DNA of 64,000 nucleotides from Gaiellales bacterium (GCA_003599855.1 QZKG01000064.1:1-64000); one strand, 5' to 3'. Positions 1-64,000 are shown, counted from the stretch's first letter. Program-made: numbers and translations. The notes: a model not told the origin generated them from the sequence alone.

Positions 1-1126
1 TGCGCTTGGAGAATAGCAGCGCTGAATCGGCCGCAGTTATCAGGCTGCCGGCGTCGCCGGCGCATTGGGGGAAATCAGCCACGCCGAAGCTGGCGCCGAT
101 GTAGGCCCGCGGTAGATTCACGGCGCTGGAGACCTCGTCCTTCATCTGCTCCCGCAGTCGCTCGGCGGCTTCGACCGCCCCATCGCCTGTTATCTCCGGC
201 ATTATGATAACGAACTCCTCACCCCCGTAACGCGCGATGTAATCGACCTCGCGAGTCACCCCGGTGAAGAAACGACCAACCGCGCGCAGCACATCATCGC
301 CCTTCTGATGCCCGAACTTGTCATTGACCGACTTGAAATGGTCCAGGTCGATCATGACCAGCGATAAGGGCCTCTGGTAACGTTTGGCGCGCGAGACTTC
401 CTGCTCGAGGGCCTCCTGGAAATGGCCATGGTTGCGGACGCCGGTCAGGGCGTCAGTTATGGCCAGCTCCTCGGTCCGTCGCTGCAGCTCTTCCAGCCTG
501 GCGTACTGCTCCTCCAGCTCCGCCTTGGCTGCTGAGAGCAGGTCCTCTCTCTCCTTCACTGCCCACATCAGGCTGTTGAAATCCTCGTCTATCTCCCTCA
601 TGGGGCCGGCTGCGACCGCGCTCTGGTAGACATCACACCTGATGCAGTCCCCCAGCTTCTGGGCGAACTCTCCCTGTACCTCGCCGCGGCAGAAGGTACC
701 GGCCAGAAGCCAGCAGCGCACATGCTCATGACCATACGCCGGACAATCGGTCGATTTGCAGTCCTTGACCTCCCAGCAGGTGGGCACCTCGTCCCCCTGC
801 CTTTCAACGTTCCAGCTCCGCGATGTAATCGAGTCGTGGACCAGCTTGCTGAACTTCTCCTTGGCCGCCTCCAGCTCCTGCTTGCTGGCGGACAGCTTCA
901 TGTTCCTCTCGTAGAGGGTAATCTTTACCAGGTAGTAGCAGAACGTGCCCACGGCGAAACCGGCGGCAAGACAGGCGAGCTGGAAATAGATCTTCTGTCC
1001 AGACTTCCACGTCACGAAGGGATCCACGACCAGCGGGAAGACCAGCCCCATCACCAGCCCGAAGAGGACCATGACGGAGAAGATCCGCCACATGCTGTTT
1101 AAGTATCTCGCCAGTATGCCGGTCAT
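1..1126 (-). CDS. Membrane GGDEF diguanylate cyclase with two-CW domain (3' end cut by window edge)
   Basis: The frame reads from an ATG at 1126 and runs off the left edge, so the C-terminus is missing. An N-terminal pair of hydrophobic segments (about residues 12-34 and 46-64) is followed by a short coiled coil. Next comes a Cys-rich module with CWE, CPAY, CW and CxxC spacing, which matches the 'two-CW' domain. The GGDEF domain has the intact active-site motif RYGGEEF and the upstream DALTG and DLDHFKSVND motifs, so it should make cyclic-di-GMP from two GTP. The start lies 16 bases after the stop of the related GGDEF/HD-GYP gene, so the two are probably one transcript. The ligand of the two-CW module cannot be read from sequence. 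Confidence 0.9.
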   Translation of the reverse strand, partial: MTGILARYLNSMWRIFSVMVLFGLVMGLVFPLVVDPFVTWKSGQKIYFQLACLAAGFAVGTFCYYLVKITLYERNMKLSASKQELEAAKEKFSKLVHDSITSRSWNVERQGDEVPTCWEVKDCKSTDCPAYGHEHVRCWLLAGTFCRGEVQGEFAQKLGDCIRCDVYQSAVAAGPMREIDEDFNSLMWAVKEREDLLSAAKAELEEQYARLEELQRRTEELAITDALTGVRNHGHFQEALEQEVSRAKRYQRPLSLVMIDLDHFKSVNDKFGHQKGDDVLRAVGRFFTGVTREVDYIARYGGEEFVIIMPEITGDGAVEAAERLREQMKDEVSSAVNLPRAYIGASFGVADFPQCAGDAGSLITAADSALLFSKR

Positions 1127-1142
1127 GACCGCCCCAGGATAA

Positions 1143-2900
1143 TCAACTTGCTTCCTTCAGGTTTTCCGCGCTGTCCCCTTGCAGTCGCGCGACGAACAGC
1201 TCCACCATCTCCGGGTCGAACTGGGACCCGGCCCCCTTGCGCAGCTCCGCTACCGCCCGCTCCCTGCTCAGTGCCTTGCGGTAGGGACGGTCCGAGCGCA
1301 TCGCCCGGTATGCGTCGAAGATGCCGACGATCCTGGCCAGGCGAGGTATCCTGTTGCCCTCCAGGCCTTCGGGATAACCCTGCCCATCCCAGCGCTCATG
1401 GTGATAAAGGATCGCCAGCACCAGTTCCTGGATCTGGCGCGCCTCACGGAGGATCTCCTGGCCGATCTCCGGATGACGCCTGATCATCTCCACTTCTATC
1501 TCGGTAAGTTTGTCGGTCTTGGTCAGCACCTCGGCGGGAACACCGATCTTGCCGATGTCGTGGATGCTGGAAGCCAGGACCAGGAGCTCCGCTTCTTCAT
1601 CATCCATCCCCAGGTCCCGGGCCATGCCTTGCGCCAGCCTGCCAAGCCTCTCGCGACCGTCAACCCCATACAGGTCGGTGGCATCCACCGCACGGGCCAG
1701 GGCGGTGAGCGTAGCGATGCCGGCTCCGTGCAGCCTGTTCTGCAACCGCTGTATGTCGCCGGCTTCCAGTTCCATCCCGGAGAGGTCGCAGAAATACGCA
1801 ACCCCGTCGCCTACCTTGTTCTTGGCGAAGAACAGCGCGGCGTCGGCCGCCGAGACCAAGCTCTGTGCGTCGCCAGCGCAGTCGGGATAATCAGCAACGC
1901 CGATGCTCAGGTTGAGCTCTTCGCCGGCTACGTCCGCACCGGCGGCTGCTTCCCTGAAGCTCTTGACGACCCCCCGGGCGAACTCCGTCGCCTCCTCGCC
2001 GCCGACGCCCGCCATCACCACCATGAACTCCTCGTTACCGTAGCGTGCGATGTAATACTCGCTCCCCGCGGCCACCTTCAGGTGATCGGCCAGGCTCTTG
2101 AGCACCATATCACCCTGCCGGTACCCATACTTCTCGTTCACCTGCTTGAAATTGTCGAAATCCAGCATCAGCAGCGACAGGACCTTGCCGTACCGCTTCG
2201 TTTCAACCAGCTCCCGCTTGAGATGCTCATTGAAATGGGCGTAGTTATAGAGGCCGGTGAGTGAGTCGGTCTCAGCCATCCTGCGCGCCTCGACGTGCAG
2301 GGCCTCCAGTTCGTCGTACTTGTCCTTGAGTTCGAGATTGGTAGAAGAGAGCAGCTTTGCTTTCTCATTGATCACCCAGAGGAGATTGTTGAAGCTCTCG
2401 TGGATCTGGTCTACCGGATTATCACCGACAGCCAGCTGGTAGACACGGCATTCGCTACAGTTATTCAGCTTCTGCGCGAAAGTCCCCTGGACCTCGCCGC
2501 TGCAATAGGTTCCGGCAATGAACCAGCAGCGTATATTCCTTTTGCCGTACACGGGGCATTCCGGAGATGTGCAATCGAGGATCTCCCAGCAGGTCGGTAT
2601 GCGCTCGTCCCGCAGACCGATTTCCCATCCCTCCCCGGAGACGGCGGCCTTGGCAACCTGGCCCAGGTGGCGTTCGGCGTCTTCCATGCTCCGGGACAAC
2701 TCGCTCCGCTTTCTTTCAATCCTGTCGAACCTGGCGCCGAGGAAGTACCCCAGGGCGGCGGTGGCGACCGCAGTCGCGGCGAGCACCACGAGTCCACCGG
2801 CGGCGCCGATTGACAGGGTCAGGAAGAAGACGAGCGTAGCGAGAGCCACTCCGATGGTCCCGGCGCCTGCAGCATATGAAAATGCCCGGGTTTGATACAT
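1143..2900 (-). CDS. GGDEF plus HD-GYP protein with two-CW domain
   Basis: This 585-residue membrane protein starts at the ATG at 2900. That start has GGAGG five bases upstream and is preferred over an upstream in-frame codon. Order: two hydrophobic segments (about 8-50), two-CW Cys module (about 105-155), coiled coil, GGDEF domain (about 210-370), HD-GYP domain (about 395-560). The cyclase motif reads YGNEEF: the second glycine of GG(D/E)EF is Asn, so cyclase activity is doubtful. The phosphodiesterase half looks intact, with HDIGK, a later HH and the signature DGQGYP. I infer net cyclic-di-GMP hydrolysis, perhaps with the degenerate GGDEF acting as a regulatory GTP site. It is paired with the intact cyclase encoded just downstream. 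Confidence 0.9.
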   Translation of the reverse strand: MYQTRAFSYAAGAGTIGVALATLVFFLTLSIGAAGGLVVLAATAVATAALGYFLGARFDRIERKRSELSRSMEDAERHLGQVAKAAVSGEGWEIGLRDERIPTCWEILDCTSPECPVYGKRNIRCWFIAGTYCSGEVQGTFAQKLNNCSECRVYQLAVGDNPVDQIHESFNNLLWVINEKAKLLSSTNLELKDKYDELEALHVEARRMAETDSLTGLYNYAHFNEHLKRELVETKRYGKVLSLLMLDFDNFKQVNEKYGYRQGDMVLKSLADHLKVAAGSEYYIARYGNEEFMVVMAGVGGEEATEFARGVVKSFREAAAGADVAGEELNLSIGVADYPDCAGDAQSLVSAADAALFFAKNKVGDGVAYFCDLSGMELEAGDIQRLQNRLHGAGIATLTALARAVDATDLYGVDGRERLGRLAQGMARDLGMDDEEAELLVLASSIHDIGKIGVPAEVLTKTDKLTEIEVEMIRRHPEIGQEILREARQIQELVLAILYHHERWDGQGYPEGLEGNRIPRLARIVGIFDAYRAMRSDRPYRKALSRERAVAELRKGAGSQFDPEMVELFVARLQGDSAENLKEAS

Positions 2901-3025
2901 ATAACCTCCGCCCCTTTTACTTGTCCTACACCGTGGCATCGGTACCGTGATGAAATTACTTGAACCCATGCAAGTTCGGTTTTATGACTTTCCCGCGCGT
3001 GCTTATATTATGAATTCCACTCGAA

Positions 3026-3148
3026 TAATCATATTCATCCGTCCGCATTGAAGGGGACCCGCGACTACCTGACGAATATGAATAAGCGATCGGGATAGCT
3101 ATCGAGGAGCAAGGCCGGGCCCGGCAGCACTGAGCGCCCGGCATCTTG
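3026..3148 (+). promoter_or_regulatory. Structured 5' leader of the NlpC/P60 gene
   Basis: Inverted repeats suggest a folded leader. CATATT plus CGTC (3030-3044) can pair with GACGAATATG (3071-3080), leaving a loop that contains GGGGACCC. Further down, GCCGGGC (about 3114-3120) can pair with GCCCGGC just before the start codon. I could not match it to a known riboswitch. It is reported as a structure only. Confidence 0.3.
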
Positions 3149-3151
3149 AAT

Positions 3152-4255
3152 ATGCGATTGGCAGGTACGAAAAACTGGTCATACTGTACCGCGGCGACGA
3201 TCCTGTTGATGGGATTGCTGCTGCTGTTCTTCATGACAACGACCACCATCCCCGCCCAGGCTGACCCGTCCCTCAGTGAGAAACAGAGCGAAGTCGACCG
3301 CATCAAGGCTGAGATCGCCGGGATCAACCATGCAACCGAGCAGGCGGTCGAGCGGTATAACCAGGCTAATGTGGAACTGGAGCAGACGCGCCGGGACATC
3401 GACGCGAACGAAGCAGCCCTCCAGGAAGCAACCAGGCGGCTGGCTGAATCCCAGGAGACGCTCGAGCGCAGGGTCGACCGCATCTACCGCCAGGGATCCA
3501 CCGGCTTCATCGAAGTATTGTTCAGCACCAGCTCGATCCATGAGTTCATGTCCCAGTACGACATGCTCGGCCGCATCAGCGAACAGGACCGGCGGATAGT
3601 CGAGGACGTGTTCGCTCAAAAGGAGGCTGTCGAGGATGCCCGCCTGGAGCTCGAGCAGGCACGCCAGAAGCAGGAAGAGCTGGTCGCGTCCGCGGCGGCT
3701 GAAAAGAGCGAGATCGAGGCCAGCATGGCGGCGAAACAGGAGGTTCTCGCCGGCGCCGAAGCTGAAGTGGCGCAGATAATCGCGTCGCAGGAAGAGGAAC
3801 AGCGGCGGGCGCAGGCGCAGTATTCCAGTGAAGTGGCGTCACAACTGAGCGGCAATGGCAGTCAGCCGGCCCCGCCGGTGGGCCAGCCCCCCGCAGGCGC
3901 GCCGCCAGCGACCTCCGGCGGCGCCGTATCCATCGCCATGCAGTACCTGGGTGTGCCGTATGTATGGGGCGGGGAGTCGCCTTCGGGCTTTGACTGTTCC
4001 GGCCTGGTGAAGTATGTCTATGGGCAGATGGGGGTCTATCTGCCTCACTCAGCGGCCGCCCAGCATTACGCGGGCACGCCCATCAGCTACTCGCAGCTTG
4101 CCCCCGGCGACCTGGTCTTTTTCGGCCGGCCGATCAGCCACGTGGGCATCTACATCGGCGGCGGCAGCATGATCCACGCGCCGTTCGAGGGCGCCGTGGT
4201 CTCCATCACAGGGGTCAGCGGCGGCGGCAGTTACTCGGGTGCCTGCAGGATCTAG
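3152..4255 (+). CDS. Secreted NlpC/P60 peptidoglycan endopeptidase with coiled coil
   Basis: This protein of about 367 residues begins with a hydrophobic signal segment ending near AQA-D (about residue 37). A long charged coiled coil (about 40-235) follows, as in PcsB/RipA-type hydrolases. A Pro/Ala-rich linker leads to a C-terminal NlpC/P60 domain. The catalytic Cys is in FDCSGLV, the His in SHVGIYIG and the third polar residue in MIHAP. It probably cuts stem peptides of peptidoglycan during growth or division, with the coiled coil controlling access. A TTG two codons upstream (3146) is an alternative start, and neither start has a clear ribosome site. It stands alone between the cyclic-di-GMP genes and the threonine operon. 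Confidence 0.9.
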   Translation: MRLAGTKNWSYCTAATILLMGLLLLFFMTTTTIPAQADPSLSEKQSEVDRIKAEIAGINHATEQAVERYNQANVELEQTRRDIDANEAALQEATRRLAESQETLERRVDRIYRQGSTGFIEVLFSTSSIHEFMSQYDMLGRISEQDRRIVEDVFAQKEAVEDARLELEQARQKQEELVASAAAEKSEIEASMAAKQEVLAGAEAEVAQIIASQEEEQRRAQAQYSSEVASQLSGNGSQPAPPVGQPPAGAPPATSGGAVSIAMQYLGVPYVWGGESPSGFDCSGLVKYVYGQMGVYLPHSAAAQHYAGTPISYSQLAPGDLVFFGRPISHVGIYIGGGSMIHAPFEGAVVSITGVSGGGSYSGACRI

Positions 4256-4370
4256 GCGCGGCCCCCACGCTGCCTTCTTTTTTCTTACACCGTCTCCTGA
4301 TAACATTTGCCCTTGGTTGCCGGTTCCGGGCCGGCGTCCCTGGCGATAAGATCTACCAAGGCTGGCAAGC

Positions 4371-5669
4371 ATGACCGCAGATGAAAAAATGAAAAGGGCA
4401 TCGATAGGACTTCTCGGGTACGGGACGGTCGGCAGCAGCGTCTACCGCCTGCTGGATGAGCAGTCGATCGAGATCGCCCAGGCCACGGGCGCCAGCGCAG
4501 GGGTCAAGCGCATCCTGGTGCGCGACATCTCGATACCACGCAGCGACGCCCCAGCGGAACTATTCAGCGACGACTTCGACGAGCTGGTCGAGGATGAGGA
4601 TATCTCCATAATCGTCGAGCTGATCGGCGGCATAGAACCTGCGCTTGAATATGTGACGCGCGCACTGGAGGCAGGCAAGGCCGTCGTGACCGCCAACAAG
4701 CAGTTGCTGTCACAGAAGGGCTCCTACCTCTTCGACCTCGCCCGTCGCAATGAGACGATGATCCGTTTCGAGGCCAGCGTAGCCGGCGCGATACCGATCA
4801 TCAAGGTCATCAGCGAGTCCATGGTCGCCGCCGACTTCACCAGCATTTACGGCATCGTCAATGGCACGACCAACTATATCCTGACGGAGATGATGCGCAC
4901 CGGCGCCAGGTATGGTGACGCGCTCGCCAGGGCCCAGGAATGGGGTTATGCCGAAGCCGATCCTACCGAGGACATCAGCGGCAAGGACGCCGCCGCCAAG
5001 ATGGCGATTCTTGCATCGATCGCCTTCCACTCCGAGGTCAGTCTCGACGATGTCGCCTGCGTCGGCATCGAGGACATCAGCGAACTGGACATCGCCTACG
5101 CGCGCGATTTCGGCATGACCCTCAAACTGCTGGGCGTCGCCAAGCTCTACGACGGCAGGATCAACGTCAGGGTCTACCCGGCCCTCCTGGACCGGGAACA
5201 CCCGCTGGCATCCGTCAACGGCGCTTACAACGCCGTCTTCCTCAAGGGGAATTCCATCGACGAGGTCATGCTCTCGGGACCGGGAGCCGGCGGTATCGAG
5301 ACTGCCTCAGCGGTGGTGGGAGACATAGTTTCGATCATGGCGCGCCCGGTTGCCGGCAGGCTGGACTACCCCCGCACTCACAACGGCCTGGAACTCTTTC
5401 CCGACGATGAGGTCGTGTCGACTTTCTACCTGCGGCTCGAAGTAGACGACGAGCCGGGTGTCCTGGCCCAGATCTCCCAGGTTTTCGGCGAACACGAGGT
5501 CAGCATCGAGAGCGTGCTGCAAAAAGGCAGGGGCCAGCACGCCGAACTGGTGATGGTCTTCCATCCGGTAGCGGAAAAGAGTTTCGGCGCCGCCCTGAAG
5601 GGGATCTCCGGCCTTCCTGTCGTCAAGGGCCGCCCGGCGCCCATACGAGTCGAGCGGGACAGTGAATAG
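4371..5669 (+). CDS. hom: Homoserine dehydrogenase with ACT domain
   Basis: Reduces aspartate semialdehyde to homoserine, the branch to threonine and methionine. The 432-residue protein has an N-terminal Rossmann motif GLLGYGTVG (about 13-21). The catalytic region includes [17 protein letters not shown] and the D-P-T[11 protein letters not shown] block. A C-terminal ACT domain (about 350-425, starting [17 protein letters not shown]) normally gives threonine feedback control. Its last codons overlap the thrC start by eight bases, so the two are translationally coupled. An ATG at 4389 is a possible alternative start. Confidence 0.96.
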
Positions 5670-6723
5670 CATTCCGCGGGGAGCAGCGCTCATCGACCGC
5701 TTCCGGGAGTTCCTCCCGGTTTCGGACGCTACCCCGGTGATAAGCCTGGGGGAGGGCAGCACACCGCTGATAGCCGCCCCGCGGCTGGGCGAGCGGCTGG
5801 GCGTCAACCTGCATCTCAAGCTCGAAGGACTCAACCCCACCGGCAGCTTCAAGGACCGTGGCATGACGATGGCGGTCTCCAAGGGTCTCGAAGAGGGTGC
5901 TTCCGCGGTCATCTGCGCTTCAACGGGCAATACCTCGGCGGCGGCCGCAGCCTATGCCAGCCGCGCCGGCATCAAGGCGATCGTCATCATCCCCGAGGGC
6001 AAGATAGCAGCAGGCAAGCTGGCCCAGGCCATCGCCCATGGCGCCAGCGTGGTTGCCATTGACGGCAACTTCGACGAAGCCCTGGGCATCGTCCGCGGCA
6101 TCGTCGAGAACTACCCGGTTCAGCTGGTGAACTCCATCAACCCCTTCCGCCTGGAGGGACAGAAGACCGGGGCATTCGAGGTGGTCGATTCACTGGGGGA
6201 GGCGCCGGACTACCTGGCTATCCCTGTCGGCAACGCCGGCAATATCACCGCTTACTGGCGCGGTTTCAACGAGTATCACGACGCGGGCAGATCAGGGAGC
6301 CTGCCGAAGATGATCGGTTTCCAGGCCGCTGGCGCTGCTCCCCTGGTGCTGGGACACAGGGTCGAACAACCCGAGACGCTGGCGACTGCCATCCGCATCG
6401 GCAACCCCGCCCGGGGGGACGAGGCGCTCGCCGCCGCCCGCGACTCGGACGGTTTCATAGACTCTGTGACCGATGAGGAGATAGTCGCCGCCTACAAGCT
6501 GGTAGCGGCCAGCGAGGGCACTTTCTGTGAGCCTGCTTCGGCTGCCAGCATCGCCGGCGTCGTCAAGAAGCGGCAGCAAGGAGTGATCCCCGAGGGGGCG
6601 GCCGTCGTATGCGTCCTGACGGGACACGGACTCAAGGATCCCGAGACAGCGATCAGGACAGGTGGAGAGCTCATCCACGCCGAGGCCGACCTGGGCAGCG
6701 TCGTGGCGGTCCTTGGCCTGTAA
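5662..6723 (+). CDS. thrC: Threonine synthase
   Basis: PLP enzyme that converts O-phosphohomoserine to threonine, the last step of the pathway. At 353 residues it is the short (class I-like) form. The PLP lysine lies in GSFKDRGM (about 60-67), and the glycine-rich phosphate-binding loop is PVGNAGNI. The start is a GTG that overlaps the end of hom by eight bases, with a purine-rich GAGCGGGAC just upstream. The next gene begins four bases after its stop, which makes a hom-thrC-(kinase) operon. Confidence 0.95.
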
Positions 6724-6727
6724 GCAG

Positions 6728-7912
6728 ATGAAATACATCATCCTGATCCCCGACGGCGCCGCTGACCTCCCTCGCGCCGACCTGGGTGGGAAGACCCCCC
6801 TGGAGGCCGCCCGGACGCCCAATATGGATATGCTCGCCTCAAAGGGGAGTCTCGGCCTGGTCCGGACTATCCCTGAAGGTTTCTCTCCCGGCAGCGACGT
6901 CGCCAACCTCTGCGTGCTGGGTTACGACCCCCACGCCTATTACACAGGCCGCGCGCCGCTGGAGGCCGCGAGCATCGGCATCGATCTCGCAGGCGGGCAG
7001 GTGGCGTTCCGCTGCAACCTCGTCAGCGTCGTCAACGGGGTCATGAACGACTTTACTGCGGGTCACATCGGGACCCGCGAGGCAGACCAGCTGATCGGGT
7101 CCCTTCAGGGAGCCCTCGGGGATGATGAAACCTCTTTTCACACCGGGCTCAGCTACCGCCATATCACGGTCACCCGGGGGCGGGGACTTGCAGCCGAGTG
7201 CACTCCGCCCCATGACATCACCGGCCAGACCATCGCGGACCACCTGCCCCAGGGAGAGGATTCGGACTACGTACGCGATCTGATGGACCGCTCGGTCGCA
7301 GTGCTCGCCGGACACCCCGTCAACCAGGCCAGGCTGAAGCAGGGAAAGGCCGCCGCCGACATGATCTGGCTCTGGGGCCAGGGTACGGCACCCAGCATGC
7401 CGACCCTTGAGGAAAGCTTCGGCATCACCGGCGCGGTGATAACAGCCGTGGACCTGGTCAAGGGACTGGGAAGCTATGCCGGCCTCGAAGTGGTCGACGT
7501 CCCGGGCGCCACCGGGTTCCTGGACACGAATTTCAGGGGCAAGGCTCAATACGCGCTGGAGGCGCTGGAGCGTCACGATTTTGTGTACATCCACGTGGAA
7601 GCCCCCGATGAGGCTTCCCATATGGGCGATACCGCCGCCAAGATCAAGGCGCTGGAACAGATCGACGGTGAGCTGCTGAACCCCCTGCTGGCGGGACTCG
7701 AAAGCATCGGTGAGTACCGCCTGCTGGTGCTTCCTGACCACGCTACGCCGCTTGAGACGATGACGCACAGCGACTCCCCGGTCCCCTTCATCCTTTACGA
7801 TACGGCGATGCCCGCCGAAGGCGGCGGCAGCTTCACTGAGGCAGATGCGGCGGCCGCCGGCCTCATGATCGGCAAGGGCTGGGAACTGATGGGACGCTTC
7901 CTCTCACAATAA
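6728..7912 (+). CDS. ApgM-type phosphoglycerate mutase family protein, probable homoserine kinase
   Basis: The 394-residue protein belongs to the alkaline-phosphatase-like, archaeal-type cofactor-independent phosphoglycerate mutase family. Visible motifs are the N-terminal IPDGAADLP, the phospho-acceptor region SPGSDVANL, HVEAPDEASH and the metal-binding LPDHATP. The ATG at 6728 is chosen because it gives the usual MKYIILIPDG beginning; the frame is open further upstream but overlaps thrC. Family members placed next to hom and thrC, where no GHMP-type thrB is present, are annotated as 'proposed homoserine kinase' (TIGR02535 type). The same window has a canonical gpmI at 24,958, so a glycolytic role is not needed here. 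I infer the homoserine kinase role; the family assignment is certain. Confidence 0.88.
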   Translation: MKYIILIPDGAADLPRADLGGKTPLEAARTPNMDMLASKGSLGLVRTIPEGFSPGSDVANLCVLGYDPHAYYTGRAPLEAASIGIDLAGGQVAFRCNLVSVVNGVMNDFTAGHIGTREADQLIGSLQGALGDDETSFHTGLSYRHITVTRGRGLAAECTPPHDITGQTIADHLPQGEDSDYVRDLMDRSVAVLAGHPVNQARLKQGKAAADMIWLWGQGTAPSMPTLEESFGITGAVITAVDLVKGLGSYAGLEVVDVPGATGFLDTNFRGKAQYALEALERHDFVYIHVEAPDEASHMGDTAAKIKALEQIDGELLNPLLAGLESIGEYRLLVLPDHATPLETMTHSDSPVPFILYDTAMPAEGGGSFTEADAAAAGLMIGKGWELMGRFLSQ

Positions 7913-7951
7913 AAAAAGGGCGGGAACATATGCCCTAAGGATATGTCCCCA
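7911..7951 (-). terminator. Intrinsic terminator of the IlvD-family gene
   Basis: On the minus strand a stem of GGGGACATAT and ATATGTTCCC (one wobble, short loop) is followed by seven T. It lies about 170 bases after the stop of the minus-strand dehydratase gene. It also abuts the stop of the plus-strand threonine operon, where the T-run side is absent. Confidence 0.65.
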
Positions 7952-8121
7952 CCCTGCCTCCCCACTTCCGCGACGCCGCCCTGCCGGAACAGGAGACCTG
8001 CTCCGCGTGTCGCGGTTGTGAGACTTATGATTTGATACCGTGATTCTGCCTTACGCCTGTTTCTCCTGCATAGAGCCTGCCCCAGGCAATGCTCACCCCC
8101 CTTGGGATCAGGCGGAGCCGC

Positions 8122-9828
8122 TCATGTTTCCATCCGGGCCCCGGTGTCGGCCGAACCAGCCAGCCTTGTGTAAAGGCCCAGAAGACCACTCCTTTCAGGG
8201 GCAACCCAAGGGTCTGTCACGGCCAGTCGTCTTTCGATCTCGTCACCGGCGTCACCCTCTGGCACCACGAGGTCGATCGATCCGACATCGAGGTCGATCA
8301 CTATCCGGTCGCCGTCGCGTAATGCCGCCAGCGGTCCGCCCGCAGCTGCTTCCGGACTGACGTGACCAACGCAAGGCCCCCTGGTGGCCCCCGAGAACCG
8401 CCCGTCAGTCACCAGAGCGATGCTCTCCACCAGTTTCTCGTCAGAGGCGATCGCCGCCGTCAGGTAGAACATCTCCGGCATGCCGGAAGCCCGCGGCCCC
8501 TCGTATCTCACAACTATGACTTCGCCCGGGCTTATCCCACCCGCGATGACCGCTTCCAGCGCGGGCGCCTGTCCGTCGAAGATCCTCGCCGTCCCCTCGA
8601 ACCGGCGCATCCCGGGAGCCACAGCGGAGCGCTTTACCACCGCCCCCCTGGGCGCGAGGTTCCCCGCCAGGACACCCAGCGACCCCCGCTCAGCCAATGG
8701 CTGATCGACTGATGCGACAACATCACGGACGCCGAGGCCATGCGCGCCCAGCCCCCTTTCGCGGCTGGCCAGGCTCTCCGCCTCGAACAGCTCCAGTTCC
8801 TCCCCAAGCATGCGGCCCGTCACGGTCGTGACGTCCAGGTTCAACCTGTCCCTGACCTCCAGCATGACCCGGGGAACGCCGCCGGCGTGCCAGAACAGAT
8901 CTGCGGTATGTTCGCCGGAAGGCCTCAGGTTGACGATCCAGGGGGTCTCGTCGTTAATCTGCCGGACCTTCTCCCAGGAGAAGTCCAGACCCAGCTCGGC
9001 AGCCAGCGCCGGCAGGTGCAGCATGGCGTTGGTCGACCCCCCCACGGCGGCATGGATCACCAGCGCGTTCTCCAGCGACCGCGCATTCACCACGCGCGAC
9101 ACGGTCAAATCCTCTCTAATCAGGCCGACGGCTCTCTCACCCGCAGCTCGGGCGTAACCGTGAAGTGACGGTGACGTGGTCGGGCAGCAGGCTGAGCCAG
9201 GGAGAGCCAGCCCGAGCGCTTCGGCCATGACCTGCATGGTGACTGCAGTGCCCAGGAAGTTGCACGCCCCCGCGCATGGCGCCGCGGTCAGGCTGTGGTA
9301 TCTGTAAACCTCCTCGCTGGCCTCGCCCCTCTGCCAGCGGGCATAAAGCTCTCCCATGCGGTCGACGGACATGTCCCCCGGCCCGGTGTGCATGACACCC
9401 CCTGGAGAAAAGATCGCCGGCCTGTCCAGCCGCGCCGCTGCCAGCAGGTGCGCCGGCAGCGCCTTGTCACAGCTGGACACAGCCACCCAGCCATCAAAAT
9501 GGCCGGAGTGGAAATGCATCTCCGTGGCCATCGCCAGCAGCTCCCTTGAAGCCAGCGAATATGACATCGCGCCCGTGCCCTGGGCTATGCCATCGCACAT
9601 GTCGGTACAGTGGTACCGGCCCACCGCCAGACCGGCAGCCATAGCGCCCTCGCGGACCACCTCGACTGCCTCAGCCAGATGCACGCTGCCAGGGTGGGAG
9701 TCGCCGGAGGAGCTTTCCACCAGCAGCCACGGCTTATCCAGGTCTTCAGGCTGCCAGCCGCAACCTACCCGCAACGGGTCGACCTCGGGCCCCCATCTCA
9801 TCTTCTGGCTGTGCAGATCCTTGTTCAT
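8122..9828 (-). CDS. IlvD/Edd family dehydratase (dihydroxy-acid or sugar-acid type)
   Basis: Fe-S dehydratase of 568 residues. The ATG at 9828 has GGAGAGG directly upstream and is preferred to two upstream in-frame codons. Family motifs: [47 protein letters not shown] and [15 protein letters not shown]. The Cys pattern is unusual for IlvD. The position of the PCNMH cysteine reads PGSVH, and the cluster Cys instead sits in CDGIAQG, as in 6-phosphogluconate dehydratase (Edd) and YjhG-type sugar-acid dehydratases. It may therefore not make branched-chain amino acids. It is transcribed alone, divergently from the glycogen debranching gene. Confidence 0.85.
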
Positions 9829-9935
9829 GCCTCTCCATGACATGATTAACGTCACGACCAAGTATATCGTTGTCGTTACCTTCATTACAGGCCGGACCCG
9901 CCCCCCTGGACGAAGGCTTCCAGCTCATGCTGATG

Positions 9936-9944
9936 TGCTAGAAT
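9936..9944 (+). promoter_or_regulatory. Candidate extended -10 promoter for the debranching gene
   Basis: TGCTAGAAT matches an extended -10 (TGnTANNNT). No good -35 is seen, as expected for that class. It would give a leader of about 100 bases. Confidence 0.3.
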
Positions 9945-10057
9945 ACCGATTATTTCAGGCGTGGCACCGTAATTGCGGCTGCGGCCGGTTTCTTTCCCGG
10001 CCGGCGGAGACATAACCGGACGGGAACAACCGGCGCTACTGCCTTCCGGCCAGCGAT

Positions 10058-12292
10058 ATGACTGAACCGACTAATTCAGAAACCACGGAAAACCGCCAGA
10101 TAAAGATCGGTGACGAATACTTCGAGGTCCTCACCGAGGACTCCGGGCGCGTGCTTACCCAGGGTGAGCCGTTCGTCATAGTCGACGTCAAGAAAGAGAA
10201 GCTCGTCGTCAAGGAAGGCGAGTTGTTCCTCTACACAGACATCGACGGCAACATAGCACGCGAGGATACATCCGGACTGGGACTTTACTACCAGGACACG
10301 CGCTTTCTCAGCACCTTCAACATGAGCCTGTTCGACTCGACCCCGGTGCTGCTCTCCTCCACTGCCGACCGGGGCTTCATGAGCCAGATAGAGCTTACCA
10401 ACGCTGATTACCTTTGCGAAGACGGCACGGTCGTTCCCCAGGAAACAGTCAACATAAGACGGATCAGGGTCATCAATGAAAAACTTTTCGAGCTGATCCG
10501 CGTCAAGAACTACAACCATTTCCCGGTGGATGTCTCGATAGAGTTCGAGTTCGATTCGGACTTTGCCGACATGTTCGAGGTCCGGGGCACGAGACGGACC
10601 AGATACGGGACACGGCTTGCCCCAAAAACCAGCGAGGACTCGATCCTGCTCGCCTATCACGGCCTCGATGCCATCCTCAGGAAGACCAGGATATTCTTCG
10701 AGACAGCCCCGGATGGAATCAACGGCACGACTGCCTGCTTCAACTTCCGGCTCAAACCGCGCGAGCGCCGCGTCATCAAGTTCAATGTAGAAGCCATCCT
10801 GCCGACGTCGACTGAGACCAGTACGCCGGATTTCAACCGCGCCATCGGCGAGGTCCGCAAGAGCTACGAATCCTGGTTCGAGGAATCAAGCCAGATCAAG
10901 GCCGACAACGAGCTGTTCACCCAGGTTCTCAGGAGCAGCCAGCGCGATATCCGCATGCTGCTGACCGATACCGACATGGGCTATTTCCTCAGCGCCGGCG
11001 TTCCCTGGTTCGTGACGCCCTTCGGCCGGGACACCATCATCACCTGCCTTCAGATCATGATGCTCGATACCCATCCCGCCATCGAGACCGCCCAGGTCTT
11101 CACCCAGCTTCAGGGCAAGACGCTCGATCCCTGGAGGGACGAGGAGCCTGGCAAGATCTTCCATGAGATCAGGAGGGGGGAGCTGGCCAACATCAAGGCG
11201 ATCCCGCATACGCCGTATTTCGGCAGCGCCGATTCTACGGCCCTCTTCCTGATACTGGTTTCCGATATCCTGAAATGGACGGGCGACATCGAAGCCGCCG
11301 AGTCGATGATCGGCCCCATCGAGAGCGCGCTCAACTGGATCGACGACCACGGTGATGTCGACGGCGACGGTTTCGTCGAGTATGTCACCAGGTCGAGCCG
11401 CGGCCTCGTGAATCAGGGTTGGAAGGATTCAGGCAACTCCATTATCCACACTGACGGCCGCCTGGCCGAGCCGCCAATAGCCCTGGCCGAAGTGCAGGCT
11501 TACAATTATTACGCCAAACGCCGCATGGCTGAACTGTTCGCTCTGCTGGGCAACCACGAAAGGTCGGAGGAGCTCAACCAGCAGGCCGCCAAACTAAAGC
11601 GGCGCTTCAACGAAGTTTTCTGGATGCCGCGGGAGAACTATTTCGCCCTTGCCCTCGATCACGACAAGAAACCGGTGAAGACGGTCACATCAAACCCGGG
11701 ACATGGCCTCTGGGCCGGCATAATCGACGAGGAAAAGGCCGCGCTGGTAGCCCAGAGGCTGTTGCAGCCCGACATGTTCTCCGGCTGGGGCCTGAGGACC
11801 ATGAGTAAATCGTCGATCAACTACAACCCGATGAGCTACCATAATGGCAGTGTCTGGCCACACGATAACGCCATCATAATACGCGGTCTGAAGAAGTACG
11901 GATTCAACAAGGAGGCGGAAGCGGTAGCGACGGGCCTTTTCGAAGCAGCCCTGCATTATGAATACTATCGCCTGCCGGAGCTGTTCTGCGGGTTCACCAA
12001 GCGTTCGATCAGCCGTCCGGTGAACTACCCGGTAGCCTGCAGCCCGCAAGCGTGGGCAGCCGGCAGTATCTTCATGATCCTCCAGGCGCTGCTGGGCATC
12101 TACGCCGATGCCCCTGCCAACACACTTTATATCAACAATCCCTCGCTGCCTTCATGGCTTGGCGAAGTCGACGTCACTGGGATGAGGATCGGCGGGTCGC
12201 TGATCTCGCTCAAGTTCCGCCGCGAGGGGGATGTGACATCCTTTGTCGTGACCAAAAAGGATGGGACGATCAAGACGATCGTCACCGAGTAG
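10058..12292 (+). CDS. Amylo-alpha-1,6-glucosidase (glycogen debranching enzyme family)
   Basis: The protein has 744 residues. The N-terminal half (about 45-250) is the beta-rich N-terminal glycogen-debranching domain, with GLYYQDTRFLS near residue 80. The C-terminal half is an alpha/alpha-six-barrel GH15/GH133-like domain with PWFVTPFGRDTIIT, EYVTRSSRGLVNQGWKDS and YHNGSVWPHDNAII. Known members hydrolyse alpha-1,6 branch points of glycogen-like glucans in the cytosol. No signal peptide is present. It sits between divergent and convergent neighbours and seems to be a single-gene unit. Confidence 0.9.
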   Translation: MTEPTNSETTENRQIKIGDEYFEVLTEDSGRVLTQGEPFVIVDVKKEKLVVKEGELFLYTDIDGNIAREDTSGLGLYYQDTRFLSTFNMSLFDSTPVLLSSTADRGFMSQIELTNADYLCEDGTVVPQETVNIRRIRVINEKLFELIRVKNYNHFPVDVSIEFEFDSDFADMFEVRGTRRTRYGTRLAPKTSEDSILLAYHGLDAILRKTRIFFETAPDGINGTTACFNFRLKPRERRVIKFNVEAILPTSTETSTPDFNRAIGEVRKSYESWFEESSQIKADNELFTQVLRSSQRDIRMLLTDTDMGYFLSAGVPWFVTPFGRDTIITCLQIMMLDTHPAIETAQVFTQLQGKTLDPWRDEEPGKIFHEIRRGELANIKAIPHTPYFGSADSTALFLILVSDILKWTGDIEAAESMIGPIESALNWIDDHGDVDGDGFVEYVTRSSRGLVNQGWKDSGNSIIHTDGRLAEPPIALAEVQAYNYYAKRRMAELFALLGNHERSEELNQQAAKLKRRFNEVFWMPRENYFALALDHDKKPVKTVTSNPGHGLWAGIIDEEKAALVAQRLLQPDMFSGWGLRTMSKSSINYNPMSYHNGSVWPHDNAIIIRGLKKYGFNKEAEAVATGLFEAALHYEYYRLPELFCGFTKRSISRPVNYPVACSPQAWAAGSIFMILQALLGIYADAPANTLYINNPSLPSWLGEVDVTGMRIGGSLISLKFRREGDVTSFVVTKKDGTIKTIVTE

Positions 12293-12296
12293 GACC

Positions 12297-12929
12297 TTAT
12301 CCTTCCATGAGTATCGCCCGCGCCGGCGCCCCGTCTCCATCCTTTATCCTCAGCGGCAGGCAGACCAGCTGATAATCACCAGGCTCGACCTTTCCCAGGT
12401 CGACGCCCTCCAGTATGATTATTCCTGCCCGAAGCAGCGTCCCGTGCACGTAATGAGTCTCAGAGTGGTATTCTTCGATTGAAAGGTAGTCATTCCCTAC
12501 CAGCTTGACTCCCTGTTCAACCAGGTAGTCAGCGCCTCCGTCCGTTAAGAATACATATCCCCGCTCAAAATCATCCCGCGCCCACAATTCGGAGTTGCTC
12601 GTCTTTAGAATAACCCTCTCTGCGCCCTCAGCCCCCGCCGCCACCAGGTCATCACGGGTGATATTGCCCTTGACGTCTCCAAGGTCGAGAACCCGCACAG
12701 CCCCGATAAGGGCGTCCAGGGATAACCTGTCCACTGTACCCTCTCCATCTATGAAATGATGAGGCGCGTCCACATGGGTCCCCGTATGTGATCCCATATT
12801 TATCACGGACAGGTTGGCTACGTCACCGCTGCTGATCTGCTTGCCCGGTTCGACTTTGACCGCCGCGTCACCCGGGTAATAAGTCATCCCTGTATGGATC
12901 GGGACGGAGATGTCAATAAATCTAGCCAT
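12297..12929 (-). CDS. Cyclase family protein (kynurenine formamidase-like metal hydrolase)
   Basis: The 210-residue protein carries the family metal-binding signature SHTGTHVDAPHHF (about 47-59). ISVPIHTGMTYYPGD at the N-terminus and the distal V-E-G-VDLG region also fit. Members hydrolyse amide or ester bonds (formylkynurenine, cyclic amides); the substrate here is unknown. The ATG at 12929 has GAGGG just upstream and is preferred over one four codons earlier. Its stop lies four bases from the convergent debranching gene. Confidence 0.88.
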   Translation of the reverse strand: MARFIDISVPIHTGMTYYPGDAAVKVEPGKQISSGDVANLSVINMGSHTGTHVDAPHHFIDGEGTVDRLSLDALIGAVRVLDLGDVKGNITRDDLVAAGAEGAERVILKTSNSELWARDDFERGYVFLTDGGADYLVEQGVKLVGNDYLSIEEYHSETHYVHGTLLRAGIIILEGVDLGKVEPGDYQLVCLPLRIKDGDGAPARAILMEG

Positions 12930-12992
12930 AGACCCTCGCAATCCAAGCTTTCCTCACCGGTTCATCTTCTCAAAATACCCACCCAATGCAAA

Positions 12993-13016
12993 GACGACCC
13001 GCTTATGCGGGCCGTC
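12993..13016 (-). terminator. Terminator of the pilin operon
   Basis: Stem GACGACCCGC / GCGGGCCGTC (one mismatch) around TTAT, about 30 bases after the last minor pilin gene. The T-tract after it on the minus strand is short (TTTGCATT). Confidence 0.6.
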
Positions 13017-13046
13017 CTGCAATCCTTGCTCTCTTGACGATTCAGG

Positions 13047-14387
13047 CTATCTATCGATCTCTCTCCAAGCCGTTTCTCTTGTAACCGTCCAGGCGAAGAA
13101 TGGCGCATCATCGATGAATTCCTGCGTCATGTTGAACTCGAAATTACCGACGTTGATCAGCCCTTTGCCGAAGACAAAGCCGGTATAGTCACCATTGCCT
13201 CCCCCGTGAGCCTCGACGATTCCATCCGGACAGTAGACTATACCCTGCATGTGGCCTATGGCCTGGCCTGTCATCTTGACGCTGCCACCAAGGACTATCA
13301 CCAGCGCTTGGCCAGTCGACATCGAAGGCCAGGTGAAGTTGAGGTCCACCAGGTTGTTCGATGGCGTGCCGCCGCTGTATTCGATAAATACGACTACGCT
13401 TCCCTCTCGCGACGGCAAGTCGCTCTGCCTCACCTGTATGCCACCGCTTGAGGGGTTCAGGTAGTATCCGTTGTTCTGTGCCTGGCTCTTTAACGTCTCC
13501 AGTTGCGTCGCTGAAAGGCCCGACGGGTTAATTATGCCTTGCAGCTCTTCCAGGGAGAACGTATTGCCTGCCGGCCCCCGGGAATCCCTGTCATTGACAT
13601 AGGCGGCATCCCAGTTGTTTCCGTTGGGCAAGCCCGTTGCCGTGTAGATCTGGCTATTCCCTCCGTTCGCCTTGTCATAGATAGTCCCGGTCGCCAGGAC
13701 CCGCGCCGGCCCACCGTATACCAGGTCGGTCCCGGTGACCTCTATCTTCTCCCTGCCATAAACGTTGCCTCTGACATATATGCTCTGATTGCTGACAAAC
13801 GGGTTACCATTGGCATTGATATCGCCATCGATAAAAAAGGTCAATGGATAACCGCTGGCCTGGACTCTGACGCGCTGCTTCAACTTGCGGTAGCCGTCAC
13901 CGGAGCGCCCTTCCGCAGTTATCTCGAGATATGCCGGGTTCGTCGTAGCCAGGTTCAAGCCACAACCCGAACAGGGGTCGCCGTCTTCGTCCACCGTGTT
14001 CACCCAAATGGTGAAAGTTTCTTCACCGATCGCCATCTCGACCGGGTTCGAGGGGTCTTCGCGCTGCCCCGGGCTGGGGTCCATCAAATATCCATATCCG
14101 TCGGCGCTGTCGTCTTCACGGGGTTGGGTCAACTGATAGTCGGTAGCGGATTCGTTGCTGATTATATCGATGGCAGTCTCCAATCCACCTTCTGCGTAAT
14201 AGAAAGCCTCGCTACCACGCATATCGGCCCCGGACATGGTGATCTCCCTGCTTGCCACGAAATACATACCCACGGCCATAATCATCAGCACGGTCGTCAT
14301 CACAAGGACAGTGACCATCGCTATCCCCTGCTCAGAACACCACGAATCAGCAATAGGTTTTCTGCAAGTATGTTTCCTCTGCTTCAC
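13047..14387 (-). CDS. PilX-like pilus assembly protein
   Basis: This 446-residue protein has one N-terminal hydrophobic segment (about 20-45, GIAMVTVLVMTTVLMIMAVGMYF). The following GADMRGSEAFYYAEGGLETA matches the PilX N-terminal domain. It lacks the classical prepilin GFTLxE cleavage motif, which is usual for this family. The large C-terminal part is Ser/Asn/Gly-rich, contains three Cys (CSGC and a later C) and has VLGGSVKMTGQAIG. It probably acts as a minor pilin or tip component. It is the last gene of the pilin series. Confidence 0.8.
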   Translation of the reverse strand: MKQRKHTCRKPIADSWCSEQGIAMVTVLVMTTVLMIMAVGMYFVASREITMSGADMRGSEAFYYAEGGLETAIDIISNESATDYQLTQPREDDSADGYGYLMDPSPGQREDPSNPVEMAIGEETFTIWVNTVDEDGDPCSGCGLNLATTNPAYLEITAEGRSGDGYRKLKQRVRVQASGYPLTFFIDGDINANGNPFVSNQSIYVRGNVYGREKIEVTGTDLVYGGPARVLATGTIYDKANGGNSQIYTATGLPNGNNWDAAYVNDRDSRGPAGNTFSLEELQGIINPSGLSATQLETLKSQAQNNGYYLNPSSGGIQVRQSDLPSREGSVVVFIEYSGGTPSNNLVDLNFTWPSMSTGQALVIVLGGSVKMTGQAIGHMQGIVYCPDGIVEAHGGGNGDYTGFVFGKGLINVGNFEFNMTQEFIDDAPFFAWTVTRETAWREIDR

Positions 14388-14406
14388 TGCATGACCTCGC
14401 TTCTAA

Positions 14407-15126
14407 TCAAGAACTGCCATCTCCTGAGCTGTCATCTCCGCCCGAGCTTCCATCATCGCTGTGGTGACTCCCGTTATCGCTATCCCCATCTCCACTGCTG
14501 TCGTCGCCACCGCTACTGTCATCGTCACTTACACCCGCACAATTGCGGCACCATGCCTGTCCAACAAACTCCCGCACGTCATCACCTGCACTCAAATGCA
14601 GTGTAATATCGACCCTCGCGATCTTCGACTCAGCGGATCCGCCGCAATTGTTCAGTTCAGCTAGGGTAACCACGCCGTCGCCATTAGTGTCGCAACGGTA
14701 ATCACTGCCGTAGTAATCGAACTGCACGCTTTCGACCTGCCCTACGAGGATGGAATCACCGTCCGCGACAGAGCTCTCACGCCAGATTTTTCCTGGTTCG
14801 GAGCCCTCACCCGGCTCGAATCTATATGTGATTGTCTCTGTGCCGGACCCGAAGTCAGCTTCGAAGGTCACCGTATCCGGCTGAGCCGTGATTATCCCTG
14901 AGCTTTGCTTGAGTTCACGCGTCATGCGGTTCAGGCCTATTCGAGCGTTGTCGATGGCTTCAGCGGTATCCTGGCTTGATTGCCAGTTCCTGCTGGTGCC
15001 GAACAGGAACGACAACATACCGGCCATGATAACTGTCAGGATTGCCATCGCCACCAGAACTTCCACCATGGTGAACCCCGGATCCTGCTCAAGTCTTTGC
15101 TTGCATTTCTTTTTCAAATCAGGCAT
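14407..15126 (-). CDS. Minor type IV prepilin (PilW-like) with Ser/Asp/Gly tail
   Basis: The 239-residue prepilin has a charged leader and the cleavage/methylation motif PGFTMVEVLVAMAIL (about 16-30), then the usual hydrophobic stalk. Cys occur in RCDTNGDG, LNNCGG and WCRNC. The last ~40 residues are almost only Ser, Asp, Gly and His, a low-complexity tail rarely seen on pilins. Its start overlaps the stop of the upstream minor pilin by eight bases. I infer a minor pilin that is exported and assembled by the PilB/PilC machine encoded upstream. Confidence 0.82.
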   Translation of the reverse strand: MPDLKKKCKQRLEQDPGFTMVEVLVAMAILTVIMAGMLSFLFGTSRNWQSSQDTAEAIDNARIGLNRMTRELKQSSGIITAQPDTVTFEADFGSGTETITYRFEPGEGSEPGKIWRESSVADGDSILVGQVESVQFDYYGSDYRCDTNGDGVVTLAELNNCGGSAESKIARVDITLHLSAGDDVREFVGQAWCRNCAGVSDDDSSGGDDSSGDGDSDNGSHHSDDGSSGGDDSSGDGSS

Positions 15127-16810
15127 TTTGCACCACCGATATGTCGAAAGTTCCGAGCCACAATTTTTGCAGCCCCTGTTGACTGATTATTTGCACATCT
15201 CTTTGACCGTTGGTCCTCTGACGAACCTCGACAGCATATCTTGAGCTTATTTTGAGCAAGGCGTCGATGCTCACCAGAGCTTCGGAACCATCGCCAGATG
15301 TGAAGGATGCGCTATTTATGTCATCCGTCGTATAGCTGTACCACTCGGTTATCAACGCCTGCTGAACCTTGTAATTGGCATTGTTTAAGTCAATCGCGGT
15401 CTGGATCGGGTTTGACGGACTGATATTGTAGAAGTCATAGCAGGCATCACCGGAGCAACTGGATGCCTTATTGCTGTTGAACATGCCGATCGTCGCAGAA
15501 TAGGTCACGGAATTCGAGGCATCACCATCTGCCTCGCTTGCCTCGCTTACCGCGGTAGCCTGGAAGTTCCTGATGATGACGAGACCCTGGAGCGCGCGCG
15601 GCGCGTTGGTAGTGTATCTCTGTAACGGCAGGAAGTTGATCTGGCCATAGCTAACCCGTCCTGTAGCGGTGGTAACTCCACCATCCTGGACCAGTTCAGC
15701 ATCAGCTGCAAGCACACCGCTCCCGTTAGTCGTAGCAATCGCCGGGTTGATGAAATCCCAACGTTTATAGTTGCTGACCGAGCCGCTGGGACTTCCACTT
15801 ATCTGCTGCAGCTCTATACTCGAAGCGGTCATGCTCGCATCGGCAGCCATGGAAAGGGTCCCCTGATCGTCATCACTGTCGACTGAGACACTAGCGGTGC
15901 TGCTGCCAAAATACAGCTTGGGCCATACGGAAGTAGGGCCGACGTTCATGGGGCCGGATGAATCGCTGTCAGCGGGCGGTCCCGATACTGACGTGCTTGC
16001 CGCCGTGTAGGCGCTGCCGCCATCGATGGACAGCATCCCGCCAGTACCGTTTGCCGTCAGACTCGATGTGCAGTCATATCTCGTCGTCCCACCGGCACTG
16101 CCAAGAGTCCCGCCGATAAGGCTCGTATATGGATCCGCTGTACCAGTGTACGCCGTGATGCTGCCACCGGTCACATCAATGCTGCTCTGCGATGAGGATG
16201 AGCAACCTGCCTCGCCACCGCCGCCACTGCTGCCGCCCTGGGCAGCCTGGTCCGCCCGTGAGATCATCGATTCAATCGTGTAGCTCTGCTCATCGCCGCG
16301 GTTCAGCCAGTCAGCGGTCACAGTCACAGCCAACAGGTCACTAGCCGGGTTGTCTGAGCCGCTTACATCGGAATTGTATGTCGATAACGGGATGATCGTA
16401 TTACCGGTATAATCGACGAAACGGGTTTCCACCGTTACGACAATGCTGTTATCATCCTCAGGCGAAACAACTGTGTAGTATGCATCGTTGGCAGTCTGCG
16501 TGTACCATCCCTCCCAGCCCCAGGCGTCAGTCACATGTTCCGAGACTGTGTCGGGATAGTAGCGGTCAAGGATATCGACATCGCTGGTAGTGCCGACATC
16601 CGGGTCACTGCTGTAAGGTACATAGAAGGTTCGACCTCGTACAGCTTCCATCTGCTGCTGCGCGGCTTCTTTACCCATAGTCGTCAAGCGAGCCCCGACC
16701 GTCGAACGTACTCCAACGAGCATCATGCTGGTCACGCCTGCGGACACGATGAGGAATATCGCCATGGCTACCAGGATCTCCACAAGCGAGAAACCGTCAG
16801 CACTATTCAT
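15119..16810 (-). CDS. Large minor prepilin (PilV-like)
   Basis: From the ATG at 16810 (AAGGA five bases upstream) the leader is six residues, ending in Gly before FSLVEILVAMAIFLIVSAG. That is a classical class III prepilin signal. An in-frame ATG at 16852 would add 14 residues. At 563 residues it is far longer than normal pilins. The C-terminal part is a Ser/Thr/Gly-rich beta-type region with a cluster CSSSS and pairs of Cys (CSGDACYD), suggesting a large globular tip or adhesive domain. It lies between the FimT-like and PilW-like genes. Confidence 0.8.
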   Translation of the reverse strand: MNSADGFSLVEILVAMAIFLIVSAGVTSMMLVGVRSTVGARLTTMGKEAAQQQMEAVRGRTFYVPYSSDPDVGTTSDVDILDRYYPDTVSEHVTDAWGWEGWYTQTANDAYYTVVSPEDDNSIVVTVETRFVDYTGNTIIPLSTYNSDVSGSDNPASDLLAVTVTADWLNRGDEQSYTIESMISRADQAAQGGSSGGGGEAGCSSSSQSSIDVTGGSITAYTGTADPYTSLIGGTLGSAGGTTRYDCTSSLTANGTGGMLSIDGGSAYTAASTSVSGPPADSDSSGPMNVGPTSVWPKLYFGSSTASVSVDSDDDQGTLSMAADASMTASSIELQQISGSPSGSVSNYKRWDFINPAIATTNGSGVLAADAELVQDGGVTTATGRVSYGQINFLPLQRYTTNAPRALQGLVIIRNFQATAVSEASEADGDASNSVTYSATIGMFNSNKASSCSGDACYDFYNISPSNPIQTAIDLNNANYKVQQALITEWYSYTTDDINSASFTSGDGSEALVSIDALLKISSRYAVEVRQRTNGQRDVQIISQQGLQKLWLGTFDISVVQNA

Positions 16811-16861
16811 TATTTCCTTGGGTCGCTGATCTGATCTTTGAAGGAGTCTCATCTGCTCAGC

Positions 16862-17413
16862 CTAACCCGACTCAGTCACATGGACCGTCTCGCCGTCGAC
16901 ACTAATGGTTTTTGTTTTGCTGTTACGGTTCTGCAGCACCAAAGTCCCGCTCTCTGATGTCCCCCTTGCGAAACACTCGATATATGCATCGCCATCAAAA
17001 TTTGGCGGGCTTGACGAATCGAAATTCACGGCGGACGGCAGCGCCTCCGCGGGCGATGCGTTCACCCAATCTGACCCCTGACGCCGCTGCATCACAAAGG
17101 TGTCATCGGAGACATTGAAGTAGACCCGATGCGTGTTGCCTGTTGATACAGCCATTGATTGCGCTTCCCTGATCTGTATCCTGATCTCACGGGCAGCTAC
17201 GTCGAGAGCCCGGTTCGCAGAAAAGTATCGATAACCGCCCACAGCCATAATGAACAGAATCGAAACCAGCGCCAGGGTAACGACCATCTCGATGAGTGTA
17301 AATCCAGCAGATCTACGCTTTTGTGCGGCACGGTCACGATGCATACGAGCCGTGATGGTCATGCCTCTCATGGCAGGCAAGCGTAGACCGCAGGTATTGT
17401 AAAAGACAGACAT
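16862..17413 (-). CDS. GspH/FimT-type minor pseudopilin
   Basis: The prepilin motif AGFTLIEMVVTLALVSILF is followed by the GspH/FimT-like ANRALDVAAREIRIQIREAQ region and a beta-rich C-terminus. The total is up to 183 residues. The start is uncertain: the leader before the cleavage Gly would be long (about 36), and ATGs at 17371, 17362 and 17344 are alternatives. It is the first of four minor pilin genes after the two major-type pilins. Minor pilins of this type prime pilus assembly. Confidence 0.8.
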   Translation of the reverse strand: MSVFYNTCGLRLPAMRGMTITARMHRDRAAQKRRSAGFTLIEMVVTLALVSILFIMAVGGYRYFSANRALDVAAREIRIQIREAQSMAVSTGNTHRVYFNVSDDTFVMQRRQGSDWVNASPAEALPSAVNFDSSSPPNFDGDAYIECFARGTSESGTLVLQNRNSKTKTISVDGETVHVTESG

Positions 17414-17563
17414 AGCGCAATAGTCCCTTCGGAATGAATATCGGCCGGATTCCGCATTTCTAAAGGGAAGTGAGGCAATGCAGCACAGGTACCGGGCGAA
17501 ATGAGAGGAGACTCATAAGATCGAGCCAGCCTCGTCATGCGACACGATCATCGAGCGTCTTTA

Positions 17564-17965
17564 CTATGGACAGTTACCGACCTGCGGGTAGGGTGATCCA
17601 GCACCGCTGTCGACCCACCAGACCCGGTCTGCATTATTAGCGTGGAACGCCTCAATGCAGTACTGTTCATTGTCTGCGGAGATTATGGAAAGCGTGACAT
17701 CGTCTGACTGCTCGTAGCCAACATCCAGAAGTTCGTCGATGTCGTTGGTGTAGGTCTGGTTGTCAGTATAGAACGTATTTTCACTCAGAGCGGCATTGTG
17801 TAGATCACTTTCCACTATCGCGTCCCAGGCTTTTTCGCGCTGCATGAGGTACACAGGAATAGCAATGGCCGCAATGATGCCTATGATGATTATCACTACC
17901 AGTAGCTCAATAAGAGTGAAACCAGCAGTTCCGCGTGGTCTGATGAGTTGTTCCTGCTGAGTCAT
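17564..17965 (-). CDS. Type IV pilin, second copy
   Basis: The 133-residue pilin begins at the ATG at 17965, which has AAGGGGAG close upstream. The leader ends in Gly before FTLIELLVVIIIIGIIAAIAIPVYL, a canonical major-pilin N-terminus with Glu5. The globular part is short and has two Cys (YCIEAF and VGNCP near the C-terminus) that could form the disulfide loop. It resembles the neighbouring pilin but is more diverged after residue 50. A strong hairpin terminator separates the two, so this copy should be expressed less or from its own promoter. Confidence 0.9.
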   Translation of the reverse strand: MTQQEQLIRPRGTAGFTLIELLVVIIIIGIIAAIAIPVYLMQREKAWDAIVESDLHNAALSENTFYTDNQTYTNDIDELLDVGYEQSDDVTLSIISADNEQYCIEAFHANNADRVWWVDSGAGSPYPQVGNCP

Positions 17966-18019
17966 GGCTCCCCTTGGAAATACTATCGGCCCCATAGAAG
18001 ATCTTTCTTAGTGCTTTAG

Positions 18020-18049
18020 AAAAGCGGGCCAGAAACCTGGCCCGCTTTT
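18020..18049 (-). terminator. Terminator between the two pilin genes
   Basis: A perfect 13-base stem (AAAAGCGGGCCAG / CTGGCCCGCTTTT) with a four-base loop. On the minus strand it is T-rich at its end. It lies about 30 bases after the stop of the first pilin gene and would limit read-through into the second pilin and the minor pilins. The symmetric A/T ends make it usable in both directions. Confidence 0.85.
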
Positions 18050-18078
18050 CTGATTTTCTTTCTATTCAGCCTTACTGA

Positions 18079-18465
18079 CTAGCAGTTAGCCCCGTTCGTC
18101 AGGCCGTCGGCACTGTCGAACGTCCACGTGTCACCACCACTGTTGTGAACTGCCTGCATACAGTAAGAAGTCGCGTCAGCAGCTTCGATGGTCAGAGTCA
18201 CGTCAGTCGACGGATTCCAGCCCTCAACTTCCAGATCGGCAGTATCGCCGGAGTATTCATCGTTATCAGTGAAGTAACTCTCCTGGGCTACCGCTGCGTT
18301 ACGGAGGTCGCTCTTGGCGTTAGACTCCCAGCCCTTTTGCCTCTGGGAGAGGTACATCGGAATAGCGATCGCCGCCAGAATGGCGATGATGATGATGACG
18401 ACCAACAGCTCGATGAGAGTAAAGCCACCCTCGCTCCGCGTTCTCTTATTGATAATCGATAGCAT
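18079..18465 (-). CDS. pilA: Major type IV pilin (first copy, riboswitch-controlled)
   Basis: This 128-residue pilin starts at the ATG at 18465, with GGGAGGTGA at good spacing. The leader ends GG before FTLIELLVVIIIIAILAAIAIPMYL. The globular domain contains YCMQAVH and a C-terminal Cys (GANC), consistent with a disulfide-bounded D-region. Its mRNA leader holds a cyclic-di-GMP-I riboswitch plus attenuator (18508-18640), and a strong terminator follows the gene. A monocistronic, highly expressed transcript fits the role of main fibre subunit. Confidence 0.92.
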   Translation of the reverse strand: MLSIINKRTRSEGGFTLIELLVVIIIIAILAAIAIPMYLSQRQKGWESNAKSDLRNAAVAQESYFTDNDEYSGDTADLEVEGWNPSTDVTLTIEAADATSYCMQAVHNSGGDTWTFDSADGLTNGANC

Positions 18466-18507
18466 CTTGTCACCTCCCTCCCCCATGGCTTATTTTCCGC
18501 AGGCCAC

Positions 18508-18544
18508 AAAAAAAGATCTGCGGCCTGTTGGCAAACCACAGATC
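18508..18544 (-). terminator. Riboswitch-linked attenuator
   Basis: On the minus strand a stem of GATCTGTGG and CCGCAGATC is followed by seven T, between the aptamer and pilA. The 5' side includes GTGGTTTGCC (18530-18539). That segment is the exact reverse complement of GGCAAACCAC in the aptamer core (18619-18628), so aptamer folding and terminator disruption exclude each other. Confidence 0.85.
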
Positions 18545-18561
18545 ATTAGCACTAGATCTCC

Positions 18562-18640
18562 GGTGGCAGCTCAGCCGACCATTTGCTGGCCCTGTAGCTT
18601 TGCGCCCCACCCTTTCGAGTGGTTTGCCCTTTTCACCTTC
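18562..18640 (-). promoter_or_regulatory. Cyclic-di-GMP-I (GEMM) riboswitch aptamer
   Basis: Read on the minus strand, the leader has the conserved core of the GEMM class: GGGCAAACC, then a short GAAA-capped hairpin, then GGGGCGCAAAGC. A second stem-loop follows, ending in GGTCGGCTGAGCTGCC. These match the Vc2-type consensus in order and spacing. The attenuator at 18508-18544 is the expression platform. Complementarity predicts that ligand binding frees the terminator, an OFF switch, but that direction is inference. Confidence 0.9.
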
Positions 18641-18649
18641 ACCCCTATA

Positions 18650-18676
18650 CTACCCAACTGCTTTTTTTCTAGACAC
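18650..18676 (-). promoter_or_regulatory. Candidate SigB/SigF-type promoter of pilA
   Basis: On the minus strand GTGT, 17 bases, then GGGTAG resembles the SigB/SigF class (GTTT, spacer, GGGTAT). It would start the RNA about ten bases before the riboswitch aptamer. The gene just upstream encodes a sigma factor of that broad group. TAGTAT in the same place is an alternative sigma-A-like -10. Confidence 0.35.
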
Positions 18677-18677
18677 T

Positions 18678-18695
18678 CACTGTAGGGGTACAGTG
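18678..18695. repeat. Palindrome upstream of the pilA promoter
   Basis: CACTGTA GGGG TACAGTG, perfect 7-base arms. It lies just upstream of the candidate pilA promoter and about 50 bases after the sigma gene. No T-run follows, so an operator is more likely than a terminator. Confidence 0.5.
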
Positions 18696-18744
18696 AATTT
18701 CTGCAATAATCGGCAATCACATAGATAGCTTTAATCCAAAATGA

Positions 18745-19590
18745 TTAAAAAATCTTGGTATTCAGGACTGCTTTCAGCCTGTCCAACGCCTTGGCTGACT
18801 CGCGGGAAACCTTGCGCTGAGTGAGGCCCATCTCCTCGGCGACCTGGGATTGAGTCAGATCCTTATAGAAGAGGAGGTAGACTATCTTCCGCTGGAAATC
18901 GCTCAAAGTATCAAAAGCCTGCTGCAGGGCTATGCGATCCTCTATCGGCATCGAGAACGATTCGTGCCGCAATGAATGGACAGTGCGCGTGTCTGGTTGC
19001 TGATTCACGCTCTCGCACGAAACAGGATCGTCTGCCGTAAAGAGGTCGCTTGCCGCCCTGGCTTTCATGATTTCCAGAATACCATCTTCTGAGATATTTG
19101 CCTTATCCGACAATTCTTTCAGCGTCGGCCGCCTCTTTAGCTTTCGCGTCAACTCGAGCGACGCTTCCTCGATCCGCTGTTCCGCTCTTTTTAACCAGCG
19201 TGGCCTGCGCAGCAGTACGTTATCGCGCAAATAGTGCCGGATCTCGCCATCAACCACAGCGACTGCGTAGCTGGAAAAACCTGTGGCCCGCGATCCGTCA
19301 TAACGCTGTACAGCCTTGATGAGACCCATATTGGCGACCTGGAGCAGGTCTTCGTAGGGATCCGGAAAATACGAGAACTGTTTCAAAACCGAATGCAAGA
19401 GACCCTGGTTCCTTTCGAGTATCTCCTCAAGCACGGAAGAGTCCCTGGTTTGCTGATACTCGGCAATGAGTTTCTCGTTGTGGCGCAATGAGGTAGCGCG
19501 AGCCAACTCAATCACTTCGGCCCCACATTTATGCTTCGCCTCTGGTCTGGAACCTTCTCCGTTGACGGCAACCAGCTTGACTGCCTTCAT
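18745..19590 (-). CDS. Group 3 sigma-70 family factor in the pilus cluster
   Basis: The 281-residue protein has region 2 (about 60-135, with DLLQVANMGLIKAVQRYD and GFSSYAVAVVDGEIRHYLRD). Region 3 follows (RRPRWLK, RPTLKELSDKANISED), then region 4 (about 220-275, LSDFQRKIVYLLFYKDLTQSQVAEEMGLTQRKVSRE). This layout fits the SigB/SigF/SigG-like sporulation and stress group, not the housekeeping or ECF groups. It lies between pilC and the pilA leader on the same strand, so it may serve pilin transcription. No anti-sigma gene is adjacent. Confidence 0.88.
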   Translation of the reverse strand: MKAVKLVAVNGEGSRPEAKHKCGAEVIELARATSLRHNEKLIAEYQQTRDSSVLEEILERNQGLLHSVLKQFSYFPDPYEDLLQVANMGLIKAVQRYDGSRATGFSSYAVAVVDGEIRHYLRDNVLLRRPRWLKRAEQRIEEASLELTRKLKRRPTLKELSDKANISEDGILEIMKARAASDLFTADDPVSCESVNQQPDTRTVHSLRHESFSMPIEDRIALQQAFDTLSDFQRKIVYLLFYKDLTQSQVAEEMGLTQRKVSRESAKALDRLKAVLNTKIF

Positions 19591-19667
19591 GGGTCTGCCT
19601 TTCCTTTAGTTTCTACTTCAATATTCGGCTGCTACGTCAGTTGTTGAAGCGGGGACCCGCACCATAA

Positions 19668-20888
19668 TCAATTATTTATCACTGACATGAGGTTGAAGAT
19701 GGGCAGGTAGAGCGATATCACGATTACGCCGACAAGTCCGCCCACACCTATCATCATGATCGGCTCAAGGATGGAAGTCAGCGATTTTACTGCAGCATTT
19801 ACTTCATCCTCATAGAAGTCAGCAATCTTCGTCAACATGACGTCTACTGCCCCGGTTTCTTCACCCACCGCGATCATCTGGACTACCATCGGAGGAAACA
19901 CGCTGACCTGTGACAACGGTTCCGACATGGGCCGGCCTTCCTTGACGCTCGATTTCACTCCTGCCATGGCATCGGAAACGACAGAATTGCCTGCCGTCTC
20001 TCCGGTGATGTCGATAGCCTGGAGGATCGGTACGCCGCTCGCGACAAGGGTGCTGAGCGTCCTCGAGAAACGTGCCATAGCCAGCTTTCTTATGATCTCA
20101 CCTATACCCATGGGCATCTTGAGCTTGATGTTATCCCAGACCCTTACACCTTTTTCAGTCCGCTTGAGCCTGATTAGGCCGTATATACCCCCGCCGATGG
20201 CAGCAAAGATGAAGACACCGTAGATACTGCGCATCACATTGCTGATATTGACCATTATTCGGGTCAGCATCGGCAGCTGGCTACCCAGGTCAGCGTACAT
20301 CTTCGCAAAGATCGGAATTATGAACATCATCATTGCCATCAGCACCAATACGGCGAAAACGGCGATCAGCAAAGGATAGACCATGGCTGATCTTACCTGG
20401 CGCTTGAGGCTGTCTTCAGCTTCCAGTTGCGCTGCTACGCGGTCCAGGGTTTCGTCAAGGATACCCCCAGCCTCTCCAGCCCTGACCATATTTACATAAA
20501 GGCGACTGAATATGTTTGGATGCTTCTCGAGTGCGTCTGACAGTGATATGCCGCCTTCGACGTCACTTCTCAACTGCCCGATAACAGTTGCCAGCTTCGC
20601 GTTCTCAGTCTGGTTCTCCAGAATATAAAGGGCCCTGAGCAAAGCCAGGCCTGAATTGATCATGGTAGCGAACTGGCGGGAAAATACGGTTATGTGACGC
20701 GCCTTGAGGCGTCGTACATCGGCCAGCATCTCCTTGATGGAGGTCCCGCCCTTCTTTTCACTGATATCGACGACCGTGAAACCCTTGCCTCGAAGCTCGG
20801 CTGCTACCGCGGCTCTGCTGTCAGCTTGCGCTTCCCCCTTGGAAGGTATGCCCCGAACGTCACGTACTTTGTAGATAAATGTGCTCAT
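19668..20888 (-). CDS. pilC: Type IV pilus inner-membrane platform protein
   Basis: At 406 residues it has the normal length of PilC/GspF. There are two T2SSF domains (about 70-190 and 275-395), each with long hydrophobic helices, and FSRQFATMINSGLALLRAL starts the first. It anchors the PilB and PilT motors and passes pilins into the growing fibre. The start at 20888 lies 27 bases after the pilT stop, in a compact pilB-pilT-pilC series. Confidence 0.94.
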   Translation of the reverse strand: MSTFIYKVRDVRGIPSKGEAQADSRAAVAAELRGKGFTVVDISEKKGGTSIKEMLADVRRLKARHITVFSRQFATMINSGLALLRALYILENQTENAKLATVIGQLRSDVEGGISLSDALEKHPNIFSRLYVNMVRAGEAGGILDETLDRVAAQLEAEDSLKRQVRSAMVYPLLIAVFAVLVLMAMMMFIIPIFAKMYADLGSQLPMLTRIMVNISNVMRSIYGVFIFAAIGGGIYGLIRLKRTEKGVRVWDNIKLKMPMGIGEIIRKLAMARFSRTLSTLVASGVPILQAIDITGETAGNSVVSDAMAGVKSSVKEGRPMSEPLSQVSVFPPMVVQMIAVGEETGAVDVMLTKIADFYEDEVNAAVKSLTSILEPIMMIGVGGLVGVIVISLYLPIFNLMSVINN

Positions 20889-20915
20889 TTACTCATCTCG
20901 CCCTCAAGTTGTTGG

Positions 20916-21983
20916 TTACGCCACCTTTCTTCCGACGACCAGCCGTTCCAGCTCTTCAGGATTGCTGGATTTGCGCAGAGCCATATCCTTGGATACTTTT
21001 CCACGCCTGACCCACTCGGCCAACGATGTATCCATTGTCTGCATGCCGAATTTGGTGCCGGTCTGCATCACTGAGTAGATCTGGTGGGTCTTGGCTTCAC
21101 GAATAAGATTCCTGACGGCTGGCGTCGGGATGAGTATCTCGCAGGCACAGACTCTGTCGAGCCCGTCAACGGTAGGCATCAGTTGTTGCGTGCAGATGCC
21201 CATCAGTGTCGCAGCCAGCTGAACGCGGATCTGACTCTGTTGATGAGGCGGGAAAACATCGATGATGCGGTCGATGGTCTGTGGCGCATCCTGTGTATGA
21301 AGGGTCGCAAAAACCAGATGTCCCGTTTCGGCAGCGGTCAATGCAGTCTGCATCGTCTCGTTGTCCCGCATCTCACCAATAAGGATCACGTCAGGATCCT
21401 GCCGCAGGACAGACTTGAGCGCGCGATTGAACGATTGCGTATCCGTACCCACTTCGCGTTGATTGACTATGGACTTCGCGTGACGATGAAGGAACTCGAT
21501 GGGGTCCTCGATTGTCATGATGTGCTCTTCACGTGTCTCGTTTATTTCCTTGATCATCGCGGCGAGCGTGGTCGACTTTCCGGAACCCGTCGGTCCCGTT
21601 ATGATGACGAACCCCCTGGGCTTCTGCGCCATCTTGTGCAGGATGGGCGGCATCATAAGTTCATCCAGGGTCTTAATCTCGGCTGGTATCAGGCGAAATG
21701 CAGCACCCAGGGCATTGCGTTGAAAGTATGCATTCACGCGAAAACGTGCGCGCCCTGGTACCGAATAGGAAAAGTCTATCTCCCAGTCATTCTCAAGCTT
21801 CTGCCGCTGATCCTGAGACAAAATACTGTAGATAAGATCCCTGGTGTCGTTCGTATTCAACCGGGGATAGTCCAGCCGGATCAGCTTGCCCGCTACCCGG
21901 ATCACGGGCGGCGAGCCGGCAGTCAAGTGCAAGTCGGAAGCTTTTCTTTCGAGGACTTCGACCAGGATATCAACCAGGTCCAT
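20916..21983 (-). CDS. pilT: Pilus retraction ATPase
   Basis: The 355-residue secretion ATPase has Walker A GPTGSGKSTT, the Asp box (EDPIEF), Walker B (ILIGEMRD) and the His box (GHLVFATLHT). The C-terminal retraction signature AIRNL is present as AVRNL. It depolymerises pili for twitching or DNA uptake. It lies between pilB and pilC, with gaps under 30 bases on both sides. Confidence 0.95.
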   Translation of the reverse strand: MDLVDILVEVLERKASDLHLTAGSPPVIRVAGKLIRLDYPRLNTNDTRDLIYSILSQDQRQKLENDWEIDFSYSVPGRARFRVNAYFQRNALGAAFRLIPAEIKTLDELMMPPILHKMAQKPRGFVIITGPTGSGKSTTLAAMIKEINETREEHIMTIEDPIEFLHRHAKSIVNQREVGTDTQSFNRALKSVLRQDPDVILIGEMRDNETMQTALTAAETGHLVFATLHTQDAPQTIDRIIDVFPPHQQSQIRVQLAATLMGICTQQLMPTVDGLDRVCACEILIPTPAVRNLIREAKTHQIYSVMQTGTKFGMQTMDTSLAEWVRRGKVSKDMALRKSSNPEELERLVVGRKVA

Positions 21984-22012
21984 GAGGTTCCTCCCCTGCG
22001 AATCTAGATTTG

Positions 22013-23728
22013 TCAGACAATGACCCGGGCAATCTCTTCCATGGAAGTCTTGCCCTGCAGTACTTTCTCGATGCCGTCCTCGCGGAGCGTCATCATGCCC
22101 TCTGCCTGGGCCACTCTCGAAATCTCATCGGCACTTTTCCGCTCGACCGTTAATCTCTCTATCGCTTCGCTGACCAGCATCACCTCATACAGGCCAAGCC
22201 TTCCCTTATAGCCGGTATTACTGCATTTGGGGCATCCTCTTGAACGATAAAGCTCGGTATCCTTGTTGATCGCTTCGAGTGGGAAACCGTTAAGTCGCAG
22301 AGCTTCTTCGGTCGGCTTGAAAGGCTCTTTGCAGGCTGGGCATAGCTTGCGTGCCAGCCTCTGAGCAAGGACGCATTCAATAGCAGAGGCAGTAAGAAAT
22401 GGTTCGATTCCCATCTCGGTCAAACGTGTCAAAGCTCCGGGGGCATCGTTGGTATGCAACGTGCTCAAGACCATGTGGCCGGTTAACGCAGCTTCGATCG
22501 CGATCTGTGCTGTCTCCTTATCACGGATCTCACCAACCATCACTATATCCGGGTCTGAGCGCAGAATGGCCCTCAACCCAGATGCAAAAGTCAGTCCTGC
22601 CTTCGGGTTGATCTGAGTCTGATTGATGCCGTTCATGCGATACTCGACGGGATCCTCAACTGTGATGATGTTTTTTTCTTTCGTATTGAGCACGTTCAGG
22701 GTGGCATACAAAGTCGTCGATTTACCGCTGCCGGTCGGGCCAGTCACAAGAATCGCGCCGTAAGGCTTTCTATATGAGGTTTCAAACCGAACGAGAGCTC
22801 TCTCCGAAAAACCGAGATCCGCAAGATCCAGCAGCACGCTGCTCTTGTCCAAGAGACGGAGAACGATCTTTTCGCCATGTACGGTTGGCATCGTGGCAAC
22901 CCGGATATCGATCGGCTTGCCTCCAACGATAAGACCTATGCGGCCGTCCTGGGGTATGCGCCTTTCAGCAATATCGATGTCCGCCATGACCTTGATGCGA
23001 GACAGGACGCCTGACTGCATCCGCTTGGGAATGGACATGATCTCATGCAAGACACCGTCAACGCGGAAACGAACCAGCATTTCCTTTTCCTGCGGTTCGA
23101 AATGAAGATCGCTGGCGCCATCATCCACTCCCTGGCTGATGACACCATTTACGAGTTTGACGATAGGTGCTTCTGCAGCTACGTCGCGGATATCTGCTTC
23201 GGCAGCCTCGGATTCACCCTCGAAATCGCCTTCTGAGATGTCCTCACCCACCTGCTCGCTCATGCGGTGGATCTTGGCGATCTGGTTGAATACCTCCTCA
23301 GCGGTCGCTACGGCTGGCTTGATATCGTAACCGGTCATCATGCGCAAGTCATCGATGGCAAAGACATTAGTGGGGTCGACCATGGCAACGAGCAGGGTGT
23401 TCTCGTCAAGGAATTTGATGGGAAGGGCGCCATACCGGCGGGCCAGCTTTTCGGGGACCATGGAGGCTGCGAGAGAATCGATCTCAAAGTCACCCAAGTC
23501 GATGCTTTCGACGCCGAGACGTTCGGCCAGTGCTGCGTTGAGCTGTTCCTGAGTAAGGATCCCATCCTCCACCAGAATCTCACCCAGACGCTTGTTGGGG
23601 GTTACTTTCTGCTTCTGAAGAACAGACTCCAGCTGCTCTCTGGAGATATAGCCCCTGGCGACCAGTATCTCGCCAATCGGCTGGAGCTTCTTACGGTTCT
23701 TTCTGGATGTCAGTTCGCTCGGGTTCAA
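22013..23728 (-). CDS. pilB: Pilus extension ATPase with MshEN-type N-terminus
   Basis: The 571-residue extension motor has Walker A GPTGSGKST, Walker B MVGEIRD, the His box GHMVLSTLHTND and a zinc tetracysteine (CPAC and CPKC, about 480-510). The N-terminal 150 residues hold two copies of a pattern like (R/P)(L/I)GEILVxxGxIxxxQL, then L, P and K positions as in the cyclic-di-GMP-binding MshEN module. A direct response to cyclic-di-GMP is therefore plausible. The start is a TTG at 23728 with GAGG seven bases upstream, 38 bases inside the end of aroE. No ATG or GTG fits. Confidence 0.94.
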   Translation of the reverse strand: MNPSELTSRKNRKKLQPIGEILVARGYISREQLESVLQKQKVTPNKRLGEILVEDGILTQEQLNAALAERLGVESIDLGDFEIDSLAASMVPEKLARRYGALPIKFLDENTLLVAMVDPTNVFAIDDLRMMTGYDIKPAVATAEEVFNQIAKIHRMSEQVGEDISEGDFEGESEAAEADIRDVAAEAPIVKLVNGVISQGVDDGASDLHFEPQEKEMLVRFRVDGVLHEIMSIPKRMQSGVLSRIKVMADIDIAERRIPQDGRIGLIVGGKPIDIRVATMPTVHGEKIVLRLLDKSSVLLDLADLGFSERALVRFETSYRKPYGAILVTGPTGSGKSTTLYATLNVLNTKEKNIITVEDPVEYRMNGINQTQINPKAGLTFASGLRAILRSDPDIVMVGEIRDKETAQIAIEAALTGHMVLSTLHTNDAPGALTRLTEMGIEPFLTASAIECVLAQRLARKLCPACKEPFKPTEEALRLNGFPLEAINKDTELYRSRGCPKCSNTGYKGRLGLYEVMLVSEAIERLTVERKSADEISRVAQAEGMMTLREDGIEKVLQGKTSMEEIARVIV

Positions 23729-24572
23729 TTGCTAGCCTCATCACTTGCAACGGTGGCTCTTGACCCGACCATAAACGAATTGCTTCCGCACCTTGATGGA
23801 GAAGCATGCCAAGTCCGCCCAATGTAGTTGCCCCATGTTCACCTGCTGCGATCAGGAGAGGGGTCTCTCCGGTCGTATAGACCACATCGCAAACCATGTG
23901 ATCTTTCGATATTCTATCGACCGTGAAAGAAATCCCCTTTAGGCGGCCTTCCATACCGACAGAAGTGGCATTGACAACCAGCTTGCTGGTTGACACAAGG
24001 TCATCATAGTCGTCATTAAGCTCCCGGACTGTGACGGGAAGTCCTGGAAATTCGCCAAGGAGCATATCGCGAAAATCAACGCCTCGATCACGGCTGCGAT
24101 TGACGATATTCACCGCCTTAACCCCCTTGTCTGCGAGAGCCAGGCCGATAGCCCGTGCCGCTCCGCCAGCGCCGAATATGAGGACCGACAAAGCTCCATA
24201 GTCCAATACCGCTTTTTCTTCAATCGCCCTGATGAAGCCTGCGCCATCCGTGTTATAACCAACCAGCGACCCGCCCTTGTTGACTATGGTATTCACGGCA
24301 CCAAGGCGCGCCGCGGCAGAATCGAGGCGATCCACCAGGCTTGCGACGTTGATCTTATGAGGAATCGTGACGTTCAGGCCGGTTAAATTCATGGCCTTCA
24401 TGCCGTCGACCGCAGCGGAAAGGTCTGCGCTATCGACGCGGAACGGGACATAGCACATATCAAGGTCCATGGCCTGATAGGCAGCGTTGTGCATCAAGGG
24501 GGAGAGGCTGTGGGCGACAGGGTCACCGATGATTCCGACCAGCCTTGTTTTTCCGGTGATCTTCAAGGACAC
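23691..24572 (-). CDS. aroE: Shikimate dehydrogenase
   Basis: NADPH-dependent reduction of 3-dehydroshikimate. The 293-residue protein has the substrate motif HSLSPLMHN (about 21-29), the catalytic Lys in VTIPHKINV and Asp in YNTDGAGF. The nucleotide loop is GAGGAARAI, and GGLGMLLHQGAEAI lies near the end. Its last 38 bases overlap pilB, so aromatic biosynthesis and pilus genes share a transcript, a link of position rather than known function. Confidence 0.95.
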   Translation of the reverse strand: MSLKITGKTRLVGIIGDPVAHSLSPLMHNAAYQAMDLDMCYVPFRVDSADLSAAVDGMKAMNLTGLNVTIPHKINVASLVDRLDSAAARLGAVNTIVNKGGSLVGYNTDGAGFIRAIEEKAVLDYGALSVLIFGAGGAARAIGLALADKGVKAVNIVNRSRDRGVDFRDMLLGEFPGLPVTVRELNDDYDDLVSTSKLVVNATSVGMEGRLKGISFTVDRISKDHMVCDVVYTTGETPLLIAAGEHGATTLGGLGMLLHQGAEAIRLWSGQEPPLQVMRLAIEPERTDIQKEP

Positions 24573-24638
24573 ACCTCCGCTTTCAGAGCCCTGAGCTCTT
24601 CTTAAACGAGATGATTCTATCCCAGGAAGAAGCGGAAA

Positions 24639-24875
24639 TCAGGTCTTTAGGACAAAAACAAGAAGGCCGGTGGTTATAAAGAAAGCAACTGAGACGACGA
24701 CGGTGACCCGCGTGAGATTCTTCTCGATCACACTGGTGCCGCTGAATGTCTCGCTCATGCCTCCGCCAAAAATGCCGGATACCCCGCCTTTCCCTGAATG
24801 AAGGAGGACCAGGACGACGACCAGCAGCGCCAGTATGGAATGAATAGCCAGGACAAGTATCTCGATGAAACTCAT
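24639..24875 (-). CDS. secG: Protein translocase subunit SecG
   Basis: The 78-residue protein has two hydrophobic helices (about 5-25 and 52-74). They flank a Gly-rich loop with HSGKGGVSGIFGGGMSETF, the SecG hallmark. It assists SecYE during export. It follows tpiA and gpmI on the same strand, a common arrangement in Gram-positive bacteria, with an 82-base gap to gpmI. Confidence 0.93.
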   Translation of the reverse strand: MSFIEILVLAIHSILALLVVVLVLLHSGKGGVSGIFGGGMSETFSGTSVIEKNLTRVTVVVSVAFFITTGLLVFVLKT

Positions 24876-24957
24876 ATAATCTTCCAGTCTTAATCTGATA
24901 ATTCGACCTTACAGATGATAACGTCACGAGCTGCTGAAGGCAAGAAGCCGCATCCCG

Positions 24958-26487
24958 CTATTTCAAGAGGCTTCTACCGGTCATTTCCCGGGGTTGCTCA
25001 AGCGACAGCAACTGGAGCACCGTCACGGCGACATCGCACAGGGATCCGTCGTTTCTGAGTGAGTATGCCTTGTCGGATATTATAAAGGGCACGACTCCGC
25101 TCGTGTGCGCCGTGTCCGGGCCGCCCTGGGGGTCCTGCATACGCTCGGCATTCCCGTGGTCAGCCGTCACCAATGCGATGCCGTTCATTTCCTGCACCTT
25201 CGAGACTACCTGCTTCACACTCTCATCGACGACTTCGACGGCACATACCGCCGCATCAATGTCGCCAGTATGCCCGACCATATCACAGTTGGCGAAATTG
25301 ACGATTATGAAATCGAATTCTTCCAGGTCAATAAGCTTCACAAGCTCATCAGTAACTCCTTGCGCGCTCATCTCCGGCTTCTTGTCATAGGTCGGAACGT
25401 CTTGAGGGGACGGGATCAGTCTGCGCACTTCACCGGGAAACTGTTTTTCGACGCCACCATTGAAAAAGAAAGTGACGTGCGCGTATTTCTCGGTTTCTGC
25501 GATATGAAGCTGTTTCTTGCCTGCATCAGCCAGCACCTCTGCCAGCACATTCTTGAGTTCTTCCGGCGGAAACGCGATCGGGACCGTGAATTCAGCATCG
25601 TATTCAGTGAAACACACATAGTATGGCAACGGCGGCCGCGGGCCGCGGTCGAATTCCTCGAAGTCCGCGTGGATAAAGGCGCGCGTCATCTGTCTTGCCC
25701 TGTCGGGCCGAAAGTTGAAGAAGATGACGCTGTCTTCAGCAGCTATGCGTGACCCGGGGTCCTCGGAGGTGATCACGGGGAGGACGAATTCATCATTGAC
25801 CCCCTCACTGTATGATTGCCTCACGGCATCGATCGGGTCGGGGTTAACAGGCGCTTCACCATAAACAAGAGCGTCGTATGCCTTCTTGACCCGGTCCCAG
25901 CGATTGTCCCGGTCCATAGCAAAATATCGCCCCGAGATCGTGGCGATCCGGCCGAGCCCGACTTCGTCCAGGTATTCTGAGATCTCTTCCACGAAACCGA
26001 GACCGCTTGTGGGCGATACGTCACGTCCGTCCAGGAACATGTGCAGGAAAAGCCGTTCGCAGCCATTCTGCCTGCCCATTTCCACAAGAGCCCGAATATG
26101 GGAGATGTCGCTGTGCACACCGCCGTCTGAGAGCAGGCCGAGCAAGTGCGCGCTGCTGCCTGACTGGCTGGCGTGTCTGAATGCCTTGATCAATTCTTCG
26201 TTCCTGAAAAATGATCTGTCACTGATCGCCTGGTTGATGCGAGTAAGGTCCTGCATAACGATCCTGCCAGCGCCGAGGTTGAGGTGGCCGACCTCGGAGT
26301 TGCCCATCTGGCCCGGCGGCAATCCCACCGCCTCCCCCGCGGCCTTAAGCGTCGTGTGCGGGTACTCCTGGTGCAACCAGTCAAGGAAGGGTGTATCAGC
26401 AAGATAAACCGCATTAGCAGGGCCCGGCGGAGCGATGCCGCACCCGTCCAGGACAATCAGGCAGACGAATGCGGGACTGGGCGGCAC
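24958..26487 (-). CDS. gpmI: 2,3-bisphosphoglycerate-independent phosphoglycerate mutase
   Basis: Mn-dependent interconversion of 3- and 2-phosphoglycerate in glycolysis. The 509-residue protein shows the catalytic Ser in MGNSEVGHLNLGAG (about 60-75), metal ligands in LDGCG at the start, GGVHSD, FLDGRDV and NCDMVGHTGD, and TADHGNAE near the end. The start is GTG with GGAG five bases upstream, nine bases after the tpiA stop. This is the bona fide glycolytic mutase of the window, unlike the ApgM relative in the threonine operon. Confidence 0.96.
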   Translation of the reverse strand: MPPSPAFVCLIVLDGCGIAPPGPANAVYLADTPFLDWLHQEYPHTTLKAAGEAVGLPPGQMGNSEVGHLNLGAGRIVMQDLTRINQAISDRSFFRNEELIKAFRHASQSGSSAHLLGLLSDGGVHSDISHIRALVEMGRQNGCERLFLHMFLDGRDVSPTSGLGFVEEISEYLDEVGLGRIATISGRYFAMDRDNRWDRVKKAYDALVYGEAPVNPDPIDAVRQSYSEGVNDEFVLPVITSEDPGSRIAAEDSVIFFNFRPDRARQMTRAFIHADFEEFDRGPRPPLPYYVCFTEYDAEFTVPIAFPPEELKNVLAEVLADAGKKQLHIAETEKYAHVTFFFNGGVEKQFPGEVRRLIPSPQDVPTYDKKPEMSAQGVTDELVKLIDLEEFDFIIVNFANCDMVGHTGDIDAAVCAVEVVDESVKQVVSKVQEMNGIALVTADHGNAERMQDPQGGPDTAHTSGVVPFIISDKAYSLRNDGSLCDVAVTVLQLLSLEQPREMTGRSLLK

Positions 26488-26496
26488 GGGAGCTCC

Positions 26497-27255
26497 TTAC
26501 TGAAATCTTACGATACTGGCGAAACTCCCGGCCTCCAGGCAAGCGCCTCCCACCAGAGCGCCATCGATATCATCCTGGGCCATGAGCTCGCTGATATTGT
26601 CGGGTTTGACGCTGCCGCCGTACAGGATCCGCACGGCCTGCGCCGCTTCGCTTCCGAACATGCTGGTCACAGTAGTCCTGATGAATGCGATGGTTTGCTG
26701 AGCGATCTCCGGTGTCGCTGTCTTGCCGGTACCGATAGCCCAAATCGGTTCATAGGCAATGACCATCGCGGCAAGCTGATCTGCGTCGATGCCGGAAAGG
26801 TCGCCACGCAGCTGCTCACCGAGCTTTTCCTCGGTGCGACTACCCTCTCTCTCATCTTCTGACTCACCGACGCACAGAATCGGCCTGATTCCCGAGGCGA
26901 AGGCGGCGACGACCTTTTTTGCGAGGTCGGAGTCGTTCTCAGCGTTATACTCCCGTCGCTCCGAATGACCCAGTATGACGTCGTCGACACCCAATTCCTT
27001 TAGCATGGGCGGTGAGATCTCACCGGTGAAAGCGCCGGACTGTTCGAAATGCATATTTTGCGCAGCTACCCGCACTGGCGTCGAAGCGGTGACTTCCAGG
27101 ACAGCCGACAGGCTGGTGAAGGGCGGACCAAGGACGATCTCGACATCCTTTACATCCGTCACTAATGCCAGGAACTGCCTGGTGAAGTCCACTGCCTCGC
27201 TCATGGTCTTGTGCATTTTCCAGTTACCGGCTATAACGGGTTTTCGGCTGCTCAT
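26497..27255 (-). CDS. tpiA: Triosephosphate isomerase
   Basis: The 252-residue protein begins at the ATG at 27255, which has GGGAGG five bases upstream; an upstream in-frame start would add ten atypical residues. The motifs are AGNWKMHKT (catalytic Lys), ILGHSERRE (catalytic His) and AYEPIWAIGTGK (catalytic Glu), then YGGSV and GALVGGACL in the phosphate-binding loops. It is the first gene of the tpiA-gpmI-secG run. Confidence 0.96.
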   Translation of the reverse strand: MSSRKPVIAGNWKMHKTMSEAVDFTRQFLALVTDVKDVEIVLGPPFTSLSAVLEVTASTPVRVAAQNMHFEQSGAFTGEISPPMLKELGVDDVILGHSERREYNAENDSDLAKKVVAAFASGIRPILCVGESEDEREGSRTEEKLGEQLRGDLSGIDADQLAAMVIAYEPIWAIGTGKTATPEIAQQTIAFIRTTVTSMFGSEAAQAVRILYGGSVKPDNISELMAQDDIDGALVGGACLEAGSFASIVRFQ

Positions 27256-27392
27256 CTCATCCTCCCATAGAAATATTCCTGGCAAAAAAGTCGATACCGG
27301 GGGTGACCTGGCGCACGGACGCTGGCCTGCCTGACCTGGCGGTATCCCATTATTTATAAGGCTTTGCTAAAAAGCAACCAGGGAAAGAAACA

Positions 27393-27401
27393 TGCTAGAA
27401 T
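27393..27401 (+). promoter_or_regulatory. Candidate extended -10 promoter for the glutaredoxin gene
   Basis: TGCTAGAAT, the same nine bases as at 9936-9944, lies 30 bases before the ATG at 27432. No convincing -35 is visible. Confidence 0.35.
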
Positions 27402-27431
27402 TGGGAACATGGGTACTAAACCGACCGCGCC

Positions 27432-27641
27432 ATGAGCAAAGTAGTCATCTACACCAAGCCCGGATGCCCGTATTGTGCCGCCGCCAAGGAGGATATGGAC
27501 AAGAGAGGCGTCACCTATACGGAGCATGATGTCACTGCTTCCGGCGATTCAAAACAGGAAGCCATCAGGCTGGCGGGGGTAGCCAAGGTCCCTGTGATCG
27601 TGACGAACGGTGACGTACAGGTAGGCTTCGGTGGAAGCTGA
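27432..27641 (+). CDS. Small glutaredoxin-family protein
   Basis: The 69-residue protein has the redox motif CPYC (about 11-14), the cis-Pro region KVPVIV and a C-terminal VQVGFGGS. This is the short glutaredoxin type common in anaerobes and actinobacteria, where it reduces disulfides or protein thiols. It lies 50 bases before a thioredoxin-fold lipoprotein gene, which suggests a joint thiol-redox unit. Confidence 0.9.
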   Translation: MSKVVIYTKPGCPYCAAAKEDMDKRGVTYTEHDVTASGDSKQEAIRLAGVAKVPVIVTNGDVQVGFGGS

Positions 27642-27691
27642 GGCATCTAACCATCCGGCGGTCGCCGGAAACACAGGCAGACAGGGGACGA

Positions 27692-28306
27692 ATGAAGAAG
27701 ATCACAGTAATCATGCTCTTGATGACGCTGGCTTTTATCAGCGCTGGGGTAACCATGACAGGATGCAGCTCCGGCGACTCGCCCACGACCAGCTCGACAA
27801 ATGATCCGCCAGAGAGCGATGGCCAGCCGCGGATGCCGTCCTTCAGGCTGGAGACCCTCGATGGCGGCATGCTGAGCAACGAGGACTTGCTGGGTACACC
27901 TACGGTCATCAACTTCGGGGCATCCTGGTGCGGTCCCTGTGAGTATGAAGCTCCCGCGATCAAGAAGGTCAGCGAGTCACAGACCGGCGTGAGATTCGTC
28001 GGCATCGCGGTGAAAGATTCGCCGGAAGCCCAGCAGCAGTTCGTCGACAAACACGGCTGGCAATTCACTATCGCCATGGATTATGCCGGCACGGTCGTCA
28101 CGGACTTCCAGAAAGAGGCCCTGATGCCACGAGGAGCAATCCCGACGACCTTCTTCATCGACTCCGCCGGCAACATTGCTGATGTCTACCTCGGCCCGAT
28201 ATCGGAAAGTGACCTTATCCGGCTTACGAGCGAACTGCAGGAAGCCGACGCGGCTGCCAAGGACAAGACCGGCACCTCTGCCGTCGATACCCCACCGGCT
28301 TACTAA
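27692..28306 (+). CDS. TlpA/ResA-like thioredoxin-fold lipoprotein
   Basis: The 204-residue protein has a lipoprotein signal peptide with a lipobox ending TMTGC (Cys about 25), then a Ser/Thr/Pro linker. The thioredoxin domain has the active site WCGPC (about 78-82) and the cis-Pro in IPTTFFID. It should act outside the membrane as a thiol-disulfide reductase, for instance in cytochrome maturation or secreted-protein repair. It follows the glutaredoxin gene and converges on hpt. Confidence 0.9.
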   Translation: MKKITVIMLLMTLAFISAGVTMTGCSSGDSPTTSSTNDPPESDGQPRMPSFRLETLDGGMLSNEDLLGTPTVINFGASWCGPCEYEAPAIKKVSESQTGVRFVGIAVKDSPEAQQQFVDKHGWQFTIAMDYAGTVVTDFQKEALMPRGAIPTTFFIDSAGNIADVYLGPISESDLIRLTSELQEADAAAKDKTGTSAVDTPPAY

Positions 28307-28317
28307 AAACTCGCTGC

Positions 28318-28800
28318 TTACAGGTTCAATTCGCAGATATCGGGAAGATTCCTGAGCTTCTGCTTGTAATCGAAGCCGTAGCCGACGAAGAACTCGTCCG
28401 GTACGGTGAACCCCCTGTACTTGACCGGCAACTCGACCATTCTCCTGTAAGGACGATCCAGCAAGGTAGCAATCTCCAGTGATGCAGGATTACGCAACCA
28501 GAGATTCCGTATGATGTAGTTGAGGGTCAGGCCCGTGTCGATGACGTCCTCGACGATCAGGAGATGACGGCCTTCGACATCCTGGTCCAGGTCCTTGAGA
28601 AACCGCACCTGGCGGCGGCTGCCCATGCCTTCCTGCTGATCCTGAAAAAGTGTGGAGATAGCTATGAAGTCGATACTCATCGGCACCGTGATCTCACGCG
28701 CAAGGTCAGCAAGGAAGAACACTGCTCCTTTGAGAATCGAGATGAGGACCGGCTCCAGATCCTCGTAGTCACGGGAGATCTCGGCGCCGAGTTCGCGCAC
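28318..28800 (-). CDS. hpt: Hypoxanthine phosphoribosyltransferase, 5' end disputed
   Basis: Purine salvage enzyme making IMP/GMP from base and PRPP. The PRPP loop is LIVEDVIDTGLTL (about 81-93), LKGAVFFLADL lies near the N-terminus and GYGFDYKQKLRNLP near the end. The GTG at 28800 gives only 160 residues. The frame continues upstream with typical family sequence (LPSAEIAERV) but has no ATG, GTG or TTG before a stop. A CTG at 28869 behind GGGGGG could be the start. Alternatively, loss of one base in the six-G run would join the frame to an ATG at 28888 and give the usual ~185 residues. Confidence 0.9.
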   Translation of the reverse strand: MRELGAEISRDYEDLEPVLISILKGAVFFLADLAREITVPMSIDFIAISTLFQDQQEGMGSRRQVRFLKDLDQDVEGRHLLIVEDVIDTGLTLNYIIRNLWLRNPASLEIATLLDRPYRRMVELPVKYRGFTVPDEFFVGYGFDYKQKLRNLPDICELNL

Positions 28801-28931
28801 GCGCTCAGCAATCTCCGCGCTCGGAAGGTACGCTTTGCCGACCAGGTTGTCAGGCTCCGAACTTTCCAGCGTGGTCCCCCCTCTCCATTCGCGGCATGCG
28901 CGCCATCGGCCTGGCCAGATTATTCAACCGG

Positions 28932-29300
28932 TCATTGATCTGCCTTGAGGTCATACTTCTGCGCCAGCTTGAGAAAATCTTTCTTGTAGAAAAGCTTGAT
29001 GTTGACCTCGGGGAACTTCTCCCCGATCTTCCGTATCTTCATGTTCTTCTTCGTCACATGCGCCTGCTTCATGGTGGTGAGCTCAATGAACAGATCCTGC
29101 TCGGGAAGGTAGAAATCAGGCGTGAACGCCTCGATCACATTCCCCTCTGCATCTCTCTCGAGCACGAATGTCCTCGGCTCGTACATCCAGGGTATCCGAT
29201 AGTAATCAAGGATCTTTGCGCACTCTTCCTCGCTGCTATTAGCAAAATGCGGAGGAGTGTCTCCAATATAGGAAGTGAACTTGCTTTTCTGGCCGGCCAT
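28932..29300 (-). CDS. PD-(D/E)xK nuclease-like protein of unknown role
   Basis: This protein of about 122 residues (ATG at 29300) contains YYRIPWMYEPRTF followed by FTPDFYLPEQDLFIELTT. The PDF-x-E-x-T pattern resembles a PD-(D/E)xK nuclease core with Lys replaced at the usual position. A basic helix with KKNMKIRKIGEKFP comes next. It is encoded just upstream of hpt on the same strand. I cannot name the family with certainty; a function in nucleic-acid handling is inference. Confidence 0.7.
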   Translation of the reverse strand: MAGQKSKFTSYIGDTPPHFANSSEEECAKILDYYRIPWMYEPRTFVLERDAEGNVIEAFTPDFYLPEQDLFIELTTMKQAHVTKKNMKIRKIGEKFPEVNIKLFYKKDFLKLAQKYDLKADQ

Positions 29301-29355
29301 GCAGTGCAACTATAACAGAGGGTTGGATGATGGCTCAAGCAGCCACGTCCGTGAT

Positions 29356-29385
29356 TTGACCCCCCAAGTGATGCTGTGCTAGCTT
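29356..29385 (+). promoter_or_regulatory. Promoter of lysA, probably leaderless
   Basis: TTGACC, 18 bases, then TG-n-TAGCTT (extended -10). The expected start point (about 29392-29394) coincides with the ATG at 29394, which supports that codon over the GTG at 29376. Confidence 0.5.
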
Positions 29386-29393
29386 CTTTTCCT

Positions 29394-30713
29394 ATGAAAA
29401 TCACGATTCCGCCACTGCCATCTTCCAGCAGGACCAACGATGAGGGACACCTCGAGGTCGCCGGCTGCGACGTGGTCGCGCTGGCGTCTGAGTTCGGGAC
29501 CCCCCTGATCATCTATGACGAAGAACAGATCCGGGAGCATTGCCGGACGTACCTGCAGTCCTTCAGAGCCAGGACCGATGATTTCGAAATCGCCTATGCC
29601 AGCAAGGCCTTCACCTGCCTGGCCATGTGCCAGCTACTGGCGGAGGAGGACATGTCCCTCGACGTCGCATCCGGCGGAGAGCTCTACACGGCGCTCAAGG
29701 CATGGTTCCCGCCTGAGAAGATCTACATGCACGGCAACGCGAACAACACTGAGGAACTGGCCCGCGGTATCAGGTCCGAGGTAGGGCACATAGTAGCTGA
29801 TTCAATGGACGAGATCCTGGCACTGAACCGGATAGCTGTGAAGAACAGCCGCAGGCAGCCTGTAATGATCAGGGTCACGCCCGGCGTCGAGGCACACACA
29901 CATGATTTCATCAAGACAGGCAAACAGGACTCGAAGTTCGGGATAGGCATCGCCGACGATCGGGCCTTTTCGGCCGTTGCTCTTGCGATGGAGCAGGAAA
30001 ACCTTGAACTGGTCGGCCTGCACATGCATATCGGCTCCCAGATTTTCGACCTGGAACCGTACAGTCAGGCTCTCGCGGTAATGGCTGATTTCATGGCCCG
30101 CTGCCAACAGGAACTGGGCTTCGACTGTCGCGTGCTCGACGCGGGCGGAGGGCTGGGCGCTTCGTACCTGTCCGGGGATCAACCAGCTGGCATCGACAGC
30201 TTCGCCGAGGTTGTCGTCGGCGGGACCAGAAGGGAGATGGAGCGCGTCGGCCTGCCTGTACCCCACATAGTGGTCGAGCCCGGAAGGTCGATAGTAGCCA
30301 ATGCCGGTCTGACTGTCTACACAGTGGAAACCGTGAAGGAGATACCGGGAATACGGACATACGTAGCAGTCAGCGGCGGCATGTCGGACAATATGCGTCC
30401 GATGCTCTACGGCGCCCGATACGAGGCTTTGCTGGCCAATCGGGCCACGGAGCAAGACGCGGGAACGTATACAATAGCCGGCAAGCATTGTGAATCTGGT
30501 GATATCCTCGTCAAGGAAGCACAGCTGCCCGAGCCACAACCCGGCGACCTGCTGGTTACCCCTGCTACCGGAGCGTACGGTTATTCGATGTCCAGCAATT
30601 ATAACGGTCAACCCCGGCCGGCGGTCTTATTTGTGAAAAAAGGCGCTGCGAGGGTCATAATAAGAAGAGAGAGTTACGAGGACCTGGTCCACCTGCACGA
30701 GCGCCTGGAATAG
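29394..30713 (+). CDS. lysA: Diaminopimelate decarboxylase
   Basis: PLP enzyme (fold III) that makes lysine from meso-diaminopimelate. At 439 residues it shows the PLP Lys in AYASKAF, SLDVASGGEL, GLHMHIGSQIF, LDAGGGLG and EPGRSIVANAG, plus the CESGD motif of the second subunit's site. The ATG at 29394 is used because a good promoter places the RNA start right there. It begins a plus-strand run that continues through the GCS2 and moeA genes. Confidence 0.94.
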   Translation: MKITIPPLPSSSRTNDEGHLEVAGCDVVALASEFGTPLIIYDEEQIREHCRTYLQSFRARTDDFEIAYASKAFTCLAMCQLLAEEDMSLDVASGGELYTALKAWFPPEKIYMHGNANNTEELARGIRSEVGHIVADSMDEILALNRIAVKNSRRQPVMIRVTPGVEAHTHDFIKTGKQDSKFGIGIADDRAFSAVALAMEQENLELVGLHMHIGSQIFDLEPYSQALAVMADFMARCQQELGFDCRVLDAGGGLGASYLSGDQPAGIDSFAEVVVGGTRREMERVGLPVPHIVVEPGRSIVANAGLTVYTVETVKEIPGIRTYVAVSGGMSDNMRPMLYGARYEALLANRATEQDAGTYTIAGKHCESGDILVKEAQLPEPQPGDLLVTPATGAYGYSMSSNYNGQPRPAVLFVKKGAARVIIRRESYEDLVHLHERLE

Positions 30714-30735
30714 GACGTCACAAAAAAATAAGATC

Positions 30736-31923
30736 ATGGCCGGATACAATCACAGCCTGGAAGAGGCGGCTGTCCGTTTTGACAGTTCCAAGGATTTCAC
30801 AATCGGGATCGAGGAAGAGTTCCAGATCCTTGATCCTGAGAGCCTTGCCCTGACCAACCGCTTCGAGGAGATGAAGGCTGCCGGCGAGAAGCGCCTGGGG
30901 TCGTCGATCCGGGGCGAACTGATAGCTTCCGAGGTCGAGATATGCACAGACAAGTGTGCGTCGATTGCTGAAGCCGCTAAAGATCTTCGGGACAAGAGAA
31001 GGGGCCTGTTTCGTACCGCGGCGGAGCTTGGTGTCACGCTGGGAGCAACGGGCACTCACCCGTTTGCCGACTGGAAAGATCAACGAATAATCAACACCCC
31101 CCATTACCAGCGGGTCGAAGAGCTCCTTCGCTACTGCGCCTGGCATAACACGACCTTCGGGATGCATGTCCACATCGGCATCAGGGGGCGGGAGCGCATT
31201 ATCGCGATCTTCGATGCGATACGCAGTTATCTGCCGATATTTCTGGCGCTTTCAGCCAACTCGCCTTTTGCCGAGGGCGTCTATACATACCTGCACTCGA
31301 CCCGTTCCCAGCTTTTCACGAAGTTCTTTCCCCGCTGTGGCATACCGGGCCCGATCGGCAGCTGGGATGAATATACCGATTACATGAGTACGCTTTTCAG
31401 CACCGGCTCTGTCACTGAGCCGACCCAGGTCTGGTGGAGCGTAAGGCCTCATCCTTATTTCGGAACCCTGGAAATCCGCATATGCGACTGCCAGAGCAAT
31501 GTCGAGGATACTCTGGCTGTCTCTGCGCTGATACTTGCCGTGACTGCGATGCTTGCCGGCGAATACGACGATGGACGCGAACTGCCTGTAGCCAATACGA
31601 TGCAGGTAGAGGAGAACTTCTGGAACGCAATCCGTTTCGGGCTGGACGCTGAGATGATCGATTTCGGTCTGAGGCAGCGCATTCCGGTGAAGGAAGCGAT
31701 CGTCCGGCTGACCGACCGGGTATCAACTCATGCAAAGCGGCTGGGACTGGGCGAACACATGGAACGCATCAGGCAGATCATCACAGTCGGCAACGGCGCC
31801 CAAAGGCAGATCAGGATGTATCAGGAGACCGGGGATATCCTCGAGGTATTCACGCAAGCAGTCTCCTGGTGCCAGCCGGAACGGCACCAGGAAGAGCGAT
31901 CTCGATTGTCCGAGCAGTTATGA
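30736..31923 (+). CDS. GCS2-family carboxylate-amine ligase (YbdK-like)
   Basis: The 395-residue protein has the family's FTIGIEEEFQILDPES (about 17-32), HPFADW, FGMHVHIG (His pair for metal/ATP) and HPYFGTLEIRICDCQ. These enzymes join glutamate to cysteine or another amine using ATP; YbdK-type members have weak or different substrate choice. It starts 22 bases after lysA and its stop overlaps the moeA start by four bases (ATGA). A role in making a thiol or gamma-glutamyl compound is inference. Confidence 0.9.
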   Translation: MAGYNHSLEEAAVRFDSSKDFTIGIEEEFQILDPESLALTNRFEEMKAAGEKRLGSSIRGELIASEVEICTDKCASIAEAAKDLRDKRRGLFRTAAELGVTLGATGTHPFADWKDQRIINTPHYQRVEELLRYCAWHNTTFGMHVHIGIRGRERIIAIFDAIRSYLPIFLALSANSPFAEGVYTYLHSTRSQLFTKFFPRCGIPGPIGSWDEYTDYMSTLFSTGSVTEPTQVWWSVRPHPYFGTLEIRICDCQSNVEDTLAVSALILAVTAMLAGEYDDGRELPVANTMQVEENFWNAIRFGLDAEMIDFGLRQRIPVKEAIVRLTDRVSTHAKRLGLGEHMERIRQIITVGNGAQRQIRMYQETGDILEVFTQAVSWCQPERHQEERSRLSEQL

Positions 31924-33167
31924 GCAAGCGCGAATTCTTCAAGGTCATCGAGTTGCCCAGGGCCTTTGCCATCATCGCTGACCAGGTTCCACGCCCTTCG
32001 CTCGAAAGTGAGTCAGTGCCCCTGGACGCTTGCTTGGGGCGGTATCTCGCCCGCGATGTATTCGCGGAAGAGGACATCCCCCCCTTCAACCGGTCCATTA
32101 TGGACGGTTTTGCAGTCAGGTCAAGCGACACTTTTGGCGCTACGGCGGGCAGCCCGGCATATCTGGAGGTGAGCGGGGCAGTCAGAATGGGTATGGCGGC
32201 GGACCTCTCGATCGCTCCGGGACAGGCAGCCGCCATACCAACTGGAGGAATGCTGCCGCAGGGGGCAGACGCTGTCGTCATGATCGAACACACTGCTCCC
32301 ATCGACGAGAGCACGATCGAAGTCGGCAAGCCTGTCGCGCCCGGGGAAAACGTAGTCAGCGCCGGCGAGGACTTCAGAACAGGGGACCTGCTGATGAAGG
32401 CGGGGATGCGCCTCAGGCCTCAGGATCTGGGAGCCCTGGCAGCTTTAGGTCACGGATCGATCGACGTCTTCAGGCCGGTCAGGGTAGGCATCCTGTCTAC
32501 CGGGGACGAGATTGTGGACGTGGACGCTCCCGTTGGACCAGGCCAACTGCGTGACGTCAATTATTATGCGATCGCCGGACTCGTCCGGTCCTCAGGCTCC
32601 GAGCCTGTCAGGCTGGGCATATGCCCGGATGACGCGGCTTTGATTCGGGACCGTCTTGCGGGCGCTATCGATACCTGTGATATCGTGATCGTCTCCGGGG
32701 GCAGTTCGGTCGGAGCCGCAGACATAGCCCCTGAGGTGATAGATGGACTGGGCGAACCGGGTATCCTTATCCACGGAATTGCGGTCAAGCCGGGTAAGCC
32801 TTCGATCATCGCCGTCGCCGATGGGACTCCTGTCTTCGGGCTCCCCGGACACCCGGTCAGCGCTTTCGACATCTACAATCTGCTGGTTGACCGCCTGATC
32901 GGTCTATTCTACGGTGGTGAAGACAGTCGTTGGTCGACCCGGCCGCAGATCCGGGCAAAGCTGGGTCGGAACTTGTCATCGGTGTCCGGCCGCGAAGACC
33001 GCATCCGCGTCACGCTTGAACAAAGGGAAGATGGGATCTGGGCCAATCCCCTCATGGGAAAATCCGGTCTCATATCACTGCTGGTACGTGCTGACGGGGT
33101 GGCTGTCATACCGTTTGAGGCTGAGGGCATCGAGCGTGGCGGCGAGGTCTGCGTTGAACTCTTCTGA
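31920..33167 (+). CDS. moeA: Molybdopterin molybdotransferase
   Basis: Inserts molybdate (or tungstate) into adenylated molybdopterin. The 415-residue protein starts at the ATG at 31920 (ATGA overlap); an open frame upstream overlaps the previous gene. Motifs: FNRSIMDGFAVRSSDT, IPTGGMLPQGADAVVMIEHT, STGDEIV, the MPT-binding VSGGSSVGAADI, and GLPGHPVSAFDIY. A second moeA-type gene follows within 14 bases. Confidence 0.94.
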   Translation: MSKREFFKVIELPRAFAIIADQVPRPSLESESVPLDACLGRYLARDVFAEEDIPPFNRSIMDGFAVRSSDTFGATAGSPAYLEVSGAVRMGMAADLSIAPGQAAAIPTGGMLPQGADAVVMIEHTAPIDESTIEVGKPVAPGENVVSAGEDFRTGDLLMKAGMRLRPQDLGALAALGHGSIDVFRPVRVGILSTGDEIVDVDAPVGPGQLRDVNYYAIAGLVRSSGSEPVRLGICPDDAALIRDRLAGAIDTCDIVIVSGGSSVGAADIAPEVIDGLGEPGILIHGIAVKPGKPSIIAVADGTPVFGLPGHPVSAFDIYNLLVDRLIGLFYGGEDSRWSTRPQIRAKLGRNLSSVSGREDRIRVTLEQREDGIWANPLMGKSGLISLLVRADGVAVIPFEAEGIERGGEVCVELF

Positions 33168-33180
33168 TGGAGATCATACC

Positions 33181-35103
33181 TTGAAAGCCAGGCGCAACGT
33201 CTACCTGAAGAACATCTCGTTGAGAGAAGCAGGCGGCCGATTGTTCGATGCTCTGAATGAAAAGGGCCTGCTCAAGCCGCTTGAAGGGGATGCCATGGCA
33301 GTCGAGGACAGCCTGGGCCGGGTCACATCAGCAGCCGTTTTTGCATCAAGCTCATCACCCCACTACCACTGCGCGGCGATGGATGGATATTCCTTGCATT
33401 TCTCCTCCAGCGTCGGCGCCTCCGACAAGGAACCCGTCCGCCTGACCCTGGGGGAAGACACCGAGATGGTCAATACCGGAGATGCGATGCCGGACGGCCA
33501 CAACGCGGTGATCATGGTAGAGGATGTCGACCAGGTCTCAGCCGGCATGATAGAGATCACCGCGGCTGTTACTCCCTGGCAGCATGTCAGGACTGTTGGC
33601 GAGGATATCGTAGCCACTGAGTTGATCCTGCCTGAAAACCAGAGGATCAGACCTGTCGACATCGCCGCGATGCTGGCCAGTGGTCTTACCAGCGTTCCGG
33701 TACGCCGCCAACCGCACATCGCCATCATCCCAACCGGTTCAGAATTGGTTCAACCGGGAAACGTCGCAGGGAGAGGGCAGATAATCGAGTTCAATTCACG
33801 ATTGCTGTCCTCTATGGCAAGTGGGTGGGGAGCGATAGCGAAAAGGCATGAGGTCGTGCCTGATGATTTCGGCGCCGTTGTCGCTGCCCTCTCCTCGGCT
33901 GCCGTGGAAAGTGACATCGTCGTGATCAACGCGGGCTCTTCCGCTGGCAGTGAGGACTATACCGTACATGCGATAGCCGAGATCGGCGAGGTTCTCGTGC
34001 ATGGTGTACGCATCAAGCCCGGCAAACCTGTCGTGCTCGGGATCATCGATGACACCCCCGTCTTGGGGATACCCGGATATCCGGTTTCAGCCGCCCTGAC
34101 CATGGACCTGTTCGCCAAGCCCCTTATCTACTCTCTCCAGGGGCTGCCGACGCCGACTAGGCACAGGTCCAGGGTGCATATCTCCCGCAAGATCACTTCG
34201 AGCATCGGCTCCGAGGAATTCATCCGCGTGAAAGCGGGCCGGGTGGGGGAAAAACTGATCGCTGCTCCCGTGGGACGTGGGGCCGGCGCCCTGATGTCAC
34301 TAGTGCGCGCGGATGGCCTGCTTCGTATACCGGAGGACAGCGAGGGGGTCAGGGACGGGTCGGAGGTGGAAATCGAGCTGCTGAAGGATCTCGCCGACGT
34401 CGAAAACACCATCGTCGCCATCGGCAGCCACGATATCGCTCTGGATCTGCTTGCCAGCGATCTAAGGCGACAGCATCCTGAGCTTATGCTTTCCTCGACC
34501 CATGTTGGCAGCCTGGGTGGGTTAATGGCCCTGAAACGGGGCGAAGCCCATCTTGCCGGCACCCACCTCATGGATGAAGAGACCGGTGAATATAACTTGT
34601 CCTTCATCAACAGATATCTGCCTGACGCGAAGATCAGACTGATCAACCTGGCATACAGGGAACAGGGCATCATGGTTCGCAGCGGAAACCCCTTGGGAAT
34701 TAATAGCATCGAGGACATAATCGCCAGGGACGCTGTCTTCATCAACCGCCAGAAGGGCTCGGGAACACGGATCCTTCTTGACTTCAAACTAAAACAAAAA
34801 CATATCGAACCTGCAACGATGCAGGGCTATGAACGCGAAGAGTATTCCCATATGGCAGTAGCCGCTGCCGTGCTTGATGGGGCAGCGGACGCAGGGCTGG
34901 GAATCCTGGCAGCGGCGCGAGCATTGGGTCTTGAGTTCATACCGGTGGCAACCGAGCGGTATGACCTCGCCATTCCCGGAGAGTTCTATCGGATGCCGCA
35001 GATACAGGCACTGCTTGAAGTCATGAGCGGGGAAGGTTTTCGGGAAAAGCTGCTATCTCTTGGGGGATATGATACGTCCCGCACGGGAACATTGATGAAC
35101 TGA
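33181..35103 (+). CDS. MoeA fused to a periplasmic-binding-like domain
   Basis: The 640-residue protein starts at a TTG at 33181, with GGAGA upstream; longer starts would read through the previous gene. Residues 1-410 are MoeA-like (YHCAAMDGYSLHF, NTGDAMPDGHNAVIMVEDV, PTGSELV, NAGSSAGSEDY, GIPGYPVSAALT). Residues 420-640 form a PBP-like domain (IAIGSHDIALDLLA region, GSLGGLMALKRGEAHLAG, INRQKGSGTRILLD) related to molybdate-sensing or binding modules. Tandem moeA genes often divide the work between molybdenum and tungsten; which one this copy handles is unknown. Confidence 0.9.
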   Translation: MKARRNVYLKNISLREAGGRLFDALNEKGLLKPLEGDAMAVEDSLGRVTSAAVFASSSSPHYHCAAMDGYSLHFSSSVGASDKEPVRLTLGEDTEMVNTGDAMPDGHNAVIMVEDVDQVSAGMIEITAAVTPWQHVRTVGEDIVATELILPENQRIRPVDIAAMLASGLTSVPVRRQPHIAIIPTGSELVQPGNVAGRGQIIEFNSRLLSSMASGWGAIAKRHEVVPDDFGAVVAALSSAAVESDIVVINAGSSAGSEDYTVHAIAEIGEVLVHGVRIKPGKPVVLGIIDDTPVLGIPGYPVSAALTMDLFAKPLIYSLQGLPTPTRHRSRVHISRKITSSIGSEEFIRVKAGRVGEKLIAAPVGRGAGALMSLVRADGLLRIPEDSEGVRDGSEVEIELLKDLADVENTIVAIGSHDIALDLLASDLRRQHPELMLSSTHVGSLGGLMALKRGEAHLAGTHLMDEETGEYNLSFINRYLPDAKIRLINLAYREQGIMVRSGNPLGINSIEDIIARDAVFINRQKGSGTRILLDFKLKQKHIEPATMQGYEREEYSHMAVAAAVLDGAADAGLGILAAARALGLEFIPVATERYDLAIPGEFYRMPQIQALLEVMSGEGFREKLLSLGGYDTSRTGTLMN

Positions 35104-35111
35104 GAGCGATA

Positions 35112-36050
35112 ATGTTTGAATGGGATACCCTGGCTGAAGATTCTCTTCATGAAAGCGCCGCCGGATGCCTGGCCGGCCTGGCGGTAGGCGATGCCCTGGG
35201 CAGGTCTGCGACGCACGGGAATATGAGCTTCACAGGAAGTGATGGGGCTTTTGGACCCTCCGCTGAACATCAGTTGCACCTGGAGCCAGGGCGTACCGCT
35301 GACGGCACTGCCCAGACGATCTGCCTTGCCCGGAGCCTCATAGAGCAAAGAGGCCTGGTTCCTTCAGATTTTGTTGCCGGGCTGGTCGACTGGTATGAGC
35401 AGCGGCCGGATTGCATAGGACTGCACACATCAAAAGTGCTCAAGCTCGCGTCAGAGGGAGAGGATTGGGAGAAATCAGCGCTGGAGGTGCAGATATCCGA
35501 CCCTGCTAGCGCAGGGAGCGGTTCGCTGGTTCGATGCGCTCCGATCGCGCTTCTCGATCACGCTTCACCGACGCTTGTGATAGAAGACAGCCGGCTCAGT
35601 TCCCGCGTCACCCATGCTCACTCGCATTGCCAGTGGTCATGCTCTTTCGCCAACCTCGTCATCGTTGAACTGCTGGGCGGGACAAGGCCGGTCAAGGCCG
35701 TGGATAATGCCCTCGCAATATGCGCCCATCGCGGTGATGTCAACAAGGATGTCATCGAGCGAGCGAAGCACGCCGCTATCCACAGCGACCGGGAGGCTTT
35801 GCGGACGAGCGGATTCGTTCTTGACGTACTGGAGTGCTCTCTCTGGTGCCTGTTGCATACTGATGATTTTGAATCGGCCTTGATGCAAGCAGCCAGGCTT
35901 GGCAACGAAGTTGGAAGTATCTGCACTGTCACGGGTGCGTTAGCCGGCGCAGCTTACGGTCTGGACTCGATCCCGCCAGACTGGCTCGAACCGATCACCG
36001 AGATAACTCTCCTCGAAGAAATCGCAGTAATACTGGTCGGCATATCCTGA
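35112..36050 (+). CDS. ADP-ribosylglycohydrolase family protein with degenerate metal site
   Basis: This 312-residue all-helical protein has the family start AAGCLAGLAVGDALG, HSHCQWSCSFANLV in the middle and TGALAGAAYG at the end. The two metal-binding blocks are altered. The first (normally TDDT) reads TADGTA, and the last (normally D-x-DT before the G-x-x-xG helix) reads NEVGS. It may bind ADP-ribose-like ligands without hydrolysing them, or may be losing function. It starts eight bases after the moeA fusion, so it is probably co-transcribed. Confidence 0.82.
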   Translation: MFEWDTLAEDSLHESAAGCLAGLAVGDALGRSATHGNMSFTGSDGAFGPSAEHQLHLEPGRTADGTAQTICLARSLIEQRGLVPSDFVAGLVDWYEQRPDCIGLHTSKVLKLASEGEDWEKSALEVQISDPASAGSGSLVRCAPIALLDHASPTLVIEDSRLSSRVTHAHSHCQWSCSFANLVIVELLGGTRPVKAVDNALAICAHRGDVNKDVIERAKHAAIHSDREALRTSGFVLDVLECSLWCLLHTDDFESALMQAARLGNEVGSICTVTGALAGAAYGLDSIPPDWLEPITEITLLEEIAVILVGIS

Positions 36051-36252
36051 AGTATCGCCCTGCACCTCCCGTGGATACTTCCATCGCGAGCCAGAAGTAC
36101 GCGCGCCTAAAATCACCCTGTTGCCGCTGTAAATTGTTCAACAATTATTGTCCGAAAAGTCAGCTTTGTAAACAAAGGAATTTCCTCCCCGGTGTTGAAC
36201 TTCTCGCCGAAGGGCGTGTGCCTGTTTCACCCCTTCATCCCTTATACCCGGC

Positions 36253-36280
36253 GAAAGACCCTCTTTTTAGAGGGTCTTTC
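36253..36280. terminator. Hairpin with perfect 11-base stem
   Basis: GAAAGACCCTC TTTTTA GAGGGTCTTTC. It ends in TTTC on both strands. It probably terminates the lysA-moeA-hydrolase transcript and could act in both directions. Confidence 0.65.
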
Positions 36281-36321
36281 GTTATTCTGACGGAAGAACA
36301 CATGTGCCCCTGTAAACAGCT

Positions 36322-36348
36322 CGAGGGCGGCCCTGTAGGCCGCCCTCG
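36322..36348 (-). terminator. Hairpin after groEL
   Basis: CGAGGGCGGCC CTGTA GGCCGCCCTCG, an 11-base GC-rich stem about 35 bases after the groEL stop. There is no strong T-run, so it may work as an RNA-stabilising hairpin instead. Confidence 0.5.
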
Positions 36349-36380
36349 TCCACAATCGTCTCTGCGCTTTCTTTTCTTGG

Positions 36381-38000
<1,620 letters not shown>

Positions 38001-38016
38001 TCACTCCTTTCTTCAG

Positions 38017-38310
38017 TTATTTCTTGACTACCTTGGCAAGGATGTCACTGGCCTTCATGATCAGTACTTCCTCACCTTCGATCTTGACCTCAGTGCCGCC
38101 ATACTTGCTGTAAATGACCTCGTCGCCCTTCTTCACGTCGAGCGGCACACGCTTGCCGTGCTTGTCCATCCTGCCGTCGCCCACGGCGACGATCTTGCCC
38201 CGCTGCGGCTTCTCCTGTGCGGTGTCAGGTAGAACGATCCCGCTTGCGGTAACATCCTCCGACTCAACAGCCTTGACGATCACCCGGTCCTCAAGTGGTT
38301 TCAAATTCAT
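38017..38310 (-). CDS. groES: Co-chaperonin GroES
   Basis: The 97-residue protein starts at the ATG at 38310, which has GGAGGG upstream; a start seven codons earlier is less likely. It contains [11 protein letters not shown], the mobile loop with [15 protein letters not shown] (about 22-36) and [16 protein letters not shown]. It caps GroEL during folding. The upstream region has a consensus promoter overlapping the start of a CIRCE operator. Confidence 0.97.
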
Positions 38311-38378
38311 GGTACATCCCTCCTTCGTCATTTTTGTGCATCGGCTGCGAGCGCAGCAATGATGCCTTCCAGAATTCT

Positions 38379-38401
38379 GGCACTCTCAATAGTAGAGTGC
38401 C
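38379..38401 (-). promoter_or_regulatory. CIRCE operator (HrcA site)
   Basis: GGCACTC, nine bases, GAGTGCC. This is the CIRCE dyad with its exact nine-base spacer and one change from the TTAGCACTC consensus arm. It lies just downstream of the groES -10, so HrcA would block transcription under normal conditions. Confidence 0.9.
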
Positions 38402-38409
38402 AATCGCAT

Positions 38410-38438
38410 ATGATAATTACCCAATCAGGTTTTGTCAA
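38410..38438 (-). promoter_or_regulatory. Sigma-A promoter of groESL
   Basis: On the minus strand TTGACA, 17 bases, TATCAT. It is nine bases upstream of the CIRCE element. Confidence 0.85.
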
Positions 38439-38469
38439 ATTAAGCGATACAGGTTGACTAGAACAACAA

Positions 38470-38492
38470 AAACCGCTGCAAATGAGCGGTTT
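38470..38492 (-). terminator. Terminator of the zinc-ribbon gene
   Basis: AAACCGCT / AGCGGTTT with a seven-base loop, followed on the minus strand by TTGTTGTT. It lies about 45 bases after the gene's stop. Confidence 0.65.
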
Positions 38493-38537
38493 ATATCAAC
38501 TCTGGGATCAATCCCGCCAATGTTCCGAAAAACTCTG

Positions 38538-38762
38538 TTATCCGTCTTCCTTATCTTTTCTTTCAGCCTCGAAGACGTGTTTGAAACACTGCTCCGCGCC
38601 GGGACACCATTCTATGCAGGAAGACGGCTCCCGCGTGACCGTACGCTTGCATTCCGGACACTTGGCCTTGGACTCTCCGGTAAAGAGCTCCACCTCCCCG
38701 CCGCAATACGGGCACTCTTTTATCGTTATCTCAACATCGCTGCCTGGGCACTTGACCTTCAT
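38538..38762 (-). CDS. Small zinc-ribbon protein, unknown function
   Basis: The 74-residue protein has eight Cys: one at position 5, then CPYC, CPEC, C-x3-WC and C. CPYCGG and CPECKR form a likely zinc ribbon (about 17-40). The second half, PSSCIEWCPGAEQC, looks like a second metal-binding knuckle. Similar short modules occur alone or attached to HD hydrolases in anaerobes; I cannot assign a function. It is a single gene with its own terminator, divergent from the propeller lipoprotein gene. Confidence 0.75.
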   Translation of the reverse strand: MKVKCPGSDVEITIKECPYCGGEVELFTGESKAKCPECKRTVTREPSSCIEWCPGAEQCFKHVFEAERKDKEDG

Positions 38763-38873
38763 GTGCTATTACACCTGCTTCCAGATCCGGGTACTTTCTA
38801 AACCTTGAATCCCTTATTATCACAATAGCAGTATTCCACTACCGAAGGTTACCAAACCAGAGGAAGGGCTGCC

Positions 38874-39881
38874 GTGACAAAAATCAATTATGAAAGACCG
38901 GGACTCGCACAGGCTGGCGGTTGCCGGGCTTTCGCAATCTCAGTGGTCATCATCTGCCTGCTGCCTTTGCTGGCAGGATGTACAGACGACCCGCCGGACA
39001 CCTCTGCGCCGGAACGGGTCGAGATCGACCGGGCCTCTGACTGGACTGGCGCACTTCTGTATATAGCTGACGGCGAAGGCCCTGTTCCAAGCCTTGGCAG
39101 CATCCGCATCTATGATAATGTCAGCGGGTTTGTGGAAACCACTGTAGAGCAGACCTTTGCCGCCAATCCCAGCGACCTGTTCGTCAGCGAAAACCGCAGC
39201 CGGATGTATGTCAGCAGCATGGCAAACGGGATCGTCGATCTGTTTTTCTGGGACGGCAACGGCTGGCGAAGGGGTACCAGCAAGATTGATACACCTGCCA
39301 CCAGGCTTTTCGCCATGGAAAACGGGCCAGATCAGTTGCTCTATCTGGCTGGCAGCACGATGACCGGGGAAGCCGGGGCTCTATACAGGCTCGACACGAA
39401 TACCGACGACGTCATCCCCGAACCTGTGGTGATCCCTTCGATCACAGAGGCAAGGGGGGTAACCTGGTCCGCAGATGCTTCGCTTGCTTTCGTTACGGGC
39501 CCGGGGGCAGATGGACCGACGCTGCAGACACTTTCATGGCCGGCAGCCGAAGCTACTGGCTCTGTCTCACTTCCGGTCAACAAGGTGAACCAGGTGCAAC
39601 TTTCCCCGGATGGGCTGGTTCTCTATGTAGCCTGCGAAGGGACCATCCTGACTGCTGACCCCGTTGACGGCAAACTGATAAGTTCGCTAAGTCCCTCCGC
39701 AGATCCATCGACGGAGTATTATGATGTCGCCTTCAGCGCCGACGGCCGCTACCTGTTCACCCCTGGCACTGTGCCAGATGGCGATGCGACCCTCTTCATC
39801 ATCGACCTTGCGACCGGCTCCGTGATTAGCCAGGTCACCCATGTAGGCGCCAGGGCCAATGGCATAAAGAGGATAGAGTGA
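38874..39881 (+). CDS. Lipoprotein with beta-propeller (YVTN-like) repeats
   Basis: The 335-residue protein starts at a GTG with GGAAGG upstream. Its signal peptide ends in a lipobox LLAGC (Cys about 36). The remainder has repeated blade-like patterns such as LSPDGLVLYVACEGTI and FSADGRYLFTPGTV, typical of YVTN/WD-type propellers. It should sit on the outer face of the membrane. Its stop is one base before the ATG of the Fpg-like gene, so they are co-transcribed, though no functional link is obvious. Confidence 0.82.
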   Translation: MTKINYERPGLAQAGGCRAFAISVVIICLLPLLAGCTDDPPDTSAPERVEIDRASDWTGALLYIADGEGPVPSLGSIRIYDNVSGFVETTVEQTFAANPSDLFVSENRSRMYVSSMANGIVDLFFWDGNGWRRGTSKIDTPATRLFAMENGPDQLLYLAGSTMTGEAGALYRLDTNTDDVIPEPVVIPSITEARGVTWSADASLAFVTGPGADGPTLQTLSWPAAEATGSVSLPVNKVNQVQLSPDGLVLYVACEGTILTADPVDGKLISSLSPSADPSTEYYDVAFSADGRYLFTPGTVPDGDATLFIIDLATGSVISQVTHVGARANGIKRIE

Positions 39882-39882
39882 T

Positions 39883-40683
39883 ATGCCGGAGCTGCCGGAA
39901 GTAGAGATCGCCAGGCTTGGACTTGCTTCCTGCGTCACTGACCGCGAGATTGAGTCGGTTCTTGTGCACCGGCGCCAATCCATCAGGACCCCCCGGGAAG
40001 ACTCCGAATCGTTTGCCCTCATGCTCCGCGGCCACAGGGTTCTGAGACTCCAGCGGCAAGGCAAGGCGCTCCTGTTCAGTTGCAGCCGGGGTCTCGTGAT
40101 GGTCTTTCACTTCAAGCTCGGCGCATTTGTGCGCTGTCATGACTATGCGCTGGCTGAAACTAACGGTGTCTGCATGAACTTCGCCGGGAACGGGTCACTC
40201 GAGTTCAGCGACATGGGTCTGAGCGAGTTCCACCTTGTTCCGGTGGATGAACTGTCGTCGGTGCAGGTCATAAAACCGGGCCTGGATCCCCTTTCCCGGG
40301 CCCTGAGCCCGCAACGGCTTGCCCGGGTGTTACCGGCCAACCGGCAACTGAAAGCGGCGATGACTGACCAGGATATACTGGCAGGCATCGGCAACACCTA
40401 TTCCGACGAGATCTGCTGGAGGGCTCGCATGATGCCGACCCGCAAAGTCTCAAGCCTGTCAAACCAGGACTTCGCGGTGTTGACGCACGAAATCAAAGCG
40501 ACTCTCAGGGAGGCTATTCGCAAAGGTGGCGAGAGAGGATTCCGTGGACCTGACGGTCGCGAGGGTCGCTACGAACCGGCGGTCCACGGGAAGGACGGCC
40601 GGCCCTGCCCCCGAGATGGCGCCCTGATCACGGCTATCTCAGCTGGACGCAAGACTTACTATTGCCCTGCGTGTCAGGAGTAA
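39883..40683 (+). CDS. Fpg/Nei-family DNA glycosylase
   Basis: The 266-residue protein starts MPELPEVE, with catalytic Pro2 and Glu3. It has the beta-hairpin Lys in RQGKALLF and the helix-two-turn-helix GIGNTYSDEICW. The C-terminal zinc finger keeps three of four ligands: the first pair reads C-P-R-D rather than CxxC, while YYCPACQ is intact. It excises oxidised bases and nicks the strand. The altered finger is discussed as a finding. Confidence 0.9.
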   Translation: MPELPEVEIARLGLASCVTDREIESVLVHRRQSIRTPREDSESFALMLRGHRVLRLQRQGKALLFSCSRGLVMVFHFKLGAFVRCHDYALAETNGVCMNFAGNGSLEFSDMGLSEFHLVPVDELSSVQVIKPGLDPLSRALSPQRLARVLPANRQLKAAMTDQDILAGIGNTYSDEICWRARMMPTRKVSSLSNQDFAVLTHEIKATLREAIRKGGERGFRGPDGREGRYEPAVHGKDGRPCPRDGALITAISAGRKTYYCPACQE

Positions 40684-40798
40684 AGATAGAAATCCCTGTC
40701 CCAAATAGATAGAATTCTTGTCCTGGAAAGTCTGGAAACAGCTTTACGTCCCCTGAGGAACCGAGCTATCTTCAGCCACTACCAAAAGGAGATGTTCT

Positions 40799-42877
40799 AT
40801 GCCTGCTTTAGACCCGTCCAAAATCAGAAACGTCGCTGTTATCGGCCACCGCGGGACCGGCAAGACGAGCCTGACTGAGGCGATGCTTTTTACCGCCGGC
40901 GCGGTAAACCGCCAGGGTGCTGTCGAGCAGGGATCGACGGTGGCTGATTATGAGGAGGATGAGAAGCGGCGGCAGCACTCCATTTCCGGAGCCCTTTGCC
41001 ACCTTGATTGGGACAACCGTCACCTGAATATCATCGATACGCCGGGCGATCCGAGCTTTCATGCAGACACGATCGCATCGCTGCGTGTAGTTGAAGGGGC
41101 GATCGTCGTGATGAATGCGGCAGCGGGACTCGAAGTACAGCATGAGCGGCTTTGGAAGCACTGCGAAGACAACAACGTCGGCCGGGTCGTCGTTGTCAAC
41201 ATGATGGACCGCGAGCGGGCCGACTTTATCGCTTGCGTGAGTCAACTGGAAGAGAGCTTCGGCCAGGGAGCCGTAGCCGCTCAGCTGCCGATCGGCAGCG
41301 AGGATGGCTTCGCGGGAGTGATAGACCTCCTGACGATGAAGGCTTACGGGTACGAAGGCGACAAGGCGAAGGAGTTGGACATTCCGGATGAGTTGACCGA
41401 CCAGGTCGAGGAGTATCGGGAAAAGCTCATGGACGCAGTCGCAGAGAATGATGACGCGGTCATGGAAAAATACCTCGAAGGCGAGAAGCTCACCAACGAG
41501 GAGATGATGTCCGCCATGAAAAAGGGTGTCGCCGCGGGAACCGTCTACCCGGTCCTCGCAAGCAGCGCCACCCGCACTGTCGGCGCCGACCGCCTGCTGG
41601 ATATCCTGGTAGCCGCTGTCCCCTCCCCCGCCAAGAGCGCGGTTGTCCCCGCCCTGGATTCCGAGTCCGGGGATGAGATCTCGCTTGAATGCAAGGCGGA
41701 CCAACCCCTGGCGGCTTTCGCTTTCAAGACGCTGGCCGACCCTTTTAGCGGCCGCATCACGGTCCTTCGCGTGTTTTCAGGCGAGCTGAAGAGTGATAGC
41801 AATGCCTACAATCCTGTTTCAAAGAGCAAGGAACGCATCGGGCAGCTGCTGCGCTTGCAAGGCAAGGAGAACCAGCCTGTCGATGCCCTGGGCCCAGGGG
41901 ATATCGGTGCCGTTGCCAAGCTGAAGAACACAAACACAGGCGATTCGCTCTGTTCCGAATCAAGGAAGGTCATCTTCGCCCCACTCTCATTCCCCAACCC
42001 GGTCATGTCATTCGCCGTGGAGCCAAAAAGCAAGGGGGACGAGGAGAAGATAGGTACTTCACTCAAGCGGCTGCAGGAAGAAGATCCGACCCTGGTGGTC
42101 AACCGCGACCCACAGACCAACGAACTGGTCGTTTCAGGCCTCAGCCAGGTACATGTGGAAGTGGTCATCGACCGCATGAAGGAAAGATTCGGGGTCGAGG
42201 TCAACCTGAAGACGCCACGTGTCCCCTACCTCGAGACCATAAAGAAGCCCGCCAAGGCCCAGGGGAAATACAAGAAGCAGACAGGGGGCCGCGGACAGTA
42301 CGGCGACTGCTGGCTGGAAATCGAGCCGCTCCCCCGAGGAGAGGGCTTCGAGTTTGTCGATAAGGTAGTCGGCGGTGTCATACCGCGTGGCTTCATTCCA
42401 GCTGTGGAAAAGGGTGTCATCGAGGCGATGAAGGAGGGAGAGCTCGCTGGCAGCCCTATCGTCGATATGAGGGTCACTGTATACGACGGCTCCCACCACC
42501 CGGTCGACTCTTCAGAGATGGCGTTCAAAATCGCGGCATCCATGGGACTGAAAAAAGCAATGGCGGATGCCTTACCTGTCATCCTCGAGCCGATCATGAC
42601 CGTCCATGTGGCGGTCCCGGAGGACAACGTGGGAGATGTCATCGGCGATATGAACTCCCGCAGGGGCAAGGTACTGGGGATGGAACCCAAGGGCAAGATG
42701 AATGAAGTGAACGCCGAGGTACCACTGGCTGAGATGCTTTCCTACGCCCCCGACCTGCGCTCTATGACAGGTGGCAGGGGTGACTACACGATGGAGTTCC
42801 TCCGCTATGAAGAAGTCCCGGCGCACCTGGCCCAGAAGATCGTTGAGGAAAACAGGGCGGAGAAGGAAGAGGAGTAG
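40799..42877 (+). CDS. Elongation factor G-like GTPase (EF-G2 type)
   Basis: This 692-residue protein has the five-domain EF-G plan. G1 is GHRGTGKTS, G4 is NMMDRE and G3 reads DTPGDPSF, where translating EF-G has DTPGHVDF with a catalytic His. Domain IV has GGRGQYGDCWLEIEPL, and domain V has EPIMTVHVAVPEDNVGDVIGDMNSRRG. It belongs to the 'elongation factor G-like' group, not the main fusA. AAAAGGAGAT precedes the ATG at 40799. The exact role on the ribosome is not known for this group. Confidence 0.9.
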   Translation: MPALDPSKIRNVAVIGHRGTGKTSLTEAMLFTAGAVNRQGAVEQGSTVADYEEDEKRRQHSISGALCHLDWDNRHLNIIDTPGDPSFHADTIASLRVVEGAIVVMNAAAGLEVQHERLWKHCEDNNVGRVVVVNMMDRERADFIACVSQLEESFGQGAVAAQLPIGSEDGFAGVIDLLTMKAYGYEGDKAKELDIPDELTDQVEEYREKLMDAVAENDDAVMEKYLEGEKLTNEEMMSAMKKGVAAGTVYPVLASSATRTVGADRLLDILVAAVPSPAKSAVVPALDSESGDEISLECKADQPLAAFAFKTLADPFSGRITVLRVFSGELKSDSNAYNPVSKSKERIGQLLRLQGKENQPVDALGPGDIGAVAKLKNTNTGDSLCSESRKVIFAPLSFPNPVMSFAVEPKSKGDEEKIGTSLKRLQEEDPTLVVNRDPQTNELVVSGLSQVHVEVVIDRMKERFGVEVNLKTPRVPYLETIKKPAKAQGKYKKQTGGRGQYGDCWLEIEPLPRGEGFEFVDKVVGGVIPRGFIPAVEKGVIEAMKEGELAGSPIVDMRVTVYDGSHHPVDSSEMAFKIAASMGLKKAMADALPVILEPIMTVHVAVPEDNVGDVIGDMNSRRGKVLGMEPKGKMNEVNAEVPLAEMLSYAPDLRSMTGGRGDYTMEFLRYEEVPAHLAQKIVEENRAEKEEE

Positions 42878-42903
42878 CGTCGGGACCAGTGCGTGGAACA
42901 ATT

Positions 42904-42922
42904 TTGACAAAGATGCTATAAT
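42904..42922 (+). promoter_or_regulatory. Promoter-like sequence before the 41-codon gene
   Basis: A perfect -10 TATAAT at 42917-42922 lies about 48 bases before the ATG. TTGACA at 42904 is too close to it (7 bases), and TGGAAC at 42894 has the right 17-base spacing. TTGACA could instead pair with TACTAT at 42925. Confidence 0.5.
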
Positions 42923-42969
42923 TTACTATCTTCAATCTCGACAGGCAGCGGTCAGGAGCTGACAGTTTC

Positions 42970-43095
42970 ATGAAGAGTTGCAGGAAAGAGTACCATAAAC
43001 CCGTACTGGTGAAGCTGGACAACATCAAGCGCATTACGCTGGAATGCCCGGAATTCAGCTGCAGCATTGCGGTGCCGCCACCTCCGGCTCCCTGA
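42970..43095 (+). CDS. 41-residue RiPP-precursor-like peptide
   Basis: A short frame with AGGAG ten bases before its ATG, its own TATAAT and a strong terminator, so it is a separate transcription unit. The N-terminal half reads as a leader: E-Y-H-K-P-V-L-V-K-L, then I-K-R-I-T. This follows the Y-x-x-P-x-L ... T pattern that RRE-containing proteins recognise in lasso-type leaders, with Asp where Gly is usual. The remaining residues (two Cys as CPEFSC, then four consecutive Pro near the end) would be the core. No maturation enzyme is seen in the neighbourhood. It could also be a small regulatory peptide. Confidence 0.6.
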   Translation: MKSCRKEYHKPVLVKLDNIKRITLECPEFSCSIAVPPPPAP

Positions 43096-43111
43096 GTCCG
43101 AACAGGAATTC

Positions 43112-43142
43112 AAAAAGCGGCCCATGGCGGGCCGCTTTTTTT
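43112..43142. terminator. Bidirectional terminator between the peptide gene and nfu
   Basis: AAAAAGCGGCCC / GGGCCGCTTTTT with a five-base loop and seven T on the plus strand. The mirror image gives a T-run for nfu on the minus strand. Confidence 0.9.
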
Positions 43143-43162
43143 ATCAATAAACGCGTCTCGGA

Positions 43163-43387
43163 TCAGACTGCTTCTACCAGTTCGACTTCCGGAACTTCCT
43201 TGCGCAGCCTCTGCTCGATTCCCATCTTTAACGTCATCTGAGACATCGGGCAACTCCCGCATGCTCCGGTAAGCTTGATCTTGACGGTTCCATCCTCGGT
43301 CACGTCTATAAGCTCAAGGTCTCCCCCGTCCTGTTGCAGGGCAGGCCTGATATTCTCGAGTGCTTGCTCTACTTTATCACGCAACAT
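43163..43387 (-). CDS. NifU C-terminal domain (Nfu) Fe-S carrier
   Basis: The 74-residue protein contains the Nfu motif GGDLELIDV and the cluster-binding CGSCPMS. The ATG at 43387 is chosen because AGGAGGTGA sits eight bases upstream; the GTG at 43396 would lie inside that site. It carries and transfers Fe-S clusters to apo-proteins. It is divergent from recJ. Confidence 0.93.
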
Positions 43388-43509
43388 CCAGCTCACCTCC
43401 TTAAAGGGCGCACAATCATTGTACCCGTCTAATTATGCCAGAAACACACGGGCATGCATAACCATCGACCCGATTGCTTTCCGTCCAGGCAGATTGTTAC
43501 CATGCAACC

Positions 43510-46122
43510 ATGCGTTCTGTGCGATGGCATACGCTTCCTGTCCCTTATGAGACTGTAAGAACGCTGTCCAAAGCCTTGGGCTCCAGCGATGTCCTGGCTG
43601 CGGTCCTGGCAAGGCGAGGCTTCAGCGACCCGGCCGCCGCGCACGAGTTCCTTTCCACGGGCGGCAACCTTCATGACCCGTACGATTTTCCTGATATGTC
43701 AGCCATCCGGGAACGGATTCAGTCAGCTATCCAGTCCGGAGAAGAGATATGCATCCACGGCGATTATGACGTAGACGGGGTCACTTCCACGGCCCTGCTC
43801 GTTAGCGTGTTGCGGCATCTGGGAGCGAAGGTCTCAAGCCACATCCCGGACCGTTTCAGTGAAGGTTACGGTATAGCTGCCAAGACTGTTGAAGCCATCG
43901 CCGCCAGCGGGACCAAGCTCCTGATGACCGTCGATTGTGGCATAAGTGCGCGGAAAGAGATAGGTCTTGCCCGGCAGCTCGGGATGGATGCTATCGTCAT
44001 CGACCACCACCGTCCGGCAGAAGGCAGCACCCCCGAAGCCTTGCATGTTTCTCCGCTCCTTTGTGATTACCCCTGCAAGGATCTGGCGGGCGTAGGGCTC
44101 GCGTTCAAGGTGGCGCAGGCCATCCTGGGCCACCAGGGTGATGATCCCGGGCAGTTTCCAGCCGTACTGCAGGAACAACTCGACCTCGTCGCTCTCGGCA
44201 CGATCGCTGATGTAGTGCCGCTCCTGGGAGAGAACCGTAATCTGGTGAAGCGGGGCCTTTCCCAGTTGGCCCGCACGCGCCGGCCTGGCCTTATCGCCCT
44301 CATGCGCGATGCGCTCGTGGAGCCGGCGGATATCAACACCGGCATCGTCGCCTTCCGACTGGCTCCACGCCTGAACGCCGCCGGTCGCCTGGAGAGCGCT
44401 GGCATCGCCCTCGACCTGCTGCTGGCTGATGACGAGGCGGGCGCAGCAAAAATCGCCGCTCACCTCGGCTCCCTGAACCGGGAGCGCCAACGGATAGAGA
44501 ACCTGATGCTGGCTGATGCCCAGGGGTTGATCGGACAGTTGCCCGAGGAAGCCAGAGCAGCCCGCGGCTACGTGCTGAGCATGCAGGGATGGCATGAAGG
44601 GGTGATCGGCATCGTCGCTTCCAAGATTGCGGAACTGCACAATCGGCCGGTGATAATGATCGCCGAGGGTGACGAACTGGGCAAGGGTTCAGGTCGCAGC
44701 ATCGCCTCTTTTGACCTGCACAGGGCGCTGACAGAGCTCCAGGATCACCTGGAGGTCTTCGGAGGCCACAGGGCCGCGTGTGGCCTCACGATCAGGACAG
44801 ACCGGATTGCAGCCTTTCAGACAGCATTCGGCTTGCACGCAGACTCTGTCATCAGTGAAGTTGACCTGAAACCCAGCCGAATGATCGACGCACTCGTGAG
44901 CGGAAGGGAACTGACGCTCGATCTTGCCGAGGAGCTGTCGCGCATGGAACCGTTCGGCATGGGTAACCCATCAGTAGACCTGCTCGCGCCCGGGGCTCGA
45001 ATGCTTGGTTGCAGGACAACGAGAGATGGCCGGCACCTGCAGTGTCAGGTGGAATCAGGGGGTGCGCGGTCTTCGGCTATCGGATTCGGCCAAGGTCACC
45101 TGGTTGAAAAGGTCGGAGCTTCGCCAAAGTGGGACGTCGTATTCCGTCTGGAGCAGAACGAATACATGGGCTCGGTATCACCGCAGTTGAAGCTCAGGGA
45201 TGTTTATCCACACGAACACGAAGATCTCCCGGAAGATACCAGATGCACCGCTCATTGCAGTATCGATTGCCCGGAAAGGTTGCGGGGTGATGAGTTCTGG
45301 CAACTGGCACGCGCCGGTGAGTTGATACCCCCTTCATGGCGATCGCCGAACGACGGCAGCTTCGGCATCAGCGACCGCATCGTCGACCGCCGCGGTATCG
45401 GCGGCATACATGGACTGGTAACCATGCTTGCTTCCTGCGGCGAGGATCTGTTGCTGCTGACGGCTGATGTGGCCCGCAGGCGCAAACTGGTCACTGAGGA
45501 ATTATCACTGGCGCGAAGCAGCGCCAGTAACGTCTTTTTCGCCAGCGCCCGGTGCAGTAGCGCTTACATCGGCAACACTGCGGAGCTGGCTGGCGACGAA
45601 AGAGGCATCATGCTAGCGGATTTCGCTACTGTCACGAGATTCCCGGAGCTGGCAAAAGGGTTCGGGCACCTAGTATTCATCGACCCGCCTTTCAGCCCCC
45701 GGGTCTTTTCCGCTATCATCTCAGCGTCACCCCAGGCTTTCGTTCATTTATTCTACTGTGCCGATGAGGTACAATTTACTCAAAAGGTGCTCGAAAACGA
45801 GTATCAGTTACGGGCTCCATTGAAGAAGGTTTACAGACACCTCAAGGCGGGCGATGGCAACCCCCTCGACGATACCACTGAAAGACTTCTTCTGTCTGGT
45901 GGCCGGTTTATCCGTCAACCCAGGATGATTGCCGGCTGCATCCAGGTCTTGCAGGAGTTAGGGCTGGTGCAGTTTGTTGAAGAGGGTGCCGATAGGGGAA
46001 TCGTGCTGACTGACGCTGGAGCTGCAGACCTCGAAGAGTCACGAACCTACCGGCAGGCAGATAACTTTTATAAGGAGTGTTCATCATTCTTGAGCAAGTC
46101 GCTAAACGAGAGGATGACCTAG
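43510..46122 (+). CDS. recJ: Single-strand exonuclease RecJ, long form
   Basis: 5'-3' single-strand DNA exonuclease for repair and recombination. DHH motifs: HGDYDVDGVTST, MTVDCG, VIDHHRP, then the DHHA1 domain with GWHEGVIGIVASK and GSGRSI. At 871 residues it has an extra C-terminal region (about 580-871) like that in Bacillus-type RecJ, including LVFIDPPFSPRVF. The ATG at 43510 has no ribosome site; a weak -10 (TTACCA) would put the RNA start at this ATG, so it may be leaderless. A TTG at 43474 is the alternative. Confidence 0.92.
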   Translation: MRSVRWHTLPVPYETVRTLSKALGSSDVLAAVLARRGFSDPAAAHEFLSTGGNLHDPYDFPDMSAIRERIQSAIQSGEEICIHGDYDVDGVTSTALLVSVLRHLGAKVSSHIPDRFSEGYGIAAKTVEAIAASGTKLLMTVDCGISARKEIGLARQLGMDAIVIDHHRPAEGSTPEALHVSPLLCDYPCKDLAGVGLAFKVAQAILGHQGDDPGQFPAVLQEQLDLVALGTIADVVPLLGENRNLVKRGLSQLARTRRPGLIALMRDALVEPADINTGIVAFRLAPRLNAAGRLESAGIALDLLLADDEAGAAKIAAHLGSLNRERQRIENLMLADAQGLIGQLPEEARAARGYVLSMQGWHEGVIGIVASKIAELHNRPVIMIAEGDELGKGSGRSIASFDLHRALTELQDHLEVFGGHRAACGLTIRTDRIAAFQTAFGLHADSVISEVDLKPSRMIDALVSGRELTLDLAEELSRMEPFGMGNPSVDLLAPGARMLGCRTTRDGRHLQCQVESGGARSSAIGFGQGHLVEKVGASPKWDVVFRLEQNEYMGSVSPQLKLRDVYPHEHEDLPEDTRCTAHCSIDCPERLRGDEFWQLARAGELIPPSWRSPNDGSFGISDRIVDRRGIGGIHGLVTMLASCGEDLLLLTADVARRRKLVTEELSLARSSASNVFFASARCSSAYIGNTAELAGDERGIMLADFATVTRFPELAKGFGHLVFIDPPFSPRVFSAIISASPQAFVHLFYCADEVQFTQKVLENEYQLRAPLKKVYRHLKAGDGNPLDDTTERLLLSGGRFIRQPRMIAGCIQVLQELGLVQFVEEGADRGIVLTDAGAADLEESRTYRQADNFYKECSSFLSKSLNERMT

Positions 46123-48338
46123 ACGCTGCGGAAAACGCGTTAAGGGATCTTTTTGGAGCCATCAGGGCTTACAACCCCAATTTCGACCGGGACCTGATAA
46201 CGCGCGCTTTCAACTTCTCGCGCGCCCAGCATGAGGGCAGGCTGCGTGAAAGCGGGGAGGAGTTCATTCATCACCCGCTCGGCACCGCCCGAATTTGCGC
46301 AGAACTCCACCTGGACAGCGTGACTATCGCTTCAGCCCTGCTGCACGATGTGGTAGAAGACACCCCGACGACCGTCGAGACGATCCGCGAACAATTCGGG
46401 GAAGAAGTAGCAGAGATCGTTGACGGCCTGACCAAGATGCAAAAAGTGTCATTGAAGAGCCAGGAGGAGGAACAGGCAGACAACATCCGCAAGATGATCA
46501 TCGCGATGGCCAAGGACATCCGCGTCATCCTGATCAAGCTGGCGGACCGGACGCATAACATGCGGACCCTTTGCTACCTGGACAAACAACGGCAGATAAA
46601 GAAAGCCAAGGAAACGCTGGAGATATACGCTCCCCTGGCGCACCGTCTCGGTATCTACAGCCTCAAGTGGGAACTGGAGGACCTTGCCTTCGCTGCCCTG
46701 CATCCCCGCAAGTACTCTGAGCTGCAACAGATGGTGGCCCAAAGAAGGACGGACCGCGAGCAATATGTCGCCGAGGCTGCACGCTACCTGAACGACGAGC
46801 TCATCAAGGTCGGCATCGACGCCCAGATCGAGGGCCGGGCCAAGCACTTTTACAGTATCTATACGAAGATGGTCAAGCGCGGCAAGGAGTTCAACGAGAT
46901 CTATGACCTGACGGCCATGAGAGTCCTGGTGGACACGGTCAAGGATTGCTACGGTGCCCTCGGGATCATCCACTCCCTCTGGAAGCCCATGCCCGGCCGT
47001 TTCAAGGATTATATCGCCATGCCCAAATTCAACATGTACCGCTCGCTGCACACGACAGTGATAGGGCCTCAGGGAAAGCCGCTCGAGATCCAGATCAGGA
47101 CCCACAAGATGCACCAGACAGCGGAGTACGGCATCGCCGCCCACTGGCTTTACAAGGAAGAGGAGGGTTCGAGGAAAAAGTCCAAGGAGCAGGCAGCGGA
47201 CAAACTCTCCTGGCTGCGCCAGATGATGGAGTGGCAGAACGACACGGAAGACCCCAAGGAGTTCATGAAGACCCTGAGGATCGACCTTTTTGAGGAAGAA
47301 GTCTTCGTGTTCACTCCCAAAGGCGAGGTCATCAGTCTGGCGGCTGGCTCTACGCCTGTGGATTTCGCGTATGCAGTGCACACAGACGTGGGTCATCACT
47401 GCGTCGGCGCCAAAGTGAACGGCCGCATAGTCCAGTTACAGCACCAGCTCAATAGCGGTGATTTCGTAGAGGTACTGACATCCAAGTCGAGTAAGGGTCC
47501 TTCGCGAGACTGGCTGAACTTCGTCAAGACCTCCCGCGCCCGGAACAAGATTCGCCAGTGGTTCAAGACCGAACGGCGACAGGACTCAGAACATATCGGT
47601 AAAGAGATGCTCCAGGATGCCCTGCGGCGCAAAGGTCTGGCCAGCCAGAAGATCGTGGCGTCACCAGCCTTCATTGATTTGACAAGGGCCATGGGGTTCC
47701 TGAAAGCCGAGGACCTTTACGTCAGCCTTGGAACAGGAAAGACGTCACCACAACAGGTGGTGACAAGGATCACGCGCCACCTCGAAGATGCTGGCGAGAT
47801 ACCTTCCCTGGTCACCAAGACGACCTCTGTTCCCGCCAGGGAGCGCGCCGCGATAGCAGCACCCAGGGAGCTCGGCATCAGCGTCGACGGGGTCAGCGAC
47901 GTTGGCATACGCATCGCCAAGTGCTGCAAGCCGCTACCAGGAGACAAGATCGTAGGCTACATCTCCCTCGGCAAGGGTGTGAGCATCCACCGCAAGGATT
48001 GTCCTAACGCGAGGGCATTGGACAAACAGTCTCATGAGCGTTTCATCCATGTTGCCTGGCAGGGTGCGTCAACCAAACCATTCCGGGCCGAATTCCAGGT
48101 CGATGCGATGGACCGCAGCCATCTTCTCGAAGACATCACCAGGACGATGAGCGAATCGGGTGTCAATATCGTAGCCGCTCAATGCAATACCGCCACGGAC
48201 AACATCGTAAAGGACAGATTCGTGGTGGAAGTCGGCGACGCCCAACTGCTGGATTCGGTGCTCGAAAACATCAAGCTGCTTGATACGGTCTTTGATGCTT
48301 ACAGGATCACGCCGGGCAATGAGGACGAACTGGATTAG
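46077..48338 (+). CDS. rel: Bifunctional (p)ppGpp synthetase/hydrolase
   Basis: The 753-residue stringent-response enzyme has an HD hydrolase domain with HHPLGTA, HDVVED and KLADRTHNM (about 65-165). The synthetase domain has YSIYTKM and the RFKD loop typical of bifunctional Rel. A TGS domain (about 405-465) and C-terminal ACT domain (about 670-745) follow. The 5' end overlaps recJ. The GTG at 46077 lies inside AAGGAG, so that cannot be its ribosome site; ATC at 46083 or ATT at 46086 sit at ideal spacing and could be the real start. Confidence 0.95.
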   Translation: MFIILEQVAKREDDLDAAENALRDLFGAIRAYNPNFDRDLITRAFNFSRAQHEGRLRESGEEFIHHPLGTARICAELHLDSVTIASALLHDVVEDTPTTVETIREQFGEEVAEIVDGLTKMQKVSLKSQEEEQADNIRKMIIAMAKDIRVILIKLADRTHNMRTLCYLDKQRQIKKAKETLEIYAPLAHRLGIYSLKWELEDLAFAALHPRKYSELQQMVAQRRTDREQYVAEAARYLNDELIKVGIDAQIEGRAKHFYSIYTKMVKRGKEFNEIYDLTAMRVLVDTVKDCYGALGIIHSLWKPMPGRFKDYIAMPKFNMYRSLHTTVIGPQGKPLEIQIRTHKMHQTAEYGIAAHWLYKEEEGSRKKSKEQAADKLSWLRQMMEWQNDTEDPKEFMKTLRIDLFEEEVFVFTPKGEVISLAAGSTPVDFAYAVHTDVGHHCVGAKVNGRIVQLQHQLNSGDFVEVLTSKSSKGPSRDWLNFVKTSRARNKIRQWFKTERRQDSEHIGKEMLQDALRRKGLASQKIVASPAFIDLTRAMGFLKAEDLYVSLGTGKTSPQQVVTRITRHLEDAGEIPSLVTKTTSVPARERAAIAAPRELGISVDGVSDVGIRIAKCCKPLPGDKIVGYISLGKGVSIHRKDCPNARALDKQSHERFIHVAWQGASTKPFRAEFQVDAMDRSHLLEDITRTMSESGVNIVAAQCNTATDNIVKDRFVVEVGDAQLLDSVLENIKLLDTVFDAYRITPGNEDELD

Positions 48339-48357
48339 CTGAATCGGTTCCGGGGCG

Positions 48358-49746
48358 CTACTGGAGTATCTTGCCCGGGTTGAGAATTCCCTCCGGGTCG
48401 AACACCTTCTTGATCGCGGCCATCATACCCAAAGAAACCGGGTCACGCATCATGCTCATATAAGCAGATTTGGTGATCCCTATCCCATGTTCGCCGGATA
48501 TCGTCCCGCCCAGCTCGACGGCCGCCCTGAATAACTCGCTTATTGCCTCTTCTGTGCGCATCATCGCTGTCGGATCGCGCCTATCGGTCAGGATGTTCGG
48601 GTGCAGGTTCCCGTCGCCAACGTGGCCGAAGACGGCAATCCTGAGGTCATACCTCTTGCTGATTGCAGTGATCATCTCGTGCATCAGACCGATATTCCCG
48701 ACCGGCACGCAGATGTCTTCACCTATCTTGCTCGCCGCCACCTGCCCCAAGGAAGGCGAAACCGCCCTCCTCCACTCCCAGAAATCCTCGCAAGATTCGT
48801 TTTGAGCTGTTTTCACGGTCTCACCGCCATTACTGGTTGCAGCAGCAACTGCCTGATCCAGCATGCCGGCAACGCAATCGTCACTGCTGCCGTGCAGTTC
48901 GACCAGCAGTACTGCAGCAGAGACCGGCAGACGGCCGGGCAAATACCGATCCAGGCATTCGAGAGTCGTACGGTCCATGATCTCGAGCGCGGCAGCCTCG
49001 AGGCCTTCAGCACCGATTGCGCGGACTGCAGCCAAAGCGTCGCTGAAGTCACTGAAGCTGAAAAAAGCAGCGGATCTCGCCCGGGGAGCCTGGATTAGTC
49101 GCAAAGTCGCCTCTGTTATCACTGCCAGCGTGCCCTCGGACCCTACAAGCAGTCTGGTCAGGTCATAACCGGCGACATCGCGGCGTGCGGTGCTGCCCGT
49201 CCGCAATACCTCCCCCGTGGCAAGAACGGCCTCGAGACCCAGCACATAGTCACCAGTGACCCCATACCTTGAACCGTAGGCACCGCCGGCGTTCTCTGCG
49301 ATGTTGCCGCCTAGAGTACACACCCGAGTCGAACCAGGATCGGGGGGGTAGAAAAGACCGTGATGAGCCACCGCATCCTTGAAATCACCGTTTATCACGC
49401 CCGGCTGGACAACTGCTTTCTGATTCTCGACATCAAGGCCCAGAATACTGTTCATCCGGTCGAAATGCAGGACTATCCCGCCACGGTTGGCCAGAGCGCC
49501 TCCAGAAAGCCCTGTGCCAGCGCCCCTGGGCACAAGCGGGATCTTGCCCGCAGCCGCCTCTTTCACAATAGACACAACTTCGTCTCGGGACCCCGGATGG
49601 ACCACCAGATCAGGAATACCGGTTTCTGAAGTCGCGTCGTATCCATAACAGATCATGTCTTCGGGCGAGTCCTGCACATGCTCGCCCCCGACTATCTTCC
49701 TGATTCTCCGCTCAAATCCCGGTCTCAAGGACATTTTCCCCGCCAT
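48358..49746 (-). CDS. FAD-linked oxidase, GlcD family
   Basis: The 462-residue protein is a vanillyl-alcohol-oxidase-type flavoprotein. The FAD-binding half has PRGAGTGLSGGA (about 73-84), PPDPGST and NAGGAYGSRYG. The C-terminal half has FGHVGDGNLHPN and GEHGIGITKSAYM. Relatives oxidise glycolate or D-lactate and pass electrons to partner Fe-S proteins. No glcE/glcF partner is adjacent, so the substrate is open. It converges on rel with a 19-base gap. Confidence 0.9.
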   Translation of the reverse strand: MAGKMSLRPGFERRIRKIVGGEHVQDSPEDMICYGYDATSETGIPDLVVHPGSRDEVVSIVKEAAAGKIPLVPRGAGTGLSGGALANRGGIVLHFDRMNSILGLDVENQKAVVQPGVINGDFKDAVAHHGLFYPPDPGSTRVCTLGGNIAENAGGAYGSRYGVTGDYVLGLEAVLATGEVLRTGSTARRDVAGYDLTRLLVGSEGTLAVITEATLRLIQAPRARSAAFFSFSDFSDALAAVRAIGAEGLEAAALEIMDRTTLECLDRYLPGRLPVSAAVLLVELHGSSDDCVAGMLDQAVAAATSNGGETVKTAQNESCEDFWEWRRAVSPSLGQVAASKIGEDICVPVGNIGLMHEMITAISKRYDLRIAVFGHVGDGNLHPNILTDRRDPTAMMRTEEAISELFRAAVELGGTISGEHGIGITKSAYMSMMRDPVSLGMMAAIKKVFDPEGILNPGKILQ

Positions 49747-49900
49747 CAGGCCAGGTTTACGTGAAAGCTGGCCGTTGGATAGTATCCATCTCCCCCTGCG
49801 GCCTCATCGCCGCCAGAATCTCAATAGTAATCTTCACACAGACGGAAATCCAACAGATGCACCCATAAAAAAGGCATCGAGTGTTCCGACAATAATAATA

Positions 49901-49917
49901 GAGATAGTAATTATCTC
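49901..49917. repeat. Palindrome upstream of the CAP protein gene
   Basis: GAGATA GTAAT TATCTC. It lies about 55 bases before the CAP protein gene and upstream of an AT-rich -10-like TGCAATAAT. It is probably an operator; GCTTTTT after it leaves a weak terminator possible. Confidence 0.4.
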
Positions 49918-49971
49918 GCTTTTTCCTGTGCAATAATCTAATAAGTCGTTATCGACGGGGGTAATGAAGAA

Positions 49972-51948
49972 ATGATCTGGGCAAGAGGGATGAGCAACAA
50001 ACCGGCACACTTTACTTTTCTCGGGCTGCTCCTGCTCGTGGCCTTTTCAATATTGTGTGTGTATCCGTCTTCAGCACAAGCTTATGACAATGAAGAACTG
50101 GAATTCCTGACCCTCATCAACAACTATCGCGCCCAGAACGGTCTGCCCGCGCTGACGCTATCCACGTCACTATCCAATGCAGCTGAAGGCCACAGCTACG
50201 ACATGGCGGTCAGAAACTACTTCTCCCACACCAGCCAGGATGGCCGCAGCCCATGGGACCGGATCCGTGCCGCTGGATACGGTTATAACACATGGCTAGG
50301 GGAGAACATCGCCGCAGGCTACAGTACAGCCGCCACAGCTTTCGAGGCATGGCGTAACTCTCCCGGGCACAACGCGAATATGTTGAGCGGCAATTTCCGG
50401 GCTATCGGAATCGGCAGATACTACCAAGCCGGGTCCACTTATGGTTGGTATTGGACCACCGATTTCGGCGGAGTCTCTGAAGACAGTACGCCTCCCACCA
50501 TCAGCGTCCCGCCGCCGACGGGGGGCTCCTACGTCAGCGGTACGGTCATCATTTGGGCGAATGCTTACGACAATGTCGGCATCAACAAAGTGGATTTTTA
50601 CATCGACAACATCCTTGTCGGGACTGATACGACCTACCCCTTCACCTACAACTGGAACACGACAGGCTACGGCGCCGGGGCCCACACACTCAAGGCCGTC
50701 GTTACTGACACAGCTGGGTTCACAGCGGAGAGCACTTGCGCCGTCACGGTGGACAACTTCACGCCCTCCATGCGTTATTTCTTCACATGGTACGACCAGT
50801 CGAGCAGCCAGTGGCGCGACTGGGTACTGATGGCAAATCCTGCGGGCGGCGCTGGTACGGCCAGGGCCGCGGTAATGGTCGACTCCACGACTTATGCAGA
50901 CCGAAACATCGACGTTGGCGCGCCCGCCGAGACACCAGCCTTCAACGGCGTTATAGGCGGTCCCGTCACGGTCGCGACCACGCAACCACTTATCACGAGC
51001 CAGCGGGTGCTGTATAAGAACTCCTTCAACGAGATACCGGCCATCTGGGAAAACCAGCTGGAAAGCACATACTATTTCACGTGGTATGACTCGAACGCAT
51101 CCCAGGGCTGGAAGGGCGACTGGATCCTGATAGGCAACCAGGGATCCCAGACAGCGAACGTGGAAGTCTATATCGGAGGATCTTTGAAAGGTACCTACTC
51201 TATCCCTGTCGGCGGACGAGTAACCCCCTCATACTCGAACACGACGGACGGACCCGTCAAGGTGGTCTGCACCAATAACCAGCCATTGATCGTGAGCCAA
51301 CGTGTGCTCTACAAGGACTCTTTCAATGAAGTGCTGGGAGTCCCCGAGTCCAAGCTGGGAACCGAGTATAATTTCACATGGTACGACAGCAGGCGTGAAA
51401 ACAACATGAAAGGCAACTGGATCCTGGTCGGAAACATGGATTCCGAGCCAGCTCTCGTGGATATATACATCGGTGCGAACCATATGGGCAGGTATGACGT
51501 GCCAGCGGGCGGTCGGATAACTCCCCAATACCCTGGAGTCATGGATGGTCCGGTTAAAGTCGTCTCGGTCAACGGACAAAGGATCATCGCCAGCCAGCGG
51601 ATCCTTTATCAGAGCAGCTTCGAGGAATTCCAGGGCCTGACAGCCGCTGATACCGGCACTGACCTCTGGTTCACCTGGTACGATTCCAAGAGGGCCAACA
51701 ACATGAACGGCAACTGGATCCTGATAGCCAATCCCAGCCAGACTGACGCCGTGGTCGATATTTACATCAATGGCGGCCTAATGCAGCGGGTAGACGTTGC
51801 AGCTGGCGGGAATGTACCGTTGTCCTACCCGAATACCATCGGCGGACCGGTGAGGATTGTATCAACGAACAACATACCGCTGTTCGTCACCCAGCGAGTC
51901 GTGTACCGTGACAGCTTCAATGAGATCGGCGGCATGAAACTGCAATAA
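49972..51948 (+). CDS. Secreted CAP-domain protein with Ig-like domain and four ~99-residue repeats
   Basis: The 658-residue protein has a signal peptide (about 7-37, ending AQA). A CAP/SCP domain (about 40-165) follows, with HSYDMAVRNYFSHTS, GENIAAGY and SPGHNANMLSGNF. An Ig-like domain (about 172-262) is next. The C-terminal repeats begin near 267, 366, 466 and 565. Each starts FTWYD, has a W-x-L-(I/M)-x-N strand and ends with SQRVLY-x-x-SF-x-E. The repeats are probably beta modules for surface or matrix attachment. A start seven codons later also keeps the signal peptide. Confidence 0.9.
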   Translation: MIWARGMSNKPAHFTFLGLLLLVAFSILCVYPSSAQAYDNEELEFLTLINNYRAQNGLPALTLSTSLSNAAEGHSYDMAVRNYFSHTSQDGRSPWDRIRAAGYGYNTWLGENIAAGYSTAATAFEAWRNSPGHNANMLSGNFRAIGIGRYYQAGSTYGWYWTTDFGGVSEDSTPPTISVPPPTGGSYVSGTVIIWANAYDNVGINKVDFYIDNILVGTDTTYPFTYNWNTTGYGAGAHTLKAVVTDTAGFTAESTCAVTVDNFTPSMRYFFTWYDQSSSQWRDWVLMANPAGGAGTARAAVMVDSTTYADRNIDVGAPAETPAFNGVIGGPVTVATTQPLITSQRVLYKNSFNEIPAIWENQLESTYYFTWYDSNASQGWKGDWILIGNQGSQTANVEVYIGGSLKGTYSIPVGGRVTPSYSNTTDGPVKVVCTNNQPLIVSQRVLYKDSFNEVLGVPESKLGTEYNFTWYDSRRENNMKGNWILVGNMDSEPALVDIYIGANHMGRYDVPAGGRITPQYPGVMDGPVKVVSVNGQRIIASQRILYQSSFEEFQGLTAADTGTDLWFTWYDSKRANNMNGNWILIANPSQTDAVVDIYINGGLMQRVDVAAGGNVPLSYPNTIGGPVRIVSTNNIPLFVTQRVVYRDSFNEIGGMKLQ

Positions 51949-52069
51949 TGTCAGGCTGGATGGAAGTGTCCGATTCACTTAATCTGCCTTAATTTGACTT
52001 CGGGCCGCACCATTGGCGAATATCTAGGTTGAGGGCAGGAGCGCGGGAGACACGGGGGCAGATTGGGTA

Positions 52070-52223
52070 GAAGACCTGGTAGACCACCTGCTACGTTATT
52101 CAAACACTCTCAAAGACGACATTTTCCTTTTAAATAGCCTTAAACGGCACATGAAGAAGATCTCCGCTTAGTCTCTGAAACACTTCTTTCCCGCCTCAGT
52201 TAGTCCTCATTGATTTTCTCACA
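52070..52223 (+). repeat. Repeat unit 1
   Basis: Shares GACxTGGTAGACC through the 31-codon frame with units 2 and 3. Further on, TTAGTCCTCATTGATTTTCTCACA (52200-52223) matches unit 3 with one change. The 5' hairpin part seen in units 2 and 3 is missing. Confidence 0.85.
52076..52171 (+). pseudogene. 31-codon frame, copy without ATG
   Basis: Same reading frame as the copies at 53428 and 55122, ending in TAG, but the start codon is CTG (GACCTGGTAGAC instead of GACATGGTAGAC). The encoded residues are otherwise identical to unit 2, and differences from it are synonymous (GAC/GAT, GCT/GCC). It is either inactivated or translated from a weak CTG. Confidence 0.45.
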
Positions 52224-52258
52224 CCCTTCTGGATTGTCAATCCGTTTCACTTCCATTG

Positions 52259-52287
52259 TTGACATTTCGTACTACTTGTGTTATTAT
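52259..52287 (+). promoter_or_regulatory. Consensus promoter of the unknown gene pair
   Basis: TTGACA, 17 bases, TATTAT. It gives a leader of about 100 bases before the 52395 gene. Confidence 0.75.
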
Positions 52288-52394
52288 GAGTAATCCTCGC
52301 ACCTTCACATTCTCTAGGACCGTAATCTCTCCGTAGATATTGTGTGGATAGTTTCCGGTCTTAGAAAATCAATTGAATAAAGGAGTGATTAGCA

Positions 52395-52886
52395 ATGTCA
52401 TCAACCCTCGCAGCAAAAATGAGCCTCGATTGGCTTAATAATGAAGCAAGATGGAAAGTTGATGAAGCAATTACCACCCCCTGGAAGCTGCTTTTCGTTG
52501 TAAAGCAGTGCATGGATATCTGTGATGAGATCGGCGAATCCTATCGCGCTCGCTCTGTGATAGACCGCGGTCTCCACAGAGCACTGATATTGGTCAAATC
52601 ATTTGAAGATGCCTACAAAATTGCTGAACTCGGCAAGAGGTATCATGAGAATGACGAAGTTGGGGCCTTCAACCATGACGCCCGTTTTATGAATGTGGCA
52701 CTGAAAAAGGCCATCCAGCTGGCAACCTCGCACCAGGAAGCTGTCAAAGTGCACTCCTTCGCCGAGCCTATTCATTTCTCCGGAAATGGTGAAGTTTGTC
52801 GCTATGCGCTTTCGAAAGCCGCCTATCTTCGCAATGAAGAAGCAGTGCTAAATAGTCCTGCCTTCAAGAACTTCCTGAAGCAATAA
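52395..52886 (+). CDS. Unknown helical protein
   Basis: This 163-residue protein starts with a good ribosome site (AAAGGAGTGATTAGCA before the ATG). It is not recognised. It is predicted helical and seems to hold two related segments, RALILVKSFEDAYKIAELGK (about 68-87) and KKAIQLATSHQEAVKVHSFA (about 109-128), so a TPR-like helical repeat is possible. There is no signal peptide or membrane segment. It forms a two-gene unit with the next gene, with a promoter before and a terminator after. Confidence 0.75.
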   Translation: MSSTLAAKMSLDWLNNEARWKVDEAITTPWKLLFVVKQCMDICDEIGESYRARSVIDRGLHRALILVKSFEDAYKIAELGKRYHENDEVGAFNHDARFMNVALKKAIQLATSHQEAVKVHSFAEPIHFSGNGEVCRYALSKAAYLRNEEAVLNSPAFKNFLKQ

Positions 52887-52915
52887 CCCTCAATCCATTC
52901 AAGGAGGTGTAAGTA

Positions 52916-53284
52916 ATGTTACGATTCTTCATCACAAACATGGATGAAGCCCTAAAGGGAATCAAAAAACCCGAGGGCCAAAAGGCTGGGCTCAGAAGGG
53001 GCATAAAGGAAATAACCAGTGATTTACTCGGCGTGTTTATGGATCAGCAAGAGGTAATTTTCAGAGCAGAATCCGATCCGGAATACACCATGATCAATGT
53101 GGAAATTCACGTCATTCCGGAAAACTATAACGAGGTGGATCTCATACAGTTGCCCGGTCTGATCCAGCGAGCCATCTACCAAACATTCCGCGTCAGGGGT
53201 ATATCACAAGTCCCTGTCAAGGTTTACATTGTGAAGATGGTCTGCCACACAGATAGCAAAGCAAAACAGCCCTGCCCCGCCTAG
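52916..53284 (+). CDS. Unknown protein, partner of the preceding gene
   Basis: This 122-residue protein has AAGGAGGTGTAAGTA before the ATG, a very strong ribosome site. It is not recognised. The N-terminus is basic and helical (DEALKGIKKPEGQKAGLRRG). The second half alternates hydrophobic strands (INVEIHVIPENY, VPVKVYIVKMV), suggesting an alpha/beta fold. It ends with DSKAKQPCPA. It is 29 bases after the 163-residue gene, so they are likely translated together and could form a complex. Confidence 0.75.
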   Translation: MLRFFITNMDEALKGIKKPEGQKAGLRRGIKEITSDLLGVFMDQQEVIFRAESDPEYTMINVEIHVIPENYNEVDLIQLPGLIQRAIYQTFRVRGISQVPVKVYIVKMVCHTDSKAKQPCPA

Positions 53285-53307
53285 GGGGAAAAATCAGAAC
53301 TTTATAA

Positions 53308-53342
53308 AGAGCCGACGTTCGAATCGTCGGCTTTAACTTTTG
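53308..53342 (+). terminator. Terminator of the unknown gene pair
   Basis: AGCCGACG / CGTCGGCT with a seven-base loop, followed by TTAACTTTT. It sits 25 bases after the stop. Confidence 0.8.
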
Positions 53343-53523
53343 TGCTTAATGTTTAGCGTCCTGTCCGGGGTGTACGATATTAAAATAAAATTATGCCTAC
53401 ATATAGGCATAATATCAAGTGGTTGACATGGTAGACCACCTGCTACGTTATTCAAACACTCTCAAAGACGATATTTTCCTTTTAAATAGCCTTAAACGGC
53501 ACATGAAGAAGATCTCCGCCTAG
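53337..53523 (+). repeat. Repeat unit 2 with hairpin
   Basis: A 187-base unit about 90 percent identical to unit 3. From 5' to 3': TTTTGTGCTTAATGTT, GTCCTGTCCGGGGTGTACGA, a perfect 10-base inverted repeat ATTATGCCTA CATA TAGGCATAAT (53390-53413), ATATCAAGTGGTTGAC, then the 31-codon frame. Similarity stops at the frame's stop codon, where the beta-lactamase-fold cargo begins. Confidence 0.9.
53428..53523 (+). CDS. 31-residue repeated peptide, copy 2
   Basis: ATG to TAG, 31 codons. It is positively charged at the C-terminus (KRHMKK) with an amphipathic-looking middle (LKDDIFLLNSL). Against the other two copies nearly all differences are at third positions or conservative, which argues for selection on the peptide. 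No ribosome site of the AGGAG type precedes the ATG. Function unknown. Confidence 0.5.
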   Translation: MVDHLLRYSNTLKDDIFLLNSLKRHMKKISA

Positions 53524-53553
53524 CCCTCAAAAGGGCAGTAAACAAACTCACTC

Positions 53554-54948
53554 TTAATTATCCCGTAATTTCTCCATAACCGAGTCAAAAGGGTCATAAG
53601 GCATCGCGCCAATGTGGATTCTCTTAATTTTACCCTTCTGATCAAACTGGTAGCTGATCTTTTCACCGATATAACCGTATTCGCTGCCTGATAATATTTC
53701 AAATTCATTTTCACTAATCTGTTTCAGTCTATAAGGCTTTGTTAGTGGTCTATTCCCTTCAAGATAGAAAGCAACTAACTCTTGATTTATCTTCCTAATA
53801 TCTACCTCTACTGCATGCATGGTAAATCTGCCCGTGTATTTATTGATATTTGACACCTTGTTTTCTTGATAATCATCATATTTTTCTACGATATGATTTA
53901 GGAAGTGAAACATTGTATCGGCGAGTTCTGCGGCCATTCCGTCCCACGAGTTCGTCAGTACAATCACCCCAAGCTGATTTTTATTTTCCCATGAGATTTG
54001 TGTAATAAAACCAGGGAAGCCTCCACTGTGACCTATGACTTTAGCGTCATCAACCTTCCAAATGCCACAACCAAGACCTCGTTTTATTTCATCGTCGTCA
54101 GTGATCCATTGGACACGTTGCATTTCTTTTTTACTTTCTCGATCTATCAACTTGTCGTTATCAAGAAACTGTGCGGCGATATATTTACATAAGTCTTCAG
54201 TATTTGAGTAAAAGCCTGTCGCGGGACTCATTGCATGGGTTTTTACATGGGGATATTCTTCTCTTTGTTTTCCTGGAATGTATCTACCGTGTCCGGTTGC
54301 CATTCTTGAGGCATTGCTTCTATCGTAATCCGGACCTGTATTTTTCAGGCCAAGTGGCTTAATGATATTTACCTCAACATATTCTTTATAAGTAATACCC
54401 GTTACTTTCTCTATCAACTGCCCGAGGACACTTGGTCCAAAATTGGAATATTTAAATTTCTCATTATTCGGATAAGGGTTTTTAGTATCGTGAATCTGTT
54501 CAATCAGCTGATCCTTATTTAGAAAATCTTCTTCTAGTATCCAAAAACCATTTTTTATTCCATCACGGCGCATTCCTGATGTGTGTGTAAGTAGTTGCCT
54601 GACTGTAATTCTTTCAATGCTCTTGTCGTTCTTTGAAACAAGCCATTCCAAATAATCTGAAGCTCTATCGTCTAATCTAAGCTTGCCCTTCTCAACCAAT
54701 TGTAGAATAGATATTGCTGTGAATGTCTTGGAGATTGAAGCGATGCGAAATGCTTCATCTTTGTTGAGTTGTTTCCCAGTACTCAAATTCGAAAAGCCAT
54801 AGGCCTTATTGAAGACGATTTCGTCCTTATGTACTACGGCGGCTGCGATACCTGGCACTGTTCCCATTATCTTTGTATATTCGAGCCAGCTATCAATGAT
54901 CGCTATTGCATCTTGAATTCTTGGCTTAAGATCAATTGTTTTAGACAT
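53554..54948 (-). CDS. Serine beta-lactamase-fold hydrolase (class C / esterase-like)
   Basis: The 464-residue protein has the family triad SISK (Ser-x-x-Lys, about 75-78, in RIASISKTF), YSN (FKYSNFG) and the HSGG motif in place of KTG. A C-terminal lipocalin-like extension (about 370-464) is present. No signal peptide is seen, so it would act in the cytoplasm as an esterase or peptidase; resistance to antibiotics should not be assumed. It sits as cargo between repeat units 2 and 3. Confidence 0.85.
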   Translation of the reverse strand: MSKTIDLKPRIQDAIAIIDSWLEYTKIMGTVPGIAAAVVHKDEIVFNKAYGFSNLSTGKQLNKDEAFRIASISKTFTAISILQLVEKGKLRLDDRASDYLEWLVSKNDKSIERITVRQLLTHTSGMRRDGIKNGFWILEEDFLNKDQLIEQIHDTKNPYPNNEKFKYSNFGPSVLGQLIEKVTGITYKEYVEVNIIKPLGLKNTGPDYDRSNASRMATGHGRYIPGKQREEYPHVKTHAMSPATGFYSNTEDLCKYIAAQFLDNDKLIDRESKKEMQRVQWITDDDEIKRGLGCGIWKVDDAKVIGHSGGFPGFITQISWENKNQLGVIVLTNSWDGMAAELADTMFHFLNHIVEKYDDYQENKVSNINKYTGRFTMHAVEVDIRKINQELVAFYLEGNRPLTKPYRLKQISENEFEILSGSEYGYIGEKISYQFDQKGKIKRIHIGAMPYDPFDSVMEKLRDN

Positions 54949-54954
54949 ACAAAC

Positions 54955-54982
54955 AATTTAACACGAATATGCCATTAGTCAA
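54955..54982 (-). promoter_or_regulatory. Promoter of the beta-lactamase-fold gene, probably leaderless
   Basis: On the minus strand TTGACT, 16 bases, TAAATT. Only six bases separate the -10 from the ATG at 54948, so the RNA should begin at the start codon. No ribosome site is present. Confidence 0.55.
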
Positions 54983-54996
54983 TTACTATTGGAAAT

Positions 54997-55019
54997 AAAA
55001 AATGCCCTGAGGGGCAATT
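54997..55019. terminator. Small terminator hairpin before unit 3
   Basis: TGCCC / GGGCA around a short loop with six T on the minus strand. It would stop minus-strand RNA coming from the DUF5677-like gene before the beta-lactamase-fold promoter. Confidence 0.55.
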
Positions 55020-55031
55020 TTAGAAAACATA

Positions 55032-55267
55032 TTTTGTGCTTAATGTTCAATGTCCTGTCCGGGGTGTACGATATTAAAACAAAATTATGCCTATAATAAG
55101 GCATAATATCAAGTGGTTGACATGGTAGACCACCTGCTACGCTATTCAAACACTCTCAAAGACGATATTTTCCTTTTAAATAGCCTTAAACGACACATGA
55201 AGAAGCTCTCCGCGTAGCTTCCCAATCTCCCTTTCCACCAACATTAGTCCTCATTCATTTTCTCACA
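55032..55267 (+). repeat. Repeat unit 3 with hairpin
   Basis: Same order as unit 2: TTTTGTGCTTAATGTT, GTCCTGTCCGGGGTGTACGA, an inverted repeat ATTATGCCT / AGGCATAAT (55084-55107), ATATCAAGTGGTTGAC and the 31-codon frame. The loop differs (ATAATA), while the stem is kept. The 3' extension to 55267 matches unit 1. Confidence 0.9.
55122..55217 (+). CDS. 31-residue repeated peptide, copy 3
   Basis: ATG to TAG, 31 codons. It differs from copy 2 by three synonymous changes (CGT/CGC, CGG/CGA, GCC/GCG) and one Ile-to-Leu change. It has the same upstream hairpin and the same lack of a ribosome site. Function unknown. Confidence 0.5.
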   Translation: MVDHLLRYSNTLKDDIFLLNSLKRHMKKLSA

Positions 55268-55346
55268 GCCAGCATTACAGTCAAGATATTTCTTTCTTTT
55301 GTTTTTTATGAAGTGCCCTTTATTGGTATCTACCAGGTAATTTAAT

Positions 55347-56219
55347 TTAACCCTTGTCGCCGTATTCGATTTGATTGAAGCGCGAGGCTGCCTTATTAAG
55401 TTCTTCATTCAGCCAGCGGTACCTCTCGTCAATATGGGTGATATAAGCCGTTTCCTCTTGACAGGCTTTGAGCAAGTAAAGAAGTCGAATTTTTGCGAAC
55501 ACACATACATCGGAAACGATTCTTGCCGAGTGCCCGAGTTTAACAGCCATCTGCCTTTCGGCGTCTCTGGTACATCGCTCCCAAACCATTCCAACACCAT
55601 CACCGTCTTTATGAATTAAGTGACTACTCGACCCATATCCATAGGCAGCCGAATGGATAAACAACTTAAGGTCGTCACGGCCACTCATGAATAGTTCCTT
55701 TATGATTCCCGAGAATGACCACTTCTGTTCGAGAATAGATCGCTGTTTTCGACTGAAATCTTGCTTCATATCAGCTTTCTCATCTTCTGTAAGAACTAGG
55801 TCGCGCAAGGACTTCCATTCCAAACTTTTCGGTTCTGGAACTTCCGCAAGAAATCGCTCCACCCTGTCACTCGTTTTCATTGAAGAAAAACCAGGCAGGG
55901 TCTCCCAATATTCAGCTACTTTCTGCCTTAGCTCATGCGGTTCTCCTTGCATCATGTAAACATACTTGAGCGTTCCCTCCATTACAGAGCGGTTTAGGAG
56001 ATCTGCATCCCACTCCTTGCCTTCTCCAATAAGTAGCAAAACGCTCTCGCTCGTAAATTGGCAATCAACGAATAACTGCGCATTTACGAACCTGACATAC
56101 GGATCCAGGCCCTTATAGTCACTATCAATGAATGGTCTTGCATGATCAAAACAGTCCCCAACCAGGTGACTTGCTGCGCTAGACCATGTCGAGCAGAGTT
56201 TTAATATTTCGCTGGTCAT
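55347..56219 (-). CDS. DUF5677-like helical protein
   Basis: The 290-residue protein is all helical by appearance. It has SESVLLLIGEGKEWDADLLNRSVMEG (about 57-82) and a C-terminal HSAAYGYGSSSHLIHKDGDG, which resemble DUF5677 proteins often found near defence genes. There is no membrane segment. It is cargo after repeat unit 3 and lies in the same direction as the restriction-modification operon, but a strong terminator separates them. The family assignment is from memory of the pattern and is moderate. Confidence 0.65.
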   Translation of the reverse strand: MTSEILKLCSTWSSAASHLVGDCFDHARPFIDSDYKGLDPYVRFVNAQLFVDCQFTSESVLLLIGEGKEWDADLLNRSVMEGTLKYVYMMQGEPHELRQKVAEYWETLPGFSSMKTSDRVERFLAEVPEPKSLEWKSLRDLVLTEDEKADMKQDFSRKQRSILEQKWSFSGIIKELFMSGRDDLKLFIHSAAYGYGSSSHLIHKDGDGVGMVWERCTRDAERQMAVKLGHSARIVSDVCVFAKIRLLYLLKACQEETAYITHIDERYRWLNEELNKAASRFNQIEYGDKG

Positions 56220-56347
56220 AAAATACCTAACGTTGTTGCAGATTGTAAAATACTACTTTTCTCTGGAAAAAATACAACCAAAGGATGATTAAAACAGCCT
56301 TTTGTTTTGATAGTTTCTGAGAACCCCATTGTCACTGGTTCCTATGC

Positions 56348-56376
56348 AAAAAAGACCGCCCTAGGCGGTCTTTTTT
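56348..56376. terminator. Bidirectional terminator of the restriction-modification operon
   Basis: AAAAAAGACCGCC CTA GGCGGTCTTTTTT, a perfect 13-base stem with T-runs on both strands, 24 bases after the ATPase stop. Confidence 0.92.
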
Positions 56377-56399
56377 CATGGCTACCTACCGTACTTTCT

Positions 56400-58052
56400 T
56401 CAAGACAACAAACTATTTATTCTTCCTTTAATATTTTCATAAACCGATGACAATTTTTGTTTTGCCTCGTCGGTTAATAGAGCCGTATGCGCAAGAGCGT
56501 CCCTAATTGGCTTGTATTCATTTGCATCCCTGACAAGAGAGGCCTCCTTATTACGATCCTTTCTCTTTTCATCAACATTTAGGTTCGCAAGATAATTCAT
56601 TGATAAATAATGGAGGTCGGTACTACCTTTTCTAATATCTATACTAATATTGCCTACACCTTTACTTCGTTTTTCCTCATTTTTCCATTTATCAACCTCG
56701 GCCTTTGCCTCAGGCGAAATTGGGACTTTCTTTTCTTGGAGATATTTCCTAATTAAATTTTCTGAAATAAAACATTCGGCATAGGAAGCTAAGTTATACT
56801 CCGCGTCGTCGCTCAGTTCATCAATCCAACCATCCACTTTCTTCTTGTTTCCTGTTTTTGGCGGCGGAGAATATTCTCCAGATACAACGTCGTAGAGTTC
56901 TTTGGATTTCCTAGCCTTCGGCGTGATCGCTGTATTATCCGGATCGCCATCTTCTCTGTTTTTTCTTCTCCATTTGTCCCAATCATCAATTACGACACTC
57001 ATGATCTTCTTCAAGTTTTCCAAAAACTCCTGAAATTTTGGATCATCCGCAACAATTCCTTCTCTGCTACTAGTAAATCTATCTACTTCACCATCAAAGG
57101 TATCGTAATGAATCTGCCCGTATAAATAATTTTCGACCAGCCTAGCCGACGGAATATGCTTCAAAATATCTTTCTCTCGCAACCTTCCGTTTACGAAAAG
57201 ATCCACGCTTACTCTTTCGTCCACGGCAATAACTTTAAGATCCCTTGGTTTTCCAACTGAAGCAATAAACCCCTTAAAATCTCCATCTGCACTTAGAGCC
57301 TTTTGTTCCTTAAGATTCTTGAGATGTTCCTGAATATATGGATCTTTGTGATCATTAATATTCCAAAGAAACTCAGTTTTTTCCGCGAGATCGTTTAAGT
57401 GGTCAAGTGTTATCTTTTCATCTTCAAGATAAATATTGAATGAGTCATCTAAGAGGGAAAACCTAAAATATAATGCGAGCATTTTCTTCAAATAATCTAA
57501 ACTATTTTTTATTCCCTCATGAAAATCCTTAAAATAGATGATTGTTCCGCTGTTGTGATTGTTTGTATATTCCTTAAAGAGGCCTTCGTCCCATTCACCC
57601 AATGCGTACTTATCGGGGGTTAGGTCGTTCGTAATGGCTTCGTCTAACCCAGAATTATCAATAACACCTCCCACATAAAGATTGCCTTTCGATTTTGATA
57701 TTACGGTTATTTCTTTTGCGCATGAAAGCATCGCCAGCTTGCCGATACCCTTCCGGCCAATGAACGGACGCCCCTTCTTTGAAGACAAAACACCACTTTT
57801 TCTTTTTGAATATCCAATCTTCAAAAATTTGTTTTGAAAATCTTCCTTCGTCATGCCAATACCATCGTCTTTAATGACGAGAGTATTTTTCTCCTTATTG
57901 ATGTATATCCATACGTTCTCTGCGTCAGCATCCCAGGAATTAGATATCGCTTCTCCAAGAACGGTTACAAAACTTCGATACAGGTTCCTGCCCAAGTGAT
58001 TCAAGACACTCAAGGATATTTCAAATGAAAATGTGTCGTTCTTATTTTTCAT
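56400..58052 (-). CDS. GHKL ATPase of the MutL/MORC/Hsp90 type
   Basis: The 550-residue protein has the Bergerat ATP fold: N box GEAISNSWDADAENV (about 33-47), G1 DDGIGM (about 62-67) and G2 GRKGIGKLAM (about 100-109). A second alpha/beta domain and a long charged C-terminal region follow. Stand-alone ATPases of this kind occur with cytosine methyltransferases, Vsr-like nucleases and endonucleases in MORC-type restriction systems. Its ATG overlaps the methyltransferase stop by 11 bases. It probably senses or clamps DNA and licences cutting; that is inference. Confidence 0.85.
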   Translation of the reverse strand: MKNKNDTFSFEISLSVLNHLGRNLYRSFVTVLGEAISNSWDADAENVWIYINKEKNTLVIKDDGIGMTKEDFQNKFLKIGYSKRKSGVLSSKKGRPFIGRKGIGKLAMLSCAKEITVISKSKGNLYVGGVIDNSGLDEAITNDLTPDKYALGEWDEGLFKEYTNNHNSGTIIYFKDFHEGIKNSLDYLKKMLALYFRFSLLDDSFNIYLEDEKITLDHLNDLAEKTEFLWNINDHKDPYIQEHLKNLKEQKALSADGDFKGFIASVGKPRDLKVIAVDERVSVDLFVNGRLREKDILKHIPSARLVENYLYGQIHYDTFDGEVDRFTSSREGIVADDPKFQEFLENLKKIMSVVIDDWDKWRRKNREDGDPDNTAITPKARKSKELYDVVSGEYSPPPKTGNKKKVDGWIDELSDDAEYNLASYAECFISENLIRKYLQEKKVPISPEAKAEVDKWKNEEKRSKGVGNISIDIRKGSTDLHYLSMNYLANLNVDEKRKDRNKEASLVRDANEYKPIRDALAHTALLTDEAKQKLSSVYENIKGRINSLLS

Positions 58053-59088
58053 AACAATTTTCTACGTGTTTATTGATAGCTTTACCTATTACAAAACCTA
58101 ATCGCGGTGGGACAGCATTTCCGATCTGCGTCCCAATTCTTGAAAGCGAGATATATTGGCCGAAGTCGTAAGATTTCGGGAACGTTTGTAGCAAAGCCCC
58201 TTCTCTAATGGATAAACCCCGGTCTTGCTCTGGATGGCCGAATCTCCCTGAACCATAATTGTAAAATTGAGTTGTGATTGTGGGAGAAACATTATCCCAG
58301 CTCATTCTCCCGTAAACAGAAGTATAGGTTTTGCCACTTTCTCGCTTATAGCAAGGAGGTAGCAATTTTTTATCCCAGTCTTTCCAGGTTCCTTTGGGTT
58401 TTGAGTTCCTTATTCTCTCAAGGTTTAGAGCAGAAAGATTTTTTGACCTATGGACGTCATCCTTCGGGCATATTTGCCCAGATCCTATTTTGGGTAGTTT
58501 CTTTATCGTTTTCGCAACGGTGACGTATTTGTTTCTTGTGTGGGTTATTTCGGGCATCTCGATTTTCCCTATTTTTGAGGCGAGGAAAACGAGCCTGCTT
58601 CGATTCTGCGGGATACCATAATCGGGGCAATAAACAACATCGTATTTAATGTCGTAATCCATCTTCTCAATTTCCTCGACGAAAGTTTTGAAAACATCCG
58701 TCTTGGTTATGCCCCTCACATTCTCCATGGAAATGATGTCCGGCTTGATGGTTTCTATTGCCTTGATGAAATACTTGATCAAATTCCATCTTTCGTCTTT
58801 TCTTTTGTTTCTTGTTTTAAAGGTATGGGAAGAGAAGGGCTGACATGGAGCACATCCAACCAAGACTTTGATACTATTTTTTGAATACAGCCTTTTTATT
58901 TTTTCAAAATCGAAATCCGCAACATCCGCCAAAATGAATTTAGCATCGTTGTTTTTCTCGTAGGAATAGGAGCACGTTACATCATTATCAAGTCCAGCCA
59001 GAACATCTATTCCGGCCTTTCTAAGGCCATAGGTCAAACCACCAATTCCACAGAACAAATCTACTGCTTCAATTTTCGTATTTTTCAT
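58042..59088 (-). CDS. DNA cytosine-5 methyltransferase 1
   Basis: This 348-residue C5 methyltransferase has motif I DLFCGIGGLTYGL, motif IV GCAPCQPFSSH with the catalytic Cys, motif VI ENVRG, motif VIII QNRSRLVFLA and motif X GTQIGNAVPPRLG. The target-recognition region (about 185-270) is short, so it probably recognises a short site. It has little similarity to the second methyltransferase outside the motifs. The start is 19 bases after the stop of methyltransferase 2. Confidence 0.93.
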   Translation of the reverse strand: MKNTKIEAVDLFCGIGGLTYGLRKAGIDVLAGLDNDVTCSYSYEKNNDAKFILADVADFDFEKIKRLYSKNSIKVLVGCAPCQPFSSHTFKTRNKRKDERWNLIKYFIKAIETIKPDIISMENVRGITKTDVFKTFVEEIEKMDYDIKYDVVYCPDYGIPQNRSRLVFLASKIGKIEMPEITHTRNKYVTVAKTIKKLPKIGSGQICPKDDVHRSKNLSALNLERIRNSKPKGTWKDWDKKLLPPCYKRESGKTYTSVYGRMSWDNVSPTITTQFYNYGSGRFGHPEQDRGLSIREGALLQTFPKSYDFGQYISLSRIGTQIGNAVPPRLGFVIGKAINKHVENCYEK

Positions 59089-59107
59089 AATCAGTTCATT
59101 TCTCTAA

Positions 59108-60280
59108 TTAAAATAATGCCGGTTGAGGCTTTTTGATATTGGCATTACGGAAGTCACTCAGAAACTCTTTGTGGGAAGTCCTGTTATATCTTGAGGTCTT
59201 TTGTGCCGAGGCCTTTTTCTGCGTTCTTTTTTTATGATTCACAATCGCGGTACCCGCCATCAACCCAAGCCCTACGGGTACGGCATTACCAATCTGTTTA
59301 TAAATATCAGTCAATTTCCCTGAGAACTTCCAGTCATCCGGGAACATCTGTATTCGGGCATACTCTTGGATGCTAAGGGGCCTCATTAGTTCTGGATGGG
59401 CCAGTAGTGTCGCGGGCATAGTCGGATGAGTCACAAGCGTAGGGGACGGCTTATCCCAAGATAGGCGTCGATAAAAACCTGTCTTTCCACCTCCAAGCAA
59501 GAAGGATTTGCCCATGGCCTCTTCTTGCAAATGCTCAGGTAAATGCTTCCAATACTGCCCGGCTTTTAGGAGTGAGAGGTATTCAGTCTGCTTCTTGCCC
59601 AATGGCAGGTAGTCGTGCTTGATGCTTTGAATGTCGCCGATGGCATCCCGTACTGTTTTTAGATTGAGGGCAGTTGTGGGCTGAGGTATTTCAATCTCTT
59701 CGTCCCCCAAAGTCCCAAAAATGATAACCCTTTCCCTCCTTTGGGGCACACCATAAAGAGAGGCATCAAACAAGCTAAACGATATTTTATAGCCCAACTT
59801 TTTGAACTCTTCCGTAAGAAACCAGATCACGCTTCCCGGGGTGTCCTCCACAGAAGAATAATCACCATATTCGGGAGGGGTGTTGGCCAGTTTTGCGGAC
59901 AACAGACCTCTAACGTTTTCGAGAATAAAATACTTGGGTTTGATCTCGCTTATGAATTCCAAGTATCGAATTATCAAGTTTCCCCTAAAATCATCAAGGC
60001 TCCTTCGTCTTCCTGCAGTACTGAAGGCTTGGCAGGGAGGGCCTCCCGCGACTAAGTCAACGCTACCTGATACTAAACCGAGATCCTTCAGCACATCCTG
60101 GGGATCAACACTTGAGATGTCGTTGTATAGCTTGACTGCTGGACGGTTGTTCGTAATCGTTTCAATGCAATGTTTGTCATTTTCGACGCACGCTAGGACG
60201 TCAAATCCGGCTTTCTCAAGGCCGAGGTCAAGGCCCATAGCACCGGAGAATAAGGAGATGGCTTTTAGTTTTTTTCTCAT
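59108..60280 (-). CDS. DNA cytosine-5 methyltransferase 2
   Basis: This 390-residue C5 methyltransferase has motif I LFSGAMGLDLGLEKAGF, motif IV GGPPCQAFSTAGRRRS, motif VI ENVRG, motif VIII QRRERVIIFG and motif X YKQIGNAVPVGLG. The C-terminus has an extra basic tail (about 350-390). Its ATG overlaps the stop of the endonuclease gene by one base (TAATG). The likely pair is endonuclease plus this methyltransferase. Confidence 0.93.
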   Translation of the reverse strand: MRKKLKAISLFSGAMGLDLGLEKAGFDVLACVENDKHCIETITNNRPAVKLYNDISSVDPQDVLKDLGLVSGSVDLVAGGPPCQAFSTAGRRRSLDDFRGNLIIRYLEFISEIKPKYFILENVRGLLSAKLANTPPEYGDYSSVEDTPGSVIWFLTEEFKKLGYKISFSLFDASLYGVPQRRERVIIFGTLGDEEIEIPQPTTALNLKTVRDAIGDIQSIKHDYLPLGKKQTEYLSLLKAGQYWKHLPEHLQEEAMGKSFLLGGGKTGFYRRLSWDKPSPTLVTHPTMPATLLAHPELMRPLSIQEYARIQMFPDDWKFSGKLTDIYKQIGNAVPVGLGLMAGTAIVNHKKRTQKKASAQKTSRYNRTSHKEFLSDFRNANIKKPQPALF

Positions 60281-61272
60281 TAGATGTAGTTCTCCAACAT
60301 GTCATCAATGGAACCGTCAGTTGACCTGGCTTCCCACTGTTCTTCTAGCTCAACTATCTTGCTCTCAATGAGGTCAATAAAACTCTCTGAAAGAATCCCG
60401 GCTGAAGAGGCTTCCAATAGTTCAAATAGGGTTTTGTGGTAATCTTCCCGCTCGCTTATGAAATCCCAAAATTCTCGGCCGATCTTCATTTTTGTGTCTG
60501 CATCATTCAGGTTTGCCGTTATTTGGTTTGAAATTCTGTCGCGAGTGCCGTAAGTCATTCCGAGAATACCTTGGGCATTTGGTCTTTGCTGTTCAATTCT
60601 TGCAATAGCATTGTTTAAGCTAGTCACCATTCCTACGTTCATGGTGTTAGGGCCACTCTTTACCTGAATGTAATAATCCGTGCCACCAATCGTCTTGATG
60701 AGATCAAAATTGGTACCAGTCTGGCCCTCAATTGCAACGTCATTGTCTTTGCAGCCAGAGTATTTAGCAAGGCTTTCAACTGCGTTACCCCAAGATGTGA
60801 CCACCGATCGTGTCACTGTCTGATAAACATTGAATGCAATTACTTTTCGGGGAGTATCGAGCGTGAGGGCTTTAGCTAGTAAGGGGTTAATATCGAAGTT
60901 ATCCAGGGACAACGCTTGAACCATTTTAGCCTGTTCTTGGAGAAATTTACGTCCCAGGTAAAATACCCAAGTCTCCTCAATCAATCTATCCCTGGGTATT
61001 GGATCCTTTGCTTCTAATAGGGCATCTATTTGACCGTCGCGCAGTAAATTCGCCCCGGATGATTTCTTTATTCTCGAAAAACGCTCTTTGTCTGCGTTCA
61101 AAAATGCTTGAAGGTCATGCTCAAAATCTACGGCAATTGCGCCCGCTGTTGCCCTTCCAATACCATCGACGTTCATGCAAACAACAGCCATGAACTGTTC
61201 AATGTTTTCTTCCTTGCCTTCGATGAGGTTTTCATCGGGGACATTGAAGCCGTTTAGTCTTGGGTCGGGCAT
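60280..61272 (-). CDS. PmeII-like type II restriction endonuclease
   Basis: The 330-residue protein has a PD-(D/E)xK-type core: NFDLIKTIGG followed by YYIQVKSGPNTMNVG (about 205-228), where the acidic residue of E-x-K is Gln. This region resembles PmeII-family enzymes. AAGGAG lies just before the ATG. It lies between the Vsr-like gene and methyltransferase 2 and overlaps the latter by one base, the close coupling expected of a restriction pair. The recognition site cannot be read. Confidence 0.78.
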   Translation of the reverse strand: MPDPRLNGFNVPDENLIEGKEENIEQFMAVVCMNVDGIGRATAGAIAVDFEHDLQAFLNADKERFSRIKKSSGANLLRDGQIDALLEAKDPIPRDRLIEETWVFYLGRKFLQEQAKMVQALSLDNFDINPLLAKALTLDTPRKVIAFNVYQTVTRSVVTSWGNAVESLAKYSGCKDNDVAIEGQTGTNFDLIKTIGGTDYYIQVKSGPNTMNVGMVTSLNNAIARIEQQRPNAQGILGMTYGTRDRISNQITANLNDADTKMKIGREFWDFISEREDYHKTLFELLEASSAGILSESFIDLIESKIVELEEQWEARSTDGSIDDMLENYI

Positions 61273-61384
61273 ATTCTCCTTTTCTTTTTACTATTCGACG
61301 TGATTACAAACTATACTCCCGCTTGGCCATTCCCTTCTTCTCTAATATACCGCAAAATATCATTTGATAGAATAATATTTTTTG

Positions 61385-61822
61385 TTATAGTCTTCGCGAT
61401 ACGAGAGCATTTTTTACTTTCTCAATACAGACTTCAAGCTCTTTGTTGATCTCCTTATCCGAGAATCTAAGCACGAGCCATCCCTCTTTAGTTAGCTCCT
61501 CATTTACGCTTATATCTCTGGCGATGTTTCTTTCAATCTTGCGAATCCAAAATTCACGATTGGTCTTAATCTGCTTCTTCTTGTCTGGCCAATCCAATCC
61601 GTGCCAGAACGTACTGTCACAGAATACAGCCACCTTCGGACGTATAAACGCAATATCTGGTGTGCCCTTACACCCACGATAATTCTTTCTATAACGGAAG
61701 CCCTCTGCCCAAAGTGCCTTCCTAAGCCTCAACTCTATCGACGTGTCCTGCCCCCGAATACGCGACATTGTGTAGCTAACAACGCTTTTGTCTCTCTTTT
61801 TCTGTTCCTTCTGTCTGTTCAT
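61385..61822 (-). CDS. Vsr-like endonuclease
   Basis: The 145-residue protein keeps the Vsr start MSRIRGQDTSIELRLRKALW, the catalytic Asp in GTPDIAF and the core VFCDSTFWHG, then FWIRKIERNIARD. Classical Vsr (very-short-patch repair of T:G at Dcm sites) has zinc-binding Cys and His here; two are replaced (Thr and Trp in STFWHGLDW). This variant often travels with C5 methyltransferases. It is the first gene of the operon, 112 bases before the endonuclease gene. Confidence 0.88.
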   Translation of the reverse strand: MNRQKEQKKRDKSVVSYTMSRIRGQDTSIELRLRKALWAEGFRYRKNYRGCKGTPDIAFIRPKVAVFCDSTFWHGLDWPDKKKQIKTNREFWIRKIERNIARDISVNEELTKEGWLVLRFSDKEINKELEVCIEKVKNALVSRRL

Positions 61823-61829
61823 TTTGACA

Positions 61830-61844
61830 ACTAGTACACCTAGT
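61830..61844. promoter_or_regulatory. Palindrome at the head of the restriction-modification operon
   Basis: ACTAG TACAC CTAGT, immediately upstream of the vsr-like start. It has the size of a controller-protein or methyltransferase autoregulation operator. Confidence 0.35.
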
Positions 61845-61976
61845 GATAAATTTCCGGCTGGCTGATTAAGACGATTATTTTAGTCCGTTATGAACCAGTC
61901 GAGACTATGATATCTCTTTCAGCCCAAAAGCTCATCTATTTGCTTCATCCGTATTCTCCTGACTGAAAGGCAGGCA

Positions 61977-62522
61977 ATGGCTGGATTATTTGTAATCGTT
62001 CTCATTGGCTTTGGAATTGCAACTTTGATCAGATTAAGCGGTCGTCCGAAAGAAGAGGACGTGCTTGAGAGATGGAGCGCCTTATTGCCTGGACAGGCGA
62101 TTTCGGGGGGAGAATTTCTTTTACAGTTGGAACAGGAACTTACTGAGCGCAACCCAGAGTTCAAGCAAAGCCAAATGGACTTTATGGGTAAATTGGGCGC
62201 AAAGGGCGGGGAAGCAATCAAGGTTTCACACGATATGGTTCACTCATGCTTTATCGGATACGAAGTAGTGGGTAAAGATCTTCACTTGAATTATGCTCTG
62301 CACCTGAAAAAAAGCGTCCTCTATGCAGTACCCCTTTTCGGCTGGGTTCTCGCTCATATGCTTAACGTCGTTTATCTGCATGAGAGAAATAAATTGATTG
62401 CCTTTTCTGCCGTCACGCTTGATTGCGTCAGAAAAGTTACTGATAACCTGAGCGATGAGCTGGGACTGAGTCGGGATGACGTGAAAATTAAAGCAGCTAG
62501 TGGTGTGCTCGGCCCGCTTTAG
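61977..62522 (+). CDS. Unknown membrane-associated protein
   Basis: The 181-residue protein has an N-terminal hydrophobic helix (about 2-20, GLFVIVLIGFGIATLI). A second hydrophobic stretch lies near 115-130 (SVLYAVPLFGWVLAHML). The remainder is mixed helical. It is not recognised. It begins 154 bases from the divergent restriction-modification operon and overlaps the stop of the convergent ATPase gene by four bases. A conjugation-accessory role is only suggested by that neighbour. Confidence 0.65.
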   Translation: MAGLFVIVLIGFGIATLIRLSGRPKEEDVLERWSALLPGQAISGGEFLLQLEQELTERNPEFKQSQMDFMGKLGAKGGEAIKVSHDMVHSCFIGYEVVGKDLHLNYALHLKKSVLYAVPLFGWVLAHMLNVVYLHERNKLIAFSAVTLDCVRKVTDNLSDELGLSRDDVKIKAASGVLGPL

Positions 62523-63892
62523 AGAAGGTAGCTCCCTGGCTCGGGCTCATCCGTCTCGACGGCTGGCATTACCTGAAAAGTAATCACCTCGTCCAACCTT
62601 TTCAGGCTGAGGGTATAGCCAGCCTCAATATTTGTTTCTCTTAGAGTTGCTTGATTTTGCTCAAGTCGCCAGCTGGTTTCTAAATCAAAAGTTCTAAACA
62701 TCGTGGGCTCTTTGCCCTTCGTTTTTAGAACGGCGACCTGAGTCGGCATACCTGTTAGCTCGCCTATGCCTTCTTCCCATTGTTCGTCCTTTGAGAAGTA
62801 GGTAATCGAGCTTTCTGTTTTCAGCTTCCAGTCAAACGGGTCATAGTCCTTGATGTATTTGATGATTAGCTCTCCGTCCTGCCGGTCGCACCTGAAAATA
62901 ATGAAGTTCTTGGCATTGCCAAGGATGATGTCTCTCAATTCGTCGCTTAGCTGAACGAGGCTTTGATGGGCAAGAATTAGCGAAAGACCGTATTTTCTCG
63001 CCTCACTCATAATCTCGGCAAAACTCAAAGTCGCATAGTTCTGAAATTCATCCACGTACAAATAAAATGGCTTTCTTTCATGGGGCTTTAGTTCGACCCT
63101 CGACATAGCCGCCATCTGTATTTTAGCCACAAACAAAGCTCCCAAGAGAAAGCTGTTTGTTCGCAAAACACCCTTCGCCAGATTTATGAGAACTGTTTTT
63201 TCTTCGTCCATGATCTTCCTGAAATCAATTGTTGATTTCTTGGCAGAAAGCATCAGCCGGATTCTTGGATCAGAAGTAAAAGAAGAAACCTTATTTAGAG
63301 TGGATTCAACATTTGAAACGCGGTCTTTGGGCTCCCATTGATCGAACCTTTTGCGCCAAAAGGAAGCCACCGCTTCATAAGTCACGTATTTCAGTTTGTC
63401 TTCTCTGAATTGCTCGTCAGTCAGGAGCGGTTCGATGTCCAGCATCGTGCCGCCTGCTTCAATCAAAGTTAGGACGGCATTTCTCAGAATCTCAATGAGT
63501 CTCGGCGTCTTGTCTTCAGATAAATTCCAAATCTTTCTAAACACCTCAACAAGCTCCAAAGCTTGGGTGTAAGGATCTACTCCTTCCTGCTGTTCGAGAG
63601 GATTGAAACCAACGATGTTTTCAGGGTCGGTCATCTCGACCAGGACAACTCGTTGAAAGTTATCGATATTTTCCACGATGTCATTCACAAGGTCACCGTG
63701 GGGGTCGATTACTCCACAACCCCGACCATTTCTTATATCTTCCAAAATCCAAGTAGCAAGCCCTTTGGACTTACCAACTCCCGAGCTACCGAGAACATAG
63801 ACGTGCGTCGATCTGTCCTCTTCAGGTAAATAAAAGCCGGCAGGGTTGCCAGCGTCGTCAAATGTTAGACCGAGTTTAAGGACTGAATTCAT
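62519..63892 (-). CDS. VirD4/TraD-like conjugation coupling ATPase
   Basis: This 457-residue P-loop ATPase of the HerA/FtsK group has Walker A GSSGVGKSK (about 34-42), DPHGDLV, the long helical insertion, Walker B FYLYVDEFQNY and the arginine-bearing LAHQSL strand. No transmembrane anchor is seen at the N-terminus, unlike classical VirD4. Such proteins couple a relaxase-DNA complex to a type IV secretion channel, so an integrative or conjugative element is likely. TATAAT at 63901-63906 is only eight bases before the ATG, so a leaderless message is possible. Confidence 0.85.
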   Translation of the reverse strand: MNSVLKLGLTFDDAGNPAGFYLPEEDRSTHVYVLGSSGVGKSKGLATWILEDIRNGRGCGVIDPHGDLVNDIVENIDNFQRVVLVEMTDPENIVGFNPLEQQEGVDPYTQALELVEVFRKIWNLSEDKTPRLIEILRNAVLTLIEAGGTMLDIEPLLTDEQFREDKLKYVTYEAVASFWRKRFDQWEPKDRVSNVESTLNKVSSFTSDPRIRLMLSAKKSTIDFRKIMDEEKTVLINLAKGVLRTNSFLLGALFVAKIQMAAMSRVELKPHERKPFYLYVDEFQNYATLSFAEIMSEARKYGLSLILAHQSLVQLSDELRDIILGNAKNFIIFRCDRQDGELIIKYIKDYDPFDWKLKTESSITYFSKDEQWEEGIGELTGMPTQVAVLKTKGKEPTMFRTFDLETSWRLEQNQATLRETNIEAGYTLSLKRLDEVITFQVMPAVETDEPEPGSYLL

Positions 63893-63910
63893 GGTATTGA
63901 ATTATATCAA

Positions 63911-63940
63911 AGAGAAAAGAACGACCTTGTGGGGCCGTCC
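63911..63940 (-). terminator. Terminator upstream of the coupling ATPase
   Basis: On the minus strand GGACGGCC / GGTCGTTC (two wobbles) is followed by TTTTCTCTTTG. It would end a minus-strand gene that lies to the right of the window. Confidence 0.55.
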
Positions 63941-64000
63941 TTTAAAATGCGTGGTTGGTCGTGCGAGGTTCATTATCCGTAAGCATGCCACCTGGGGCGG

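Follow-up and report, generated by a model that had tools for sequence, protein, structure and literature searches.

Integrase genes that are split by integration are already known from SSV, from phage Mx8 and from the streptococcal rumA ICEs. The rumA ICEs, in the excerpted account of Ambroset et al. (2016; PMC4701971), use a single serine integrase whose gene contains the att site, so that its 3' end is swapped and the integrated and excised forms differ in their C terminus. Their target is a protein gene, which is disrupted, and no description of tandem arrays of orphan gene tails or of recombinase-less cassettes was found for them in that excerpted account. The archaeal SSV-type suicidal integrases (PMC8371274) also have attP within the integrase gene, which is partitioned, often at tRNA genes, but they belong to the tyrosine family and the split separates an N-terminal piece from the catalytic C-terminal piece. 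The gene of phage Mx8 IntP, as cited in PMC4701971 and PMC4383910, extends across attP and has its C terminus replaced (112 amino acids by 13); there, however, the enzyme is a tyrosine integrase and a single prophage is involved. In the integration-dependent immunity of mycobacteriophage BPs (PMC9262239), attP lies inside a gene, the target is a tRNA and a C-terminal segment is removed, although in that case it is the repressor gene that is split, the segment lost is a degron, and the phage uses a tyrosine integrase. With regard to targets, the Islander paper (2014, PMC4383910) held that serine integrases at tRNA genes were not known, tRNA and tmRNA targets being those of tyrosine integrases, and no later report of serine integrases at tRNA genes was found in the open-licence literature.

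The locus described here lies in a stretch of 64,000 nucleotides from a Gaiellales bacterium (GCA_003599855.1 QZKG01000064.1:1-64000), referred to as a whole as the window, in which three dispersed repeats carry the same 31-codon frame. This frame is almost certainly the terminal piece of a gene for a large serine recombinase (LSR), whose ORF spans attP and is cut when the element integrates at a tRNA-Met 3' end. As in the rumA ICEs, att lies inside a serine integrase gene, but the targets of the clade are tRNA and tmRNA 3' ends and the severed tails accumulate in tandem arrays together with recombinase-less cassettes. In comparison with the SSV type, the recombinase loses only about 30 C-terminal codons and retains its catalytic domain. 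Each repeat is the edge of one inserted element within a row of elements, which has the following features:

49972-51948, plus strand: gene of a CAP-domain protein, the host flank of the integration site; in ten relatives an antisense tRNA-Met with an empty attB comes after the orthologous gene.
52076-52171, plus strand: unit 1, orphan LSR C-terminal tail LVDHLLRYSNTLKDDIFLLNSLKRHMKKISA and stop, right half only (codon-level alignment).
52077-52082, plus strand: TGGTAG core at the left array end, junction of host flank and element end (NTGGTAG/CGGGGGC in relatives, TGGTAG/ACCACC in the window).
52097-52105, plus strand: right arm of the attP inverted repeat in unit 1, TATTCAAAC (codons YSN), pairing with GTTTGAATA at the end of the recombinase gene.
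52395-52886, plus strand: element 1 cargo, 163-aa ORF without Pfam, NCBIfam or PADLOC match.
52916-53284, plus strand: element 1 cargo, 122-aa ORF without Pfam, NCBIfam or PADLOC match.
53338-53427, plus strand: left end (LH) of element 1, GTCCTGTCCGGGGTGTACGATATT block and hairpin, conserved in other arrays.
53391-53412, plus strand: hairpin TTATGCCTA-CATA-TAGGCATAA; relatives keep the stem while the sequence differs.
53428-53523, plus strand: unit 2, orphan LSR tail ending in KRHMKKISA and stop (codon-level alignment).
53429-53434, plus strand: TGGTAG core at the element 1/2 junction (sequence comparison of units).
53554-54948, minus strand: element 2 cargo, serine beta-lactamase-fold protein (PF00144, E 4.5e-63).
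55032-55121, plus strand: left end (LH) of element 2 with a hairpin at 55085-55106 (repeat comparison, alignment of units).
55122-55217, plus strand: unit 3, tail ending in KRHMKKLSA and stop, which apparently belongs to the recombinase found at the opposite end of element 3 (in-frame join to the LSR on contig C21, perfect 9-bp inverted repeat, N29).
55123-55128, plus strand: TGGTAG core at the element 2/3 junction (sequence comparison of units).
55218-64000, no strand: element 3, running on to the contig end at 67697 (profile matches of cargo).

The repeat units span 52073-52171, 53330-53530 and 55032-55218, and no other copies of strong similarity were found in the genome (2.35 Mb, 77 contigs). 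An IS or MITE terminal repeat was considered and rejected, as there is no right terminal repeat to match and only three copies exist. The preliminary description had pointed to a shared 31-codon frame with a coding-type substitution pattern, and a codon-by-codon check agrees with it. Units 2 and 3 differ in four codons (CGT/CGC, CGG/CGA, ATC/CTC and GCC/GCG), three of the changes being synonymous and one Ile/Leu, and units 1 and 2 differ past the start codon only in GAC/GAT and GCT/GCC. The inverted repeat said to keep its stem while the loop varies was recovered in both units, as TTATGCCTA-CATA-TAGGCATAA in unit 2 and TTATGCCT-ATAATA-AGGCATAA in unit 3. In unit 1 the entire left half is missing, and with it the hairpin; the frame there opens with CTG and the sequence 5' of it is unrelated. 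A long in-frame N-terminal extension of unit 1 was seen in G007 only and is not conserved. Whole-unit DNA folding gave weak z-scores (-0.3 to -2.0), leaving a folded single-strand site unsupported.

That the frame evolves as coding sequence also holds beyond the window. Among 16 aligned copies from nine genomes, extra states are concentrated at third codon positions (49, vs 24 at first and 22 at second positions; column permutation p = 5e-5), and pN/pS is 0.41 over codons 2-26 of these copies; for the six copies that make up the window's own group it is 0.21. Genomes with clear tail copies all belong to the same family as the window's host, and the public contigs bearing the nearest relatives of the recombinase bear the label Thermoleophilia bacterium.

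The parent recombinase is a protein of 504 amino acids on contig C21, with matches to PF00239 (Resolvase, 1.1e-35), PF07508 (Recombinase, 3.1e-14) and PF13408 (Zn-ribbon, 7.4e-11) and with a catalytic serine, S10 in a YLRVS context, that is invariant in 18 homologues. It directly abuts the tRNA-Met of this genome (C21, 39374-39471) and ends in FDPGLNKED/LVAGAGFEPATFGL and stop. In ten relatives, the empty site consists of the CAP gene followed by an antisense second tRNA-Met, with the sequence NTGGTAG/CGGGGGCAGG (beginning CGGGGGC), and at the equivalent point the window reads NTGGTAG/ACCACC instead of the tRNA-Met 3' end. The gene beyond the C21 tRNA-Met is a homologue of the gene that follows the tRNA-Met in the relatives, and because this matches their gene order, C6 and C21 are taken as the two flanks of one locus with the array between them. 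The array being split over two contigs, the pairing of unit 3 with the C21 recombinase is proposed from flank synteny and the match of the two sequences.

The LSR frame enters the core as L/M-V, in the phase of the first two codons of the peptide, and fusing the C21 LSR to unit 3 at TGGTAG yields one open ORF ending in LLFDPGLNKEDLVDHLLRYSNTLKDDIFLLNSLKRHMKKLSA and stop. The same join rebuilds a short attP, GTTTGAATA-N29-TATTCAAAC, in which two half-sites forming a perfect 9-bp inverted repeat surround a small core common with attB, as expected of an LSR. The attP overlaps tail codons 1-10. Eight attP sites were rebuilt from the window join and seven other elements; the spacing is N29 in seven and N28 in one, and 6 to 9 of the 9 arm bases are paired in the seven other elements. 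Three of these reconstructions (G000, G011 and G002) each join pieces of two contigs. The arms mostly covary by subfamily, with GTTTGAATA/TATTCAAAC in the window group and a GTTCGA-type arm with TATTCGAAC in most others, G002 (GTTTGAATA/TATTCGAAC) being an exception. The cores include TGGTAG, TGGTGGAG, CGAGAGC and CTGGTCGG. Furthermore, an uninterrupted homologue exists on G373:C29, where a single ORF ending in SSNKWIKVLLTGHYSNLPDLRFRGGNS and stop contains GTTCGAATA-N29-TATTCGAAC, with no tRNA nearby. This recombinase was the sole exact match to the DNA pattern of an intact attP in 397 genomes of the phylum; in viral contigs the pattern occurred in four stretches, none inside a recombinase. 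The LSR query found no relative in viral contigs, and its relatives in phage and plasmid records were all less than 60% identical and not informative.

These observations suggest the following course of events. In the circular, excised element, the LSR ORF would run through attP, the right half-site of which is itself coding (YSN = TAT TCA AAC). The recombinase would join attP to the tRNA-Met 3' end at the core TGGTAG, and integration would cut the ORF about 30 codons before its end. The catalytic part would stay beside the tRNA and gain a C terminus from the antisense tRNA (NKED-LVAGAGFEPATFGL and stop), while the severed tail (LVDHLLRYSN..KKLSA and stop) would be left at the opposite border of the element. 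Successive insertions at one tRNA, some of them by elements without a recombinase, would then build up a tandem array to which each element contributes one orphan tail. The split, the in-frame rejoining, the empty site, the common core, the attP inverted repeat and the recurrence of the arrangement can be read directly from the sequence; the recombinase is probably active, and exchange of its C terminus may alter this activity.

The cassette-like layout with different cargo behind each copy, proposed earlier, is borne out, the copies being carried by mobile elements. Element 3 encodes a DUF5677-like protein, a GHKL-type restriction enzyme, two C5 DNA methylases, a Vsr-type nuclease and a VirD4/TraG-type coupling protein. 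The restriction enzyme, the methylases and the nuclease, together with a 330-aa protein without assigned family, form a type II restriction-modification set at 56400-61822. Elements 1 and 2 have no recombinase gene, and would have been acquired via a recombinase acting in trans or have lost their own. Their hairpin-type left ends match the LSR-type attP left half of the window group poorly. The left ends of recombinase-less elements (53338-53427 and 55032-55121; L021, L024, L060, L061 and L064) share GTTCGAGTCCYG..GGGGTTTACGATATT; their block GTTCGAGTCC resembles the T-arm of tRNA-Met in inverted orientation and is followed by GGGGTTTACGATATT and the hairpin, in which the stem is kept while the sequence changes. 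Past the stop codon of the tail, units 1 and 3 have a further conserved block, TTAGTCCTCATTCATTTTCTCACA (52183-52226 and 55227-55270), which is also present in relatives (L023 and L028).

Arrays in related genomes follow one grammar. The first unit consists of the right half only (TGGTAG core and peptide), inner units of left half and right half, and the last boundary of a left half only, next to which comes TGGTAGCGGTGG, a tRNA-Met 3' end in reverse complement; in several genomes the 3' end of the LSR ORF, not a left half, abuts that tRNA-Met. Elements with both ends on a single contig were found at a tmRNA (18.8 kb), a tRNA-Gly (6.9 kb) and a tRNA-Pro (11.5 kb), each with the core present, the tail in frame and no assembly gap. 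The LSR clade is present in 32 of the 397 genomes of the phylum, at most of the inspected loci a tRNA or tmRNA gene converges on the 3' end of the LSR gene, and the targets comprise the 3' ends of tRNA-Met, -Glu, -Gly, -Pro, -Val, -Ile, -Arg and -Ala and of tmRNA. Of the 21 loci with such a convergent gene, 20 have an LSR frame that runs through the tRNA 3' end without a stop (5/21 and 4/21 for the remaining two frames); the exception, L195, has no intact crossing. The statement of PMC4383910 on serine integrases is thus contradicted for this clade. No recognisable tail was found within 20 kb at several LSR loci.

Several further observations concern individual loci. A sister tail type, MVEAVQRYSNSEVNILSRLERVMKQVSA (L194 on G005:C7, L066 on G007:C10 and L067 on G002:C47), belongs to a tmRNA-targeting LSR. 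Elements with a tyrosine integrase at L091 (G010:C53) and L092 (G017:C255) appear to use the same tRNA-Met 3' end, and two unrelated integrase families may compete for this one site. At L062 (G017:C220:15946-16035), a truncated glycosyltransferase gene and a tail meet at GACCAGG, which may reflect insertion at a secondary site.

The coding-like frame, together with an NTG start in nearly all copies and some GAGG-like sequences upstream, could also be taken for a free-standing small protein of a mobile element, of toxin, immunity or regulatory type, with its own start behind the hairpin. This is very improbable, since the NTG is accounted for by the recombination core (TGG from the CCA end of the tRNA), in each array the first copy has unrelated sequence in place of the hairpin region, so that no start signal of its own is kept in all copies, and homologous tails are fused to recombinases in one ORF. 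Of the roles offered in the preliminary description, location on a mobile element and membership of a recombination unit thus stand, while a free-standing small protein, a toxin or an immunity peptide gives way to the C-terminal tail of an LSR; a transposase gene fragment, which that description would have counted against itself, comes close in spirit to the recombinase gene fragment that the frame appears to be. Like integrons, the arrays have tandem cassettes with varied cargo, related ones bear HigBA and ParDE-type toxin-antitoxin pairs, and each inner site has a hairpin, but a reading of the units as attC sites served by an IntI tyrosine integrase is extremely improbable. In an alignment of 21 units, the GTTRRRY box is not conserved (CGTTATTC, CGGTATTC and CGCTATTC vary) and there is no attC consensus; C6 and C21 have no PF00589 match and no IntI, such matches in G000 sitting on other contigs, and what lies at the array end is a serine recombinase beside the 3' end of a tRNA.

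Within the preferred reading of the frame as a severed recombinase C terminus, two accounts of the tail itself can be weighed. Its loss might be a regulatory switch, in which integration is the work of the full-length recombinase, while the form with the exchanged tail has a changed activity or stability, so that the element stays fixed until a complete copy is supplied in trans; we regard this as conceivable, at somewhat less than even chance. It is in keeping with the coding constraint on the tail beyond the codons that overlap attP (pN/pS of 0.42 for codons 11-26), with the lower activity of the Mx8 integrase after a similar swap, as cited in PMC4701971, and with the shedding of a C-terminal degron upon integration by BPs-type phages (PMC9262239). 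Conversely, the natural tail is predicted to be disordered and its sequence differs among subfamilies. In the structure model of a natural full-length homologue the tail has pLDDT below 50, such that a structural role is not readable from the model. The other account, which we likewise place a little short of an even bet, is that only the first ten codons matter, as the attP half-site, and that the remainder is functionless and coding by inertia. The variable tail lengths (20-33 aa) and end sequences would fit this, but codons 11-26 favour synonymous change and the K-D/E-E-I-LLN-LKRH pattern is retained across many tail copies.

The clade is aimed at the 3' ends of tRNAs and tmRNA, a target class formerly reserved for tyrosine integrases (PMC4383910). 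Database copies of these LSRs have antisense-tRNA C termini (such as ..GFEPATFGL), which are artefacts of the integrated state and hide the native tail, and the native C terminus would be required for use of the enzymes as genome-integration tools. Orphan tails can also serve as a marker when searching for element ends. More speculatively, and rather unlikely on present evidence, the arrays may represent a serine-recombinase cassette system at tRNA genes, in which a recombinase acting in trans adds recombinase-less cassettes with defence and toxin-antitoxin cargo one behind another, and in which the lost tail amounts to a built-in lock against excision. Orphan tails offer a direct test of whether serine recombinases set direction via a change in their own C terminus.
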